A stretch of DNA of 64,000 bases from Azonexus sp. R2A61 (lineage in GTDB: Bacteria > Pseudomonadota > Gammaproteobacteria > Burkholderiales > Rhodocyclaceae). The notes beneath the pieces are model-generated. The model saw only the letters and a list, made by a program, of their open reading frames with translations. It made no database searches and had not been told where the DNA came from. Made by a program: the position numbers and the translations under genes. The stretch spans positions 186,001-250,000 of the forward strand of contig NZ_JACBFO010000001.1 of the NCBI RefSeq assembly GCF_021401135.1, given 5' to 3'. Below, piece by piece: positions 1-64,000 of this stretch (positions are counted from its first letter, which is position 1; every line of letters begins with the position of its first letter).

Positions 1-570
1 GTGGTCCCAGCGGGGATATTGAGCCTGTATGGCACACCGCTCGATGTTGCTGGCCACGTCGCTGAAGCGGTCGGGGCGATCGTGCAATGCGATTTGCGCG
101 CCCGTACGTTGCGGTTCTTGCCGCGGTATCCCGTTAAGCCGTGGCGCTGGATGGATGCAGATGTAACCCCAGATCTCGTCATTCCATCGGCAGCGTGTGA
201 ATCGATCGATCTGCGCCCAGTGATTCGGCCAGATTACAACCGCGTGGTCGTATCCGGCACACTGGCTGGCGTTAGCGGTCTCGTCACAATTGCAGGATCT
301 GCCGGGGATAAACCTGCTCAACCTGTTGTTCATCCACTTATTACTCATGGGGTCGCCGCACGTCAGCGTGGTGAGTCGATTCTCGGGGCGAGTGGTAACG
401 GCACCGAAGTGGCGATATCAATGCAAATTATGGATTCGGTGGGTCTCGTTGATATCGGTCGGTTTATCGAGTTCATCGATGCCGGCCGTGTGCGTCGCGG
501 GGTCGTCCGCGCTAACCGAATTTCCACTGGACGCGCCGTTCGGCAACAGCTAACTGTGGAGTCTTCATGA
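1..570 (+). CDS. Phage tail or baseplate hub-like protein, C-terminal part
   Basis: The reading frame is open at the window edge, so the 189 codons seen are probably only the C-terminal part of a longer protein. I see no catalytic motif. A segment with RYPVKPW followed by a short acidic/proline stretch resembles tail-tip proteins of B3/D3112-type transposable siphophages as I remember them; this is recognition from memory, not a domain hit. The gene ends in an ATGA overlap with the next phage gene, so the two are probably translationally coupled. A late structural role fits the position near the right end of a transposable phage. Confidence 0.5.
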   Translation: MVPAGILSLYGTPLDVAGHVAEAVGAIVQCDLRARTLRFLPRYPVKPWRWMDADVTPDLVIPSAACESIDLRPVIRPDYNRVVVSGTLAGVSGLVTIAGSAGDKPAQPVVHPLITHGVAARQRGESILGASGNGTEVAISMQIMDSVGLVDIGRFIEFIDAGRVRRGVVRANRISTGRAVRQQLTVESS

Positions 571-794
571 TCACCACAAATATTTGGCGACGGCTGAGGG
601 ATCTCACGGCTGGGGATCCGCTACAGATAGGCATCATCGTTGACGCTGGCCTGTACGGCGTAACGATCGAGCTGCCGACCGGTGATCAACTTCAGGTGCG
701 TGGCACAGGCACCGTTGGCGACCGCGTGTTTTTTAGATCTGGTGTCGTCGAGGGGCCTGCGCCAGATCTACCCATCGAAGTTATTGAAATATGA
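567..794 (+). CDS. Small phage protein, 75 aa, function unknown
   Basis: This short gene starts inside the stop of the preceding tail-like gene (ATGA overlap) and belongs to the same late phage transcript. The product is 75 residues, rich in beta-branched and glycine residues, with no transmembrane segment and no cysteine pair. It looks like a small all-beta protein. I do not recognise a family with confidence; small genes of this kind commonly follow tail-tip genes in transposable siphophages. It is the last structural-type gene before the structured intergenic segment and com. Confidence 0.6.
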   Translation: MITTNIWRRLRDLTAGDPLQIGIIVDAGLYGVTIELPTGDQLQVRGTGTVGDRVFFRSGVVEGPAPDLPIEVIEI

Positions 795-800
795 AAAAAG

Positions 801-919
801 ACGGTGCGACCACCCGGCGTGTTGCAGCACGCCGGGTAGCCACCTCCTGCAGACGAGCCTGCATTTGGCCGAGGCACCGTGCTGTGCACACAGCGGGCCG
901 AAGGCTACATCCTTCAGGC
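801..919 (+). ncRNA. Candidate structured RNA between phage late gene and com
   Basis: This gene-free stretch can fold almost end to end. An outer 7-bp stem pairs ACGGTGC (801-807) with GCACCGT (874-880). Inside it lies a perfect 10-bp hairpin, ACCCGGCGTG (812-821) with CACGCCGGGT (828-837) and loop TTGCAG, plus a smaller stem 848-852/859-863. Two more hairpins follow: 881-885/890-894, and 897-904/911-919 with a bulged A. No T-run follows the strong hairpin, so a plain terminator is unlikely. It could be the 5' leader of com-dam, a target of the RNA-binding Com protein, or a separate phage RNA. The pairing is visible; the function is inference. Confidence 0.4.
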
Positions 920-925
920 GTATTC

Positions 926-1090
926 ATGGAAGAAATCAGATGCAAAAACTGCAATAAGAAACTGGCTGAGGCGGACTACAATCGTCTCGAAATCAAGTGT
1001 CCGCGATGCGGCACGTTCAATGTTCTGAAGGCCACCGAGCCTCCCATCAAGGAGAAACCTCAATGGCCTCGCTCTCTAAAAAATCGATGA
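926..1090 (+). CDS. com: Com-like zinc-finger translational regulator (Mu Com family)
   Basis: The 54-residue product has two CxxC pairs, Cys6/Cys9 and Cys25/Cys28, in a rubredoxin-like knuckle, followed by a basic tail. Length, the N-terminal RCKNCNK motif and position match phage Mu Com, a small zinc protein that binds mRNA and activates translation of the overlapping DNA-modification gene mom. Here the overlapping downstream gene is an adenine methylase. The ATG at 926 is chosen because it opens directly on the zinc motif; the frame also extends upstream through the structured RNA without similarity. com and the methylase overlap by 28 nt, as com and mom do in Mu. Confidence 0.85.
   Translation: MEEIRCKNCNKKLAEADYNRLEIKCPRCGTFNVLKATEPPIKEKPQWPRSLKNR
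1029..1069 (+). promoter_or_regulatory. Hairpin that can hide the methylase ribosome site and start codon
   Basis: Within the 3' end of com, AGGCCA (1029-1034) pairs with TGGCCT (1064-1069), GAG (1037-1039) with CTC (1059-1061), and CTCC (1041-1044) with GGAG (1051-1054). The last GGAG is the Shine-Dalgarno sequence of the methylase, and the outer stem contains part of its ATG at 1063-1065. Translation should therefore be blocked until the hairpin is opened. In Mu, Com relieves a comparable block on mom. The pairing is read directly from the sequence; control by Com is inference. Confidence 0.55.
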
Positions 1091-1914
1091 CAACCATTTG
1101 CCCGACGTCGGCCGATACGCCGACCCGGGCATTGCTTCGCTACTTCGGCGGCAAGTGGATGATCGCCCCCTGGGTGATTTCCCATTTGCCGCCGCACCGG
1201 GTGTATGTGGAACCGTTCGGTGGCGCGGCCAGCGTGATGTTGCGCAAGCCGCGCAGTCAGATCGAGGTCTACAACGACCTGGACGAAGAGATTGTCGGGA
1301 TCTTTCGCGTTGTTCAAGATCCTGTTCAATGCCAGGCGCTGCTGCGCCGTTTGCGTCGCACCCCCTACGCTCGACGCGAGTTCGAACAGGCATTCAAAGC
1401 CAGCTCGGACTCGGTGATTCGAGCGCAGCGGGCGATCACACGGGCCTACCTTGCTTTCCACCACCAAGCGCTGTTCAATTCCCGGACAACGACGTTCGCC
1501 GATGCGCGGCACCGCACCGGAACGCGTAGCAAGGCTCATGAGTGGGCGAGTTATCCGCGCAGCCTGGCGACGATCAACCGGCGGCTACGGGGTGTAACCA
1601 TCGACTGTCAGCCCGCGGCAGCCGTGATTCGGGCGCAGGACACGCCCGACACCCTGTTCTTCGTCGATCCACCCTACATGCCTTCGACACGCTCGAAGTC
1701 GGGGTACAGATGCGAGTTGACCGAGGTCGAGCACATTGCTCTTCTGGAGCAGCTACGCTCAGTTCAGGGATTGGTTGTGCTGGCGGGGTATCCGTCTGAC
1801 CTTTACGACCAGGTACTGCACGACTGGAAGCGCGTCGAGCGGCCGCATCGAGCCGCCGGCAGCAAACGCCTCCGTACCGAGGTGTTGTGGATCTCACCAC
1901 GGGCGGTAGGTTAG
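1063..1914 (+). CDS. dam: Phage DNA N6-adenine methylase (Dam, D12 class)
   Basis: The 283-residue product transfers a methyl group from S-adenosylmethionine to adenine N6 in DNA. Motifs are clear: the AdoMet-binding YFGGK at residues 27-31, EPFGG at 50-54, and the catalytic DPPY at 202-205. The start at 1063 has GGAG at 1051-1054 at good spacing and overlaps the end of com. In phage Mu this slot holds mom, an unrelated modification enzyme, so here a Dam-type enzyme appears to have taken its place under the same control layout. It probably protects phage DNA from host restriction. The recognition sequence cannot be read from the gene. Confidence 0.9.
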   Translation: MASLSKKSMTTICPTSADTPTRALLRYFGGKWMIAPWVISHLPPHRVYVEPFGGAASVMLRKPRSQIEVYNDLDEEIVGIFRVVQDPVQCQALLRRLRRTPYARREFEQAFKASSDSVIRAQRAITRAYLAFHHQALFNSRTTTFADARHRTGTRSKAHEWASYPRSLATINRRLRGVTIDCQPAAAVIRAQDTPDTLFFVDPPYMPSTRSKSGYRCELTEVEHIALLEQLRSVQGLVVLAGYPSDLYDQVLHDWKRVERPHRAAGSKRLRTEVLWISPRAVG

Positions 1915-1927
1915 CGCTCGGAAATGC

Positions 1928-1955
1928 AAAGGCCACCTCGAAGGTGGCCTTTCTG
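1928..1955 (+). terminator. Rho-independent terminator after the phage methylase
   Basis: AAAGGCCACCT (1928-1938) pairs perfectly with AGGTGGCCTTT (1942-1952) around a CGA loop. The 11-bp stem starts 13 nt after the methylase stop codon. A short T-run is part of the stem. It should end the late phage transcript before host DNA. Confidence 0.8.
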
Positions 1956-1970
1956 AAAACGACGTTGACG

Positions 1971-2065
1971 GCGCATTTTATCCTTGCTGTATTTTGTTTT
2001 GCGCTGGTAAAGACTTGAGATAATCGTTTATCTCGCTTGTTGCAGCGCATTTTTCGCGCGCGGCA
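1971..2065. repeat. Mu-like right terminal sequence (attR side)
   Basis: Read inward on the minus strand from 2065, the sequence starts TGCCGCGCGCGAAAAATGCG. From memory, the Mu right end reads TGAAGCGGCGCACGAAAAACG, so the terminal TG and the GCGCNCGAAAAA core agree. The nonamer GCGCATTTT occurs at 1971-1979 and again at 2045-2053, 74 bp apart, as expected for repeated transposase binding sites. A terminal CA on the plus strand at 2064-2065 marks the likely junction with host DNA. Mu-type insertion would duplicate five host bases, predicted here as TTATG. Confidence 0.6.
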
Positions 2066-2067
2066 TT

Positions 2068-3684
2068 ATGATGAAGAAGGAAGCGGGCTATTTCGACACC
2101 GCTGCTGAACTCAAGCCCTTGCTTCACCTCTGGTCGCTCGGCGTGGAAGAGCAGTTTTACCTTATTTGGCCAGTGTTGTTAATCGTTGCCAGTCGGTTCA
2201 AAATTAATCTCGTATGGTTGATTACTCTTTTACTGGCGGTATCGTTCGGGTTAAACGCCGCTCTGATAAACATCCAACCTGACAGTGTCTTCTACAGCCC
2301 CCACACACGCTTCTGGGAACTATGGGCAGGAGCGCTTCTAGCCTGGATCGATAGGCAAACACCGTCGCCGCGCAAGAACTGGTTTGATGAACTCTGCGCC
2401 TGGTCAGGCGCACTTCTTCTACTGGCAGCGCTACTGTTCGTCGATAAAAACAAAGCATTCCCTGGAATGTATGCACTACTTCCGGTAGTTGGTGCATTTC
2501 TTCTCATTCGGGCAGGTGAGAATACGCGATTCAACCACGCAATTCTTGGTTGCAGGCCGCTCGTTGCTGTAGGTCTGATCAGCTATCCACTGTACCTGTG
2601 GCATTGGCCGTTACTAGCCTTCGGAAGAATTGTGGAGCACGGAAACCCAAGCCACGAAGTTCGTTTAGGGGCAGTCATACTGAGTATCGCACTAGCTTGG
2701 TTGAGCTACATCGGCATTGAAAAACACCTTCGTTTCCACAAGCGCCGGATAGTGACGATTCTGCTAGTGGTGACGTTGCTAGCAGTTGCCATCGCTGCGG
2801 AATACATCAAAAGAGGGCAAGGAATCCCCTGGCGCAACGCCGAGCTACTCGCAGTGCCCCATATTGAGGATCAGGATAGCTTCTTCAGGGAATTGAGCAC
2901 CCATTACCCTCCTTGCTCACCGGCCGAACTGGAGGCAAAGGCACTAAGGCACAATGGTTTCGTTCGCTGTCGACAGAGCGAGGCGGGTAATCGGCCACAG
3001 ACTGTGGCACTGATAGGCGATAGCCACGCCGAACATCTGTTCCCCGGGCTAGCTCGCTACGGTTACCCCAAAGACAACCTTGTTTACTATTCCTATCCAT
3101 GTTTGCCATTCTGGGGACTAACAGGAGCCTCGGATTGTGCCGAAATGGAAGACGTTCTCAAGTATGTCGTCGAACAGCCGAACATTCACACCATCGTTTT
3201 GGCGAATTTTTGGGAAGCTCGTTGGAACGATGCCCGCTACACGCTTAGCGCAGTTCCTCTTGAGGAAGATCGGAAGAAAATCTTCAGCACAGCCCTGAAA
3301 TTGACCCTGAAAAAACTGGAGGCGGCTGGCAAACAGGTGGTGTTTGTTTTTGATGTCCCTAATTTGGGATTTCTGCCTGAAGCCTGCCAGACCAGGCCTT
3401 TCTCCTTGCAGCAATCCGCACTCTCGCCTTGTGCGGTGTCCAGAGAAGAAACGCAACGCAGACAGAATGACTATCGACAGCTAGTGATGCAAGCCCTACA
3501 CGATTTCCCAAACGTTGCAATTTGGGATCCTGTAGCCGTGCTCTGTAATACCGAATGGTGCATGGCAGCCGAAAATGACCTGGCGCTCTATCGCGATGAA
3601 AACCATCTGAGCAGTTGGGCATCCTATCGTCTTGGGCAAAAATATGCGCCCAGAAAACTCTGGAAGTATTCAAAGCAAGACTGA
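2068..3684 (+). pseudogene. Acyltransferase (OafA/YrhL type) with SGNH domain, 5' end lost to prophage insertion
   Basis: The frame begins at the equivalent of about residue 122 of the intact paralogue at 14579-16585. It keeps the KPLLHLWSLG core, later membrane segments and the SGNH esterase-like domain (GDSHAEH; DENHLS near the end). It lacks the first membrane helices, the conserved His of the acyltransferase-3 domain and the following arginine motif, so acyl transfer should be lost. The frame stays open upstream into phage-end sequence until a TAA at 2020, so no native start remains; Met codons at 2068 and 2071 are internal. The 3' end overlaps the convergent legF by 15 bp. Family enzymes O-acylate surface sugars. 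Confidence 0.85.
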
Positions 3685-4380
3685 AGGATACAACTGGTGT
3701 TCAACGATAGCTTCGGCGATCATCCAGTCCCAAGCGGTATCAATATCCAGCGTTTCTGCCGGATTATCCATAATCAATGCCTTAGCCCCTGCAGGCAGAA
3801 AACTTCTTTCACGGCGCAAATCCTTTGGTGAAATCAAATACATGGCGCCGTTGACCGCATAAGCCGCAGGTAACTCCTGTGATCTTGCGAACGTATTTCC
3901 CATCGCGAGGAATGGCTGAAGGGATCCCTGTTCGGCAACGCTGAAACACCAGGCAGGATGCGACTCCGCCGGACTTACTCCCACGAGAGGATGAAATCCC
4001 TGGTCACCAAAGGTGGCAACTGCACGTTGAATCGTTTCAATGCTGCGAAAAGGCGAAGTAGGTTGCAACAGCATCACGCCGTCAACGGCTCCTTGTGCAG
4101 ACTCCCAAACATCCAGTGCGTGGATCGCCACGTCGGCCGATCCTGCTTCGTCGGTTGCCAAAAAATGAGGACGCAACCCAGGTACTGTCGCACCAAAGGA
4201 AGCCGCCGCAGCAGCGATTGCTGGATCGTCCGTAGACACAACAACATCAACCAAGCAATCGCTCCGATGTGCCGTGTCCAGTGTCCAAGCGATAAGCGGT
4301 TTTCCGCCGAGGAGTCGAACGTTCTTGCCAGGAAGACGCTTTGACCCCCCCCGAGCCGGCACCAGTCCCAGTATCCTCAC
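3670..4380 (-). CDS. legF: CMP-legionaminic acid synthetase (NeuA/LegF family)
   Basis: The 236-residue protein activates a nonulosonic acid with CTP. It opens with VPARGGSKRLPGKN (residues 7-20), the CTP-binding loop of acylneuraminate cytidylyltransferases, and carries LQPTSPFR at 105-112. It is the last gene of the legionaminic operon, 9 bp after hisH, and its end overlaps the acyltransferase remnant tail to tail. With LegB, LegC, LegH, LegG and LegI upstream, the substrate is most likely legionaminic acid or its acetamidino form rather than sialic acid. The precise substrate is inferred from context only. Confidence 0.85.
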   Translation of the reverse strand: MRILGLVPARGGSKRLPGKNVRLLGGKPLIAWTLDTAHRSDCLVDVVVSTDDPAIAAAAASFGATVPGLRPHFLATDEAGSADVAIHALDVWESAQGAVDGVMLLQPTSPFRSIETIQRAVATFGDQGFHPLVGVSPAESHPAWCFSVAEQGSLQPFLAMGNTFARSQELPAAYAVNGAMYLISPKDLRRERSFLPAGAKALIMDNPAETLDIDTAWDWMIAEAIVEHQLYPSVLL

Positions 4381-4389
4381 AAGACAAAC

Positions 4390-5031
4390 TCAGGAAAGAA
4401 ATCGGCGAAGTACATTCAGTCCCAATTCCCCGCTTTTTTCGGGATGGAACTGGCAACCTAATACATTATCCCGACCAATCACTGCAGAAACCCGATGGCC
4501 ACCATACAGACAGTCAGCAATCCGATGGCTCGTGTGAGCGGGTTGTGCCATGAAGGAATGAACAAAATACATGGCTGCCCCAACACCAAGATCGGCCAAC
4601 GGAGTCCCATGCCAACTCGTATCGTTAGTTGCCGGTAGCAACTCGCTCCAGCCAATATGGGGAATCTTTTGTGCCACACCGCTTGTGGTTATTGGCGGAA
4701 TAGCGCGGACCCGTCCTGGAATCAATCCCAAGCCAGCAGTGACACCAAACTCTTCACTCTCATCGAGCAATAGTTGCATACCAAGGCAGATTCCCAGTAA
4801 AGGGGTCCCCATCAGCGCAACATCACGAACGACAACATCCAATCCTCGCTGGCGTAACTCGGCCATGCCATCAGCAAAAGCGCCGACCCCCGGGAGCAGC
4901 ACACGGGGTGCGGCCTTGATCAACTCGGGATCACAGGTCAACAGCACATTTGCACCGCAATGCTCCAGGGCTCGCTGCACGCTGAAGAGATTGCCAATGC
5001 CGTAATCGATCACCGCGACATCACACCGCAT
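4390..5031 (-). CDS. hisH: HisH-type glutaminase paralogue for sugar amidination
   Basis: This 213-residue class I glutamine amidotransferase domain should release ammonia from glutamine. The triad is intact: Cys82 in GICLGMQ, and His196 and Glu198 in QFHPE. In histidine synthesis HisH feeds HisF, but here it sits between hisF and legF behind a PseA/WbpG-type amidotransferase. In Pseudomonas aeruginosa O-antigen and Campylobacter nonulosonate loci, HisH and HisF paralogues serve that enzyme. The start lies inside the end of hisF (11-bp overlap), so the two subunits are made together. No other histidine genes are near. Confidence 0.85.
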   Translation of the reverse strand: MRCDVAVIDYGIGNLFSVQRALEHCGANVLLTCDPELIKAAPRVLLPGVGAFADGMAELRQRGLDVVVRDVALMGTPLLGICLGMQLLLDESEEFGVTAGLGLIPGRVRAIPPITTSGVAQKIPHIGWSELLPATNDTSWHGTPLADLGVGAAMYFVHSFMAQPAHTSHRIADCLYGGHRVSAVIGRDNVLGCQFHPEKSGELGLNVLRRFLS

Positions 5032-5788
5032 AGCGCCGGACCTCTATACCTGCTTTTCTGGCCACCTGGCGCACATCGTCCAAGGTAGCCCGCCCGTAGT
5101 GAAGAATGTCAGCCATCGCGATTGCGTCAACTGATCCAGTGTGGACCGCGCCAAGCACATCTTCAGGCTTTCCCATTCCCCCACTTGCGATAACGGGAAC
5201 ACTCACCTCCGACGAAACCGCTGCCAGGAGGTCAAGATCAAACCCCTTGCGCGTCCCTTCTCGATCAACAGAAGTCAGCAGAATTTCCCCTGCCCCCAGA
5301 GCAACCCCTTTCTTCGCCCAATCCACTACATTCAGCCCTGTTCGCTCTCGACCGTTATCAGTATAGGCTTCCCAACGTCCGGGTTGGACCTGCTTGGCCT
5401 CGATTGATAGAACCATACATTGGCTACCAAAACGCCGGGCAATATCGGTTACGAGAGTCGGGTGCGCAACAGCAGCCGTATTGACTGCGACTTTATCGGC
5501 GCCACACCGCAGTAAGTGACTCGCATCTTCCACCGAGCGAACTCCACCACCAACTGTCATCGGCACAAATACGTTCCGAGCAGCACTTTGCACAATGTCG
5601 GAGAGATTATTTCGCCCATATAAACTTGCCACCGAATCCATATAAATGAGTTCGTCTGCACCCTGATGGTAGTAACGAAGTGCATATTCCTGCGGAGACC
5701 CGATTACCCGAAGCCCTTCAAGGTGAATACCTTTAATCAGATTCGGACCCTTAATATCAAGACGGGCAATCAACCGAACTTTTTTCAT
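5021..5788 (-). CDS. hisF: HisF-type cyclase paralogue, ammonia partner for sugar amidotransferase
   Basis: This is a 255-residue beta-alpha barrel of the HisF family. The first catalytic aspartate is kept (Asp11 in ARLDIKG). The second, Asp130 of histidine-pathway HisF, is replaced by glutamate (Glu130 in LSIEAK, normally IDAK). That change, together with its position between the PseA/WbpG-type gene and hisH, argues for a surface-sugar role. In the P. aeruginosa WbpG-HisH2-HisF2 system the cyclase half passes ammonia on. The start lies 12 bp after the amidotransferase gene. Confidence 0.8.
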
Positions 5789-5800
5789 GATCTGCGGCTA

Positions 5801-7117
5801 TCAAGGTTTCCAAGCCGCATGACGTAAATTCCATTCGCCATTTTCGTAATACCAGAGGTGTGGAGAACGGAAATGATCGGTCAAACGACGAAAGTATTCG
5901 CGGTCCATCGTTGGCTGCTCAAACATACGACTGGCTTCCGGAAACTCTGTGGATGGAATACTCAGATAGCGAAAAATTTCATCAGCAAAGCGTTCTGGAA
6001 ACTCGTGATCAAAACGTTTAACCAGGGCTAACCCTTCATCCCGGTTTATATCTCCAGAACGAATTTCCTGAGCCGCGTCATAACTGGCACGCCCTATTCC
6101 AAACTTGATGCCTGTCGTGTAGTAGTGAAAATCATCAATTCGATCATCAATGCTATTGTACTTGCTATAGGTCCCAGGAGTCCTCTCAGGCGAAGCCTGA
6201 AACCCGCCATGCTCAACCGCATAGTAATAGCAACTCTGCGGATGCCACTTAAGATAATAGCCAAGATAATGAACTTCAACATTCTTTGACGCCAATTGAT
6301 CCGGGTCTGCGGGCAAATAAGGCTGCAGATCATTTTGATCAACCCCAAACTGTGATTTCAAATCACTGACAGAAACCCCACCGAGGAAAATCTTCGACTG
6401 ATCTTCTGCACTAAAGTAGGCCCAATCACGCTGCGCACTGTCCGTATCACCAATCGGATTTCCGTATTCGGCCTCATTTTCCCCATAAAACACCAAGGGA
6501 ATATTGAATAACAGAGCCATTTTAGGCGCCAGTGACTTCTGTCCAAACATGAATGCCTGAAACGGATGAAACAACAACTCGGTCGAGAGACGTGTCAGTA
6601 AGCGATGGACTCTTCCATTCGGAGTCATCAAGTAATTATCATGGCCGGCATGAATCCATGACTGAAAATTTTTCCACCCCCATTCGGTGTAAACATGGGG
6701 TGCCCAAGTTACGGTCAACGGATGCATGCCGTACTTTGTCTTCAATATATGCGAAGCATAGAAACTGTCTTTACCACCCGAGCCCGGGACGATGCAGTCA
6801 TAGCTTCCATCATTCTTGCGATGTTTATCGCAAAGCTCTCGCAGTTGCTTTTCTCGTGCGGCCCAATCAATGACCTTCTTTTTGCGCTCAGCAAAATTGC
6901 AGGCATCGCAAACACCTTTGTCATCAAAATTGATCGTTTTCTTTTTTGATTCTTTAGTGTGCTTGTATTCAACGGCAGAATTCGGTCTCTGGTTGGAAAT
7001 AACGCAGCTCTTGCAGAATTTGACCTCTTCCGGCAGGCCATAAAGTGGCTGAGCCGAACAAGCGTCTTTAGTAAAAGACGAAAAGTCGATGGGCTGGGGG
7101 TAACGGATAATGTCCAT
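5801..7117 (-). CDS. N-acetyl sugar amidotransferase (PseA/WbpG/PtmG type)
   Basis: The 438-residue protein has a PP-loop SGGKDS at residues 113-118, which adenylates a substrate, and a putative zinc site Cys35/Cys38 and Cys70/Cys73. This family turns an N-acetyl group on a sugar or nonulosonate precursor into an acetamidino group, using ammonia delivered by HisH/HisF. Both partners follow directly. In Legionella and Campylobacter such enzymes are linked to acetamidino derivatives of legionaminic or pseudaminic acid. The gene starts 3 bp after ptmE. Family assignment is firm; the exact acceptor, likely a legionaminic intermediate, is inferred. Confidence 0.85.
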   Translation of the reverse strand: MDIIRYPQPIDFSSFTKDACSAQPLYGLPEEVKFCKSCVISNQRPNSAVEYKHTKESKKKTINFDDKGVCDACNFAERKKKVIDWAAREKQLRELCDKHRKNDGSYDCIVPGSGGKDSFYASHILKTKYGMHPLTVTWAPHVYTEWGWKNFQSWIHAGHDNYLMTPNGRVHRLLTRLSTELLFHPFQAFMFGQKSLAPKMALLFNIPLVFYGENEAEYGNPIGDTDSAQRDWAYFSAEDQSKIFLGGVSVSDLKSQFGVDQNDLQPYLPADPDQLASKNVEVHYLGYYLKWHPQSCYYYAVEHGGFQASPERTPGTYSKYNSIDDRIDDFHYYTTGIKFGIGRASYDAAQEIRSGDINRDEGLALVKRFDHEFPERFADEIFRYLSIPSTEFPEASRMFEQPTMDREYFRRLTDHFRSPHLWYYENGEWNLRHAAWKP

Positions 7118-7120
7118 GGG

Positions 7121-8167
7121 TCAGTGCTTCAAAAAAAATTCATTTTGGGCTCGTTCAAAGTCATCCAAACGACCGATATCAAGCCAATATTCATGCACGG
7201 GGAAAATACCAACTCTCTTTCGCTGTGCAATTCGCGAACGAATCAAATCCGGCATGTCGCATGGGTGCCCTTGTTCGACACTAGCGACAGCATCGGGAGA
7301 CAGAACGTATATGCCAGCATTGACGAAAAAAGAATGAACCGGCTTTTCTACGATATCCACGACTTCGTCCCCCTGCATCTGCATGACGCCAAACGGAACC
7401 TGGTAGTCATATTCACGAACACAAACAGTCATGTCACTTTGTCGTTCGAGATGGAGAGCCAAAAGGCTCCTGAAATCCAAATGCGTCAAGATGTCACCAT
7501 TCATCATGACAATAGGCAGATCGCCAACCTCCGGCAGAAGCGCTAATGCCCCCCCTGTTCCCAAAGGCTCATCTTCCTCGATGTAGCGAATGTTTACACC
7601 AAACCGACTCCCATCTCCGAAATGCTCCTTTACCCGATTTGCAAGATAATGGACTGAAATATAAAATTTATAAAAGCCCGCAGCAACGAAGCGATCAATA
7701 ATTGACTCCAAAATCGGTTTTCCTCCCAGGGATAACATCGGCTTTGGACAATCATCGGTAAGCGGTCGTAAACGCTTGCCAAATCCTCCAGCCATCAGGA
7801 AAACCCAATTTTCACGCAAGGGGACTTTCAACAGATCTCGGTAAGATTCAACCCCAAGCAGGTAGCCAGATTCATCGACGACTGGAGCCTGAAGAAGATC
7901 GTTGTCACGAAACAAGGCCAGTACTTGCTCCCTATCCATTTCACGTCGCAAGGTTTTGGGATTAGGATTCATGATCAGAGAGACTGGTTTATCCAAAGTA
8001 ACTTGACGAATCAGAGCACGACGTACATCTCCATCGGTTACGGTACCCAGCAAGCGACGTTTATCATCAACAACCAAGGTAATTCTCGCCGAACCCGCAT
8101 CAATCACCCGAATAGCGTCAGCAATGCAAGTGTCCGGGGCAATGAGAAGACTTTCCCAATGTTCCAT
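7121..8167 (-). CDS. ptmE: CBS-domain sugar nucleotidyltransferase (PtmE type)
   Basis: Residues 1-115 form a tandem CBS pair and residues 121-345 a nucleotidyltransferase domain with MAGGFGKRLRPLT at 125-137. In Campylobacter the enzyme PtmE, with the same architecture, makes the GDP-linked glucosamine precursor of legionaminic acid. That explains a dedicated nucleotidyltransferase in a legionaminic locus, as the GDP route differs from the UDP route to pseudaminic acid. The CBS pair may sense a nucleotide. The gene starts 8 bp after legG. Nucleotide specificity cannot be read from the sequence alone. Confidence 0.8.
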   Translation of the reverse strand: MEHWESLLIAPDTCIADAIRVIDAGSARITLVVDDKRRLLGTVTDGDVRRALIRQVTLDKPVSLIMNPNPKTLRREMDREQVLALFRDNDLLQAPVVDESGYLLGVESYRDLLKVPLRENWVFLMAGGFGKRLRPLTDDCPKPMLSLGGKPILESIIDRFVAAGFYKFYISVHYLANRVKEHFGDGSRFGVNIRYIEEDEPLGTGGALALLPEVGDLPIVMMNGDILTHLDFRSLLALHLERQSDMTVCVREYDYQVPFGVMQMQGDEVVDIVEKPVHSFFVNAGIYVLSPDAVASVEQGHPCDMPDLIRSRIAQRKRVGIFPVHEYWLDIGRLDDFERAQNEFFLKH

Positions 8168-8175
8168 AACATTTT

Positions 8176-9348
8176 CTAAAAAAGGGGCGAATCACAGAAA
8201 GTCTTACCGCGCAATGCCTCAAGCGGGACAGAAACCAAAATTTCGGCGATACGTCTTGCTGCTCCGCCATCGCCGTAAGGATTGTAAATCTCTGTCAATC
8301 CGTTGCGGAAGCTTTCCGAAAGGATTTTCGCAATCGCAGCTTCAATCGCATGCTGCTCAGGCGCGCAATCGATCACGCTGGAGGCTTTCAAGCGCCCTTT
8401 TTGACGGTTACCGATATTTACAGTACCAATACCGAAAGTTGGCGCCTCCAGAAGCCCGCTGGAAGAATTTCCAATCACGCCATCCACCAAAGCCAGGCAC
8501 GACAAATAGCGTTTCGCGCCCAGCGAGGCAAATACGCCAACTCGCATCGGGTTTTCCCGGCCATAGGCAAGTAAGCGCTCGGCAATCGCCCGGCCGCCAG
8601 CGTCCGCGTTCGGCAGAGTGACGATGAAATGGCAGTCAGGGACGCTATCCATGGCAGCCAAAAGCTGTTCGCATTGGTTCAGTGGATCCCCATCTTCCGC
8701 CGTTGCCGGATGAAAAGTCACGAGCAGATTGCGCTTCCCAAACGAGAAACCCAGACTGGCCTCCAACGCCTCACGTTCAAGCAACGGAGTTCGCAAAATG
8801 GCATCAACCCCCAGTCCTCCGACGCAGTGGACTCGCTCCGGCATTTCCCCCATTTGTATCAGACGATTTCTATATGGTTCGGCAGCAACAAAATGTACTG
8901 CGGCCATCTTGCTGACCGCATGCCGAATGGCATCATCGACTGCGCCCTCGGTCAATTCTCCGCCGTGTATGTGTGCGATCGGCAACCTCATCAAAAGAGC
9001 TGTCGATGCAGCAGCCAGTACTTCAAACCGGTCGCCGAGCAGTACAACAAGATCAGGTTGAAGTGCGCCAAAGGCATCGGCAAACCCGAGCATGCCAACC
9101 CCCGTGCTCTTGGCCATACCGATACCGCTATCCGACGCCAGCAGCATTTCTATCTTTCGATCGAGTACATACCCATCTGCTTCGATTTCCTGGCAAGTCA
9201 GCCCGAATTCCGGCGCCAGATGCATTGCCGCCGCGATGATCTGCAATGTCACACCGGGCTGCGCCGAGAGATCAGCCAACAGGCAACGCAGCAAGCCATA
9301 CTCGGCTCGTGTTCCGGTTACCACACAGATACGACGCGACACCGTCAC
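8176..9348 (-). CDS. legG: Hydrolysing NDP-sugar 2-epimerase (LegG/NeuC family)
   Basis: The 390-residue protein belongs to the NeuC/LegG family, which removes the nucleotide and inverts C2 to give a free mannosamine-type sugar. It starts with the family motif TGTRAEYG at residues 11-18 and carries LLGDRFE and HIHGGE further on. In the legionaminic pathway this step gives 2,4-diacetamido-2,4,6-trideoxymannose, the substrate for LegI. The start codon overlaps the end of legI by ATGA. Because legB and legC are present, LegG is a better name than NeuC. Confidence 0.85.
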   Translation of the reverse strand: MTVSRRICVVTGTRAEYGLLRCLLADLSAQPGVTLQIIAAAMHLAPEFGLTCQEIEADGYVLDRKIEMLLASDSGIGMAKSTGVGMLGFADAFGALQPDLVVLLGDRFEVLAAASTALLMRLPIAHIHGGELTEGAVDDAIRHAVSKMAAVHFVAAEPYRNRLIQMGEMPERVHCVGGLGVDAILRTPLLEREALEASLGFSFGKRNLLVTFHPATAEDGDPLNQCEQLLAAMDSVPDCHFIVTLPNADAGGRAIAERLLAYGRENPMRVGVFASLGAKRYLSCLALVDGVIGNSSSGLLEAPTFGIGTVNIGNRQKGRLKASSVIDCAPEQHAIEAAIAKILSESFRNGLTEIYNPYGDGGAARRIAEILVSVPLEALRGKTFCDSPLF

Positions 9349-10349
9349 AGCTCGATCAACTCGTCAGCCGCAAAACTCCGCGGCGCTGGCCTTCCCAACA
9401 CCTCTTCAAGGCGCATTGGACTAATCCCGGTACCCGGTCGTTTCGCACAGAGATTGTCTCGTGTATAAATCTCTCCTTTTGCAATCGGTGCAACCGCCAC
9501 CAGCGATTTGCGGGCGATCGGCGCATTCTTTCTCTCACTCTCGGAGGGCTGCTTGACCGGAGAGCCAAGCGCAAACTCGATATTTCTGATTGCGCGAACC
9601 ATCGATGCCAGTTCGTCTGGCAACAGACTCGCCTGATGATCCGGACCAGGCAAAGTGCGATCAAGGGTGAAGTGTTTTTCGATAATCCTGGCTCCACGGG
9701 CAACGGCAGCTATCGACACCTCAATGCCTTCGGTATGATCGGAATAGCCAACAGCAACATCAAATACGGTCGCCAGCGTATTCATCGCACGCAGATTGAC
9801 GTCAGAAACAGGCGTTGGATATTCGGTATTGCAATGCAGGATCGTCACATGCTCTCTCGACATTCCAGCCTCCAGCAGAACCGAAAGCGCTGCCTCAACC
9901 TCTCCCAAAGTTGCCATTCCGGTCGACAGAACAACCGGCTTACCCGAGCATCCGATTTTATGCAGGAAAGCCCGATTGGTGATTTCGCCGGATGGCACCT
10001 TGATCAGTGGCATATCGAGCCCCAGCAGATACTCCAGGCTTTGCTCGTCAAACGGCGACGAAAGAAAGGCTATCCCGCATGCCTTGCAGTGCTCGACCAG
10101 TTGCTGATGCTCTGCTTCATTCAGCTGAAGCTTCTTGAGCATCTCCAACTGCGTCTCTTCGACATCGGTCGTTGCCAACTGGTAATTGGCCTTTGGCGCA
10201 TAGCGGCTAACCAGACGAGTTGCATCGAAAGTCTGAAATTTCACCGCATCAGCCCCCGCCTGAGCAGCTGCCTCAATCATTCTGAGCGCCAGCGCTAAAT
10301 CGCCATTATGGTTTACGCCAGCCTCGGCAATGATGTAGGTCGATCTCAT
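9345..10349 (-). CDS. legI: Legionaminic acid synthase (NeuB/LegI family)
   Basis: The 334-residue enzyme condenses a six-carbon diacetamido sugar with phosphoenolpyruvate to the nine-carbon nonulosonic acid. It has IIAEAGVNHNGD at residues 6-17, KFQTF, and a C-terminal SAF (antifreeze-like) domain from about residue 280, the layout of NeuB-type synthases. The ATG at 10349 is preferred because AGGAG lies just upstream and it overlaps the legH stop by ATGA; an upstream extension of 11 codons is possible but has no such support. It is central to the operon and links LegG to LegF. Confidence 0.9.
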   Translation of the reverse strand: MRSTYIIAEAGVNHNGDLALALRMIEAAAQAGADAVKFQTFDATRLVSRYAPKANYQLATTDVEETQLEMLKKLQLNEAEHQQLVEHCKACGIAFLSSPFDEQSLEYLLGLDMPLIKVPSGEITNRAFLHKIGCSGKPVVLSTGMATLGEVEAALSVLLEAGMSREHVTILHCNTEYPTPVSDVNLRAMNTLATVFDVAVGYSDHTEGIEVSIAAVARGARIIEKHFTLDRTLPGPDHQASLLPDELASMVRAIRNIEFALGSPVKQPSESERKNAPIARKSLVAVAPIAKGEIYTRDNLCAKRPGTGISPMRLEEVLGRPAPRSFAADELIEL

Positions 10350-10969
10350 GCTGCTCTCCTGATCTTTGTACCAGGCAGACAATCCCTGACAACGAGACTC
10401 CCGGCTGCGATGAAGCTACCCGCACCGATCCGGATTCCCTCTCGCAGGATTGCGCCACTACCAATAAAACATTCGTCCTCAACCACCACATTGCCATTGA
10501 TCAATGCACCTGTCGCCACGTGGCAGTGAGCGCCGATGGTTGCATCATGCTCCACCAAAGCCCGGCTGTTGATGATCGTGTTCCCCCCCACCGACGCCCC
10601 CGCATGCACGATCGCGCCATGCCCGACCATCACCCCCTGCGACAACGTCGCGTGGGGTGACAGCGCGGCATATGGGGAAACGATGCAAGGCAACTCAGCA
10701 CCTTGCTCGCACAAGTACTCGAATAGTCGACGTCTGATTGTCGGCGTTTCGATTTGTCCGACGCAGATCAGCACCCTGCGGCAATCAGCCAGCAATGACG
10801 GCAAATCGGCATCGCTGCCGAGCACGGGATAGCCAAATATCCGCTCGCCACGCAGCGTTGGCGAGTTGTCCACCAAACCCCGGATAGCGTATTGCCCACC
10901 CTGTTCGATGACATCAATACAAGCACGCGCATGCCCGCCAGCACCGACCAGAATGATGGTTTCAGCCAT
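10346..10969 (-). CDS. legH: Sugar N-acetyltransferase with left-handed beta helix (LegH/PglD type)
   Basis: The 207-residue protein has an N-terminal nucleotide-sugar binding fold (ILVGAGGHA) and a C-terminal run of hexapeptide repeats typical of acyltransferases of the NeuD/PglD group. It should acetylate the 4-amino group made by LegC, using acetyl-CoA. The ATG at 10969 is chosen because the conserved fold starts there; it overlaps the legC end by 8 bp. A longer frame reaches 11026 inside legC but adds no conserved sequence. Confidence 0.8.
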   Translation of the reverse strand: MAETIILVGAGGHARACIDVIEQGGQYAIRGLVDNSPTLRGERIFGYPVLGSDADLPSLLADCRRVLICVGQIETPTIRRRLFEYLCEQGAELPCIVSPYAALSPHATLSQGVMVGHGAIVHAGASVGGNTIINSRALVEHDATIGAHCHVATGALINGNVVVEDECFIGSGAILREGIRIGAGSFIAAGSLVVRDCLPGTKIRRAA

Positions 10970-12125
10970 CAGCCAACCCGGGACTGCTAGGAATATTGAC
11001 GATGCGCTCAGCCAATGATTGAGCAACCGACAAGGCCGCAGCAGGCGATTCGCGATAAGGCGGAAGCCCGGATAGCAAATCCCAAACGGGGCGACTCATG
11101 AACCCCGCGTCATTCAGCGCCGCAAGCAGATCGTCTCGATAAACGGCGTGGTCGACGTCCAGCAGCAAGGTCTGCAGCCAATAATTTGCCTGCGTGCCTG
11201 CCCGCTCCTTGACGAAGGTGACCCCGGACAAATCGGCAAAAGCCGTTTCGTAACGCTCGGCCAGACGACGCTTTCCCGCCAGAAAGGCGCCCACCTGCTC
11301 AAGCTGCGCGCATCCAAGTGCTGCGTTCAAATTCGGTAAGCGATAGTTGAAGGCAATTTCATCATGGGAAAAAGACCAGCGATGCGGCGCTTTTGCCGTT
11401 GTCGTCAAGTGCTTTGCACGACGCGCAAGCTCAGCGTCATCGGTCAGGATGGCGCCACCACCGCCAGTGGTGATGATCTTGTTGCCATTAAAGCTCAACA
11501 CCCCGCAACGACCGAAGGTGCCCGTATGACGACCATCAAAATAGCTTCCCAAAGATTCGGCTGCATCCTCCACGACAGCCAATCCATAACGGTCGGCAAT
11601 GGCGGCCAGCGATGACAGATCGACCGGATGGCCGAAAGTATGCATCGGAACAACAGCCGCCAGACGGCGACCAGTATGCCGATTAAAAGCCTTGCCCTCA
11701 CGCATTTCGACAACCTCGTCCAAATGCGCTTCAAGTGCCGGCATGGACATGCCGAGCGTATTTTCATCACTATCGACGAAATGAGGTTGCGCACCGGCGT
11801 GCCAGACGGCATTGGCTGTTGCCACAAAACTCATCGCGGGAACCAGGACTTCATCTCCTGCACGGACACCGCTGACGGTCAAGGCAACCTGAAGTGCTGC
11901 AGTGCCATTGACTACAGCAACGGCATAACCGGCGCCGGTGTAGCTGGCGAGGTCATGTTCAAAGCGGTCGACAAACTTTCCGACCGAAGAAACCCAGCCG
12001 GTATCCAGACACTCCTTGACATACGCCCACTCGTTGCCCTGAAACGCGGGTTCGTGCAACGCGACCGGCCCCTGGCCGACCACGCCGCGCACCGCTGCGA
12101 CGACACTTTCGACGAACGGGCTCAT
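10962..12125 (-). CDS. legC: PLP-dependent sugar aminotransferase (LegC, DegT/DnrJ/EryC1 family)
   Basis: The 387-residue enzyme transfers an amino group to the 4-keto sugar made by LegB. The Schiff-base lysine is Lys216 in SFNGNKIITTGGGG, and EDAAESLGS precedes it, both standard in the DegT family. The start at 12125 overlaps the legB stop (ATGA). An in-frame extension to 12179 lies within legB and is not needed. The LegC subgroup name rests on its neighbours legB, legH, legG and legI. Confidence 0.85.
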   Translation of the reverse strand: MSPFVESVVAAVRGVVGQGPVALHEPAFQGNEWAYVKECLDTGWVSSVGKFVDRFEHDLASYTGAGYAVAVVNGTAALQVALTVSGVRAGDEVLVPAMSFVATANAVWHAGAQPHFVDSDENTLGMSMPALEAHLDEVVEMREGKAFNRHTGRRLAAVVPMHTFGHPVDLSSLAAIADRYGLAVVEDAAESLGSYFDGRHTGTFGRCGVLSFNGNKIITTGGGGAILTDDAELARRAKHLTTTAKAPHRWSFSHDEIAFNYRLPNLNAALGCAQLEQVGAFLAGKRRLAERYETAFADLSGVTFVKERAGTQANYWLQTLLLDVDHAVYRDDLLAALNDAGFMSRPVWDLLSGLPPYRESPAAALSVAQSLAERIVNIPSSPGLADG

Positions 12126-13120
12126 AGGTTGTACAAATCGATCTTGTAACGCGCCAGGTTTGCCGGATCGGAAAACCACGCGGCAGTCTTCTCCAAGCCT
12201 TTCTGGAAACCGTCCAGACCACCTAGTTCCGGCTCCCAGCAGAGTTTTTCCCGGGCTTTGGAATAACTGGCGAACAACCGTTCGACTTCGCTGTTTTCCG
12301 GGCGAATGCGCTGATCGTCACAGACGATTTCCACCTCTTGGCCCATCACTGCAGCAATCAAGCGAACCGTATCGGCGATCGATATCTCGAACCCGCTACC
12401 GACGTTGGTCACTGTACCAATTGCTGCGGTCGACTCCATCGCAGCGACAAAACCGCGAACGGTGTCACCGACGTATGAGAAATCGCGTGTCGGGTGCAAC
12501 GCACCGAGCTTGATCTGCTTCTTGCCGGCAGCAATCTGGGTTATCACCGTCGGGATCACTGCCCGGGCTGACTGGCGAGGGCCATAGGTATTAAAGGGAC
12601 GCAATACGGCAACCGGTGTTCCGAAAGAGGCATGGAAAGACAAGGCAATCTGATCGGCACCAATTTTTGAAGCCGAGTAGGGCGATTGTCCTTGCAGTGG
12701 GTGCTCTTCGGTAATCGGAACAAAACGTGCTGTCCCGTACACTTCACTGGTCGAGGTATGAACCACCTTGGACACGCCCAAGTCTCGGGCAGCCTGAACG
12801 ATGTTCAACGTTCCCTTGACGTTCACATCGACATAAGTATCTGGCGAATGGTAAGAGTAAGGAATGGCAATCAAGGCAGCCAGATGCAAAACGTTGTCGC
12901 ACCCTTGCATTGCCGTCCTGACGCCATGCGGATCCCTGACATCGCCGGCAAACACTTCAAAATTCCCCCGCACATCTGGTGCGCAATGGTCCAGCCACCC
13001 CCAGGAACCGAAAGAATTGTAGAGAACAAAGGCCTTCACCTGATGCCCTTGGCGCACCAGATACTCAGTCAAATGGGAGCCGATAAAACCGTCAGCGCCC
13101 GTTACAAGTACCGTACTCAT
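12122..13120 (-). CDS. legB: NAD-dependent NDP-N-acetylglucosamine 4,6-dehydratase (LegB)
   Basis: The 332-residue short-chain dehydrogenase has the NAD-binding TGADGFIG at residues 7-14 and the catalytic Tyr148-x3-Lys152 pair (YSASK). It should convert NDP-GlcNAc into the 4-keto-6-deoxy sugar, the first committed step to legionaminic acid. The extended-SDR type with LegC next door fits LegB, not the inverting PseB. The ATG at 13120 is preferred over a TTG four codons upstream. It starts 15 bp after the upstream glycosyltransferase-like gene and opens a run of ten abutting or overlapping genes. Confidence 0.85.
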   Translation of the reverse strand: MSTVLVTGADGFIGSHLTEYLVRQGHQVKAFVLYNSFGSWGWLDHCAPDVRGNFEVFAGDVRDPHGVRTAMQGCDNVLHLAALIAIPYSYHSPDTYVDVNVKGTLNIVQAARDLGVSKVVHTSTSEVYGTARFVPITEEHPLQGQSPYSASKIGADQIALSFHASFGTPVAVLRPFNTYGPRQSARAVIPTVITQIAAGKKQIKLGALHPTRDFSYVGDTVRGFVAAMESTAAIGTVTNVGSGFEISIADTVRLIAAVMGQEVEIVCDDQRIRPENSEVERLFASYSKAREKLCWEPELGGLDGFQKGLEKTAAWFSDPANLARYKIDLYNL

Positions 13121-13135
13121 GTCTTGCCCCAATCT

Positions 13136-14560
13136 TTAATTCTGTTTGAATTTCTTGCGAATCTTGATCGCCCAATCGACCCACTTCGGCGAGCGCACTT
13201 TTTTACCTCGAAAAGAACACTTGGTCTGCCCTTTCATCGAGACGTAGCGAAATTTCTGGCCAAAGGTCAACGTGTAGTAGCCATACATGATGGCTCCTAA
13301 CTTATCCTTAGGAAGCAAAGGGTTAAGCAATAAATCCATTACCTCTTCATGCGAATCCGGTGCATACACCGACCCCAGCAAATCATAGAAAGAGCGCTCG
13401 AGCGAAATACTTGGCTTACCGGCATAGGCCGCCTCGATCCCGGCGGTCGAATAAGTTGTCAGCACCTTGTCCGCCGAGTCCATCAAGGCATAGGTATCGG
13501 CACTTTCCCGCGGTGGAACAATATGGACGAATCCGGTCGCCAGCAATGGTTCAAGGCGCGGCTTCAAGGTCTCGTATTCACCAAAACTGTTGGGATGCAT
13601 TCTGATCAGGAGAACCCCCTGAAAACCGGCTTTCTGCAAATCAGCGACGATGCGGGTCAAGGTATCGACCAATGAGGGATAAATGCGCTTCTTAAAAAAA
13701 CCATCCAACGCCGACATCTCTGTCTCGGTGGACGTAAAGAAGACATAGCGCGGTGAGCGCTCAAGCCATATATCAGGCACCCTGCCTTGCAACTGGTCTT
13801 TCAAATAATTGGCCTGACTGTAGGTCAAGCGGCCTTTGCGCATGCGGCTATAAAACTCCGCTGCCAGTTTTCCCTTTGCTTCTACATCGGGATTATTCTG
13901 CCAGTGATCAATTACTGCTTGATTGCAGTAATCTACGTTGTGAATAATTGTGTTCTTTATGAGCACATAGGAATCGATCGAAGAGCCACGCTCATGGGTA
14001 AAAAATGAAATTGAATGATTCTGACATGCCCGAACAAAGCCCCTTCCACTGGAGCCCCTGCCGTTGTAAGCATAAGCAAGTTGTGGCGGATGCTTGGCAA
14101 AAAAACGAGTTAACCCAAAATAGATCGAAACAGAAGAGCGTATCGAACGATCGATATATCTCCGATATTTTTCCAAATCAGGATAAAAAGTGACTGCATA
14201 ACTAAATAACGACGAGGCAACGGCCTCCCCGTAATCAAAACCGTCGTGGGTCAACTGTCGCAACTCATCAACTGACGAATACTCTGGAGAAAATTCGGCA
14301 AGATCTACTCTTTCCAGCAATTCAGAAAGAGGCAAGATCTTCACCGGCCGGGACAACATTCCAAGTGCCTTTTTTCGTTTACCGACACAACCGGCGCAAA
14401 AGAGCCAGTCATTTTCTGGATTTGCATCGCAATAATTCAATGCTCGATCACAAGATAAATAAATTACCTCATCCCCCGCCGCCAAATGCTCCTCCATCAA
14501 CTCGAGTTGCGTTTCCAAATGGGGAGAATGGGGTTCAATACCGAAGAAAAAAATACTCAT
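13136..14560 (-). CDS. Capsule/surface-glycan biosynthesis protein, predicted GT-B transferase
   Basis: The 474-residue protein resembles capsule synthesis (KpsC/KpsS) or CDP-glycerol-type transferases by the motifs RMHPNSFGEYE and TYSTAGIEAAYAGKPS, which match the donor half of a GT-B fold. An N-terminal CxxC (FCAGC) is present. It lies directly before legB on the same transcript, so it could be the transferase that places legionaminic acid or a neighbouring residue. I cannot name donor or acceptor. The start may be 14560 or the ATG five codons upstream at 14575; neither has a strong ribosome site. Confidence 0.6.
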   Translation of the reverse strand: MSIFFFGIEPHSPHLETQLELMEEHLAAGDEVIYLSCDRALNYCDANPENDWLFCAGCVGKRKKALGMLSRPVKILPLSELLERVDLAEFSPEYSSVDELRQLTHDGFDYGEAVASSLFSYAVTFYPDLEKYRRYIDRSIRSSVSIYFGLTRFFAKHPPQLAYAYNGRGSSGRGFVRACQNHSISFFTHERGSSIDSYVLIKNTIIHNVDYCNQAVIDHWQNNPDVEAKGKLAAEFYSRMRKGRLTYSQANYLKDQLQGRVPDIWLERSPRYVFFTSTETEMSALDGFFKKRIYPSLVDTLTRIVADLQKAGFQGVLLIRMHPNSFGEYETLKPRLEPLLATGFVHIVPPRESADTYALMDSADKVLTTYSTAGIEAAYAGKPSISLERSFYDLLGSVYAPDSHEEVMDLLLNPLLPKDKLGAIMYGYYTLTFGQKFRYVSMKGQTKCSFRGKKVRSPKWVDWAIKIRKKFKQN

Positions 14561-14578
14561 TGGGTCACTTCGCATACA

Positions 14579-16585
14579 TCAGCGGAAGAATCCGAACTTG
14601 TCGGCAAACAATAAGGAACCTGCCTGGCTCAGGTGGTCACCGTCGACATACAGCACATTCCCATTAATGATTCCGTGGCACAGCTTATCGTCACAAAGGT
14701 AGGGAAATGGATCAAAAATTCTCAATCCAGGAAAGCGCCTCTGCATTCTATTAACAATTCCACGGTACTCTGCCTGACGAGCAACGACCTGCTGAACAGG
14801 TACAGCACAAGGAGTCTTCTTTTGATGGGTGATGCTCAGTGGTCGCACGGTACATTCATCGATGTGAAAACCTAACTCTGGCACCTGAATGATTAACCAA
14901 ACCTCTTTGCCACGATTTTGGAGATATTCGATAGTCCGCGCGAGCGACGACTCAACAGCCGCACTCTGCGACAGACTTGAATCGTAAAAATCGGAAATAC
15001 CAACTGTCACATGCCGCTCAACTTCGCCAAATCCCTTTCCAGTGACATTCAAAGGGCCTCTGAACGACAAGATAACCCTATGGATTTTTTCGCTCTCCCC
15101 AAGAAACTCAACTACCGAACGGTTTATCCCGGTGCAATCCTCTGCGATGCCCGGCATCTTTCGCACAAGACCAAGCAAAGGGGGGCATCCCGGTTCGCCA
15201 AGGTGCACCACTGCTTCATTTTTTCCACCCAAGGCTTCGCCAACACCTGGAACAAAGTGATTGGCATGACTATCACCAATGATAGCGGTCGTTACCGGAT
15301 GTCCCTTAGGATATTCCAGGCAATAAGAACCCAACACTGGATAAACTTTTTTGCAAGCTGCATCATTACGCGGCGATGGAATTGTCATTTCTGACTTAAC
15401 CAAAAACTCCGGAATGCGACTTGTGTGCTCACCCGAAAAATAAACGAACAATCCAGCGGCCAAAAGACACGCCATTAAAATACCCGCAGACAAAGTCCGC
15501 CGTGGCCATCGGCCAAAGCGTACCGGTTTTTCGATATAGCGATAGGTCAAATAAGCAAGAAAAACCGACAACAATACTGCAACCAATCGCACCTTACTTG
15601 GTGGTTTTCCAGATTCGACAATCCGTGCATAGGTCAGGACAGGCCAGTGCCACAGATAAAGTGGATAACTAATCAATCCAACACGCACCATCCAGGGCTG
15701 CGCTAACAACTTTCGATTAACCCACCCTTCCGGCCCCGCGGAAATCAAGCAAACAGCGCCTATTGTTGGCAATAATGCCCATGCCCCCGGATAAGCTATG
15801 GCTTTTCCGAAAAGACCGATTGCCAATAGGACAAAAAGCAACCCAACGAATGAAATGATGTCGGCCAGTCGTTCAATAGTTACACGGGGAGACAATCGGA
15901 AAAACCTTATCACCGCCTGTACAAATGGGGCCTGACCAAAGCGCTCAAAATAAGCAATTCCGGCACCTAAAATCAATTCCCAGAATCGACTGAATGGCAA
16001 ATAGAACGCACTAGCTGCATGCTTCTGGACCAACAGGAAATTAGCCAAAAAAGAAACAAGCAAAATCCCTACAGGTAGCCATGAAAAATAGCGACGGAAG
16101 CGCCAAGAAAAAGCCAGAAGCAAAGGCCACAACAGATAGAACTGCTCCTCAATTCCGAGTGACCACAGATGCAACAAAGGTTTTGTTTCGGCAGCTTTAT
16201 CAAAGTAACCGCTTTCTTGCCACAACGCGAAATTCGAAACAAATCCGGCACCTGCTGCAATGTGTTTACCTAGCTCACGGTATTCATCTGCAAGCAAAAC
16301 CATCCAGCCGATTCCCCAGGTTGTCAAAAGAACGACAATTAATGCAGGAAATATTCGAAGGACTCGCCGCCGATAGAAATCGGCAAATGAAAAATCACCG
16401 ACCAGTAAATCCCCGATGATGATTTTTGAAATCAAATAACCGGAAATGACGAAAAAAATGTCAACCCCGACAAAACCTCCTGGCAGCATGGTCGTGCTGG
16501 TGTGAAATAGCACGACAGCAATTACAGCAACAGCTCGCAAGCCGTCGATATCTGCCCGATAAGCGGGAGAAAAGTGCGCAGACAT
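14579..16585 (-). CDS. Surface-polysaccharide O-acyltransferase with C-terminal SGNH domain (OafA/YrhL type)
   Basis: The 668-residue membrane protein begins with the acyltransferase-3 signature (DIDGLRAVAV, then VLFH with the conserved His28, and FVISGYL). It has about ten membrane segments over residues 15-375 and ends in a periplasmic SGNH domain with GDSHANH and DGDHLS blocks. Such proteins move acetyl or similar groups onto O-antigen sugars. It is the intact counterpart of the gene cut by the prophage at 2068, which shares the KPLLHLWSLG region. It begins 8 bp after the FkbM gene. The target sugar is unknown. Confidence 0.85.
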   Translation of the reverse strand: MSAHFSPAYRADIDGLRAVAVIAVVLFHTSTTMLPGGFVGVDIFFVISGYLISKIIIGDLLVGDFSFADFYRRRVLRIFPALIVVLLTTWGIGWMVLLADEYRELGKHIAAGAGFVSNFALWQESGYFDKAAETKPLLHLWSLGIEEQFYLLWPLLLAFSWRFRRYFSWLPVGILLVSFLANFLLVQKHAASAFYLPFSRFWELILGAGIAYFERFGQAPFVQAVIRFFRLSPRVTIERLADIISFVGLLFVLLAIGLFGKAIAYPGAWALLPTIGAVCLISAGPEGWVNRKLLAQPWMVRVGLISYPLYLWHWPVLTYARIVESGKPPSKVRLVAVLLSVFLAYLTYRYIEKPVRFGRWPRRTLSAGILMACLLAAGLFVYFSGEHTSRIPEFLVKSEMTIPSPRNDAACKKVYPVLGSYCLEYPKGHPVTTAIIGDSHANHFVPGVGEALGGKNEAVVHLGEPGCPPLLGLVRKMPGIAEDCTGINRSVVEFLGESEKIHRVILSFRGPLNVTGKGFGEVERHVTVGISDFYDSSLSQSAAVESSLARTIEYLQNRGKEVWLIIQVPELGFHIDECTVRPLSITHQKKTPCAVPVQQVVARQAEYRGIVNRMQRRFPGLRIFDPFPYLCDDKLCHGIINGNVLYVDGDHLSQAGSLLFADKFGFFR

Positions 16586-16593
16586 GCAGAGGA

Positions 16594-17364
16594 TCAGGCG
16601 GTGAAAGGATGGCGGCTTACGACGATGTTTTCGCCCTTGTGTAATTCGGAGACGAAACTCGCTGTCGCGGCATAGAACGATCTAGTGCACCCAGGAATGA
16701 TACGATCATGCATCTCGGCAATGATGACATCAACGTCGGCTATCCAATCAGTCGCATGCGCAAAAATTTCCTTTTCCGCACCCTCGACATCAATTTTCAG
16801 AATATCGACTCGATTTGCACAAAAATCGGAGAGGATATCTGGGATCGTCGTACATTCAACTTCGAATGTGGAGCTTTTTGGTTCCCCCCCAAGCGCCACA
16901 TGAAATCCATCCTTCTGGGCGCCTGCTCGACCTGCAGGGGGAGCAAAGAAGGTCAATTTTTCCGCGGTATGCCATAGCGCCTTTTGCAGCGGAATCACAT
17001 TAGGATATGAAACAACATTTTTCAGGAGTACCTGAAAATTTGATGGCTCCGGCTCCAGAGCGATGATTTTCGAATCAGGAAACCTCCGGGCATAATAGAT
17101 TGCCGAATAGCCTACATTGGCGCCAGCATCTACGATCAGCGCGGGCTGCTCTCCAACTGGAAAATCGTATTCCCGATTAACAAAAATCTGCCAGTAAATT
17201 GATACATCAGTGGTGTTCAAGCGAAAGTAAACAGAATGCCCAATATGCGGCGAACGCACACACTCCAAACTTTCATCACTGGAAGTTAGCTGCTTGAAAG
17301 CAGCCGGCAAACCGGCAAATCCGAAATATCGACAGATTTTCTTGAAAGCACGCCACTTTTTCAT
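16594..17364 (-). CDS. FkbM-family methyltransferase
   Basis: The 256-residue protein has the AdoMet site VDAGANVGYSA near residue 77 and the family motif LKIDVEGAE around residue 190. FkbM enzymes O-methylate sugars or small molecules and are common in O-antigen clusters. The gene lies between the second asparagine-synthase-type gene and the acyltransferase in the same orientation, so methylation of a surface sugar is the likely role. The acceptor cannot be deduced. Confidence 0.8.
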   Translation of the reverse strand: MKKWRAFKKICRYFGFAGLPAAFKQLTSSDESLECVRSPHIGHSVYFRLNTTDVSIYWQIFVNREYDFPVGEQPALIVDAGANVGYSAIYYARRFPDSKIIALEPEPSNFQVLLKNVVSYPNVIPLQKALWHTAEKLTFFAPPAGRAGAQKDGFHVALGGEPKSSTFEVECTTIPDILSDFCANRVDILKIDVEGAEKEIFAHATDWIADVDVIIAEMHDRIIPGCTRSFYAATASFVSELHKGENIVVSRHPFTA

Positions 17365-17422
17365 TGATTCCCTTTCTTGCCGCGATACTTAACCTAGCAA
17401 TGATAACTACCGTATGAATATC

Positions 17423-19306
17423 TTACCTACTGACCGAGGCAACCCATTCGGCAGCAACCAACAGGTTCCATACACGCCTCGCATTGGGCTGTTTTCCCGA
17501 TACGTGATCATTGACCAAACGTTCGACGGCCCCATCATCCAACCATGCTTGCAAACGTTTCTCTACAACGAGACGTTCGCGCGCCAAATCAGCTAGATCA
17601 GTACGCAGCCAGCGCCCAATCGGGCTAGAGAAACCTTGCTTTCGACGCTCAAGGAAGCCAGCAGGCAACCAGTCAGAAAACCCCTCTCTGACAATACGTT
17701 TGCCGTTTCGCCCCTTTAATTTCATCGATGGAGGAAGCGAAGCCGCCAACTCCAGCAATTCATGATCGAGAAATGGCGAACGACACTCTAGCGAAGCCGC
17801 CATACTGGCGACATCAACCTTGAACAGCACATCTTCCGGCAAGTACGTATAGCTGTCTGTCAGCAAGACCCGGTTGATCGACGCGGCACCTTCAGTCAAC
17901 GCAAAGCGTTCAGCAAACCAGCGACCGGAATCACTGCCCGCAAGCTCACTGGAAAATGCCGGAGTATAAATGGCTTCTTTCTCCTTGGCGTCGAAAAACG
18001 AAGCAAGATCAATGTGCCGCTGTAGTGGTTGGTGAAAAAGCGCCTGATCCTCTCTTGTGTAGGGAAACACACGCTTACGATCCGGTCGCAGGAGCCCCTC
18101 CACACGACAGGTCAGGGCACGCATACAACGCCAGGCAGGCAGGACGCCAGCTGACTCAATATTGAGCATGCGCGCCAACTGGGAATGACGTCGATATCCC
18201 CCGAAAGCCTCATCGCCACCATCTCCGGTAAGGGCAACAGTGACTTCTCGCCGGGCAACCTTTGAAACAAGATAGGTCGGCAGCAGCGAATCGTCGCCGA
18301 ATGGCTCTCCACAACGGCGAATCAACATTGGCAAATCGGCGGCGACATCAGCTTCCACCAATAGCTCCCGATGCTGAGTTCCAAGATATTCCGCCGCTTG
18401 CCGAGCATATGGTCGCTCATCCAATCGCTGATCATCAAAGCCGACGGAGAAAGTCAAAACGGGTTGCTCGGAAAGACGCGACATCGCCGCTACCGTTACC
18501 GCCGAATCCACCCCTCCTGAAAGGAAAGCCCCCAGAGGAACATCCGCGACCATTCGTAAGCGGGTTGCTTCCAGCAACTTTTCTCGTACCGCATCGCAAG
18601 CATCAGGGTATGAGAGCGAAGAACGTCGGTTCGGGTCAACCTGCCAGTAACGCCACAACCGGCGGATCCCCTCCTCGCCAACCACCATTGCATGAGCCGG
18701 CGGTAATTTTCGGATTTGCCGGAAGCCTGTTTGAGGGGATGGAATGTAGAGAAAGCTGAAGTAGTGATCGAGTGCAACCGGATCCAATTCAACCCGCAAA
18801 TCGGGCACGAGGGCTCGCAACGCAGCAATTTCAGAGGAAAATCCAAAACCGCCGGCATACGCCGCATAAACCAGCGGCTTCACACCGAGACGGTCGCGAG
18901 CCAGACTCAGTTCACGGCTTTGGGCATCCCAGACCGCGAAAGCAAACATCCCCCGCAATTTCTCCAGGCACTTTTCAAAACCCAGGCGAACAAACAGTGC
19001 TAGCAGTACCTCGGTGTCAGAACGAGTGCGAAAAACCCACCCTGCCAAGCGCATTTCTTCACGCAGAACGGAGAAGTTGTAGATTTCACCATTAAACACA
19101 ATGGTGAAACGCCCGCACGGGCTGTGCATCGGCTGATCCCCCCCTGCCAGGTCCAGAATGGCCAGCCGAGTATGCCCGAGGGAAACCCCTTCCCCCGACC
19201 AGGAGGTTTGGGCGTCAGGCCCTCGATGGCGTAGCGCCTCTAGCGCCCGAGGCATATCAATTGCTATTGAGCCCGGTACGCTCAGCGCACCCGTGATTCC
19301 ACACAT
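17423..19306 (-). CDS. Asparagine-synthase-type glutamine amidotransferase, first copy
   Basis: The 627-residue protein has an N-terminal glutaminase domain with nucleophile Cys2 (MCGITGA) and a C-terminal ATP-dependent synthase domain (SGGVDSAV; GDGGDEAFGGY). The chemistry is amide formation from a carboxylate, glutamine and ATP. In polysaccharide clusters this family probably amidates uronic acids or other acid sugars rather than making asparagine. Cys2 fixes the start at 19306, which overlaps the glycosyltransferase gene upstream by 25 bp. A second copy lies at 22526-24355. Confidence 0.85.
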   Translation of the reverse strand: MCGITGALSVPGSIAIDMPRALEALRHRGPDAQTSWSGEGVSLGHTRLAILDLAGGDQPMHSPCGRFTIVFNGEIYNFSVLREEMRLAGWVFRTRSDTEVLLALFVRLGFEKCLEKLRGMFAFAVWDAQSRELSLARDRLGVKPLVYAAYAGGFGFSSEIAALRALVPDLRVELDPVALDHYFSFLYIPSPQTGFRQIRKLPPAHAMVVGEEGIRRLWRYWQVDPNRRSSLSYPDACDAVREKLLEATRLRMVADVPLGAFLSGGVDSAVTVAAMSRLSEQPVLTFSVGFDDQRLDERPYARQAAEYLGTQHRELLVEADVAADLPMLIRRCGEPFGDDSLLPTYLVSKVARREVTVALTGDGGDEAFGGYRRHSQLARMLNIESAGVLPAWRCMRALTCRVEGLLRPDRKRVFPYTREDQALFHQPLQRHIDLASFFDAKEKEAIYTPAFSSELAGSDSGRWFAERFALTEGAASINRVLLTDSYTYLPEDVLFKVDVASMAASLECRSPFLDHELLELAASLPPSMKLKGRNGKRIVREGFSDWLPAGFLERRKQGFSSPIGRWLRTDLADLARERLVVEKRLQAWLDDGAVERLVNDHVSGKQPNARRVWNLLVAAEWVASVSR

Positions 19307-20484
19307 TCACCCGCTCCAACTCTGAGTACCAACTCGATCAATTTGTCAGCCCGGCTTTCCCAAGAAAAATCCTGAGCGCGCAAGCGCGCGGCATCCCCAA
19401 TTCTCTGTGCCGCACTTCGATCGGCTAACAGTACATTCAACGCCTCTGCCAACTGCTCGACGTCGTTGACAGGCACCAATACACCATTCTCATGCGATGT
19501 AATGATCGAACGTAGCGCTGGCACATCCGCTGCAACGACCGGCTTGCCGAGCGCCATATACTCGAACAATTTGAGCGGCGAAGTATAGCGGCTGCCAATT
19601 GATGTATCGCTGAGGGGCAACAGGCACAGGTCGGCAGCGTTGATTGTGTTGAAACGCTCTGCCGGTGCCACGGCCCCCAAGAAAACCACTCGTTCCACAA
19701 CACCATGAAAACCTGCCAGTTGACGCAACTCTTCAACACGACTCGATGGCCCGCCTGCGACTACTAGACGGGCCGATTGGACTTTTGGCAGCGCCTTGAT
19801 CAAATGCTCGACGCCTTTCCACGGATGAAGACTTCCGAGATAGAGAAGGTCCGGCGGATCGTTCCAAGTAAGTTTTATCGCCAGATCAGCAACCGCCTTC
19901 AGGTCAACACCGTCCGGGACTACGGCAACCGGTGTATCAACTCCATATTCGTCCCGCAAATCGTCCACCAGCCATTCGGTCAAGGCCGCGATTCCATCCG
20001 CGCCACGATAGACTCCACCTTCCCGTTGCCTCAAGGTTGCCATTTTTGTTTGCTCCTTCCGGGTCGGCCGTGGATGATCTTCTGCGTAAGTTCGTACAAA
20101 AACCTCGTGTGTCTCGAAGACAAGGGGCGGTCTAGAATGGATTCGCAATAACGCTTCGGCCAATTTCAGGTTACGTACCAGCAAAGCATCGATATCTGTG
20201 CTCCGACGGACAAGATCGGCAGCCATACGATAAAAACGGCGACCAGATCGTGACGGATACCACCAGCGCCGACGCCAGTCGTCGACCTGCTTCAGAGTGA
20301 CGTTGGGATGTAGCGGTCGTCCAAGAATATCTTCCGGTCGGCAAGCCCCATTCGGCTCCGGCGTAACCAGGGTTATTTCAGCACCGCGCGCAGCCAACGC
20401 ATCGACGGTTTGCAGAATCTGCATAGACTCCGGACAGATGTCCGGAACCGGATGCGGATCAATGTAGAGCAGCCTCAAATTCAT
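19282..20484 (-). CDS. Glycosyltransferase family 4
   Basis: The 400-residue GT-B protein has the family pattern: YLGSLHPWKGVEHL in the middle and SPLKLFEYMALGKPVV toward the C-terminus, the nucleotide-sugar binding half. It should add a sugar to a lipid-linked or LPS acceptor at the cytoplasmic face of the inner membrane. It overlaps the methyltransferase gene upstream by ATGA and the asparagine-synthase gene downstream by 25 bp, so these three are translationally coupled. The sugar is unknown. Confidence 0.8.
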   Translation of the reverse strand: MNLRLLYIDPHPVPDICPESMQILQTVDALAARGAEITLVTPEPNGACRPEDILGRPLHPNVTLKQVDDWRRRWWYPSRSGRRFYRMAADLVRRSTDIDALLVRNLKLAEALLRIHSRPPLVFETHEVFVRTYAEDHPRPTRKEQTKMATLRQREGGVYRGADGIAALTEWLVDDLRDEYGVDTPVAVVPDGVDLKAVADLAIKLTWNDPPDLLYLGSLHPWKGVEHLIKALPKVQSARLVVAGGPSSRVEELRQLAGFHGVVERVVFLGAVAPAERFNTINAADLCLLPLSDTSIGSRYTSPLKLFEYMALGKPVVAADVPALRSIITSHENGVLVPVNDVEQLAEALNVLLADRSAAQRIGDAARLRAQDFSWESRADKLIELVLRVGAGECVESRVR

Positions 20485-21395
20485 ACCGCGCCGAACGGCT
20501 TAATCCCCGTCGCCAGAATGGGAGGGTCATAAATTGCGTTGTCTTTCAGACCGACATCGACGAACCACTGATGGACTTCTGGAAACGTATGCCGCCAGGC
20601 ATATTTCGGAGAAAACTCGTCAAAAGTTTCCGCGATTCTCAATCGATAGTCCTTCTGTTGACTCATGGGGATCAATACCCGAAGCAAGCGGCCGATAAGC
20701 GGAATTTTGTACAGGTAGTACATTGGCGCCGCGAGTAAGCAAAAAGCATAGAGCACAGAGATCGGCAAATGTGGCGTGAATTTCCGATAAAGATTCTGCA
20801 TTCGCCGCCGGGAGCCTTTGGATTTTCCATAGATGTAAACCGAAAAAACTCCTCCTGCCTTGAGATGCCGCACCACTGTCTTGAATGCCGATTCGGTGCT
20901 CGGCGTGTGATGCAGGACTCCCCAGGCCAGAATTACATCAAAATACTCTGCCGGAAAGGGCAGCTTGAACAGATCAGCGAATGCGAAAGTGATGCCCTCC
21001 CGCGCTCCTGCATTTTTTTGCGCGACATAGATTGCCTCACTCAAGTCAACGGCAACGACAGTTGCCCCCCAATCCGACAGAATCCGGCTAAAACGCCCCG
21101 TACCGCAACCGACATCCAGCACCCTCTTCCCTTTGACCAATTCAGGGGTAATGTGGAGTTTGCGAAGTGTACGCTCGGTCCCCGCCACTTCCTCGGGAGA
21201 GTCGTAGAGGTTGTAATACTTCTTCCACTGAAAACTGAAGGTCTTCAGATAGGCATCATCCGGCACCAGCCGGTAAATTCCATCAACATGTTCGTATTGT
21301 GCCCCGCAGGAACATTGGAATCGAGCATTGTGCCGAATGTGCGCAGCCAGACTGCTCCGGCATTCCGGGCAAATGAATTCAACTGTTTGATCCAC
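20481..21395 (-). CDS. SAM-dependent methyltransferase with N-terminal zinc ribbon
   Basis: The 304-residue protein starts with a small zinc ribbon (CPEC near residue 9 and CSCG near 28), then a class I methyltransferase domain with VLDVGCGTGRFS near residue 90 and a hydrophobic segment near residues 205-240 that may sit on the membrane. This ribbon-plus-methyltransferase layout is common in glycan loci. It overlaps the downstream glycosyltransferase by ATGA. Its substrate may be a sugar or a lipid-linked glycan. Confidence 0.75.
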   Translation of the reverse strand: MDQTVEFICPECRSSLAAHIRHNARFQCSCGAQYEHVDGIYRLVPDDAYLKTFSFQWKKYYNLYDSPEEVAGTERTLRKLHITPELVKGKRVLDVGCGTGRFSRILSDWGATVVAVDLSEAIYVAQKNAGAREGITFAFADLFKLPFPAEYFDVILAWGVLHHTPSTESAFKTVVRHLKAGGVFSVYIYGKSKGSRRRMQNLYRKFTPHLPISVLYAFCLLAAPMYYLYKIPLIGRLLRVLIPMSQQKDYRLRIAETFDEFSPKYAWRHTFPEVHQWFVDVGLKDNAIYDPPILATGIKPFGAV

Positions 21396-21413
21396 CGCTT
21401 CTCCCCTCGCAAA

Positions 21414-22529
21414 TTATTTATCAAAGCCCGTCAGCAATCGTTCCACAACCCGATTCCAAGTGAATTTTCCGGTTATCCGCATTCGCGCATTGTTACCCAT
21501 CTGTCGTCGAAAAAGCGGAGTCTCGACGAGATTGCGAAGTATCTGAGCAAGCTCTGCCGAGTCCCCAGGCGTCACCAACACCCCGCAACTTCCCTCGTTA
21601 CCAACCGTCTCGGGATTGCCCGAGAAGGCGGTGGCGATGACCGGCAAACCGCTGGCCATGGCCTCGGCGATACTGTTGCTGAAGCCTTCATCACCCACGC
21701 TCGAAAAAACACCGATATCAGCGCTGGCCCACCAGCGGGGCAATTCGTCATGTGGCATGCCGGCGCGGTGGATCAAGCGCTCGCCGATGCCCAGTGACTC
21801 GGCCTGCTTCAGCAGGTTTTCCTTTTCCGGCCCGTCGCCTATCAGGATGAAACGCACCGGCAAGTCGCGCAGCAGGGGGGAAGCCAGTGCCTTCAGGGTC
21901 ACCGAAACACCTTTCCAGCCCACCAGGCGACCGGCGAAAATGCATGCGACCTCGTTGTCTTGCAAGCCTAACTCGGCGCGCAGTTCGGCGCTGCGATGCT
22001 GCGGTCCGAAACGTTCAAGATCGACCCCGTTGTAGATCACCGTCGGATAAATCCCGTAACGCGACTTGATCTGCCAGGCATTGAAATGACTGTTGGCAAA
22101 CCAGGCACTGATCTTTTTCCCGAGAAAACGGTCGCCCAGGATGAAATCGGTCCCCCCGCTGCGGAAAGCGAAACGAGTCCGGGAACCGGCAGGCATCAGC
22201 CATGGCCAGAAGAAATCGAACGGCTTGGTGATGATGACCCAGTCGAAATCGCCTGCCACGATTTCCGGTTTGACATGGCGGGCAAAGGTCCAGCGCTCCC
22301 AGAAACGACGGAAACGGGAACCGAGGTCCAGCGCCTTTTCCCGCGGCGTGAAAGGAAAGGTGCGCACATCGATGGTCCGTCCGCCCAGATCCGGCCGGAT
22401 GTTTCCGATGCCGCCAAAGACCGATATCTGGTGTCCTTCATCATGTAACTGCCTGGCAAGCTCCCAGACAGCGGTCTGAACACCGCCAAAGCTGACGGTC
22501 ACGGTCACATCGACGAATGCGATCTTCAT
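21414..22529 (-). CDS. Glycosyltransferase family 4
   Basis: The 371-residue GT-B enzyme has an N-terminal SFGGVQTAVWELA acceptor-loop motif, FAGRLVGWKGV in the linker region and EGFSNSIAEAMASGLPVI in the donor domain. It is co-transcribed with the second asparagine-synthase-type gene (ATGA overlap). Base composition appears to change inside this gene: its C-terminal coding part reads more AT-rich than its N-terminal part, so the border between older and newer cluster segments may fall here. Confidence 0.8.
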   Translation of the reverse strand: MKIAFVDVTVTVSFGGVQTAVWELARQLHDEGHQISVFGGIGNIRPDLGGRTIDVRTFPFTPREKALDLGSRFRRFWERWTFARHVKPEIVAGDFDWVIITKPFDFFWPWLMPAGSRTRFAFRSGGTDFILGDRFLGKKISAWFANSHFNAWQIKSRYGIYPTVIYNGVDLERFGPQHRSAELRAELGLQDNEVACIFAGRLVGWKGVSVTLKALASPLLRDLPVRFILIGDGPEKENLLKQAESLGIGERLIHRAGMPHDELPRWWASADIGVFSSVGDEGFSNSIAEAMASGLPVIATAFSGNPETVGNEGSCGVLVTPGDSAELAQILRNLVETPLFRRQMGNNARMRITGKFTWNRVVERLLTGFDK

Positions 22530-24355
22530 GCCAGATTACCCAGTTGATGCAAAGACTCATCAAGTACCAGAAGTTGCAGGACATTTTCGGCCAGGGCGTT
22601 CGCTCCCCGGCGATAAGTCGCGCAAAGTTCATCGACGGCAGCCCCGCTGATGCCGCCATCGGTCACCGTCTGCAACCGGTTTCCCAAACCTTCGTAGCGT
22701 TCCATCAGATCATCTTGCAGCCAGGTGGTCAGCGGTGGATTGAAGCCGCGCTTCTTGGCACCGAACAAGTCTTGCGCAAGGTCCGCTGGCAGGATTTCGG
22801 CAAACAAGGATTTTGCCGGCCGGGCGAAACGGCGGGACGGCGGCAAGGCGGTCAGCGATCTGACAAAACGATGATCCAGCAGGGGGGCCCGCAGTTCCAG
22901 TCCGTGCCCCATCGTGGTCAGGTCCCCCTTGCGCAGGATGTACTCGGGCAGATAGTTGGCCATATCGATGTCCAGCAAGGAAGCCAGCGCCGACTCCCCA
23001 ACCGATGCCGATGGCGCCCAATAGGCATCGGGCAAGCTTGCCCCGGGTTGGAGGTAACTCCGCTGAGCGGGCGAGAAACCCGAAAAACGCAGCATGTAGG
23101 CAGTTGACCACGGCAACGCGATTTCTTCGCGCAAGCGCCGGTATTTGCCGGGCAGCAGCGCCGGACCTGGCTTCAGGAAAGGCAGGCGGAAGCTTCTCCG
23201 CCAGGCCGACCGCAAGTGCTTTCGATAGCGTTTGTAACCGGCCAGCAGTTCGTCACCACCGTCACCGCCGAGCACCACCTTGACATGACGAGTGGTTTCT
23301 CGCGCCAGATACCACAGGGGAATCGCCGACGGATCGGCAAAGGGTTCGTCGAGCGAGGCAACGATGGCCGGAAAGTCATCCCGGATGCGACCCGGAATTT
23401 CGACGGCATGGTGGGCCAGTCCAAGTCGTCGGGACAAGGCGGCGGCGGCAGGCGACTCATCAAATGACGAGCCCGGAAATGCCGCCGTAAAGGCATCAAA
23501 ATGCACATCATGCGCGGCCAGGCGACAGGCGATCAGGCTGGAGTCGATCCCGCCGGACAAGAACAACCCGACCGGCCGGTCGGCAACGCAACGCTGCAGG
23601 ATGGCCCGGTCGAGCTCATCCTTCCAGTCGCCGGTGTCTGCTTCGTCCTCGCCGGGATACCAGCGCTCGACCCGCGGGGTACCACCGTCGAGGGGCCAGC
23701 GCAGGAGATGCCCGGCCGGCAAACGCTGAATGCCGGCAAAGACGGTCAGCGGCGCAGGAACGTAGCGATGGGCCAGATAAGCATCGATCGCCGGCATCGA
23801 AAACGCCCTCGCGGCGGCCGGCAAGGCTGGCAAAACACCGCGGACCATCGACGAAAAGGCCAGGGAATGGCCGTCGCTCCACCAGAGCAGCGGCTTTTTG
23901 CCGAAACGGTCGCGGACCAGGAGCAGTTCGCGCGTTTTCCAGTCGACCAGCGCAAAGGCAAACATGCCGGTCAGCCGCGGCAGCAGCCCGGCGATTCCCC
24001 AGGCTTCGGCACCGCGCAGGATGAATTCGGTGTCGGAGCGCGTCCGGAACGGGCGCTCGGCCATCAACTGCCGCGCATCGTCCTGCCAGCCATAAACCTC
24101 GCCGTTATAGCAAAGCCAGTAACGGCCGTCATCGCTGGCCATCGGCTGGTCGGCGGCCGGCCGCGGATCGATGATCGACAGTCTGGCATGCAGCAGGGCA
24201 TGCGGCCCCGGTTGGGGCTGGACTTCGCCAGCGGGCGAAAAATAACAGACGTGGCTGGCATCCGGCCCACGCGCGGCAAGCGCATTCAGCATCGACCGAG
24301 CGGTCGCGGCCGCCCCGTCGACAGGACGCGAGAAGAATCCGCCAATTCCGCACAT
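22526..24355 (-). CDS. Asparagine-synthase-type glutamine amidotransferase, second copy
   Basis: The 609-residue protein has Cys2 at the N-terminus (MCGIGGF) and the synthase ATP loop SGGIDSSL with GDGGDELLAGY. It is a clear but diverged paralogue of the copy at 17423-19306 and is much more GC-rich. Both sit among glycosyltransferases and neither is near amino acid genes, so a role in amidating surface sugars is more likely than asparagine synthesis. It starts 2 bp after the upstream glycosyltransferase and overlaps the next one by ATGA. Confidence 0.85.
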   Translation of the reverse strand: MCGIGGFFSRPVDGAAATARSMLNALAARGPDASHVCYFSPAGEVQPQPGPHALLHARLSIIDPRPAADQPMASDDGRYWLCYNGEVYGWQDDARQLMAERPFRTRSDTEFILRGAEAWGIAGLLPRLTGMFAFALVDWKTRELLLVRDRFGKKPLLWWSDGHSLAFSSMVRGVLPALPAAARAFSMPAIDAYLAHRYVPAPLTVFAGIQRLPAGHLLRWPLDGGTPRVERWYPGEDEADTGDWKDELDRAILQRCVADRPVGLFLSGGIDSSLIACRLAAHDVHFDAFTAAFPGSSFDESPAAAALSRRLGLAHHAVEIPGRIRDDFPAIVASLDEPFADPSAIPLWYLARETTRHVKVVLGGDGGDELLAGYKRYRKHLRSAWRRSFRLPFLKPGPALLPGKYRRLREEIALPWSTAYMLRFSGFSPAQRSYLQPGASLPDAYWAPSASVGESALASLLDIDMANYLPEYILRKGDLTTMGHGLELRAPLLDHRFVRSLTALPPSRRFARPAKSLFAEILPADLAQDLFGAKKRGFNPPLTTWLQDDLMERYEGLGNRLQTVTDGGISGAAVDELCATYRRGANALAENVLQLLVLDESLHQLGNLA

Positions 24356-24357
24356 GC

Positions 24358-25485
24358 TCAGCGACCTCGGGCGTGAGCCCGGAAAATGTGCGTCATGCGG
24401 TCAACCATCAAATCCAGGCCAAAACGCTCGCGGGCACGCGCCAGAGCAGCCTCGCCAAACTGTTCGCGCAATGTCCGGTCAGCCATCAAGCGGCGCAACG
24501 CAGCGGCAAGCGCGACCGCATTGCGTGGCTCGACCAGCAGGCCGGTATTCCCCTCGTCAACGGCTTCAGCAATGGCGCCAACCGGTGTACTGACCACCGG
24601 CAGGCCGGTTGCCATCGCCTGCATGATCGATTGCGGCACCCCCTCGTCGCCATAGGAAGGCAAGGCAAACAGGTCCATCGCCTGGAACCAGCGCTCCGCA
24701 TCGTCGCGATTACCGGCGAAATGAATGCGCGGTACCAGTTTCAGACGTTCAGCCAACTTACCCAGGTTGTCCCGTTGCGGGCCGTCCCCCACCACCAGCA
24801 GTTGCCAATCGGGAAACTCGTCGGCCAACTGGGCAAAGGCCTCGAACAGATAGACATGCCCCTTCCAGTTGCGCAAGGTTGCCAGGATGCCAAGACAAGG
24901 CCCGGCAGGCAGCCCCAGTTCCCGGCGGTGCGCTTCCTTGCGGTCGACATCGGCCAGCGGTGAAAAACGCTGCAGATCGATACCGGTCGGCACCGACGTC
25001 ATCGATGCCGCTGAAAAGCCATTGTCACGTTGCAACTGACGCCTGAGCGCCTCGCCGGTGACCACGACGTGACTGGCCGCCCGCTGATAGAGCCAGCGGG
25101 TCTGCGCATTGCGGGCAACCGGCGACGAGACATGCCGGGTACGCACGATCGGCGGCGCCCCCGGCAGCAGGGCGCAAGCCACTGCGACCAGCCAGGAATC
25201 GGTCGAACTATGCGTATTGATGACATCGATATCGGGGCCGGCCCGGCGCAACCAGCGCAGCATGGCCCACAAGGCCGGCAGCCGTTTGCGGGCAATCGGC
25301 AAGGTACAGACGGGAATGCCCATGCCGGGCGCCACCTGGGCGATACGCGACTCGGCCGGCGCCACCAGCGTGACCCGGTGACCGCGGGCAATCATGCCGC
25401 GGGCTTCGGTCAGCACGCGGATTTCCTGCCCCCCCCAACCACAGGAAGATTCGGTATGGACGATATGCAAGGACGATGCACTCAC
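24358..25485 (-). CDS. Glycosyltransferase family 4
   Basis: The 375-residue GT-B enzyme begins with the glycine-rich acceptor loop GWGGQEIRVLTEA and carries LPSYGDEGVPQSIMQAMATGLPVV, the donor-site motif of family 4. It fits LPS core or O-chain assembly at the inner membrane. It overlaps the GT9 gene upstream by ATGA and is followed after 2 bp by the second asparagine-synthase gene. The sugar it moves is unknown. Confidence 0.8.
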   Translation of the reverse strand: MSASSLHIVHTESSCGWGGQEIRVLTEARGMIARGHRVTLVAPAESRIAQVAPGMGIPVCTLPIARKRLPALWAMLRWLRRAGPDIDVINTHSSTDSWLVAVACALLPGAPPIVRTRHVSSPVARNAQTRWLYQRAASHVVVTGEALRRQLQRDNGFSAASMTSVPTGIDLQRFSPLADVDRKEAHRRELGLPAGPCLGILATLRNWKGHVYLFEAFAQLADEFPDWQLLVVGDGPQRDNLGKLAERLKLVPRIHFAGNRDDAERWFQAMDLFALPSYGDEGVPQSIMQAMATGLPVVSTPVGAIAEAVDEGNTGLLVEPRNAVALAAALRRLMADRTLREQFGEAALARARERFGLDLMVDRMTHIFRAHARGR

Positions 25486-26477
25486 GAAAATGTTCTCTCC
25501 AGCAAGGCCGTCGCCGCCGAGCAGACAAGCTCGGGCGGAATGTCTGCCATTTCGGCTGCCTGCACATCACCACCGGTTTGCGGATGCTCGATGACGGTAC
25601 ACGCGGGATGCTGGCGTGGCGCCAGATTCCGGCCGGGGTAGGCGGCATGGTACAGCGCGACCATCGGCACCCCCAGCGCACCGGCAAGATGCGTCGGCCC
25701 GGTATCGACCCCGACATACAGATCAACGCAGGACAGCAGTGCCCCGGTCCGGCGCAGATCGAGCTCCCCGGCCATGCTGACGACACGACTGCCAAAAAGC
25801 GCCTGCAACCGGGCCGCCGAGGGGCGCGCCAGCGCGTCGCCGGTGACCACGAACCCCGCCGCCGGATAGGCGACACAGAGCAATTCGACAAAACGCACGA
25901 AATGATCGAAGGGCCAGTCGCGATGTGCCTTGGTCGGAAAACTGTGCAACTGCAGGGCAACCAGCGGCGCCCCCTTGCCCTGCCGCCAGGTTTCGGCCCA
26001 GGCACGCTCCGTTTCGCTCACCCGGTAGGCCAGACGCAGATCGTCAGCGACAATGCCAAGCGGCGACAACAGGGACATCCGGGCCACCGCCGCGTGCTCG
26101 TCCGCCGGCTGGCGAACCAGTGTCAGCCCCTCGGCAGGCGCCGCTCGCCCGGCGAACGCCACGACGGAAGAAGCCACGCGGCGAGCCAGGGCAATCTGTG
26201 CCGGATCGTCCGAAAACACCAGGGCCAGATCGAAACGGCCGGCCAATCCGAGCCGGCTTCGCCAGCGGCGGGAAAAGCCGAGGGGCTGCAGGCGATCCAC
26301 GAACGGCAGGTTGGCCAGCACATCGCAGCGTTTCGGATGGGCCCACACCGTCAGCCTGCTTTCCGGCCAACGTGCCTTGAGCGCCCGCAGGGCCGGCGTG
26401 CACAGCAGGCTGTCGCCAATGCGCGTGACCACGATGGCCAGAATACGGCGCGGTACCGCCGCCGATCCGGTATTCAT
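25482..26477 (-). CDS. Glycosyltransferase family 9 (heptosyltransferase-like)
   Basis: The 331-residue protein has the family 9 layout: an N-terminal TRIGDSLLCTPALRALK segment and a C-terminal GVDTGPTHLAGALG donor motif. Family members add heptose to the LPS inner core. It overlaps the msbA stop by ATGA and shares the transcript with the LPS exporter and a second family 9 gene at 29446-30546. Its exact heptose position is not clear. Confidence 0.8.
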   Translation of the reverse strand: MNTGSAAVPRRILAIVVTRIGDSLLCTPALRALKARWPESRLTVWAHPKRCDVLANLPFVDRLQPLGFSRRWRSRLGLAGRFDLALVFSDDPAQIALARRVASSVVAFAGRAAPAEGLTLVRQPADEHAAVARMSLLSPLGIVADDLRLAYRVSETERAWAETWRQGKGAPLVALQLHSFPTKAHRDWPFDHFVRFVELLCVAYPAAGFVVTGDALARPSAARLQALFGSRVVSMAGELDLRRTGALLSCVDLYVGVDTGPTHLAGALGVPMVALYHAAYPGRNLAPRQHPACTVIEHPQTGGDVQAAEMADIPPELVCSAATALLERTFS

Positions 26478-28243
26478 CCGCCGACCGCCGACTGAGCCTG
26501 ATGCAGCTTGGCGTACATGCCGTCACGCTGCATCAGCGCCTGATGGCTGCCCTCTTCAAGCTTGCGCCCCTGAGCCAGGACAACGATCCGGTCCGCCCGC
26601 TCGATGGTCGACAAGCGGTGCGCGATGACCAGCGTCGTGCGCTTGGCCATCAAGTGCTCCAGCGCCTCCTTCACCAGACGCTCGGATTCGTTGTCGAGTG
26701 CCGAAGTCGCTTCATCGAGAATGAGGATGGGCGCATCCTTCAGGATTGCCCGGGCAATTGCCAGACGCTGCCGCTGCCCGCCGGACAGGCGACCGCCATT
26801 CTCGCCGATCACCGTATCGAATCCATCGGGCAATGCCTGGATGAACTCCAGCGCATTGGCTGCCCGCGCAGCCGCCTCGATACGCTCCATCGGCGCATCG
26901 AAACCGGTGCCATAGGCGATGTTGGCCCGCACGGTATCGTTGAACAGCAGGGTCTCCTGCGAGACGATGGCAATCTGCGCACGCAGGCTGCCCAGCGTAA
27001 GATCGCGCAGGTCGATGTCATCCACCAGGACCTCACCCGATTCCGGCGAATGGAACCGCGGCAACAACGTCGCCAGCGTCGACTTGCCGCCCCCGGAGGG
27101 GCCGACCAGCGCCACGGTCTGTCCCGGCTCGAGCAGCAGATCGATGCCATCCAGTGCCGGACGCTCGGCTTCAGGATAGGAAAAGCGGACACCACGAAAT
27201 TCGACGCGCCCCTTGGCACGCTCCAGCACGACGCGACCCGTCTCGGGTTCCGCAGGCGTATCCAGCAGCAGGAAAACGCTCTCGGCAGCAGCCAGACCGC
27301 GCTGCAAGGGCAAATTGACACCGGACAGGCCACGCAGCGGTGCGAGCAGCATCAGCATGCCCGTCACGAAGGACACGAAACTCCCCACCGTCGTCTCGCC
27401 CCGGCCGGACTGCAGCAAGGCCATGTAAACCACGATCGCCAACGAGATCGACACAAAGAAATGCACCATCGGCGACCCGGCGGCAGCGGCCACCGCCGTA
27501 CGCGTCGCATAACCGCGCATTTCGTCGTTGACCTTGGCGAAGCGCCGGCTTTCCTGACGTTCGCCGCCAAACACCTTGAGCACTTTCTGGCACAGGATGC
27601 TTTCCTGCAACGCCTGGGTCATCACCCCCATGCCTTCCTGCGAGGCGCGACTCATGTTGCGCAGACGGACCCCGATCACCTTGGTGATCCAGGCAATGAA
27701 AGGCGCGACGAGCAGCGTTATCAGCGTCAGTTGCCAGTTCAGGTAAAGCAGCCAGGCCAGCAAACCGACGATCGACAAGGACTCGCGGATGACCGTCACG
27801 CCGACCGTGGTCGCAGCGACGCCAATGCTGTTCACGTCGTTGGTCAAGCGGGTGATCGTGCGGGCCGAAGGCGTCTGATCAAAAAACGACATGGGCAGAC
27901 GCAGCATGTGATCGAACATCTGCTGCCGCATGTCGTTGACCAGTCGTATCTGGACCCAGGACATGGCGTAGCCGGCGCTGAAGGTAATCAGCCCGCGCAA
28001 CGTCATGACCCCGACAATGATCAGCGGCACCACCCACGGGGCTCGCTGCAACAGGCTATCGGCGACATCGCCGCTACCGCGCGGCGCAAAGCCGTTGTCG
28101 AGCAGCGGCTTCATCATGGCCGGCAGGAAGGGCTCCATGGCGGCCGCCAGGGCACTCAGCAGCAAGCCGAGCGCAAGCATCTTCCAGTAGGGACGAACAT
28201 AGGCAAGCAGCCGGAGGTAAAGCTTGCGGCTTTCAGGAGACAT
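26474..28243 (-). CDS. msbA: Lipid A/LPS flippase ABC transporter MsbA
   Basis: The 589-residue half-transporter has six membrane segments (residues 20-310) and one ATPase domain: Walker A GPSGGGKST at 381-389, signature LSGGQRQR near 487, Walker B ILILDEAT, and the IAHR switch histidine. MsbA flips lipid A-core from the inner to the outer leaflet of the inner membrane. Placement among heptosyltransferases and core glycosyltransferases supports the name. Its end overlaps the GT9 gene by ATGA. A perfect TATAAT lies in the 66-bp gap upstream and may give it its own promoter. Confidence 0.9.
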   Translation of the reverse strand: MSPESRKLYLRLLAYVRPYWKMLALGLLLSALAAAMEPFLPAMMKPLLDNGFAPRGSGDVADSLLQRAPWVVPLIIVGVMTLRGLITFSAGYAMSWVQIRLVNDMRQQMFDHMLRLPMSFFDQTPSARTITRLTNDVNSIGVAATTVGVTVIRESLSIVGLLAWLLYLNWQLTLITLLVAPFIAWITKVIGVRLRNMSRASQEGMGVMTQALQESILCQKVLKVFGGERQESRRFAKVNDEMRGYATRTAVAAAAGSPMVHFFVSISLAIVVYMALLQSGRGETTVGSFVSFVTGMLMLLAPLRGLSGVNLPLQRGLAAAESVFLLLDTPAEPETGRVVLERAKGRVEFRGVRFSYPEAERPALDGIDLLLEPGQTVALVGPSGGGKSTLATLLPRFHSPESGEVLVDDIDLRDLTLGSLRAQIAIVSQETLLFNDTVRANIAYGTGFDAPMERIEAAARAANALEFIQALPDGFDTVIGENGGRLSGGQRQRLAIARAILKDAPILILDEATSALDNESERLVKEALEHLMAKRTTLVIAHRLSTIERADRIVVLAQGRKLEEGSHQALMQRDGMYAKLHQAQSAVGG

Positions 28244-28278
28244 CGATCGGCTAACGGGTATGGAACGTGAAGCTGCGA

Positions 28279-28284
28279 ATTATA
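28279..28284 (-). promoter_or_regulatory. Possible -10 element for msbA
   Basis: TATAAT reads on the minus strand 36 bp before the msbA start, in one of the two largest gaps of the operon (28244-28309). No good -35 is visible at normal spacing, so the promoter is only a possibility. Confidence 0.3.
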
Positions 28285-28309
28285 CGTTGCCCCAGGCGGC
28301 GCCCAGACC

Positions 28310-29449
28310 TTATCGACAGCGCCGGTAGAGTGCGAGCAAACGCTGCGCCATCGCATCGAGCGTCAGCGGTTCGGCAACCCCTCGCGCGGCCGCCCGCGCC
28401 GCCGGTTGCGCAGCGAGCTGCAGCAAGCGAAGCAGCCCGTCGGCCAGCGCCTCGCCATCCAGCGCATCGACGACACAGCCATTGCGCCCCTCGACGATCC
28501 ATTCCTTGGCACCGCAGGTCGTCGATGTCAGCACCGGCAAACCGCTGGCCAAGGCTTCCAGCACGGCATTCGGGCAAGGGTCGTACAAGGTTGGCAGCAC
28601 GAAGGCATCGGCAGCGCCATACCAGGGCCGAACGTCCTGCAAGGGCCCGGTAAACAGCACACGGTCGGCCAGACCGAGCCCAGCAGCCTGGGCTCTGGCT
28701 GCCTTGAGCTTGCGGTCGGCGCCAACCACGACCAGCCGCGTCGCCGAATCGGGCAAGGTCGCAAATGCCGCCAGCAAGCCCGGCACGCCCTTGCGTTCGA
28801 AGCCGCTGCCGACATAAAGGAGGACCGGCACCTCTGGCGGAATGCCGGCTGCCGCACGCGTCGAAAGGCGGTACCGGTCCGCCAGATCGGGATGAAAGAC
28901 GGCGGTATCGACGCCGTTGTAAATCACCGCAAGACGGTCGCGGTCGACCGCATAAAAATCGGAAATTTCATCGGCAACCATCCGGGAATTGCAGATCACG
29001 CCACGCAAGGCCGGATGCGCGAACAAATCGCGCTCGGCGCCCAGGACGTAGCGATGAAAACCGGACAACGACTGCCCGAGGCGCCCCAGCGCACCCAAGG
29101 CCCGCGCCCGATGCTGCAGCCAGGCGGCATGCACGCCATCGCCGGCCCGGAACAGCGTACACCCGGGAATCCGTTCATGCGCCTGGGTGATGTCGTAAGC
29201 CCCATCGCGCATTGCCTGTTGTGCCGCCATCGCAAAACTGCGATCGCGCGCGGCACGCCCGCCCAGCCAGCGGGAATAAGGAGGATCGCATTCGACCAGC
29301 CGGAATCCGCCGGACGACGCCCCTGCCCAACTGCGGGTGATCAGACTGACTTCGGCGCCCTCCTCGACCAGCGCGCCAAGCGCCCGTTCGACAAAACGTT
29401 CAGCACCGCCGTAGGGGTTGTAGCGCTGGCGGACGATGGCAATTTTCAT
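28310..29449 (-). CDS. Glycosyltransferase family 4 (WaaG-like LPS core transferase)
   Basis: The 379-residue GT-B enzyme starts with RYNPYGGAERFVERAL, an acceptor-side motif, and carries LPTLYDPCPNAVLEALASGLPVL in the donor half; both are typical of the WaaG (RfaG) glucosyltransferase group of the LPS core. It overlaps the heptosyltransferase gene upstream by ATGA. Its place between a heptosyltransferase and msbA supports inner-core work. WaaG itself is not certain from sequence alone. Confidence 0.8.
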   Translation of the reverse strand: MKIAIVRQRYNPYGGAERFVERALGALVEEGAEVSLITRSWAGASSGGFRLVECDPPYSRWLGGRAARDRSFAMAAQQAMRDGAYDITQAHERIPGCTLFRAGDGVHAAWLQHRARALGALGRLGQSLSGFHRYVLGAERDLFAHPALRGVICNSRMVADEISDFYAVDRDRLAVIYNGVDTAVFHPDLADRYRLSTRAAAGIPPEVPVLLYVGSGFERKGVPGLLAAFATLPDSATRLVVVGADRKLKAARAQAAGLGLADRVLFTGPLQDVRPWYGAADAFVLPTLYDPCPNAVLEALASGLPVLTSTTCGAKEWIVEGRNGCVVDALDGEALADGLLRLLQLAAQPAARAAARGVAEPLTLDAMAQRLLALYRRCR

Positions 29450-30546
29450 CGGTCGAGCAATTCGTTGACCGCCGCAAAGACTTCTTCAACCTCGATGACA
29501 CTGAGGCAATCGCTGACCTTGCCCCCCCCGCACCCGTCAGTCCCGCAGGGGCGACAGGGATGCCGGCCGCTGACCACGACCCGGCTGGGTACCCCCCAGG
29601 GGCCCCACTGACGATCGCCGGACGGGCCGAACAAGGCAACCACCGGCGTCCCGACGGCGGCGGCGATGTGCATCGGGGCCGAATCGACGCCGACAAACAC
29701 GCGGGCGGACGCAGTCAACGCCGCCAACTCCTTCAGGGACAGCTGCCCCGAAAGACTGAACACCGGCGCCGGCAAACGGGCCTCGATGGCCTGCAGCATG
29801 GCTTTTTCATCGGCACTCGGGGCTGCACTCAGCACCACGGCGTGGCCTGCCGCCTGCAGACGGGCGATCAGGCCGGCCATGCGGTCGACCGGCCAGCATT
29901 TGAAAAACCAGCGAGAGGCCGGATGAACATGAATGAAATCGCCACCGGCCAGCCCGAAATCGGCCAGCAGGCCGGCCACCCTGGCCCGCGCGGCATCGCC
30001 CGGTTCCAGCATCAGGGCGCGTTCATCCGGCGCAGGCTGAATCCCCAGACGACGCAAGGCATCCAGATTGGTTTCCGCCATGTGCCGCAAGGGCAGACCT
30101 TTGGTGTAGGCCTGCCGGTGCGTGAAGCTGTGCTTCCAGAAACGGTTGCGGCCCCCCATCGCCGGACCGAGCGACCAGCGGGGCCCGAGCAGGCGGCACA
30201 ACCATGCCCCACGCCAATGCTCGGTCAGATGAATCACCAGATCGTAGCGCCGCTCGCGCAAGCGGCGGAGCAGCGCGAATTCCTCACGGAACAAACCGAC
30301 CGGCCCCAGTTGCCGCCACTTTCGATCGATTCCGTGCACCTGGGCGATTGCCGGATGAAAAGTCAGCATGTCTGCCGTATCGGCATAAACCAGCGCATCG
30401 ATCTCGGCCTGCGGCGCCTTTGCCTTGAGCACCGAAAATACCGGCGAACTGAGCAGTACGTCGCCGTGGTGACGCAGTTTGATGACCAGTACGCGCCGGA
30501 TTTCCCCGGTCGGAATCGCATCGTTCAGCGGATTGAAATTTTCCAT
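29446..30546 (-). CDS. LPS heptosyltransferase, family 9 (WaaQ-like)
   Basis: The 366-residue protein has VLVIKLRHHGDVLLSSPVF at its start, HPASRWFFKCW in the centre and the donor motif GVDSAPMHIAAAVG, which together match heptosyltransferase III/WaaQ. It is the first gene of the glycan operon. The start is uncertain: 30546, 30555 and a TTG at 30573 are all in frame and none has a clear ribosome site. cobC ends at 30557 on the same strand, so this gene may be read from the cobalamin transcript. Confidence 0.8.
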   Translation of the reverse strand: MENFNPLNDAIPTGEIRRVLVIKLRHHGDVLLSSPVFSVLKAKAPQAEIDALVYADTADMLTFHPAIAQVHGIDRKWRQLGPVGLFREEFALLRRLRERRYDLVIHLTEHWRGAWLCRLLGPRWSLGPAMGGRNRFWKHSFTHRQAYTKGLPLRHMAETNLDALRRLGIQPAPDERALMLEPGDAARARVAGLLADFGLAGGDFIHVHPASRWFFKCWPVDRMAGLIARLQAAGHAVVLSAAPSADEKAMLQAIEARLPAPVFSLSGQLSLKELAALTASARVFVGVDSAPMHIAAAVGTPVVALFGPSGDRQWGPWGVPSRVVVSGRHPCRPCGTDGCGGGKVSDCLSVIEVEEVFAAVNELLDR

Positions 30547-30556
30547 GGCCGGCATT

Positions 30557-31069
30557 TTACCGGCGGATTTCAAGCACCGTGCGCGAGGCGTAGGGAAACT
30601 GCAGTTCGCACCAGCGTGCCGCCGGCAGGCCGCGCTGCGCGGCGAGCAGCGTGCGGATCACGCCGGCATGGGTGACGATGACCGCCTCGTCTGCGGTCAA
30701 CGCCGCGACGAAGGACAAAATCCGCTGCTGCACGGCCTGCGCCGATTCGCCGCCGGGCGGCGCATAGCCGGCGACATCGGCGGCCCAGGCATCGAGTTCG
30801 ACGCGCGGGATGGCGTCCCACGGTCGACCTTCCCAGGCGCCGAAATCCATCTCGGCCAGCCGGTCGTCGACCGTCGGCGCCGCATGCAGCAACCCGGCCA
30901 GTTCGCGGCAGCGGCGCAGCGGGCTGCTCCACACCGGCAGGCCCGGCGGCAGTTCGGCGCGCAGGCGTTCGGCGGCCGCCGCGACATTTTTCGCCGGCAG
31001 GTCGAGTCGACCGTAGCAAAGCCCCGGCGCGACCTCGGGTTCGGAATGACGGATCAGATGCAGGATCAT
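30557..31069 (-). CDS. cobC: Alpha-ribazole phosphatase
   Basis: The 170-residue histidine phosphatase starts with LIRHSEPE, the RHx phosphohistidine motif with His8, and contains MDFGAWEGRPW and VTHAGVIRTLL, as in CobC. It removes phosphate from alpha-ribazole phosphate or adenosylcobalamin phosphate at the end of the pathway. It is third in the cobT-cobS-cobC operon and overlaps cobS by ATGA. The larger open frame upstream of 31069 lies in cobS and is not coding. Confidence 0.85.
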   Translation of the reverse strand: MILHLIRHSEPEVAPGLCYGRLDLPAKNVAAAAERLRAELPPGLPVWSSPLRRCRELAGLLHAAPTVDDRLAEMDFGAWEGRPWDAIPRVELDAWAADVAGYAPPGGESAQAVQQRILSFVAALTADEAVIVTHAGVIRTLLAAQRGLPAARWCELQFPYASRTVLEIRR

Positions 31070-31839
31070 GCCGGCCAATGGGCGAGCAGCCCCAGGTAGA
31101 AGGCGATTTCGGCGACCTGCTGCACGGCGCCCAGGCAATCGCCGGTATAGCCGCCCAGCCAACGGCGGCATTTCGCCATCAGCCAGAGCGTCGCCAGCGC
31201 CGCCAGCCCGGCGCCCGCCAGCGCCTGCGGCCAGGGCAGCGGCCAAGCGGCGAGCAGCGGAAACAGCGCGGCGAAAGCCAGCGCGCCGAACGACAAGCGG
31301 GCCGTCAGCGGCCGGCTCTTCGACGTTTGCCCGGCCTGATCGTCGGTGCGCGCGTAATCCATCGTCGCCAGCAGCACGAGCGGCGCGAAACGCGACAGCA
31401 CATGACCGGCCAGCAAAGCCCACGGCAGCAGGCTGCGGTCGACCGCACAAAGCAGCACGAATTTGCCGCTCAAGGCCAGCCACAGCGCGACGACGCCGTA
31501 ACTGCCGACCCGCGAATCCTTCATGATCGCCAGGATTTTCGCCTTGTCCCAGCCGCCGCCGAGGCCGTCGGCGGTATCCGCCAGGCCGTCCTCGTGAAAG
31601 GCGCCGGTGGCGAGCAGCGTCGCCACCATCGCCAGCAGCACGGCGACCGGTTGCTGCCAAAGCTGCAGCGCGGCCAGGCAGACCAGCGCGGCAATGCCGC
31701 CGACCAGCAGGCCGACAGCCGGCAGCCAGCGCGTCGCGTGTTGCAGCAAGTCGGCGGAATAACCGACCGCGGCAGGCACCGGCAGGCGCGTGAAGAAGCC
31801 GATGGCGGCGAGGCAGGCGCGGAATTCGCGACGTAGCAT
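31066..31839 (-). CDS. cobS: Adenosylcobinamide-GDP ribazoletransferase (cobalamin synthase)
   Basis: The 257-residue integral membrane protein joins adenosylcobinamide-GDP with alpha-ribazole. Family features are FFTRLPVP near the start, the acidic GAFHEDGLADTADGLGGG near residue 78, and several membrane helices. The start at 31839 shares one base with the cobT stop (TGATG), so translation is coupled. The very long open frame that runs on upstream lies antisense or out of frame to cobT and was ignored. Confidence 0.9.
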   Translation of the reverse strand: MLRREFRACLAAIGFFTRLPVPAAVGYSADLLQHATRWLPAVGLLVGGIAALVCLAALQLWQQPVAVLLAMVATLLATGAFHEDGLADTADGLGGGWDKAKILAIMKDSRVGSYGVVALWLALSGKFVLLCAVDRSLLPWALLAGHVLSRFAPLVLLATMDYARTDDQAGQTSKSRPLTARLSFGALAFAALFPLLAAWPLPWPQALAGAGLAALATLWLMAKCRRWLGGYTGDCLGAVQQVAEIAFYLGLLAHWPA

Positions 31840-32888
31840 CAGGACTTGTCGGCGACGCCGGCCGACTCGAAGCTGGCCATTTCGTTGAGGAAGGCGACGG
31901 CGGCCTGCAACAGCGGATAAGCCAGCGCCGCGCCGGTGCCTTCGCCGAGACGCAGGCCGAGGTCGAGCAGCGGCTCGGCGCCGAGCGTCGCCAGTTGCGC
32001 CGCGTGGCCCGGCTCGGCCGAACGGTGGCAGAAGACGCAGTAGTCGCGCAAGGCCGGTTCCAGGCGCGCCGCCACCAGTGCCGCCGCGCCGACGATGAAA
32101 CCGTCGATCAGCAACACCATCTTCGCCTCCGCCGCCGCCAGCATGGCGCCGACCATGGTGGCGATCTCGAAGCCGCCGAACTCGGCGAGCACGGCAAAGG
32201 CCTCGTCGGCGCCGCCGGCCGCCCGGTAGCGGGTCAGCGCCGTCTCCAGCAACGCCTGCTTGCGCGCCAGGCCGGCATCGTCGAGGCCGGTGCCGCGACC
32301 GACGCAACCGGCCAGCGGCGTGCCGGTCAGGCAATGGGTTATCAGCGAGGCCGCAGCGGTGTTGCCGATGCCCATCTCGCCGAATCCCACGACATTGCAA
32401 CCGGCCGCTGCCAGCCCGAGGACGACGCCGGCGCCCTGTTCGATGGCCTGCGCACACTGCGCCGTCGTCATCGCCGGGGCTTCCAGGTAGTTCGCCGTGC
32501 CGGGTGCCACCTTGAGGTCGATCAGCCCGTCGCGCGGGCCGCCGAAATCGTGCGCCACGCCGCAATCGAGCACCGACAGCCCGAGACCGTTGCGGCGGGC
32601 GAAGATGTTGATCGCCGCGCCGCCGGCGAGGAAGTTCTCGACCATCTGCCAGGTCACATCCTGCGGATAGGCCGACACGCCGGCCTTGGCGGCGCCGTGG
32701 TCGCCGGCGAACACCAGCATCTGCGGCTGCTGCAGCGCCGGCGTTGGCGTCTGCTGGATCAGGCCGATCTGCACGGCGAGCGTCTCCAGCTGGCCGAGTG
32801 CGCCGAGCGGCTTGGTCTTGCGGTCGACCTTGTTCTGCAGCGATTTTTCCAGCGCCCGGTCAACGGGCGAAATTGCGAAGGAATGCAT
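31839..32888 (-). CDS. cobT: Nicotinate-nucleotide-dimethylbenzimidazole phosphoribosyltransferase
   Basis: The 349-residue enzyme makes alpha-ribazole phosphate from dimethylbenzimidazole and nicotinate mononucleotide. The C-terminal [13 protein letters not shown] contains the catalytic glutamate of the family, and [17 protein letters not shown] lies near residue 70. The ATG at 32888 is preferred over one six codons upstream because a GGAGAG ribosome site precedes it. It leads the cobT-cobS-cobC operon behind a cobalamin riboswitch with a terminator, so high cobalamin should shut it off. Confidence 0.9.
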
Positions 32889-32904
32889 CCGACTCTCCAA
32901 AAGC

Positions 32905-32949
32905 AAAAGGGCCTCGCGGCGGCACCTGCCGGGCGCAGCCGCGAAGCCC
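32905..32949 (-). terminator. Riboswitch-controlled terminator before cobT
   Basis: On the minus strand a 12-bp stem (32938-32949 with 32909-32920, one G-T pair) is followed by TTTTGCTTTT. Its 5' arm overlaps a competing hairpin at 32943-32963 (GAAG-CCTGT with ACAGG-CTTC). The two cannot form together, which fits a transcription on/off switch controlled by the cobalamin aptamer just upstream. Confidence 0.75.
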
Positions 32950-32972
32950 TGTCCACAGGCTTCAAGCTTTTT

Positions 32973-33137
32973 CCGTTGCGACAGGTCTTCTGGCTTCCGG
33001 ATCGTCCGGTCCGCTGCGCCTTCCCGGCGGGTTTGTCTCCCCGCGTAGTGGCATCGTGCAGCGGCCGTCCCCGGTTACAGCGGCGGGCCCGCCCCGGAAT
33101 TGAGTTGTCTCGCACCGGGTTCCGTTTTGTCGAACGG
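32973..33137 (-). promoter_or_regulatory. Cobalamin riboswitch upstream of cobT
   Basis: On the minus strand the conserved blocks appear in order: a CCCGGTGCGA segment, CCGCTGTAAC, GCCACTAC, GGGAAGGCG, and the B12 box GAAGCCAGAAGACCTGTC. The closing stem P1 pairs CCGTTCGAC (33137-33129) with GTCGCAACGG (32982-32973), one bulged base. This is the AdoCbl-binding aptamer known before cobalamin genes. The terminator downstream is its expression platform. Confidence 0.9.
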
Positions 33138-33142
33138 CACCG

Positions 33143-33148
33143 ATTATA
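33143..33148 (-). promoter_or_regulatory. -10 element of the cobT riboswitch transcript
   Basis: TATAAT reads on the minus strand 5 bp before the predicted P1 stem, so transcription would start almost exactly at the aptamer. The -35 region would lie inside the first codons of the divergent cobU and is a poor match. The position is convincing; the promoter as a whole is moderate. Confidence 0.5.
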
Positions 33149-33158
33149 CAATGCGCCC

Positions 33159-33719
33159 ATGAGACATCTGATCCTCGGCGGCGCCCGTTCCGGCAAGAGC
33201 GCCCACGCCGAAAGCCTGGCCGGCGAATTCGCCGCGGCCGCCGGCCGCAAGGTCGTCTACGTCGCCACCGCGCAGGCCGGCGACGGCGAGATGGCGCGCC
33301 GCATCGCCCACCACCGCGCCCGCCGGCCGGCGGACTGGGGCTGTGCCGAAGAAACGCTGCATCTGGCGGCGACACTGCGCGAACTGGCGACGCCGGACAC
33401 CTGCCTGCTGGTCGATTGCCTGACCCTGTGGCTGTCCAACCTGCTGTTCGCCGGCCGCGCCGCGGCGCAGACGGAAACCGGCGAGGCGGTCGACTGCCCG
33501 TTGTTCGCCGCGGAAACCGCCGCACTGATCGACACGCTGCCGACGCTGCCGGGGCAGATAATTCTGGTGTCCAACGAAGTCGGCTGGGGCATCGTGCCGA
33601 TGCACCCGGTGTCGCGGCTGTTCGCCGACGAGCAGGGCCGGCTGAACCAGCGTGTGGCGGCGGTCTGCGAGCGGGTGACGCTGGTTGCGGCCGGTCTGCC
33701 GCTGACGCTGAAAGGCTGA
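33159..33719 (+). CDS. cobU: Adenosylcobinamide kinase/guanylyltransferase
   Basis: The 186-residue enzyme phosphorylates adenosylcobinamide and adds GMP to it, the activation step before CobS. The P-loop GARSGKS lies at residues 8-14, LVDCLTLWLSN near 87, and VSNEVGWGIVP near 130, all typical of CobU/CobP. It is divergent from cobT, with only 270 bp between start codons that hold the riboswitch for the other strand. No riboswitch is seen on its own strand. It ends 37 bp from the convergent cobQ. Confidence 0.9.
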   Translation: MRHLILGGARSGKSAHAESLAGEFAAAAGRKVVYVATAQAGDGEMARRIAHHRARRPADWGCAEETLHLAATLRELATPDTCLLVDCLTLWLSNLLFAGRAAAQTETGEAVDCPLFAAETAALIDTLPTLPGQIILVSNEVGWGIVPMHPVSRLFADEQGRLNQRVAAVCERVTLVAAGLPLTLKG

Positions 33720-33756
33720 GGCTGGTCGCCGCGCGCTACAGTCGGCGCCGGTGACT

Positions 33757-35259
33757 TCAACCCCGGCCGACGATTGATTCGCCGCCGACGCCCGGCAGAC
33801 CGGGGCAGGCGGCCGCCAGCTTTTTCCAGTCGAAAGCCGCGTCGACCGCAGCCGCCAGCCGGTCCAGATCGGCCTCGCGCCGCGCCGCGAAATCGACCGT
33901 ATCCACCGCGCCGGCGCCGGCCCAGCGCAATAGCGCGGTCAACGCCTCGGGATGATCGAAAACGCCGTGACAGTAGGTACCGAGCACCTGGTCGTCGGCC
34001 GAAATGGCGCCATCCGGCCGGCCGTCGGCCAGACGCACCGCCGGGCGGGACAAGCCGTCGCCGTCCGTCACGCCGAGGTGGATTTCATAGCCGTGCATCG
34101 CCGGCGCGCCATCGAAGGACAAGTGACCGCTCACATTGCGCAACTGCTTTTCGGTCTCCAGCATCGTGTCGACCGCCAGAAAGCCGAGGCCCGGCGTCGT
34201 GCCCGGCAGGCCTTCCAGCCCGAGCGGGTCGGCAATGCTGCGGCCGAGCATCTGGTAGCCGCCGCACAGGCCGATCACCTTGCCGCCGTAGCGCAGGTGA
34301 CGGGCAATCGCCCGGTCGTGGCCCTGGGCACGCAGCCAGTCGAGGTCGGCACGTACCGCTTTCGAGCCGGGCAGGACGATCAGGTCGGCCGGCGGCAGCG
34401 GCTCGCCGGGACCGATCCAGCGGAAATCGACCTGCGGATGCAGGCGCAACGGATCAAGGTCGTTGTGGTTCGAGGTGCGCGGATAGGCCGGCGCGACGAC
34501 TTTCAATTTGGCGGCTTTTTTCCCGTCGACCGCAGCCGTCGCGATGGCGTCCTCGGCATCGAGCATCAGGCCGTGCAGATAGGGCAGCACGGCCAGCACC
34601 GGCTTGCCGGTGCGCTCTTCCAGCCAGTCGAGGCCCGGTTCGAGCAGGGCGATGTCGCCGCGGAAACGGTTGATGACGAAACCGACGACGCGCGCCTGCT
34701 CAGAGGGCGAAAGCAGTTCCAGCGTGCCGACCAGATGTGCAAAAACGCCGCCGCGGTCGATGTCGGCGACGAGGATCACCGGGCAATCGACCGCCTCGGC
34801 AAAACCCATGTTGGCGATATCGCGGGCGCGCAGGTTGATCTCGGCCGGCGAACCGGCCCCCTCGACCAGCACGCAGTCGAATCCTGCGGTCAACCGCCCC
34901 CAGGAGGCCAAAACCGCATCCATCGCCCGCGGCTTGTAGTCGTGGTAGGCCTTGGCGTCGAGGTCGGTGGCAACCTGGCCGTGGATGATGACCTGCGCCT
35001 TGCGGTCGGTGGTCGGCTTCAACAGCACCGGGTTGAAGTCGGTATGCGCTTCGAGACCGCAGGCCAGCGCCTGCAGCGCCTGCGCCCGACCGATCTCGCC
35101 GCCGTCGACGGTGACCGCCGAATTGAGCGCCATGTTCTGCGGCTTGAACGGCGCCACGCGTACGCCGCGACGCCAGAGAATCCGGCACAGCGCGGCGACC
35201 AGCGTCGATTTGCCGGCGTCGGAAGTGGTGCCTTGCACCATCAGCGCGTTGCGTATCAT
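33757..35259 (-). CDS. cobQ: Adenosylcobyric acid synthase
   Basis: The 500-residue enzyme amidates four side chains of the corrin ring using glutamine and ATP. An N-terminal ATP-binding dethiobiotin-synthetase-like fold ([10 protein letters not shown]) is followed by a class I-type glutaminase domain with [12 protein letters not shown], whose Cys is the nucleophile, and YCHGVFDHP near the C-terminus. The ATG at 35259 opens directly on the nucleotide loop; upstream open frame is not conserved. It is divergent from the bluB riboswitch locus. Confidence 0.9.
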
Positions 35260-35287
35260 CGTCCCGGCCCGTGAAAAAAGGCCGTAA

Positions 35288-36497
<1,210 letters not shown>

Positions 36498-36510
<13 letters not shown>

Positions 36511-37433
36511 ACCTGCTTTCCGGCCTGCTCGCCGGTCCATTGGCAATGCCGTTCGCCGCGCTGGCCGCGGTCGGGCTCGACCGGCTGTGCGGCGAGCTGC
36601 GCCGCTGGCATCCGCTGGTCGGCTTCGGTCGACTGGCCGGCGGGCTGGAAAAGCGACTGAACCGGCGCCGCATTGCCGCCGGCCTGCTCGGCTGGGCGCT
36701 GGCAGTGCTGCCCTGGGTGGCGCTCGCCGCGCTGCTGCGTCCGCTGGCGCCTTTTGCGGTCGACGTGCTGCTGCTCTATTTTTCGCTCGGCGCGCGCAGC
36801 CTGGCCGAACACGCCGAGGCGGTCGCCCGGCCGCTGAGCGCCGGCCGGCTGGCGGAAGCGCGCGAGAAGGTCGGCTGGCTGGTGTCGCGCGACACGACGG
36901 CGCTCGACGAATCCGGCGTCGCCCGGGCAGGCATGGAATCGGTGCTGGAAAACGGCAACGACGCGATCTTCGGCGCGCTGTTCTGGTTCGCGCTGCTCGG
37001 CGGTCCCGGCGCGCTGCTGTTCCGGCTGGCCAACACGCTGGACGCGATGTGGGGTTACCGTACCGAACGCTACAACCTTTACGGCCGCTGCGCCGCGCGC
37101 ATCGACGATGCGCTCAACTGGGCGCCGGCCCGGCTCACTGCGCTGTCCTACGCGCTGCTCGGCCGCACCCGCGATGCGCTGGCCTGCTGGCGCCGCCAGG
37201 CGCCGGGCTGGGAAAGCCCGAATGCCGGACCGGTGATGGCTGCCGGCGCCGGCAGCCTGGGCGTGCAGCTCGGCGGTGCGGCGATCTATCACGGCCAGGA
37301 GGAAATCCGGCCGGCGCTGGGCTGCGGCCCGGCCCCGGTGGCCGCCGACCTGGCGCGGGCGATCGCGCTGATCCGGCACAGCCTGTGGCTGTGGCTGGCC
37401 TGTCTCTTCATTCCGGGAATCCTGCATGCTTGA
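36498..37433 (+). CDS. cbiB: Adenosylcobinamide-phosphate synthase
   Basis: The 311-residue membrane protein joins cobyric acid with aminopropanol phosphate. [18 protein letters not shown] near residue 128, followed by [16 protein letters not shown], is the family signature. Several hydrophobic segments are visible. The ATG at 36498 lies within the end of the small HhH gene, and its end overlaps cobD by 8 bp. In other nomenclature this gene is called cobD, so names should be read by function. Confidence 0.9.
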
Positions 37434-38418
37434 ACACGGCGGAAAACTGCGCGCGGCCGCGGCACATTACAGCATTCCGGTCGCCGACTGGCTCGATCTG
37501 TCCACCGGCATCAACCCGCAAGGCTGGCCGGTACCGCCCCTGCCGCCGGAAGCCTGGCAACGTCTGCCGGAAAACGACGATGGTCTGGAGGCAGCGGCAG
37601 CGGACTACTATGGCAATCCGGATGGCCTGCCGACCGCCGGCTCGCAGGCCGCGCTGCATTGCCTGCCGAGCCTGCTGCCGCGTGCCGCCGTCGCCTGCAT
37701 CGCGCCGCTCTACGCCGAACATCCGCAGGCCTGGCAGCAGGCCGGCCACAAGGTGCGTTTCCTGCAGAACGCGACGCTGCCCCGCGCGCTGACCGCAACC
37801 ACGCCCTACGTGCTGCTGTGCAATCCGAACAACCCGACCGCCGACCGCCATCCGCGCGAACTTGCGGTCGACGCCGCCGCCCAGCTGAAAAAGCGCGGCG
37901 GCTGGCTGATCGTCGACGAGGCCTTCATCGACCCGACACCGGAAGACAGCCTGACGCCGCTGGCCGGCACGGCCGATGCGCCGAACCTGATCGTGCTGCG
38001 CTCGCTCGGCAAATTCTTCGGTCTGGCCGGCGCCCGCGTCGGCTTCCTGTTCGGCGCTGCCGACCTGCGCCAGCGGCTAGCCGAAGCGCTCGGCCCCTGG
38101 AGCGTCTCCGGTCCGGCGCGCGCCGCCGCCCGGCTGGCGCTGGCCGACCGGACCTGGCAGGCCGCCGCCCGCCAGCGGCTGAGCGCCGACAGCGAGCGCC
38201 TGCGCACGACGCTCGCCCGGCTCGGCGAGGTCAAGGCGACGCCGCTGTTCGCCACGCTGAATTCGCCGCATGCGAGCGGGCTGCACGAACATCTGGCCAG
38301 ACAGGGCATCCTGACCCGCCGCTTCGACCAGCAACCGTTGCTGCGTTTCGGCCTGCCCGGCGACGCTGCCGGCTGGCAGCGCCTGGACGGCGCACTTGCC
38401 ACCTGGAGACCCGAATGA
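37426..38418 (+). CDS. cobD: Threonine-phosphate decarboxylase
   Basis: The 330-residue PLP enzyme makes aminopropanol phosphate, which CbiB uses. It starts with LEHGGKL, has NPNNPTADR near 137, and the PLP lysine in [16 protein letters not shown] near 193. It is often fused or adjacent to cbiB; here it overlaps both cbiB (8 bp) and btuF (ATGA). Length and motifs fit Salmonella CobD (CobC in Pseudomonas naming). Confidence 0.88.
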
Positions 38419-39317
38419 GCATTCCCCGCCTGAAAATTCCCCTGTTCACCGCGTTGACCGCAGCCATCGCGATCGCCAGCGCGCACGCCGAACTGCTGAT
38501 CAAGGACGATACCGGCCGCGAGATCCGCCTGAAAAAACCGGCCGAACGCATCGTCGCCCTCGCCCCGCACATCGCCGAAACGCTGTTCGCGGCCGGTGCC
38601 GGCGACCGACTGGTCGGTGCGGTCGAATACAGCGACTACCCGGCGGCGGCGAAGAAAGTTCCCCGCGTCGGCGGTTATTCGCGCATCGACCTGGAGGCCG
38701 TCGTCGCCCTCAAGCCCGACCTGGTGATCGCCTGGGAAAGCGGCAACAACATGGCCCAGGCCGACAAGCTGCGGGCGCTCGGACTCAATGTCTACATCAG
38801 CCAGCCGAACACCATCGGCGACATCGCCACGCAACTCGAACGTTACGGTCGACTGGCCGGCAGCGAAAAAATCGCCGATGCCGCCGCCGGCCGATTCCGC
38901 GAACGTCTGGAAAAAATCCGCCGCGACAATGCCGGCAAATCGCCGGTACGCACCTTCTACCAGGTCTGGAAAGCCCCACTGGTCACCGTTGGCGGCCCGC
39001 AGATCATCAGCGACGCGATCCGCCTGTGCGGCGGCGACAACGTCTTCGGCCACCTCACCCAGATGGCGCCGCGGGTCAGCATCGAAGCAGTGGTCGCCGC
39101 CGACCCGGAGGCCATCATCGCCACCGGCATGGGCGACGCCAAGCCGGAATGGCTGGACGACTGGCTGCGCTGGCCGCAGTTGCAGGCCGTCAAACGGCAC
39201 AACCTGTTCCACATCAACCCCGACATCATGCAACGGCACACGCCGCGCATCCTGGAGGGGACAGAACAACTCTGCGGCTACCTCGAAACCGTTCGCGGCC
39301 GACGCGCCAGACCATAA
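38415..39317 (+). CDS. btuF: Periplasmic cobalamin-binding protein
   Basis: The 300-residue protein has a signal peptide of about 25 residues ending SAHA, then a class III substrate-binding fold with RIVALAPHIAETLFAAGAG. It should deliver cobalamin or cobinamide to an inner-membrane ABC transporter. No btuC or btuD lies in this window, so the transporter must be elsewhere. It closes the bluB operon under the second cobalamin riboswitch; binding of another corrinoid or a siderophore is possible. Confidence 0.8.
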   Translation: MSIPRLKIPLFTALTAAIAIASAHAELLIKDDTGREIRLKKPAERIVALAPHIAETLFAAGAGDRLVGAVEYSDYPAAAKKVPRVGGYSRIDLEAVVALKPDLVIAWESGNNMAQADKLRALGLNVYISQPNTIGDIATQLERYGRLAGSEKIADAAAGRFRERLEKIRRDNAGKSPVRTFYQVWKAPLVTVGGPQIISDAIRLCGGDNVFGHLTQMAPRVSIEAVVAADPEAIIATGMGDAKPEWLDDWLRWPQLQAVKRHNLFHINPDIMQRHTPRILEGTEQLCGYLETVRGRRARP

Positions 39318-39377
39318 ACCCCAGAAACACCGGGGATTTTCGGCAAACCGCCCGGATACCTAGGTTTTTCCCGGTTG

Positions 39378-39425
39378 CGGCAACTACGCATTGCCATGGC
39401 ATAAGCCCTGGCCCTATAGTTGCCG
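39378..39425. repeat. Perfect 9-bp inverted repeat around a promoter
   Basis: CGGCAACTA (39378-39386) is repeated in reverse as TAGTTGCCG (39417-39425), separated by 30 bp. The left arm ends 4 bp before a predicted -35 and the right arm covers the -10 and transcription start. This placement suggests an operator at which a dimer or looped pair of dimers could block RNA polymerase. Confidence 0.5.
39391..39420 (+). promoter_or_regulatory. Promoter of the substrate-binding protein/GGDEF operon
   Basis: TTGCCA (39391-39396) and TATAGT (39415-39420) are separated by 18 bp. Transcription would begin close to 39427, which is the A of the start codon. The mRNA would then be leaderless or nearly so; no ribosome site is seen in front of the ATG. 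Confidence 0.55.
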
Positions 39426-39426
39426 A

Positions 39427-40332
39427 ATGGCCCGGTTTTTCCTCCGCTTTCTGCTGATCGCGCTCTGCTGCCTGCCCCCGACGCTCCGGGCCGGCACCAT
39501 TGCGCTCGTGCAAAGCGAGGACAACCCGGCCTACCGCGAATTCTCGCTGACGCTCGGCAAAGCCTTGCGCGGCACCAACTGGCGCGTCATCCAGATCGTC
39601 AATGCCGGCGAGCAACGGCCCGACCCCAGCGCCGACCTGATCGTCACCGCCGGCAGCGAAGCCTTGCGCGAAACCCTGCAGTACCGTCCCGCCCAAGCCC
39701 TGCTGGCGACCCTGCTGCCCCGGGCCGCTTACGAGGAAGCCCTGCAACGGGCCGCCCACCGCCCGCGCACGGTATCGGCCATTCATCTCGACCAGCCCTT
39801 CCCGCGGCAAGCTGCCTTCCTGCGCCTGCTGCTACCCGGACGCAACAACATCGGCCTGCTGGTCACCCAGCAGACACGCAGCCAGACGGGCAACTTGCGG
39901 CAGGCATTGAGCCAGCGCAACCTGCGCCTGGACTACGAGAACGTGGAGCAGAACGAAATGCTGCTGCCGGCGCTCGAAGCCCTGCTGCCGCGGGTTGACG
40001 CGCTGCTCGCCCTGCCCGACAGCCAGCTGTTTCGGCGCGAGAACATCAAACCCCTGCTGATCACTGCCTATCGTCACCAGAAACCGCTGGTTGCCTTTTC
40101 GGCCGCTTTCGTCAAATCGGGTGCCCTGGCTGCACTCTATGCAACCCCGGAGCAGATCGGCCGTCAAACGGCGGCCCAGATCCTGCTCAACGGGACCCGT
40201 CTGGCGTCCCCCAGCGGGCCGGAAGAATTCACGATCAGCATCAACTACAGCGTCGCCGATGCGCTCGGGCTGCGCATCCAGGACGAAACCGCCCTGTATC
40301 GCGCCCTGGCTGACGATGGAGAAGGAAAATGA
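39427..40332 (+). CDS. ABC-type substrate-binding protein, periplasmic
   Basis: The 301-residue protein has a signal peptide of about 21 residues (ending TLRA) and a periplasmic binding fold of the ABC_sub_bind kind; it ends with SINYSVADALGLRI, typical of that family's C-terminus. No permease or ATPase gene is adjacent. Instead it overlaps a membrane GGDEF/EAL protein by ATGA, so it may serve as a ligand sensor for that protein rather than for import. The ligand is unknown. Confidence 0.7.
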   Translation: MARFFLRFLLIALCCLPPTLRAGTIALVQSEDNPAYREFSLTLGKALRGTNWRVIQIVNAGEQRPDPSADLIVTAGSEALRETLQYRPAQALLATLLPRAAYEEALQRAAHRPRTVSAIHLDQPFPRQAAFLRLLLPGRNNIGLLVTQQTRSQTGNLRQALSQRNLRLDYENVEQNEMLLPALEALLPRVDALLALPDSQLFRRENIKPLLITAYRHQKPLVAFSAAFVKSGALAALYATPEQIGRQTAAQILLNGTRLASPSGPEEFTISINYSVADALGLRIQDETALYRALADDGEGK

Positions 40333-42416
40333 ATCGCCTGACACTGCGCCAGCGCCTGTTGCTGCTCACGCTGCTGCCCAGCGCCCTGATCGCGCTGATG
40401 CTGGTCATCTATTTCACGATGAGCGGCATCGGCACCCTGGAAACCGAGTTGCGGGCCAAGGCCCTGGCAACGGTACGCGCCCTGGCGCCGATCAGCGAAT
40501 ACGGCATCATCGCCGGCCAGACCGATACGCTGCATGGTCTGGTACAGGCCACCGTGCAGGAACCCGGCGTCAAGGCCGCGATGATCGTCAACACGCGCGG
40601 CCGAACGCTGGCCGTTTCCGGCCGCGTGTCGCTGTCCGCCGAACACATGCGCGAGAATCTGGCCAGCCCGGCACTGGTCGTCGAAACCGACGGCTGGATG
40701 GCCTACGGCGCCCCCGTCATGCGCTCCCAGAACGAAATCGATCCCTTGTTCGATATCGGCATCCAGCGCACCGAGGAACAGGAATCGGTCGGACGGGTTT
40801 TCGTCGAATTCGACAAGGAGGAACTGCTACAGCGCCAGAAGCAGTTGCTGGTCCGCGGCGGCATCGTGGTACTGGTCGGTCTGGCCCTGATGGCGCTGCT
40901 CGCCGTCGCGCTGGCCGACAGCCTGGCGCTCCCGCTGCAACGCCTGGCGACGGCAGTGCGCCAGATGTCGGCCGGTCATTTCGACACGCGGGTCCACGCC
41001 GGATCGAGCGGCGAACTGCGCGTACTCGAAGACGGTTTCAATGAAATGGCGGAACACATCGAGGAGGTGCATCGGTCGATGCAGTCACGGATCGAGGAAG
41101 CGACCGCCCAACTGGTCTTCCAGGCCCGGCACGATGCGCTGACCGGCCTGATCAACCGCCGCGAATTCGAATTCCGCCTGGAGCGTGCCCTGGAAAACCT
41201 GCATGCAGGCGGCGAGGAATTCTGCGTGCTGTTCATCGATCTCGACCGTTTCAAACCGGTGAACGACGCTTGCGGCCACCTCGCCGGCGACGAACTGCTG
41301 CGCCAGATCGCCCTGCTGTTCCAGGGACGTCTGCGCACCGAAGACACGCTGGGACGCCTCGGCGGCGACGAATTCGGCGTCATCCTGCAGAACTGCGCCG
41401 TCGAACGTGCCCAACAAGTTGCCAGCGATTTGTGTGCGCTGGCGGCCGAATACCGTTTCGTCTGGCAGGACAAGATTTTTGCGATCGGCGCCAGCATCGG
41501 GCTGACCCCGGTTTCCCGCTACGTACGCGACATCCAGAGCATCCTCGGGGTCAGCGACAGCGCCTGCCAACAAGCCAAGGAAGGCGGCCGCAACCAGGTC
41601 TGCGAACTGCGCCCGGAAGTGCCGGCAGAACGTCGACGCGAGCGCGGCAGTTGGACGGGCCGCCTGGCCAGTGCGCTGAACGACGGGCGATTGCTGGTCG
41701 AAGCCTTGCCGCTGCGCGCCCTCCAGGCCAAGCAGCCGGAACGCCATTTTGCCGAACTGAGTGCCCGGCTCAACGAACCGGGCCAGCCGCCGATCGCCCT
41801 CAGTGCCCTGATCGACGCCGCCGAGCGCTACGACATGGCCGAGGCTTTCGACCGGCATTTCCTGGAAACCGCTTTTGCGGCGCTACGTCGGGCCACCCAA
41901 CAGCAGCGCCAAATGACCTGCCTGATTCCCTTGTCCCGCAATGCAGTGCATGGCAGGACCGCCGACTTCATCGCCAGCCGCCTCGCCCAGGAAACGCTGC
42001 CTGGCGACGGGCTGTGGCTGATGTTCCCGGAAGAACTGGGCACCCACCAGGCCAGTCAGTTGATCGAGTTCTCGCGCAAGGTCAGACAGCTGGGTTGCCA
42101 GATCGGCCTGAGCGACTTCGGCGGCGGACTTTCGTCCTTCAACCAGTTGCGCAACATCGAACCGCATTTCGTCAAACTGAGCCAGAGCCTGACCCGCGAT
42201 CTTGCCGACAGCAGGACGTCGACCGCACTACTGCGCGCCATCCTGGAAATCACCGCCGAGCAGGATATCTGCTCGATTGCCGAAGATGTGGACGAGCCTG
42301 CGCAACTGCTGGCCCTGCAACAGATCGGCATCGGTTATGCACTGGGCCAGGCCGTCGCCCCGCGCGAACCCTTCGACGCCTGGCTGGAAGGCGCCGTGAT
42401 GCGCGGCAAGGCCTGA
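40329..42416 (+). CDS. Membrane diguanylate cyclase with HAMP and degenerate EAL domain
   Basis: The 695-residue protein has two membrane helices (about 13-35 and 177-197) bounding a periplasmic sensor, a HAMP region near 200-255, a GGDEF domain with intact GGDEF at 345-349, and a C-terminal EAL-like domain. The EAL domain lacks the EAL motif, and the usual DDFGTG appears as SDFGGG, so it probably binds rather than cleaves c-di-GMP, as in LapD. The periplasmic part may read the upstream substrate-binding protein. It ends 12 bp from the convergent TonB receptor. Confidence 0.8.
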   Translation: MNRLTLRQRLLLLTLLPSALIALMLVIYFTMSGIGTLETELRAKALATVRALAPISEYGIIAGQTDTLHGLVQATVQEPGVKAAMIVNTRGRTLAVSGRVSLSAEHMRENLASPALVVETDGWMAYGAPVMRSQNEIDPLFDIGIQRTEEQESVGRVFVEFDKEELLQRQKQLLVRGGIVVLVGLALMALLAVALADSLALPLQRLATAVRQMSAGHFDTRVHAGSSGELRVLEDGFNEMAEHIEEVHRSMQSRIEEATAQLVFQARHDALTGLINRREFEFRLERALENLHAGGEEFCVLFIDLDRFKPVNDACGHLAGDELLRQIALLFQGRLRTEDTLGRLGGDEFGVILQNCAVERAQQVASDLCALAAEYRFVWQDKIFAIGASIGLTPVSRYVRDIQSILGVSDSACQQAKEGGRNQVCELRPEVPAERRRERGSWTGRLASALNDGRLLVEALPLRALQAKQPERHFAELSARLNEPGQPPIALSALIDAAERYDMAEAFDRHFLETAFAALRRATQQQRQMTCLIPLSRNAVHGRTADFIASRLAQETLPGDGLWLMFPEELGTHQASQLIEFSRKVRQLGCQIGLSDFGGGLSSFNQLRNIEPHFVKLSQSLTRDLADSRTSTALLRAILEITAEQDICSIAEDVDEPAQLLALQQIGIGYALGQAVAPREPFDAWLEGAVMRGKA

Positions 42417-42428
42417 AACTCGGCGATC

Positions 42429-44468
42429 TCAGATATCGAAGCGCAGGGCCAGCCAGGTACGGCGCTCGACCACGCGGTCATGCGGCTGACCGTAAGCCTT
42501 GTACTCGGCGTGATCCCCGTTGATCGATTGCGATACGCAGGACAATTCTCCCCGCTGTCCGCCCGGCAATCTGAAAGGGTAAGCAAGACGCACGTCGTAA
42601 CGGTGATAAGCGCGGCTGGCGGTATTGATTGACCATTTCGACGCAGTCTGCCAGTAACCGGCAAGCGAGAACTCCAGGTTGAATGGCAGTTTCTGCATCA
42701 GGAACAGCGACGTCGAGCGCTTGGGCGCAGCCTGCATCGCCAGATCATGCACCCCCTGGTAAACAGGATAGAGATCCTGACGATCGTTCCACAGCGAACT
42801 CACCCTGTTGGCCAGCGCTTCCTCGGTATATTGCGCCTGCGTGTTGATGAAGGTCTGATTGAAGATCAGTCGCGTCGCCTGCCAGGGCTGCCATTTGAAC
42901 TGATACTCCAGTCCTTTCATTTCAATGTTCTGAACCGGATACATGCCGTTCGGGACCAGGTTGCTTTGATCGTCCCGATCAATTTCCAGCAGTCGGCCAC
43001 TGATCTTTTCGTGAAACACCCGAACATCAAGGCTCATGCGCAAATCCCGCCAGTCGCCAAGATAACCGAGCTCAAGCGTGTCCATGCGCTCTGACGGCAT
43101 GTTCGGATTGCCGGCGAACTGGTACTTCGCCCCATCCCACCACTCACCGCGATAATCGATGATGCTGCCGGTCCGGTAGGCACGCGACGCGCCGAAGCGC
43201 ACGGTATTGCGTTCGTTCAGATGGTAGGCAGCACTGAGTCTGGGAGACAGGTTGCTGCCAGCCAGGGAGTCGTACTCGCCCGCCAGACCGAAATTGAAGG
43301 TCGTATAAGCCAGGGGTTTCCATTCGAGATTGACGAAGCTGCGACTGATGTTCCGCCCCACCCACCCCTGTCCGGCCAGAATAGTCTCCCCTTTGGCCTG
43401 GTCCCGGCGCCAGCTTCCCCCCCAGGCAAGACGACTGAACTGCGTCAGGGAAAAAACGTGCTGGAACTCGACCTCATGACGCTGACCTGTCGTTCCCCAA
43501 GGGTTGTAGCGATAGGTCATGCCATCCTTGGTCTTGTCGAAGCCTTCGTCACCTTCGTCCTGCGTGTAGGCATAACGCAGGCTGAATTCTCCGCCGCCAC
43601 TCAAGGAACGTAGCCAGCGAAACTGGGCATACATGGAAGTCTGCTCGAAGGCCCGTACGGGATTGTTCGGGTTCGATATCCACTGGCCAGCAGTGAAGCT
43701 CAACCGCCCACGCTGGTTGCTTGCATCGACCCGGCCTAGACTGATCTGCAGCGAGTCGATATTGCTCAGCGCCAGATCGCCCCGGAAATCAACCAGCTGT
43801 TTGCCGTAGGAATCCACCCAGTCCCAGTGATTGCTGAGACCATCGTCATTCTGGTGCTGGTAAGTCAGCCTGAAATCGCCGGCCTCGCCGAGTCGACCGC
43901 CGACCCGCAGGCTGTGGTCGCGGACATTCTGATTGCCGTGACGAACGCCGACCGAAACCCCGCGGGTCAGCGACGGGTCCGTGGTCACGATGTTGACCAC
44001 CCCCAGGAAGGCATTGGAACCATAGGAAACGGCATTCGTGCCGCGCACCACCTCGATCCGTTCGATGTCTTCCAGCGCAACCGGTATCAGCGCCCAATTG
44101 ACGCCGCCGCGAAATGCCGGCGAATACATCGAGCGCCCGTCAACCAGCACCTGCAGGCGCGGCGAGAATTCTTCGTCGGTCAGGCCGTGGTAGACCACCC
44201 GCCCGGTTTCCGTGGTGTTCGGATAGGTCTGGAAGCCGGGCACCAGACGCAGGATGTCGTTGAGATCGCGAATCGGCATCGCACGCAGCGTTTCGCGATC
44301 AATCACGGTTACCGACGTCGGCGCATCGGCCAGACGCTGCGGGAGACGGCTGACCGTCGCCACCACCGGCAATTCGTTGAAGAAGATGTCCTCGTCCGCC
44401 GCCTGCGCCCCCTGGCTCAGTACGACAGCACCCAACAGGCTGGGGAAGATGGGGAGACGGCGCTGCAT
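42429..44468 (-). CDS. TonB-dependent outer-membrane receptor
   Basis: The 679-residue protein has a signal peptide of about 23 residues, a TonB-box-like ELPVVATVS, a plug domain (DAPTSVTVIDRETLRAMP) and a long beta-barrel region. It lies downstream of the PilZ-type gene on the same strand. The ligand is unknown. It is close to cobalamin genes but has no cobalamin riboswitch, so BtuB is not supported. The C-terminus reads LRFDI rather than ending in the usual aromatic residue. Confidence 0.8.
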   Translation of the reverse strand: MQRRLPIFPSLLGAVVLSQGAQAADEDIFFNELPVVATVSRLPQRLADAPTSVTVIDRETLRAMPIRDLNDILRLVPGFQTYPNTTETGRVVYHGLTDEEFSPRLQVLVDGRSMYSPAFRGGVNWALIPVALEDIERIEVVRGTNAVSYGSNAFLGVVNIVTTDPSLTRGVSVGVRHGNQNVRDHSLRVGGRLGEAGDFRLTYQHQNDDGLSNHWDWVDSYGKQLVDFRGDLALSNIDSLQISLGRVDASNQRGRLSFTAGQWISNPNNPVRAFEQTSMYAQFRWLRSLSGGGEFSLRYAYTQDEGDEGFDKTKDGMTYRYNPWGTTGQRHEVEFQHVFSLTQFSRLAWGGSWRRDQAKGETILAGQGWVGRNISRSFVNLEWKPLAYTTFNFGLAGEYDSLAGSNLSPRLSAAYHLNERNTVRFGASRAYRTGSIIDYRGEWWDGAKYQFAGNPNMPSERMDTLELGYLGDWRDLRMSLDVRVFHEKISGRLLEIDRDDQSNLVPNGMYPVQNIEMKGLEYQFKWQPWQATRLIFNQTFINTQAQYTEEALANRVSSLWNDRQDLYPVYQGVHDLAMQAAPKRSTSLFLMQKLPFNLEFSLAGYWQTASKWSINTASRAYHRYDVRLAYPFRLPGGQRGELSCVSQSINGDHAEYKAYGQPHDRVVERRTWLALRFDI

Positions 44469-44485
44469 GCTTTCCTTGTCGGTGA

Positions 44486-45082
44486 TCAACCGGTCTCGAG
44501 CAGTTTGCCGGGCATTGCCAGGGCCAGTTTCCAGGCGCCGGCAAAGCATTCGGACTGCTGGCCGATTATCGCATCATGACGTTCGGTTGCAACTAGGCAA
44601 AGTGCCAGTCCGGCCTGCTCCACCGCAGTCACGCCGCCCAGGTCGATTTCGTCGACGCCGACCCGGGTCAACGCATACATGAAGTCGTTGCACAGCGCCC
44701 CGTTCAGCCCGCCGGCAATACGCATGACCTTGCGCCCGGCCAGTTCGTGCACCGACAGCACGGATGCCCGCCCAGCGGCCAGCGCATCGGCAATCGCGTC
44801 CTCGATCAGCACCTGATTGATCAGGCCAGCTTGAAAGCGCGTTCCGTAAAGGTCGCCGACCCGGCTAACCACGGTGACCGGCATGTCGATCAGGGGCGCG
44901 CCGAACAGCGAAAACTCGCAACCGACACTGCGGCCGATCTCGAGTTTCAATTCCGTACGCAGCATCATGCCGGACATCGACAGATTCTCGATCCAGGCCT
45001 TGCCGCCCGCCCCCGAATAACCGATCTTGGCTTCCGGCGGCGTGCCGAACCGGATCCGCTGATGCTTTCGCTGTTCCTGCAT
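44486..45082 (-). CDS. PilZ-domain protein with STAS-like C-terminus
   Basis: The 198-residue protein begins with a PilZ domain: RKHQRIRF at residues 5-12 and NLSMSGM near residue 33 form the c-di-GMP binding motifs RxxxR and (D/N)xSxxG. The C-terminal half, with [19 protein letters not shown], resembles a STAS domain such as those of anti-sigma-factor antagonists. The pairing is inferred by eye. It lies 17 bp before the TonB receptor and is probably co-transcribed with it, tying that receptor to c-di-GMP signalling. Confidence 0.7.
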
Positions 45083-45156
45083 GGACTGTACCCAGAGCTT
45101 TGTTTTACGGTGTTCCGGGATAGTACCAAAGCGGCGAGTCCCCCGTCGCTGCGCAA

Positions 45157-45185
45157 TTGACTTTCGACATGCCGCCGGGTATCGT
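45157..45185 (+). promoter_or_regulatory. Promoter of metX
   Basis: TTGACT (45157-45162) and TATCGT (45180-45185) are separated by 17 bp. The start would lie near 45192, just before the predicted SAM-II aptamer. Confidence 0.6.
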
Positions 45186-45204
45186 CGTCAGCCTGTCGCA
45201 CGAA

Positions 45205-45263
45205 GCGGCGGCGCCGATTTGAACTCAGATTGCGGGCGCCTACCAAATACAGCTAAAACGGGG
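45205..45263 (+). promoter_or_regulatory. SAM-II-type riboswitch upstream of metX
   Basis: GGCGCC (45210-45215) pairs with GGCGCC (45235-45240) to form P1. The loop starts GATTTGAAC and contains AGATTGC, and the 3' segment reads AAATACAGCTAAAACGGGG. These match, position for position, the SAM-II core of GAUUUAA, AUUGC and AAAUGUAGCUAAAAAGGG as I recall it from the crystallised RNA. SAM-II senses S-adenosylmethionine and is best known before metX/metA in alphaproteobacteria. A terminator follows 5 bp later. Confidence 0.78.
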
Positions 45264-45267
45264 ACCA

Positions 45268-45299
45268 CCCAGTTCGCGTTTCGGCCAACTGGGTTTTTT
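45268..45299 (+). terminator. Rho-independent terminator between SAM-II aptamer and metX
   Basis: CCCAGTT (45268-45274) pairs with AACTGGG (45287-45293), followed by TTTTTT. It ends 15 bp before the metX start codon and so must be conditional: it is the likely expression platform of the SAM-II element. Confidence 0.85.
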
Positions 45300-45314
45300 G
45301 TTTCTGGGAGCACC

Positions 45315-46445
45315 ATGTCCGGCTCGTCCGTCGGCGTCGTCGAAGCACAACGCATACACTTCAGCGAACCGCTGCATCTGCGCAGCGGCGGCGTGTTGCC
45401 GGCCTATGATCTGGCCGTCGAAACCTACGGCACGCTGAATGCTGCCAAATCCAACGCGATCCTGGTCTGCCACGCACTGTCCGGCCATCACCATGTCGCC
45501 GGCCATTACGCCGACCAGCCGGAAAACCTGGGCTGGTGGGACAACATCATTGGTCCCGGTCGACCGCTCGATACCGATCGATTCTTCATTGTCGGCTTGA
45601 ACAATCCCGGCGGCTGCCACGGTTCCACCGGCCCGTCGTCGATCAACCCGGCAACCGGCAAACCCTGGGGCGCCGATTTCCCGATCGTTGCGGTCAGCGA
45701 CTGGGTGGAAGCCCAGGCCAGGCTGGCCGATCATTTCGGCATCGATGCCTGGGCGGCGGTCGTCGGCGGCAGCCTGGGCGGCATGCAGGCGCTGCGCTGG
45801 GCGATTTCCCATCCGCAACGCATCCGTAACGCCCTGATCATCGCCTCGGCCCCCAAGCTGACCGCGCAGAACATCGCCTTCAACGATGTTGCCCGCCAGG
45901 CCATCCTGACCGATCCGGATTTTCATGGTGGCCATTACTACGAACACGGCACGCGGCCAGTGCGCGGTCTGAGGCTGGCCCGCATGCTCGGCCACATCAC
46001 CTATCTGTCGGACGACCAGATGGGCGAGAAATTCGGCCGCGAACTGCGCCACGGCTCCTTCGCCTTCGATTACGACGTCGAGTTCGAGGTCGAGTCCTAC
46101 CTGCGCTACCAAGGCGACAAGTTTGCCGGCCATTTCGATGCCAACACCTACCTGCTGATGACCAAGGCGCTGGATTACTTCGACCCGGCACGCCTGGACG
46201 ACGGTGATCTGGTGCGAACGATGGCACGCAGCAGCCCGCAAACAAACTTCTTCGTTGCTTCGTTCACCACCGACTGGCGCTTCTCGCCCGCCCGTTCGCG
46301 GGAAATCGTCGCCGCCTTGCTGGCCAACGGCCGCCGGGTCTCGTACGCCGAAATCGACCTGAATTTCGGCCACGATTCCTTCCTGATGGCCGACCCGCAT
46401 TACCACGGCCTGGTCGACGCATTTCTGGGGAACATCCGCCTATGA
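45315..46445 (+). CDS. metX: Homoserine O-acyltransferase
   Basis: The 376-residue alpha/beta hydrolase acylates homoserine, the entry step to methionine. The nucleophile is Ser153 in VGGSLGGMQ; the conserved DWRFSP and GHDSFL segments carry the aspartate and histidine of the triad. GGGAG lies 8 bp before the ATG at 45315. The gene overlaps metW by ATGA. Whether acetyl- or succinyl-CoA is used cannot be decided from motif reading; many beta- and gammaproteobacterial MetX proteins with MetW use succinyl-CoA. Confidence 0.9.
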
Positions 46446-47053
46446 CCAATGCTCAGGGACGTCCCGATTTCGCCGTCATCGCCGGCTGGGTGGCGCCCGG
46501 CCATCGCGTGCTCGATCTGGGCTGCGGTGACGGCAGCCTGCTGCGCCAACTGATCGACGCACGCAACGTGCAGGGTTGGGGGGTCGAAATTGAACCGGCC
46601 AACGTGCTGGCCGCGATGCGCAACGGCATCAACGTGATCCAGAGCAACCTCGAAGACGGCCTGCGCGATTTTGCCGACGACGCCTTCGACCACGTCGTGC
46701 TGTCGCGCACGCTGCAAACCGTGCGCCATACCGAAGGTATCCTCAACGAAATGCTGCGGGTCGGGCGCGAAGCCGTCGTTTCCTTCCCGAATTTCGCTTA
46801 CTGGAAAAACCTGCGTTCGGTGCTCGACGGTCGCATGCCGGTCTCCGAAGACCTGCCTTACCAGTGGTACGACTCGCCGAACGTTCGCTTCTTCACGCTG
46901 CTTGATTTCGAGGCGCTGTGCGCGCAGATGGGTCTGACCGTGGTCGAACGACGAGTGCTCGACGAAGCCGGCGAGAGCATTGCGGTCGACGCTGCCCACG
47001 ACCTGAATTTCCTCGGCAGCCTCGCCGTCTACCGTCTGACCCGCGCCCGCTGA
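46442..47053 (+). CDS. metW: Methionine biosynthesis protein MetW
   Basis: The 203-residue methyltransferase-fold protein has [15 protein letters not shown] near residue 23 and the MetW-typical [12 protein letters not shown] near residue 140. MetW is known to work with MetX in proteobacteria, probably as an activating partner. It overlaps metX by ATGA and shares one base with the ampG start. It is under the same SAM-II control. Confidence 0.9.
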
Positions 47054-48324
47054 TGCCCGCCTGGCTCGCTGCTCTGTGGAACCGGCGGATGCTGATCTGC
47101 ATCTTCACCGGCTTCGCATCCGGACTGCCGCTGTACCTGCTGCTCAACCTGGTTCCCGCCTGGTTGAAGACCGAAGGCCTGTCGCTGCGCGCAATCGGCG
47201 CCTTTGCGCTGATCCAGTTTCCCTACACCTGGAAATTCCTCTGGGCGCCGCTGCTCGACCGCTACGGCATCCTGCCCTGGCTGGGCCGTCGACGCAGCTG
47301 GATGCTCGTCTCGCAGATCGGCCTGCTGGCGAGCATCGCCTGGCTCGGCCGGCTCTCGCCGGCCGAGGATTTGTCGCTGATCGTCGGGTTGACCGCACTG
47401 CTGGCCTTCCTTTCGGCAACCCAGGACATCGCGCTCGACGCCTTCCGGCGCGAGGTGCTGCCCGACGAGGAACTCGGCCTGGGCAACGCGATCCACGTGA
47501 ATGCCTACCGCATCGCCGGCCTGGTCCCCGGTTCGTTGTCGCTGATCCTTGCCGATCATCTGCCCTGGGATCAGGTCTTCCTGATCACCGCGGCCTTCAT
47601 GCTGCCCGGCCTGCTGATGACGCTGTCGGTCCGCGAACCGGCAGTCGCCGCCGGTTCGCCGCGCACCCTGCGCGACGCTGTGGTCGAACCCTTCCGTGAA
47701 TTCTTCGGCCGGCACGGCGTGCAGTCTGCGCTGCTGGTACTGGCCTTCCTGTTCCTTTACAAGCTGGGCGATTCGCTGTGCACCGCGCTGGCCACACCGT
47801 TCTATCTGGACATGGGGTACAGCAAGACGGAGATCGGCATCATCGCCAAGAATGCCGGCCTCTGGCCGGCGGTGATCGGGGGCATTCTCGGCGGTATCTG
47901 GATGCTCCGGCTGGGCATCAACCGGGCGCTCTGGCTGTTCGGTGTGGTTCAGGTGATCAGTATCCTCGGCTTCGTCTGGATGGCCTGGATCGGACCGGCC
48001 GAATCGAGCCCGGCACGGCTCGCCACACTGGCCATCGTGATCGGCGGCGAAGCCATCGGTGTCGGCCTGGGAACCACCGCTTTCGTCGCCTTCATGGCAC
48101 GGAGCACGCATCCCGCCTACACGGCAACGCAGATGGCGCTGTTTACCAGCTTGATGGCGGTACCGCGCACGGTGATCAACGCTTCGGCCGGCTGGCTGGT
48201 CGAGACACTGGGCTGGCTTGACTTCTTCTGGCTATGTTTTGGCCTAGCCTTGCCAGGCATGGTGCTTCTGCTCAAGGTCGCGCCCTGGCATGAAGAACCG
48301 CCGGCGATCAGTCGCGGCGACTGA
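47053..48324 (+). CDS. ampG: Muropeptide permease AmpG (MFS transporter)
   Basis: The 423-residue protein has about twelve membrane segments and the AmpG features FASGLPLYLL near the start, PYTWKFLWAPLLDRY, and LSATQDIALDAFR near residue 117. It imports anhydromuropeptides for cell-wall recycling. It starts on the last base of the metW stop codon, which puts it in the metX transcript. Its end overlaps the convergent 102-residue membrane gene by 17 bp. Confidence 0.88.
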   Translation: MPAWLAALWNRRMLICIFTGFASGLPLYLLLNLVPAWLKTEGLSLRAIGAFALIQFPYTWKFLWAPLLDRYGILPWLGRRRSWMLVSQIGLLASIAWLGRLSPAEDLSLIVGLTALLAFLSATQDIALDAFRREVLPDEELGLGNAIHVNAYRIAGLVPGSLSLILADHLPWDQVFLITAAFMLPGLLMTLSVREPAVAAGSPRTLRDAVVEPFREFFGRHGVQSALLVLAFLFLYKLGDSLCTALATPFYLDMGYSKTEIGIIAKNAGLWPAVIGGILGGIWMLRLGINRALWLFGVVQVISILGFVWMAWIGPAESSPARLATLAIVIGGEAIGVGLGTTAFVAFMARSTHPAYTATQMALFTSLMAVPRTVINASAGWLVETLGWLDFFWLCFGLALPGMVLLLKVAPWHEEPPAISRGD

Positions 48325-48616
48325 GACGGCGGCGGTCAAGCCACCAGGCGTAGGCCGGCAGCAGGAAAACCGAACCGGGCAACATCAAGGCAATCAGGTA
48401 AGGCGACAGATTCGCCATGCGCCGCATGTGCAGCAGCAGTTCGGTCCGTTCGGCCGCCGTCCATTGCCCGCCGTTGCGCACTTTCATCAGCAATGGCATC
48501 GCCCCGCGCATGGCCATCAGTTCGGCCAGCACGCGCTGCGTTTCGCGACGCTGCGACATCAGCATCTGCCGCCACCAGACCGGCAGGGCCGCACCAAGCT
48601 CGTCTCCCCGGTCCAT
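48308..48616 (-). CDS. Small membrane protein, 102 aa, unknown
   Basis: The product has a helical N-terminal part rich in arginine and leucine and one or two hydrophobic segments near residues 70-92 (ANLSPYLIALMLPG, then VFLLPAYAWWL). I do not recognise a named family. It is last in a minus-strand set with yqjK-, yqjE- and yqjD-like genes, 3 bp after the YqjK-like gene, so it is probably an inner-membrane accessory of that set. Its end overlaps ampG. Confidence 0.6.
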   Translation of the reverse strand: MDRGDELGAALPVWWRQMLMSQRRETQRVLAELMAMRGAMPLLMKVRNGGQWTAAERTELLLHMRRMANLSPYLIALMLPGSVFLLPAYAWWLDRRRLSRRD

Positions 48617-48619
48617 GGT

Positions 48620-48904
48620 TCAGCCCAGCCGCGCCTTGATGGCCTGCCAGCCACGCCACAGGAAAAAACTCCGCCGGAACCAGCGCAGGGCGCGCTTCGG
48701 CCGGGCGACGAAACTCGCGGCGACTGCCGCGCCGACCGCCAGCGGATGCCGTTTCAACCAATCGACACCGCGCAGGGCCGCGTCGCCGTAAGCCAGTACC
48801 GACTCCAGCGAAGCCGCATGCCGGGCGAAGTCCGCCCGCTGCTGACCGACGCGGACCAGCAAGGCGCCGCGACGTTCGGCGAGACGCAGGTGTTTTTCGT
48901 TCAT
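48620..48904 (-). CDS. YqjK-like protein
   Basis: The 94-residue protein begins with NEKHLRLAERRGALLVRVGQQRADF, written here only in part as the conserved basic/acidic start of YqjK-type proteins, and has a short hydrophobic stretch at about 57-66. It follows the YqjE-like gene with an ATGA-type overlap. A yqjD-yqjE-yqjK order is known from enterobacteria. Function is poorly defined; a link to membrane-bound ribosomes comes from YqjD only. Confidence 0.65.
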   Translation of the reverse strand: MNEKHLRLAERRGALLVRVGQQRADFARHAASLESVLAYGDAALRGVDWLKRHPLAVGAAVAASFVARPKRALRWFRRSFFLWRGWQAIKARLG

Positions 48905-49302
48905 TCCTGCGGTCGACCGCGCAATTGCGCAATATCTTCGTCGAGTTCGGACAGGCTGCTGCGGAACAGCCGGCTCGGCTTGCGAGCCTGGGCCCGCAAC
49001 GAAGCGACCAGCAACAGCGCAGTGCCGATGAAGACGGCCGCGAACAGGCCGAAAACCAGCACCCGCTGCTCCCAGAAGGCCAGCGCGATGCTGAAGACCG
49101 CCATGATCAGGCCGATGGCGAACAGGAACGCGGCGCCGATCGCCTTGCTCCACATCGAGATCAGCCGGAGTTTCTCCTCCTCGATCTCGAGCACCAGCAG
49201 TTCGGCGCGCGTCCGCCCGATGCTGAGCAACGTGGCGAACAGGTTCCGGAGACCGGCGAACAGGCCTTCGCGGCCCGTCTCGCCGGTAGTGTTCCCGGTC
49301 AT
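48901..49302 (-). CDS. YqjE-like membrane protein (phage holin superfamily III fold)
   Basis: The 133-residue protein has two membrane helices (about 53-76 and 82-103) after an amphipathic N-terminal helix with ELLVLEIEEEKLRL. That is the layout of the YqjE family, which databases also label phage holin family. No lysis genes are near, so a holin role is not suggested. It lies 4 bp after the YqjD-like gene. Confidence 0.75.
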   Translation of the reverse strand: MTGNTTGETGREGLFAGLRNLFATLLSIGRTRAELLVLEIEEEKLRLISMWSKAIGAAFLFAIGLIMAVFSIALAFWEQRVLVFGLFAAVFIGTALLLVASLRAQARKPSRLFRSSLSELDEDIAQLRGRPQE

Positions 49303-49306
49303 CCGG

Positions 49307-49621
49307 TCAGCGACGGCCGATCAGCACGCCCAGGGCCAGGCCCAGCACGGCGGCAACGCCAACGGCCTTCCACGGCTCATCGTGCACGAAATCGTCGGTG
49401 GCACGGGCAGCCGCCTTGGTCTTGTCGATGACGGCATGTTCCAGATCGATCACGCGTTCCTTGGCATCGCGCAGACGGACGCCCAGACGCTCACGCAATT
49501 CGCCAACCTTCTCGCCGGCCAGGCCGGTCGTCGCGCGCAGCAGTTCTTCGGTATCGGCGATGACGACCTTCAGGTCGGAGACCAGCTTATCCTTGCTGGC
49601 AGCAGTCATTTGTTCGGACAT
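49307..49621 (-). CDS. YqjD/ElaB-type ribosome-associated membrane protein (DUF883)
   Basis: The 104-residue protein has a long helical, charged region and a single C-terminal membrane helix ending VLGLALGVLIGRR, the hallmark of the ElaB/YqjD/DUF883 family. In E. coli YqjD tethers ribosomes to the inner membrane in stationary phase. It is the first gene of the yqj-like set, 65 bp after xth. Confidence 0.85.
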   Translation of the reverse strand: MSEQMTAASKDKLVSDLKVVIADTEELLRATTGLAGEKVGELRERLGVRLRDAKERVIDLEHAVIDKTKAAARATDDFVHDEPWKAVGVAAVLGLALGVLIGRR

Positions 49622-49686
49622 TTGGAAACCTCTTTGTTGAACGGGGTTGTGCGGAAGGGACAGGTTAGCCCGTCCGGCGGCTTAAA

Positions 49687-50493
49687 TCAAATCGCATCGG
49701 CGGAAAGCGGGAAGTCATAATCGACGATCAACGGCGCATGGTCGGAAAATCGCTCGTCCTTGTAAACGCAAGCCTGCCGGGCCGTGGCCGCGATTCCCGG
49801 GGTGGCGATCTGGTAGTCGATGCGCCAGCCGACATTTTTCGCCCAGGCCTGACCGCGATTGCTCCACCAGGTGTAGCAGGCATCGGTTGCCTCCGGATGC
49901 AGGCGGCGATAGACGTCGACCCAGCCCAGTTCGTCGAAGACCTTGCTCAGCCAGGCCCGCTCCTCGGGCAGAAACCCGGAATTCTTCTGGTTCGACTTCC
50001 AGTTTTTCAGATCGATTTCCCGATGGGCGATGTTCCAGTCGCCGCAGATCACGATTTCCCGGCCTTCCGCATGCAAGGCCTGCATTTGCGGGAAAAACAG
50101 CTCAAGAAAGCGGAACTTTGCTTCCTGACGCTCCGGCGACGAAGAACCGGAAGGCAAATAAAGCGAAATCACCGAAAGATTGCCGAAATCGGCGCGAAGG
50201 TAGCGCCCCTCGGCGTCGAATTCTGCGCCATCGAAGCCTTCGATGACCCGCTGGGGCGGCGTCCGGCACCACAGTCCGACACCGCTATAGCCTTTTTTCT
50301 CGGCGCAGTGGTAATGAGCGTGCATGCCGTCCGGCTGCAGCATCTCCGCCGACAGGTCGGGCAACTGCGCCTTCAATTCCTGCAGACAGAAGACATCGCC
50401 TTGTTGGGCAGCAGCCCAGGACAGGACATTTTTGTTCCAGGCAGAACGGATGCCGTTGAGGTTCAGCGAGATGATGCGTAACATTGTCTTCAT
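49687..50493 (-). CDS. xth: Exodeoxyribonuclease III
   Basis: The 268-residue AP endonuclease/3'-exonuclease repairs abasic sites. Motifs are LNLNGIRSAW near the start, the metal-binding glutamate in CLQELKAQ, GDWNIAH in the centre and the catalytic SDHAPLIVDY at the end. Starts at 50493 or 50484 are both possible. It is divergent from pyrE with only 34 bp between them, so the two promoters must overlap. Confidence 0.9.
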   Translation of the reverse strand: MKTMLRIISLNLNGIRSAWNKNVLSWAAAQQGDVFCLQELKAQLPDLSAEMLQPDGMHAHYHCAEKKGYSGVGLWCRTPPQRVIEGFDGAEFDAEGRYLRADFGNLSVISLYLPSGSSSPERQEAKFRFLELFFPQMQALHAEGREIVICGDWNIAHREIDLKNWKSNQKNSGFLPEERAWLSKVFDELGWVDVYRRLHPEATDACYTWWSNRGQAWAKNVGWRIDYQIATPGIAATARQACVYKDERFSDHAPLIVDYDFPLSADAI

Positions 50494-50527
50494 CTGTCGG
50501 CCGTGACTGCGCCGTTTGTGGAGTTTT

Positions 50528-51169
50528 ATGGATTTTCGTCAGGATTTCATCGAATTCGCCCTCGACTGCAAGGTGCTTCGCTTTGGCGAATTCAAGACCA
50601 AGGCAGGGCGGATGTCGCCCTACTTCTTCAACGCCGGATTGTTCAACGACGGCGCCTCGCTCGGTCGACTCGCCGGATTCTACGCCAAAGCGGCAGCCGC
50701 CAGCAGCCTCCCCTTCGACATGCTGTTCGGTCCGGCCTACAAGGGCATTCCGCTGGTTGCCGCGATCGCCGTATCGCTGGCGGCCCAGGGCACGAACTAT
50801 CCTTTCGCGTTCAACCGCAAGGAAGCCAAGGATCATGGCGAAGGCGGGATGATCGTCGGTGCGCCGCTGACCGGCCGCGTCCTGATTGTCGACGACGTGA
50901 TTTCCGCCGGCACCTCGGTACGCGAATCGGTCGAATTGATTCGCGCCGCCGGCGCCACGCCGGCCGGCGTCCTGATCGCGCTCGACCGCCAGGAACGAGG
51001 TCAGGGCGAGTTGTCGGCCGTACAGGAAGTACAGCGCGACTATGGCATTCCGGTCATCGCTGTCGCCAGCCTCGGCGACCTTATGGCCTATTTGCAGAAC
51101 AACCCGAGCTTCGCCGAATATCGGACCGCTGTGGCAGCCTACCGGGAACGTTACGGCATCGATGCCTAA
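50528..51169 (+). CDS. pyrE: Orotate phosphoribosyltransferase
   Basis: The 213-residue enzyme joins orotate with PRPP in pyrimidine synthesis. [20 protein letters not shown] near residue 120 is the PRPP-binding motif, and GPAYKGIPL near 72 binds pyrophosphate. GGAG at 50518-50521 precedes the ATG at 50528, which is why that start is chosen over a GTG at 50516. Its end overlaps the next gene by 8 bp. Confidence 0.92.
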
Positions 51170-51797
51170 GAAACTTCTGCTCCTTCTCTCACTGACCGTC
51201 ACCTCGCCGCTCTGGGCAGGGGAGGGACTGTTCTGCTGCGACGCCCCCGGACAGGGTCGCCTGTGCGGTGACTCGCTACCGCCGCAATGTCGCGGGCTGG
51301 CCCATCGCATCTATGATCGGGCCGGCAACCTGGTCAAGACCGTCGGTCCGCAACAGACCCCCGAGCAGAAAGCCGCTGCCGCGGAAGAGGCGCGCAAACG
51401 CAAGCAGATGGAAGACGCACAACGCGAGCAGCGCCGCTTTGACCAGGCCTTGCTCGACACCTACGCAACGCCGGACGACATCGATCTGACGCAGCAGAAG
51501 GCGGAAGACGACATCAATTTCTCGATCCGGGCAGCCCAGGCCAAGTTGAGCGACGCGCAGGGACGGCACCGCAAGCTGGCCAACGAAGCCGAGTTCTACA
51601 AGCGCAAGCCGATGCCCGGCGACCTCGACCGCGACCTGCGCGCCACGGCACACGAAATCCAGTTGCAGAGCGAACTGATCGAGATGAAGAAAAAGGATCT
51701 GGCGCAAATCCGAGCCAAGTACGACGCGGACCGCAAGCGCTACTACGAACTGACCGGCAGGCGCAGCCTGCGCGGCCAGTTGCCACCGGCACGCTGA
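51162..51797 (+). CDS. Secreted or periplasmic coiled-coil protein, unknown
   Basis: The 211-residue product has a signal peptide of about 19 residues (ending PLWA), a small cysteine-rich part (FCCD, RLCGD, QCRG) and then a long charged helix from about residue 65 to the end, likely a coiled coil. The family is not known to me; similar proteins follow pyrE in related bacteria by memory only. It overlaps pyrE by 8 bp. Its stop codon abuts the convergent gatB stop, forming TGATCA. Confidence 0.7.
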
Positions 51798-53249
51798 TCA
51801 ACCGGCCAGTTTCTTCTTCAGCAGTTCGTTGACCTGCTGCGGGTTAGCCTTGCCCTTGGCCGCCTTCATCACCTGACCGACCAGCGCGTTGAACGCCTTT
51901 TCCTTGCCGGCGCGGTACTCAGCGACGTTCGCCGCATTGGCGGCGAGGACCTCGTCCACCAGCGACTCGATGGCGCCGCTGTCAGTGATCTGCTTCAGCC
52001 CCTGTTTCTCGATGATCTCGTCGGCCGTCGCACCGTCACCGCTCCACAAGGCCTCGAAGACTTTCTTGGCGATGTTGTTGGAGATGGTGTTGTCGACGAT
52101 GCGTAGCACCAGTCCGCCGAGTTGCTGCGGCGACACCGGCGACTGGGCGATGTCCAGACCGTCCTTGTTCAGGCGGGCGGCAAGATCGACCATGACCCAG
52201 TTGGCGCAGGGCTTGGCGGCAAGCTGTCCGGCAACCGCTACGGTCGACTCGTAAAAATCGGCAATTTCCTGGCTGGCGGTCAGCGTCGTCGCATCGTAGG
52301 CCGACAGGCCGAGCTGCTCGACGAAGCGCTGGCGCTTCTGTGCCGGCAGTTCCGGCAATTCACCACGCACGCGCTCGACCCAGTCGGCGGAAATGACCAG
52401 CGGCAGCAGATCGGGATCGGGGAAATAGCGGTAGTCGTGCGCATCTTCCTTGCTACGCATCATCCGCGTCTCGCCGGTATCCGGATCGAAGAGCACGGTC
52501 GCCTGCTGGATGGTGCGGCCTTCCTCGATCTCGTTGATCTGCCACTGCACTTCGAAATCGATGGCTTCCTTGAGGAAACGGAAGGAGTTGAGGTTCTTGA
52601 TCTCGCGCCGGGTGCCGAAGGGCGCGCCGGGGCGACGCACGGAGACGTTGGCATCGCAGCGGAAGGAGCCTTCCTGCATGTTGCCGTCGCAGATGCCGAT
52701 CCAGCGCACCAGCGCATGTAGTGCACGGGCGTAGGCCACCGCCTCGTCGGAGGAGCGCATGTCCGGCTCGGTGACGATTTCCAGCAGCGGCGTGCCGGCC
52801 CGGTTGAGGTCGATGCCCGACTTGCCCTGGAAGTCTTCGTGCAGCGACTTGCCGGCATCTTCTTCCAGATGGGCACGGGTCAGGTTGACGGTCTTTTCGT
52901 AAGCCTTGTCGCCGCTGCCGACCTGTACGGTGATCGCACCGCCCTGCACGACCGGCAGCTCGAACTGGCTGATCTGGTAGCCCTTGGGCAAGTCGGGGTA
53001 GAAGTAGTTCTTGCGCGCGAAAATGGATTTCGGCGCAACCTGGGCGCCAATCGCCAGGCCGAAGCGGATGGCGCACTCGACGGCCTTCCTGTTCAACACC
53101 GGCAAAACGCCGGGCAGGGCCAGGTCGACCGCGCAAGCCTGCGTGTTGGGCTCGGCACCGAAGGCGATCGAGGCGCCGGAAAAGATTTTCGACACGGTCG
53201 CCAGCTGTGCGTGCGTTTCGATGCCGATGACAACTTCCCACTGATTCAT
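51798..53249 (-). CDS. gatB: Asp-tRNA(Asn)/Glu-tRNA(Gln) amidotransferase subunit B
   Basis: The 483-residue subunit binds mischarged tRNA and the ammonia channel. It starts with [13 protein letters not shown], contains [19 protein letters not shown] and the later [12 protein letters not shown], all standard in GatB, and ends with a YqeY-like helical tail. It completes the GatCAB complex, but a lipoprotein gene separates it from gatA by about 530 bp. Confidence 0.93.
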
Positions 53250-53261
53250 GGTTTCATCCGT

Positions 53262-53792
53262 TCAATGACAGCGTCCGGTCTTCGCATCGACGATGACCGG
53301 CCAAAGATAATCGAAAGCCTGGCCTTCGCAGGACTTCTGGCAACTGTTGAAGGCGATCGTCACTTCCTTGCCCTGCTCCCACATGCGCACCGTGCAGTCG
53401 TGCATCTGCTTGTGCCGCAGGAAGGCCTGCGGGAGTTTCGCTTCCTGCGTGAAATCGGCCAGATTGAAGTGGCAGGCGCCGTGTCCCTTGATATTGATCT
53501 GGGCGTCGAAAGTCTTCACTTCGGCTTCCTTGACCAGCAGGTTCAGACGGGTTGCCGTGCCGACCGCATCACGACTGCTGCAACGCGACTTGACGTTGAG
53601 CGGCCGCGTCGGCTGCGGTTTTAGGTTGCGGTTGGCGAGGTATTTCAAGGTCGAATTCTTGAATTTCGGCGTCTCTTCCTTAGCCGTCGGCGCTTCCGTC
53701 GGCGCGGTCGCTGACGGGGCATCCGGTGCTTTCGGGGTTTCGGCGCAGGCGGCCAGCCCGATCACGGCCAATGCCAGCCAGCGCCGCCACAT
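53262..53792 (-). CDS. Predicted lipoprotein between gatA and gatB
   Basis: The 176-residue product has a lipobox VIGLAAC with Cys16, so it should be processed to a lipoprotein. A proline- and threonine-rich linker follows, then a domain with five further cysteines (CSSRD, HGACHF, HDCTVR, SCQKSC, GRCH) that could form disulphides. I do not recognise the family. It lies 2 bp after gatA and 12 bp before gatB, so it is transcribed with them, but nothing suggests a role in tRNA amidation. Confidence 0.75.
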   Translation of the reverse strand: MWRRWLALAVIGLAACAETPKAPDAPSATAPTEAPTAKEETPKFKNSTLKYLANRNLKPQPTRPLNVKSRCSSRDAVGTATRLNLLVKEAEVKTFDAQINIKGHGACHFNLADFTQEAKLPQAFLRHKQMHDCTVRMWEQGKEVTIAFNSCQKSCEGQAFDYLWPVIVDAKTGRCH

Positions 53793-53794
53793 CC

Positions 53795-55263
53795 TCAATC
53801 CAGGCCGACCGGCCGGCGCTGATGCCAGTCGGTCGCCAGCTGGTAGCGATGCGCCACGTCGAGCAGACGCGCTTCGTCGAAATAGTTGCCGATCAGCTGC
53901 ATGCCGACCGGCAGACCGTCGGCAAAGCCGCAAGGCAGCGACATGCCGGGCAGGCCGGCGAGATTGACGGCGATGGTGTAGATGTCCGACAGATACATCT
54001 GCACCGGATCGGCCGCCTTTTCGCCCAGCCGGAATGCGGTCGACGGCGACGTCGGCCCGAGAATGACGTCGCAGGACTTGAAGGCCTCGACGAAATCGTT
54101 GGCGATCAAGCGACGGATGCGCTGTGCCTGCAGGTAATAGGCATCGTAGTAACCGTGCGACAGCACATAGGCACCGATCAGGATGCGGCGCTTGACCTCG
54201 GCACCGAACCCCTGGGCGCGGGTCTTCATGTACATGTCGTCGAGGTTGCCGTAGTCCGGCGCGCGATAGCCGTAGCGGACGCCGTCGAAACGCGACAGGT
54301 TGGAGCTGGCCTCCGCCGGCGCGATGACGTAATACGCCGGCACCGACAAATGCGAGTTGGGCAGCGAGACTTCCACGGTCGACGCGCCCAGACGGCGATA
54401 TTCGGCAATCGCTTCCTGCACCGCGGCCATCACCGAAGCGTCGCAGCCTTCGCCGAAGAACTCTTTCGGCAGGCCGATGCGCAGACCGGCCAGCGGCTGC
54501 TCGGCCGACGGCTGATCGAGCAGACGGGCATAGTTTTCGACCGGCCGGTCGAGCGACGTCGAATCGCGTTCGTCGAAGCCGACCATGGTGTTCAGCAGCA
54601 GCGCGCAGTCTTCGGCCGAAACGGCCATCGGACCGGCCTGATCGAGCGAGGACGCAAACGCGATCATGCCGTAACGCGAAATCACGCCGTAAGTCGGCTT
54701 CAGACCGGTCAGGTTGCACAACGCCGCCGGCTGGCGGATCGAACCGCCAGTGTCGGTACCGGTTGCCGCCGGCGCCAGGCGCGCCGCCACCGCGGCCGCC
54801 GAACCGCCCGACGAACCGCCCGGCACGCGGGTGAAGTCCCACGGATTCTTGACCGGACCGAAGTACGAGGTCTCATTCGACGAGCCCATCGCGAACTCGT
54901 CCATGTTGGTCTTGCCCAGCGAAACCAGGCCGGCCTGCCGGTGCATCTTGTCGATCACCGTGGCGTCGTAGGGCGACACGAAATTGGCCAGCATCTTCGA
55001 GCCGCAGGTCGTCGTCCAGCCCTCGGCGCAGAAGATGTCCTTCTGGGCGATCGGCACGCCGGTCAGCGGGCCGGCCGTGCCGGCAGCGATCCGCGCATCG
55101 GCCTCGGCGGCCATTTTCAGCGTCTTCTCGCGGTCGACCGTGACAAAGGCATTGATTTCGGGATTCAGGCGCTCGATGCGCTCGAGGAACAGCGTGCTCA
55201 GCTCGACGCTGGAAACTTCCTTGGCCGCCAGGGCCTGCGACAGTTGCTTGAGTGTCTTGGCGA

Positions 55264-55267
<4 letters not shown>
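53795..55267 (-). CDS. gatA: Asp-tRNA(Asn)/Glu-tRNA(Gln) amidotransferase subunit A
   Basis: The 490-residue amidase subunit hydrolyses glutamine. The Ser-cisSer-Lys triad is visible: Lys in GVPIAQKD near residue 76, the cis-Ser in [11 protein letters not shown] near 150, and the nucleophile Ser in [11 protein letters not shown] near 174. The ATG at 55267 overlaps the gatC stop (ATGA). A far longer open frame that continues upstream, antisense to mreB, is a shadow and was discarded. Confidence 0.93.
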
Positions 55268-56701
<1,434 letters not shown>

Positions 56702-56726
56702 CGGTTGACCGCAGCAGACTGACGCG

Positions 56727-57641
56727 ATGGCCGGCATCGACCACGCTCCGCCACCGTTCTTCAAACGAGGGCCAGCACCGCTGGCCCTTCTGACTTTCTA
56801 CGTCGCAATTTCGCTGGCGCTGTTCGTCGTCGACCTGCGCTTCCGCAGCCTCGACCTGTTCCGCCAGACGCTCAGCCTGTTCGTCGACCCGGTCCAGCGC
56901 GTCGCCCAGACGCCGGGCAGCCTGGTCGATTACGCTGCGGCCTACCTGCACGGTCTGCAGGAGATGCAAGCCGACAACACCCGGCTCAAGCAGGCGCAGT
57001 TGACCACCGCACCGAACCTGCAGCGACTGGAACATCTGGAAAGCGAAAACGAACGGCTGCGCAAGCTGCTCGACATGCGCGATCGCCAGAAAGCCAAGGG
57101 ACAGGTGGCGCAGATCATGTACACCGCGCGCGACCCCTTCGTCCGTCGTATCGTCATCGACAAGGGCCAGCAGGCAGGCATCATCGCCGGCCAGCCGGCG
57201 ATCGACGAAGGCGGCATCGTCGGCCAGGTGACCCGCGTCTTCCCGTTCTCGGCGGAGATCACGCTGATCACCGACAAGGATCAATCGGTGCCGGTACAAC
57301 TGGTACGCAGCGGCCAGCGCTCGGTCGTCTTCGGCCTGGGCAACGGCCAGCTCGAACTGCGCTACATCCCGGCCAACGCCGACGTCAAGGAAGGCGACCT
57401 GCTCGTCACCTCCGGCCTGGACGGTCTCTACCTGCCGGGCTTCCCGGTGGCCAAGGTGGTCAGCATCGAACGCGAGAACTCCTATTCCTTCGCCCGCATC
57501 CGCTGCGAGCCGATCGCCGCGGTCGAGAATTTCGGCGAGGTGATGATTCTCGCCCCGCGCGCCGAACAACTGCCGAGACCGCCGGAATCCGACGGTCGCC
57601 GCAGCAATACCGGCGCACCGAGCCGGGAAGCGGCCAAGTAA
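56727..57641 (+). CDS. mreC: Rod-shape-determining protein MreC
   Basis: The 304-residue protein has one membrane helix near residues 22-42, a coiled coil (about 72-110) and a periplasmic two-barrel domain with [14 protein letters not shown] and [17 protein letters not shown]. It links MreB to the synthases PBP2 and RodA. The start is 25 bp after mreB. The C-terminal tail is short and polar. Confidence 0.92.
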
Positions 57642-58163
57642 ATGCAACCGACCTTTTCCTCCTCGCGCATCCTGCTGCCGGTCCGGCCCTGGTTCATCAT
57701 CCTGAGCCTGTTCGTCGCGCTGCTGATGAACTTCCTGCCGACCAGCCACTGGCCCGGCATCCCGGACTGGGCCGCCCTGGTCCTGTGCTTCTGGAGCATC
57801 CGCGAATCGCGGCGCGTCGGCATGGGCTGGGCCTTCGTGCTCGGTCTGGCGATGGATGTCGCCGACGGCGCGGTGCTCGGTCAGCACTGCTTCGCCTACA
57901 TCCTGCTCGCCTATGCCGCCGCCGCCCAGTCACGACGCATCCTGTGGTTCCCGATCGGCCAGCAGGCACTGCAGATTCTGCCGCTGCTGATCGGCTGCCA
58001 GGTCATCCAGCTGACCATGCGCCTGATGACCGGCGCCGATTTTCCCGGCTGGGGATTCCTGATCGGCCCCTTCATCGCTGCCTTCCTGTGGATTCCGGCC
58101 ACCTTCCTGCTGCTCCTGCCGCAATACCAGCCGGTCGAGCGCGACGAGAACCGGCCGCTCTGA
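57642..58163 (+). CDS. mreD: Rod-shape-determining protein MreD
   Basis: The 173-residue membrane protein has about five helices. It begins at the base after the mreC stop codon. Family features are the FLPTSHWPGIPDWAALVLCFW segment, given in part, and GWAFVLGLAMDVADGAVLGQH, also in part, near residue 65. It belongs to the elongasome core with MreC. Confidence 0.9.
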   Translation: MQPTFSSSRILLPVRPWFIILSLFVALLMNFLPTSHWPGIPDWAALVLCFWSIRESRRVGMGWAFVLGLAMDVADGAVLGQHCFAYILLAYAAAAQSRRILWFPIGQQALQILPLLIGCQVIQLTMRLMTGADFPGWGFLIGPFIAAFLWIPATFLLLLPQYQPVERDENRPL

Positions 58164-58173
58164 ACGCCCGCCG

Positions 58174-60105
58174 ATGAGCGATTTCTACCAGAACGAACAG
58201 GATATCGACCGCTTCCGCAACCGCACGCTGCTGGCCGGCGTGCTGGTGCTGTTGTGCTTCCTCGTCCTGTTTGCGCGTTTCGTCTATCTGCAGATCCTGC
58301 AATACGACTATTACACGACCCGCGCCGAAAGCAATCGCATCTCGCTGGTGCCGATCATGCCCAACCGCGGCAATATCATCGATCGCAACGGCGTCGTGCT
58401 GGCCCGAAACTACTCGGCGTTCACGCTCGAAATCACGCCCGCCAAGACGATGGGCCTCGAGGAAACGATCGACGGGCTGGCCGAGATCGTCGAAATCGAA
58501 CTCAAGGACAGGCGACGCTTCAAGCGCCTGCTGGAGGAATCGAAGAACTTCGAATCGATCCCGATCCGCACCCGTCTCAGCGACGAGGAAGTCGCCCGTT
58601 TCGCGGCCCATCGCTACCGATTCCCCGGTGTCGAGATCAAGGCCCGGCTGTTCCGGCAATATCCGGAAAACACCCTGGCCGCCCATGCCATCGGCTACAT
58701 CAGCCGGATCAACACCAAGGACAAGGAAAACATCGAGACCGACGGCCAGGCCGCGAACTACAAAGGCACCGAGCAGATCGGCAAGGTCGGCCTGGAAGCG
58801 CATTACGAATACGAACTGCACGGCACCGCCGGTTACGAGCAGGTCGAGGTCGATGCCGGCGGCCGCGCCGTACGCATTCTGTCGCAGACCGCACCGACGC
58901 CCGGCAACAATCTCCAGCTGACGCTCGACGCGACGCTGCAGCGTGTCGCCGAACAGGCTTTCGGCGGCCGCCGCGGATCGCTGACCGCCATCGACCCGAA
59001 TACCGGCGCGGTCTTGGCGCTGGTTTCCTCGCCGGCCTTCGACCCCAACCTGTTCGTCGACGGCATCCGTTTCGACGACTGGGACGAACTGAACAACCAT
59101 GCCGACAAGCCGCTGCTCAACCGGGCGATCTACAGCACCTACCCGCCCGGCTCGACCTTCAAGCCGCTGATGGCGCTCGGTGCACTGACCACCGGCAAGC
59201 GCACCGCCGCGCAGACGATCGCCGATCCCGGCTACTTCAATTTCGGCAACCGCCGATTCATGGATGACAAGGTCGGTGGCCACGGCATGGTGGACATGAA
59301 CAAATCCATCGTCGTCTCCTGCAACACCTATTACTACATGCTGGCCAACGACATGGGCATCGATACCATTGCCCGCTTCATGGGCGACCTCGGCCTGGGT
59401 CGCAAGACCGAGATCGACATTCCGGGCGAAGCCACCGGCATCCTGCCGTCACCCGAATGGAAACAGCGCCGTTTCAAGCGTCCCGAACAACGCAAGTGGT
59501 ATTCCGGCGAAACCATCTCGGTCGGCATCGGCCAGGGCTACAACGCCTATTCGACGCTGCAGATGGCCCACGCGCTGTCCAATGTGGTGAGTTACGGCAG
59601 GGTCTTCCGGCCGCATCTGGTGCATTCGATCACCAATCCGACCACCGGTGAAGTGCGCCTGGTGGAGGCACAGCCGATCCGCCAGATCGCCCTGAAGCCC
59701 GAGCATGTGGACTTCATCAAGCGGGCAATGGCCGGCGTCGTCAAGGAAGGTACCGGCTCGCGCGCCTTTGCCGGAGCCCCTTACGAATCCGGCGGCAAGA
59801 CCGGCACGGCCCAGGTGTTCAGTCTGAAAAGCGGCCAGAAATATGTCGCCGGCGCGCTCAAGGAAAAACTTCGCGATCACTCCTGGTATGTCGCCTTCGC
59901 CCCGGTCGATCAGCCGAAGATCGTGCTCGCCGTGATGGTCGAGAACGGTGGCTTCGGGGCCCAGTCGGCGGCGCCGATCGCCCGTCAGGTGTTCGATTAT
60001 TACCTGACCGGCAAGGTCCCCGGCGGCCCGGCACCGGAAACCGAGAACGTGGAAGGCGACGCCGGCGCAGTCATCGAGGAGGAGGACGGTCATGAAGGCC
60101 ATTAA
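58174..60105 (+). CDS. mrdA: Penicillin-binding protein 2 (elongation transpeptidase)
   Basis: The 643-residue enzyme crosslinks side-wall peptidoglycan. A membrane helix lies at about 20-40, then a dimerisation domain, then the transpeptidase domain with Ser327 in STFK (327-330), SCN at 382-384 and KTG at 542-544. The tail after about residue 612 is acidic. Its end overlaps rodA by 14 bp, so the two partners are coupled. Confidence 0.95.
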   Translation: MSDFYQNEQDIDRFRNRTLLAGVLVLLCFLVLFARFVYLQILQYDYYTTRAESNRISLVPIMPNRGNIIDRNGVVLARNYSAFTLEITPAKTMGLEETIDGLAEIVEIELKDRRRFKRLLEESKNFESIPIRTRLSDEEVARFAAHRYRFPGVEIKARLFRQYPENTLAAHAIGYISRINTKDKENIETDGQAANYKGTEQIGKVGLEAHYEYELHGTAGYEQVEVDAGGRAVRILSQTAPTPGNNLQLTLDATLQRVAEQAFGGRRGSLTAIDPNTGAVLALVSSPAFDPNLFVDGIRFDDWDELNNHADKPLLNRAIYSTYPPGSTFKPLMALGALTTGKRTAAQTIADPGYFNFGNRRFMDDKVGGHGMVDMNKSIVVSCNTYYYMLANDMGIDTIARFMGDLGLGRKTEIDIPGEATGILPSPEWKQRRFKRPEQRKWYSGETISVGIGQGYNAYSTLQMAHALSNVVSYGRVFRPHLVHSITNPTTGEVRLVEAQPIRQIALKPEHVDFIKRAMAGVVKEGTGSRAFAGAPYESGGKTGTAQVFSLKSGQKYVAGALKEKLRDHSWYVAFAPVDQPKIVLAVMVENGGFGAQSAAPIARQVFDYYLTGKVPGGPAPETENVEGDAGAVIEEEDGHEGH

Positions 60106-61195
60106 ACGGCTCCTGCTCAATCTGTTCAGCCATCTCGACCTGCCCTTGCTGGCCATCGTCCTGGCGCTGATGGGCATCGGCCTGCTCACCGTCTATTCGG
60201 CGACATCCAGCGACGGCTTCGACAAACTCGACAAGCAGATCATCAACATGGCAGTCTCCTTCGTGGTGATGCTTGCCGTGGCGCGGACTCCGCCGCAGAC
60301 GCTGATGCGCTTCGCCGTGCCGCTGTATGTGACCGGCGTCGTGCTGCTGGTCGGCGTTGCGCTGTTCGGCGTCGTGGTCAACGGATCGCGCCGCTGGCTG
60401 TCGCTCGGCTTCACGCGCATCCAGCCCTCCGAACTGATGAAGATCGCCATGCCGCTGATGCTGGCCTGGTATTTCCATAAATACGAGTCGGCACTGAAGG
60501 CCCGGCACTTCCTGATCGCCTCGGCGATCCTGATGATCCCCATCCTGCTTGTTCTGAAGCAGCCCGACCTGGGCACCTCGCTGCTGATCGGCGCCTCCGG
60601 CTTTTTCGTGATTTTCCTGGCCGGCCTGCCATGGAAGGTCATCATCGGCATGGGCGCTGCTGCCGGTGCGGCCTTGCCTTTCGCCTGGACCATGCTGCAC
60701 GATTACCAGCGGCGGCGCGTGCTGACCTTGCTCGACCCCACCTCGGACCCGCTCGGCGCCGGCTATCACATCATCCAGTCGACGATCGCCATCGGCTCCG
60801 GCGGCGGACTGGGCAAGGGCTGGCTGAACGGAACGCAGACCCACCTGGAATTCATCCCCGAGAAGCACACCGACTTCATCTTCGCCGTCTTTTCGGAAGA
60901 ATGGGGATTGCTCGGCAACGGCATCCTGCTGGTGCTGTTCACGCTGCTGATCGGGCGCGGGCTAGCCATCGCCGCCGCCGCGCCGACCCTGTTTTCGCGT
61001 CTGCTGGCCGGTGCGCTGACGCTGGTTTTCTTCATCTACGCCTTCGTCAACATGGGCATGGTTTCCGGCATCCTGCCCGTGGTCGGCGTACCGCTGCCCT
61101 TCGTCAGCTACGGCGGCACGGCGCTGGTCACGCTGATGGTCGGCATCGGCGTGCTGATGAGCATCCACACCCACCGCATGCTGGTCAAGAAATGA
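60092..61195 (+). CDS. rodA: Peptidoglycan glycosyltransferase RodA
   Basis: The 367-residue SEDS-family protein has about ten membrane segments and polymerises glycan strands with PBP2. Motifs are SRRWLSLGFTRIQPSELMKI, given in part, near residue 100, KQPDLGTSLL near 153, and PEKHTDFIFAVFSEEWG in the large loop. The end overlaps rlpA by ATGA. The length fits RodA, not FtsW. Confidence 0.94.
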   Translation: MKAIKRLLLNLFSHLDLPLLAIVLALMGIGLLTVYSATSSDGFDKLDKQIINMAVSFVVMLAVARTPPQTLMRFAVPLYVTGVVLLVGVALFGVVVNGSRRWLSLGFTRIQPSELMKIAMPLMLAWYFHKYESALKARHFLIASAILMIPILLVLKQPDLGTSLLIGASGFFVIFLAGLPWKVIIGMGAAAGAALPFAWTMLHDYQRRRVLTLLDPTSDPLGAGYHIIQSTIAIGSGGGLGKGWLNGTQTHLEFIPEKHTDFIFAVFSEEWGLLGNGILLVLFTLLIGRGLAIAAAAPTLFSRLLAGALTLVFFIYAFVNMGMVSGILPVVGVPLPFVSYGGTALVTLMVGIGVLMSIHTHRMLVKK

Positions 61196-62109
61196 AACGT
61201 CTCGTCCCCGCCCTGTCGCTGCTGCTGCTCGCCGCCTGCGGCACCACCCCCGAATACGACACTCCGACCAGAAAACCCGATGTTGCGGTCAACAAGCCGG
61301 CACCGGCAAAAACCCGGCCGGCGATCAAGGGCGGCGGTTACTACAAGGACGACGGCCCGGCCGACGACATTCCGGAAAACCTCGAACTGACGCCGGACGC
61401 CGAACCGCGCTGGGAGCCACTGCACAAACCGGCGCTGCGCCCCTACGAAGTGTTCGGCAAGCGCTACGTGCCGAACACCAGCGTCTCGCCGTACAAGGCG
61501 CGGGGCATCGCCAGCTGGTACGGCCGCAAGTTCCACGGCCAGAAGACGTCAATCGGCGAACCCTACGACATGTTCGCGATGACCGCCGCCCACCCGACAC
61601 TGGCGCTGCCGTCCTATGTCCGCGTCACCCATCTGCAGAACGGGCGCAGCGTTGTCGTCCGCGTCATCGACCGCGGCCCGTTCCACGCCGACCGTATCAT
61701 CGACCTGTCCTATACCGCCGCCTACAAGCTGGGGCTGATCCAGGGCGGCAGCGGTCAGGTCGAAGTCGAGGCGATCCTGCCCGGCGAGGCAACGGCCATC
61801 GCCTCAGCCCAACCCGTGCCGCCCCCGGCCAGGACGCTCCCCCCGCCACCGCCGCCGGTCGTCGAAAAAGCCTTGCCTGCCGGGGTCTACCTGCAGTTGG
61901 GGGCATTTTCCAATGCCGACAACGCCGACAATTTCCGGCTGCACATCACGCGCGAACTGGACTGGCTGAACGAACCGGTGCATCTGCTCAAGGCCGGCGA
62001 ACTGCATCGCCTGCAGGTCGGACCCTATCCCACCCGCCTGGCCGCCGAAACCGTCGTCGAGCGCATCCGCGCCAGTCTAGGCGTCAAGCCGTCGATCGTG
62101 ATCCGCTGA
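61192..62109 (+). CDS. rlpA: RlpA septal-ring lytic transglycosylase, lipoprotein
   Basis: The 305-residue protein has a lipobox (LLLLAAC, Cys16), a double-psi beta-barrel domain at about 100-190 with GIASWYGRKFHGQKTS and RVIDRGPFH, a proline-rich linker and a C-terminal SPOR domain (YLQLGAFSNADNA to the end) that binds denuded glycan. This is the usual RlpA layout, and it follows rodA as in many proteobacteria. Its stop is part of a palindrome shared with the convergent gene. Confidence 0.92.
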   Translation: MKRLVPALSLLLLAACGTTPEYDTPTRKPDVAVNKPAPAKTRPAIKGGGYYKDDGPADDIPENLELTPDAEPRWEPLHKPALRPYEVFGKRYVPNTSVSPYKARGIASWYGRKFHGQKTSIGEPYDMFAMTAAHPTLALPSYVRVTHLQNGRSVVVRVIDRGPFHADRIIDLSYTAAYKLGLIQGGSGQVEVEAILPGEATAIASAQPVPPPARTLPPPPPPVVEKALPAGVYLQLGAFSNADNADNFRLHITRELDWLNEPVHLLKAGELHRLQVGPYPTRLAAETVVERIRASLGVKPSIVIR

Positions 62110-62122
62110 GCGGAGCCGCTCA
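62107..62122. terminator. Palindrome spanning both convergent stop codons
   Basis: TGAGCGG (62107-62113) and CCGCTCA (62116-62122) form a 7-bp inverted repeat that contains the rlpA stop and, on the other strand, the stop of the REC-HATPase gene. There is no T-run, so it may only weakly stop transcription from either side. Confidence 0.35.
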
Positions 62123-63016
62123 CCCGGCGACGCCGACCGTCGCCACGACGACGTTGCCGGCGCCCCGGTATTCGAGACGGCTGAAGCTGGTCATCCTGGC
62201 CATGGCGATACCGCGCCCGTTCGGGTCGAATGCCCGCTCGGGATCGAATTCCAGGAACTTCTGCCACGCAAATCCGGCACCCTCGTCGGCAATCGTGAAT
62301 TCGATCCGGTCGCCGTGCCGCTCAACCCGCACCGAGGCCATGCGCCCCTTGAACTGCGGCAGTTCGGCGCGGCGCCGGATTTCCGCCTCCCAGTCGCCCT
62401 CCCACTTGAGCAGGGCCTTTTCGCGGTAGGTGATGCCGAGATTGCCGTGCTCGACGGCATTGACCATCAGATCGGACAAGCCGGGCGCCACCCGGCCCGG
62501 CTCCGGACACAGGTCGGCCAGCACCGGAACCAGGCGGCTGACATCGTCGAGCGTGGCGAAACGGTACTCGGCAGCGGTCAGCAGACGCTGCGCCTCCTCG
62601 AAACGCGAGGCCTGCGAACGCAGCGTCAGCCGGCCCTGGCGGTCGGCCAGCGCACCGCGGACGATGGAAATCAGCGCCTCGGGCGCATAAGGCTTGGTCA
62701 GATAGTAGTAAGCGCCGGCTTCCAGCCCCTCACGCACCTGGTCGGGCGAGGAAGCCGCAGTCTGCATGATCACCGGGATTTCGGCGAAACGCTGCTCGCG
62801 CTTGATCCGGCGCAGCAGTTCGAGGCCATCGAGCCCCGGCATCAGGCGGTCAAGGATGACCAGCGCGAAATCCGCCGTTTCGTCCTGCAGCCGATCCCAC
62901 GCGGCGAGCGGATCGCTGTAGGTCTCGAGGGTGACGTTCTCTTCCTCGAGGAAATTCTCGATCAGCAACAGGTTGAGCGGTTCGTCATCGACGACGAGGA
63001 CACGCTGACTGGACAT
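62120..63016 (-). CDS. Response regulator with C-terminal HATPase domain
   Basis: The 298-residue protein starts with a receiver domain: DD at 10-11, phosphoacceptor Asp56 in VILDRLMPG and Lys108 in LTKPYAP. The C-terminal part has LMVNAVEHGNLG and FTIADEGAGFAW, the N- and G1-type boxes of an RsbW/SpoIIE-type ATP-binding domain. No PP2C phosphatase domain separates them. Such proteins may act as phosphorylation-controlled serine kinases or anti-sigma-like factors. No histidine kinase is adjacent. The start at 63016 is chosen because the receiver fold begins there. Confidence 0.82.
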   Translation of the reverse strand: MSSQRVLVVDDEPLNLLLIENFLEEENVTLETYSDPLAAWDRLQDETADFALVILDRLMPGLDGLELLRRIKREQRFAEIPVIMQTAASSPDQVREGLEAGAYYYLTKPYAPEALISIVRGALADRQGRLTLRSQASRFEEAQRLLTAAEYRFATLDDVSRLVPVLADLCPEPGRVAPGLSDLMVNAVEHGNLGITYREKALLKWEGDWEAEIRRRAELPQFKGRMASVRVERHGDRIEFTIADEGAGFAWQKFLEFDPERAFDPNGRGIAMARMTSFSRLEYRGAGNVVVATVGVAG

Positions 63017-63069
63017 GCCGGACTCCGGAAGCGAAGCGGGGAGAACGCATGCTAGCACGGCAACCGGCT

Positions 63070-63083
63070 TTGACAAGGATCAA
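63070..63083 (+). promoter_or_regulatory. FNR/ANR-type box upstream of ubiU
   Basis: TTGAC-AAGG-ATCAA matches the FNR consensus TTGAT-N4-ATCAA in nine of ten positions. Its centre lies 41.5 bp before a start at about 63118, the class II activator position, given the -10 element at 63105-63110. The downstream gene serves oxygen-independent ubiquinone synthesis, which makes anaerobic control plausible. Confidence 0.6.
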
Positions 63084-63104
63084 TGGCAAGCGGCGACGGC
63101 TGGC

Positions 63105-63110
63105 TATACT
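63105..63110 (+). promoter_or_regulatory. -10 element of ubiU
   Basis: TATACT lies 27 bp before the ubiU start codon. No -35 is seen at normal distance, as is common when FNR occupies that site. Confidence 0.5.
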
Positions 63111-63137
63111 GCCCGATTCAGCTTTTCGACGCGAATC

Positions 63138-64000
63138 ATGTCTTCCCTGCCCGATCTCGTCTGCCCGGCCGGCAGCCTGCCGGCCCTCAAGGCGGCCGTC
63201 GACAACGGTGCCGACACCGTCTACCTCGGTTTCAAGAACGATACCAACGCCCGCAATTTCGCCGGTCTGAACTTCGATGCAAAGACCATGGCCGAAGGCA
63301 TCCGTTACGCCCACGGCAAAGGCCGCGAAGTGCTGATGGCGATCAACACCTTCCCGCAGGCCGGCCGCGTCGACCATTGGCGACATGCCGTCGACAACGC
63401 CGTCGACCTCGGCGTGGACGCCATCATCCTGGCCGATGTCGGGCTGCTCGACTATGCCCGCAACAAGCACCCGCAGCAGCGTCTGCACCTGTCGGTGCAG
63501 GGCTCGGCCACCAGCTACGAGGCGATCAATTTCTGCCAGCGCGAATTCGACATCCGCCGCGCGGTACTGCCGCGGGTGCTCACGCTGGCCCAGGTCGAAA
63601 ACGTGATCCGCAACACCACGGTCGAAATCGAGGTGTTCGGCTTCGGCAGCCTGTGCGTGATGAACGAAGGCCGGTGCTGGCTGTCGTCCTACGCCTGCGG
63701 CGAATCGCCGAATACCGTCGGCGCCTGCTCGCCGGCCAAGTACGTCAAATGGGACAAGCAGCCCGGGGCCATGGAAACGCGGCTCAACGGCATCCTGATC
63801 GACCGCTTCGCCGACGACGAACCGGCCGGCTATCCGACGCTGTGCAAGGGCCGCTTCGACGTGCAGGGCGAAACCTATTACGCGCTCGAGGAACCGACCA
63901 GCCTGAACGTGCTGGAAATCCTGCCGGAGATCATCCGGATCGGCGTCCGGGCGATCAAGATCGAAGGCCGCCAGCGCAGCCCGGCCTACGTCACGCAGGT
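63138..64000 (+). CDS. ubiU: Ubiquinone biosynthesis protein UbiU (U32 peptidase family), cut by window end
   Basis: The 287 codons visible start with a U32-type barrel (LVCPAGSLPALKAAVDNGAD). Cysteines at 173, 180, 197 and 236 have the same spacing (7, 17, 39) as the four iron-sulphur ligands of E. coli UbiU (169, 176, 193, 232) as I recall them. UbiU with UbiV hydroxylates the ubiquinone ring without oxygen. The gene runs off the right edge; ubiV would be expected next. The predicted FNR box upstream agrees with this role. Confidence 0.85.
   Translation, partial: MSSLPDLVCPAGSLPALKAAVDNGADTVYLGFKNDTNARNFAGLNFDAKTMAEGIRYAHGKGREVLMAINTFPQAGRVDHWRHAVDNAVDLGVDAIILADVGLLDYARNKHPQQRLHLSVQGSATSYEAINFCQREFDIRRAVLPRVLTLAQVENVIRNTTVEIEVFGFGSLCVMNEGRCWLSSYACGESPNTVGACSPAKYVKWDKQPGAMETRLNGILIDRFADDEPAGYPTLCKGRFDVQGETYYALEEPTSLNVLEILPEIIRIGVRAIKIEGRQRSPAYVTQ

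Follow-up and report, generated by a model that had tools for sequence, protein, structure and literature searches.

A probable Com-dependent translational switch ahead of a D12 adenine methylase gene in a Mu-type prophage of Azonexus, preceded by a structured leader RNA

Genes at the locus and their prophage setting

The stretch of DNA analyzed here (the window) comprises 64,000 nucleotides of Azonexus sp. R2A61 (NCBI RefSeq assembly GCF_021401135.1, contig NZ_JACBFO010000001.1, positions 186,001 to 250,000 of the forward strand). It opens among the tail genes of a prophage, which are followed by a small gene for a zinc-ribbon protein of the Com family and a gene for a D12-class adenine DNA methyltransferase (Table 1). 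The Com protein scored 43.3 bits against PF10122 (curated cut-off 22.9) and the methylase 75.6 bits against PF02086 (cut-off 22), both above their cut-offs. The methylase ATG (1063-1065) lies within com, whose stop codon ends at position 1090, giving an overlap of 28 nt (1063-1090). An earlier reading of this DNA, made without database searches (the sequence-only reading), had described a Com-like zinc protein overlapping a modification gene by 28 nt, and the coordinates and the PF10122 match bear this out; its assignment of the modification gene as a D12 adenine methylase likewise agrees with the PF02086 match and the DPPY motif seen in the translation. Its wording "Dam-type" stands at the level of the D12 class, but not at that of Dam itself, as the protein reached 55 bits against the NCBIfam dam model TIGR00571 versus a cut-off of 114.85. 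The methylase did not match the Mom profile PF25680, PF02086 being its sole Pfam match at E<=0.1, and Mu Mom itself does match PF25680.

Table 1. Coordinates of genes and RNA features in the window, with the evidence for each
Feature	Position	Strand	Product or form	Evidence and remarks
Tail protein gene	1-570			PHROG 6079; opens the window, inside the prophage tail genes
Gene	567-794			PHROG 5076 match; precedes a 131-nt gap, then com
Structured leader RNA	796-908	+	113 nt, four helices	Immediately 5' of com; distinct from the Com target
com	926-1090	+	54 aa, zinc-ribbon protein	PF10122, E 2.5e-11; PHROG 6417 "translational regulator", E 2.1e-18
Com box hairpin	1029-1042	+	AGGC-[CACCGA]-GCCU, holding CC-ACC-GAG	Inside com; sequence, scan of com loci, motif in the passages of PMC6483171 drawn on
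13-bp hairpin	1029-1069	+	Masks GGAG and part of the ATG	Fold prediction; mutually exclusive with the Com box
Predicted alternative Mu-like start-hiding stem, 1044-1047/1063-1066	1044-1066	+		Constrained fold with the Com box formed
Methylase ribosome-binding site	1051-1054	+	GGAG	Sequence
D12-class N6-adenine DNA methyltransferase gene	1063-1914	+	283 aa	PF02086 MethyltransfD12, E 6.9e-21; PHROG 56, E 1.4e-53; DPPY in translation

Upstream on the same contig we found genes matching a transposase (PHROG 310, E 3.3e-106), a DNA transposition protein (PHROG 296, E 4.5e-55) and a late transcriptional activator (PHROG 532, E 1.9e-24), families that go by the names MuA, MuB and Mor/C. By its transposition and late-activator genes the prophage is a Mu-type transposable phage. 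It splits a host acyltransferase/SGNH gene, the C-terminal part of which lies 3' of the methylase at about 2060 of the window, as seen from profile matches, and the N-terminal part of which was located by eye some 39 kb before the window opens (about 1000-1450 of locus L259). Because the two parts flank the prophage, com and the methylase gene lie near its right end, the position of com-mom in Mu. A plasmid search with positions 560-1200 gave no match.

The Com box and the genes that follow com

Com from a prophage of Haemophilus sputorum binds, in vitro, the motif CC(N)2-3GAG in a hairpin loop (Nowacka 2019, PMC6483171; statements on this paper, here and below, refer to the passages of it drawn on). 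The RNAs selected there by SELEX had a stem of 3-4 nt of variable sequence, always with a C-G closing pair; the Mu Com target is given as GAAUGCCUGCGAGCAUCCCACGGAG, and another group is reported in the same paper to have seen Com binding an RNA duplex, not a hairpin. The window carries GAAGGCCACCGAGCCUCC at 1027-1044, in which a stem of AGGC/GCCU encloses the loop CACCGA, and the rule that describes this Com box also recovered the Mu site, identical to the stretch printed in PMC6483171. The distance from the end of the loop to the start codon of the next gene is 24 nt in the window and 20 in Mu.

To place this element in a wider sample, loci were drawn from phages, IMG/VR, GTDB genomes and the Azonexus genome itself, with two sets of relatives entered as the best 80 of 444 and the best 80 of 368. 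Among the 259 sequences, including the window and two copies of it, 239 carried com by profile; L031 was excluded before clustering, as its first zinc knuckle was not CxxC by rule, and the remaining com loci formed 118 clusters (80% identity over 150 nt). These clusters are non-independent draws, and D12 methylases are over-represented among them because the sample was partly seeded with D12. A further 27 com-less D12 loci, meaning loci with no com found in the DNA examined, were kept unclustered (L038 and L039 are alike upstream), and ten of these were found via the leader RNA treated below.

Under a loose rule (at least 4 bp, loop C-N2-3-GA) a Com box was present in 114 of the 118 com clusters, with C-G closing in 106, and the four clusters without one were L050, L078, L080 and L247; the best of 63 other loop patterns reached 34 clusters only. 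Since the loose rule selects for pairing, sites were also picked by sequence alone. The motif CC(N)2-3GAG occurred at 251 sites in 115 clusters, and three further stem pairs could form at 152 of them, against a mean of 43.8 and a maximum of 61 in 1000 shuffles in which the 3' arms were swapped, and against 64 of 647 sites (9.9%) in 2028 control segments from the same loci. In the 152 paired sites, where the closing pair is set by the choice of motif, the second pair was G-C in 138, and the outer two pairs varied while pairing was kept (third pair: CG 71, GC 56, TA 14, AT 6, GU/UG 5; fourth pair: AT 66, GC 58, GU 21, TA 5, UG 2). The stem ends at 4 bp, and in 144 of the 152 sites an A-C or C-C mismatch follows.

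The consensus of these boxes, GA-NNGC-C-N2-3-GA-GCNN-C, was found in full in 17 of the 2028 control segments, in 62 of the 69 com-D12 clusters and in none of the 27 com-less D12 loci (Fisher p 1e-17 for the latter two); by the loose rule the corresponding figures for D12 loci were 68 of 69 and 2 of 27 (L032 and L041). The Com box goes with com rather than with the methylase. Because the target motif is conserved and covarying in com loci, and absent as a full consensus from the 27 com-less D12 loci, these comparisons make Com control of the methylase in the window likely.

Two other explanations of a conserved hairpin within com were weighed against these data. The tail of Com might be kept as protein, with the hairpin as a by-product, and short peptide motifs such as ERHRAS are, by eye, common to many Com tails. 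Yet synonymous codon resampling destroys the boxes: in the first 71 regions a strict box was present in 57 com tails, compared with a mean of 3.3 and a maximum of 9 over 200 resamplings. Strict boxes moreover fall in all three com reading phases (78, 60 and 7) and therefore encode different peptides, and some stand outside com, past its stop codon, in L076, L087, L090, L091 and L094. Coding constraint is thereby largely refuted, and we give it hardly any credence. Action of Com on DNA as a transcription factor would suit the name given to the family in some annotation, and zinc ribbons often bind DNA, but the conserved element here is a covarying hairpin with a known RNA target (PMC6483171), and we consider such a role very unlikely.

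Two strict Com boxes occur in 44 of the 118 clusters (L081, L072, L048 and L075 among others) and three in one, and these doubled boxes recall the bipartite motif of the published SELEX (PMC6483171).

By sequence similarity, the gene downstream of com was a D12 methylase in 69 of the 118 clusters, a divergent D12-like gene in 2, an N6/N4 methylase in 26, a C5 methylase in 6, a GNAT plus ABC-like protein in 6 and Mom in 4, with 3 other or unclear and 2 with none readable. Pfam was consulted for one or two representatives of each of the N6/N4, C5, GNAT and Mom groups; the ABC match of the GNAT-type partner fell just below its cut-off. The divergent pair was named by eye. Beyond the D12 class, the full-consensus box was present in 23 of 26 N6/N4, 6 of 6 C5, 5 of 6 GNAT-type, 4 of 4 Mom and 2 of 2 divergent clusters, and in 3 of the remaining 5. 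The sequence-only reading had seen the logic of Com as transplanted onto another enzyme, which suggests a one-off event; this does not fit a sample, albeit partly seeded with D12, in which 101 of 118 clusters have a methylase gene after com (103 including the two divergent D12-like genes), nor a com-methylase pair already annotated in phage B3.

In that Pseudomonas phage, as in the window, com (ORF47) is followed by an overlapping adenine methylase gene (ORF48), and both a Com box and the leader are present; it differs in that the pair lies within the tail genes, and its record annotates no RNA element. Because the B3 annotation already places Com next to an adenine methylase, the locus described here is a variant of a known switch. 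The record of Chuche likewise has a DNA methyltransferase after an annotated Com, its region (L050) being one of those without a box by rule, and the records of TJ1 and Bise annotate the methylase and have com as hypothetical or unannotated. FluMu-type prophages also share a methylase in mom's place: Drozdz is said to have reported in 2012 that the Hin1523/Hia5 methylases occupy the mom position in FluMu-type Mu-like prophages, and these methylases are reportedly divergent. The divergent D12-like partners in our sample (L069 and L090) may be of this kind. One Mannheimia Mu-like phage lacks a typical com-mom module, according to the passage of PMC4553209 drawn on. A Com box in methylase operons is not described in the passages drawn on from PMC8541194, PMC4553209, PMC2647930, PMC3089641 and PMC10085705 (the last of which deals with hammerhead ribozymes), and neither a Com box across methylase operons nor the leader RNA was found in print among open-licence PMC papers. 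Within that literature, what would be new is that a conserved, covarying Com box recurs ahead of five kinds of enzyme and that, by sequence comparison, its occurrence depends on com.

In L083, L085, L092 and L093 the box precedes a small conserved ORF (~50-60 aa, ending VVTV) that is followed by a GNAT/ABC-like protein, and L125 and L173 also carry the larger GNAT/ABC-like gene; the small ORF and the GNAT/ABC-like gene possibly form another modification system.

Pairing around the methylase start and the proposed switch

The sequence-only reading had proposed that an imperfect 13-bp hairpin at 1029-1069 pairs GGAG and part of the ATG, and the predicted fold agrees (6+3+4 = 13 pairs), joining 1029-1034 to 1064-1069, 1037-1039 to 1059-1061 and 1041-1044 to the GGAG at 1051-1054. 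Folded on its own, the 41-nt stretch reached -15.7 kcal/mol, with 2 of 200 shuffles as good and a z of -3.0 that is flattering, because the stretch was chosen for its folding; within a 121-nt context the same hairpin appeared in the minimum-energy fold, the stretch overall being unremarkable (z -0.83, 37/200). The outer stem, 1029-1034/1064-1069, which that reading had singled out, fared poorly when close relatives were compared: by eye, AGGCC is retained and the start contexts differ, and the six-pair stem AGGCCA/UGGCCU is not fully retained in L051, L053, L044, L054, L057 and L066. Across 103 clusters, pairing of the 5' arm with the start was only slightly above that of swapped partners (z -2.3, 45/5000). 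Given its poor conservation, we do not take the outer stem to be the chief regulatory feature. Pairing of the ribosome site could be followed by eye in the same relatives, with CUCC/GGAG retained in the close relatives L051 and L053 and variants in L044 (CUCU/AGAG), L054 (CUCUU/AAGAG) and L057 (CUCUCG/CGAGAG); a MAFFT alignment of eight close relatives was misaligned near insertions and was left out of the counts. The 13-bp hairpin competes with the Com target and is not itself that target.

Pairing between the box and the start region was assessed in 103 clusters, 15 of the 118 having been dropped as without a box 14-50 nt ahead of a readable start; in these, the loop most commonly ends 22 or 25 nt ahead of the start. 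The 3' side of the box and the bases that follow pair with the stretch from ribosome site to start better than do swapped partners (z -5.4, 0/5000). In the D12 class (63 clusters) the 3' side of the box pairs with the ribosome site (z -4.7, 0/5000) and not with the start (z -0.2). Pairing with the start was found in the N6/N4 class (z -2.3, 49/5000), where that with the ribosome site was not clear (z -0.7), and in the remaining 17 loci, including Mom (z -2.7, 14/5000).

Predicted access was computed for 98 loci, 5 of the 103 having no recognized ribosome site. When the box was forced to form, mean predicted access of the start codon rose by 0.226, versus 0.132 in swapped controls (0.101-0.171 over 20 swaps), and the gain in access of the ribosome site did not exceed that in controls across the same 98 loci (0.029 versus 0.031). 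In the window, forcing the box in silico lowered access of the ATG from 0.35 to 0.21 and raised that of the ribosome site only from 0.34 to 0.43, the start not being freed because 1044-1047 then pairs with 1063-1066. A simple model in which the box opens the ribosome site therefore fails both in the window and in the 98 loci, where only mean start-codon access exceeded controls. Start access in Mu was 0.00 even with the box formed, and Com must therefore do more than hold the box. In Mu, Com binding melts the inhibitory structure, according to PMC6483171 citing earlier work, an effect that the truncated Com used in that study did not show.

We consider it probable that the locus, close to the right end of the prophage, holds a translational switch of the Mu type that depends on Com and has a D12 adenine methylase where Mu has mom. 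In the mechanism we propose, the com-methylase transcript would fold with the ribosome site and start of the methylase paired, and Com, made first, would bind the Com box towards the 3' end of its own reading frame. As the box uses 1029-1032 and 1039-1042, its formation excludes the fold in which those positions are paired to the ribosome site and the start. The closed box, together with further melting by Com as in Mu, would then free the methylase start, for which Com would also have to melt the stem 1044-1047/1063-1066. The methylase would thus be made late, once Com has accumulated, and the phage DNA would be methylated against host restriction.

This arrangement shares with Mu com-mom the position of com directly upstream of, and overlapping, the modification gene, a Com-box hairpin with a like loop and a C-G closing pair just ahead of the start, a start predicted to be hidden by pairing, and the setting at the right end of a transposable phage. 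The two differ in the enzyme, which in Mu is Mom (PF25680), and in the hiding structure, which in Mu is a stem beside the box, whereas here the box and the 13-bp hiding fold share bases. They differ also in that the Mu locus (L046) has no leader by our model, whereas a 113-nt structured leader stands ahead of com in the window.

Plain translational coupling, by which ribosomes reading com would run through the hairpin and open the methylase start without binding of the Com protein, could make use of much the same layout, given that box and hairpin lie inside com, that the com stop ends 25 nt past the methylase ATG, and that in 98 of 103 clusters com runs into the following gene, most often by 29-35 nt. 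It leaves unexplained, however, the fixed loop CN2-3GA, the C-G closing pair, the conserved flanks and the covarying outer stem pairs, as well as the agreement with the motif that SELEX gave for Com (PMC6483171), and it sits badly with the five loci named above in which com ends ahead of the box. We therefore regard coupling as improbable and favor a switch that depends on Com itself. Comparative data of this kind give a Com target that can be recognized by sequence in more than 100 phage clusters, and the naturally occurring covarying variants allow tests of Com-RNA recognition. To our knowledge, experiments on Com have dealt almost exclusively with Mu mom RNA. The distribution of the box suggests that the switch goes with the regulator and not with one enzyme, and it bears on the tight gating of broad modification enzymes, in which the gate would be kept and the enzyme exchanged.

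A structured leader RNA upstream of com

The leader at 796-908 was supported by an alignment of 65 sequences, with the structure drawn on the window, in which 85.7% of cells were paired and 20 of 25 pairs had changed on both sides; its covariation was 0.400, versus 0.110 when shuffled and at most 0.097 when slid. The window, itself among the 65 sequences used to build the model, scored 111.9 bits. At E<=0.01 the leader was found in 99 of the 118 com clusters, many of which had been used in building the model, and by class in 64 of 69 D12, 22 of 26 N6/N4, 5 of 6 C5, 5 of 6 GNAT-type, none of 4 Mom, none of 2 divergent and 3 of the 5 remaining clusters. It was also present in 9 of the 16 com-less D12 loci scanned, four of the nine having been in the alignment, and at L048, L049, L045, L047 and L291 among others.

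In sampled genomes the leader occurred in 28 of 300 from the order and in 6 of 200 from the phylum, the Azonexus genome being counted in both. Among fourteen genome matches taken as com-less, L284 does have com. Judged by eye, the leader is directly followed in ten by a D12 frame or a D12-like sequence, in L293 by an apparent methylase fragment, and in the weak matches L287 and L288 (E above 1e-4) by neither.

In an alignment of 99 sequences to the model, one that leans to that model, the eleven strongest covarying pairs among all column pairs lay in the proposed helices. With its 3' flank the leader of the window folds as proposed (z -2.8, 4/200 shuffles as good), and the 113 nt alone prefer a pairing of 803-806 with 841-844 (z -3.9). 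Position 805 covaries with 842 as well (48.8), though less than with 876 (107.9), its partner in the helix; this hints at two leader states but may be a clade effect. Pairing of the leader's 3' end with the next ribosome site was weak (z -2.0, 104/5000). An Rfam scan of 700-1200 gave no family at gathering score, with symR (E 0.13) as the only match, below cut-off, and a scan of eight related loci gave no match for the leader.

The leader may be a more novel object than the Com switch. One reading, which we judge to have an even chance of being right, is that of a two-layer RNA cassette, in which an undescribed leader would set or sense the use of the operon, and Com with its box would then act as a gate. 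The cassette would be exchanged among D12, N6/N4 and C5 methylases and GNAT-type partners, the leader occurring also without Com before D12. If this reading holds, the covarying alternative pairing of 805 with 842 or 876 would make the leader a two-state switch. Should the leader prove to be what it seems, it would be a new regulatory RNA ahead of phage modification genes.

Annotated "hypothetical proteins" at L049 1379-1459 (B3 ORF46) and L047 1382-1594 (Mana) overlie the leader RNA, and these short proteins may be spurious. In the Azonexus genome a second com-D12 pair, at G000:C7:536432-536551 (L044), likewise has both a box and a leader, and a third leader, at G000:C6:60386-60499 (L291), lies directly ahead of a com-less D12-like gene. 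Such further copies make cross-talk between prophages possible.
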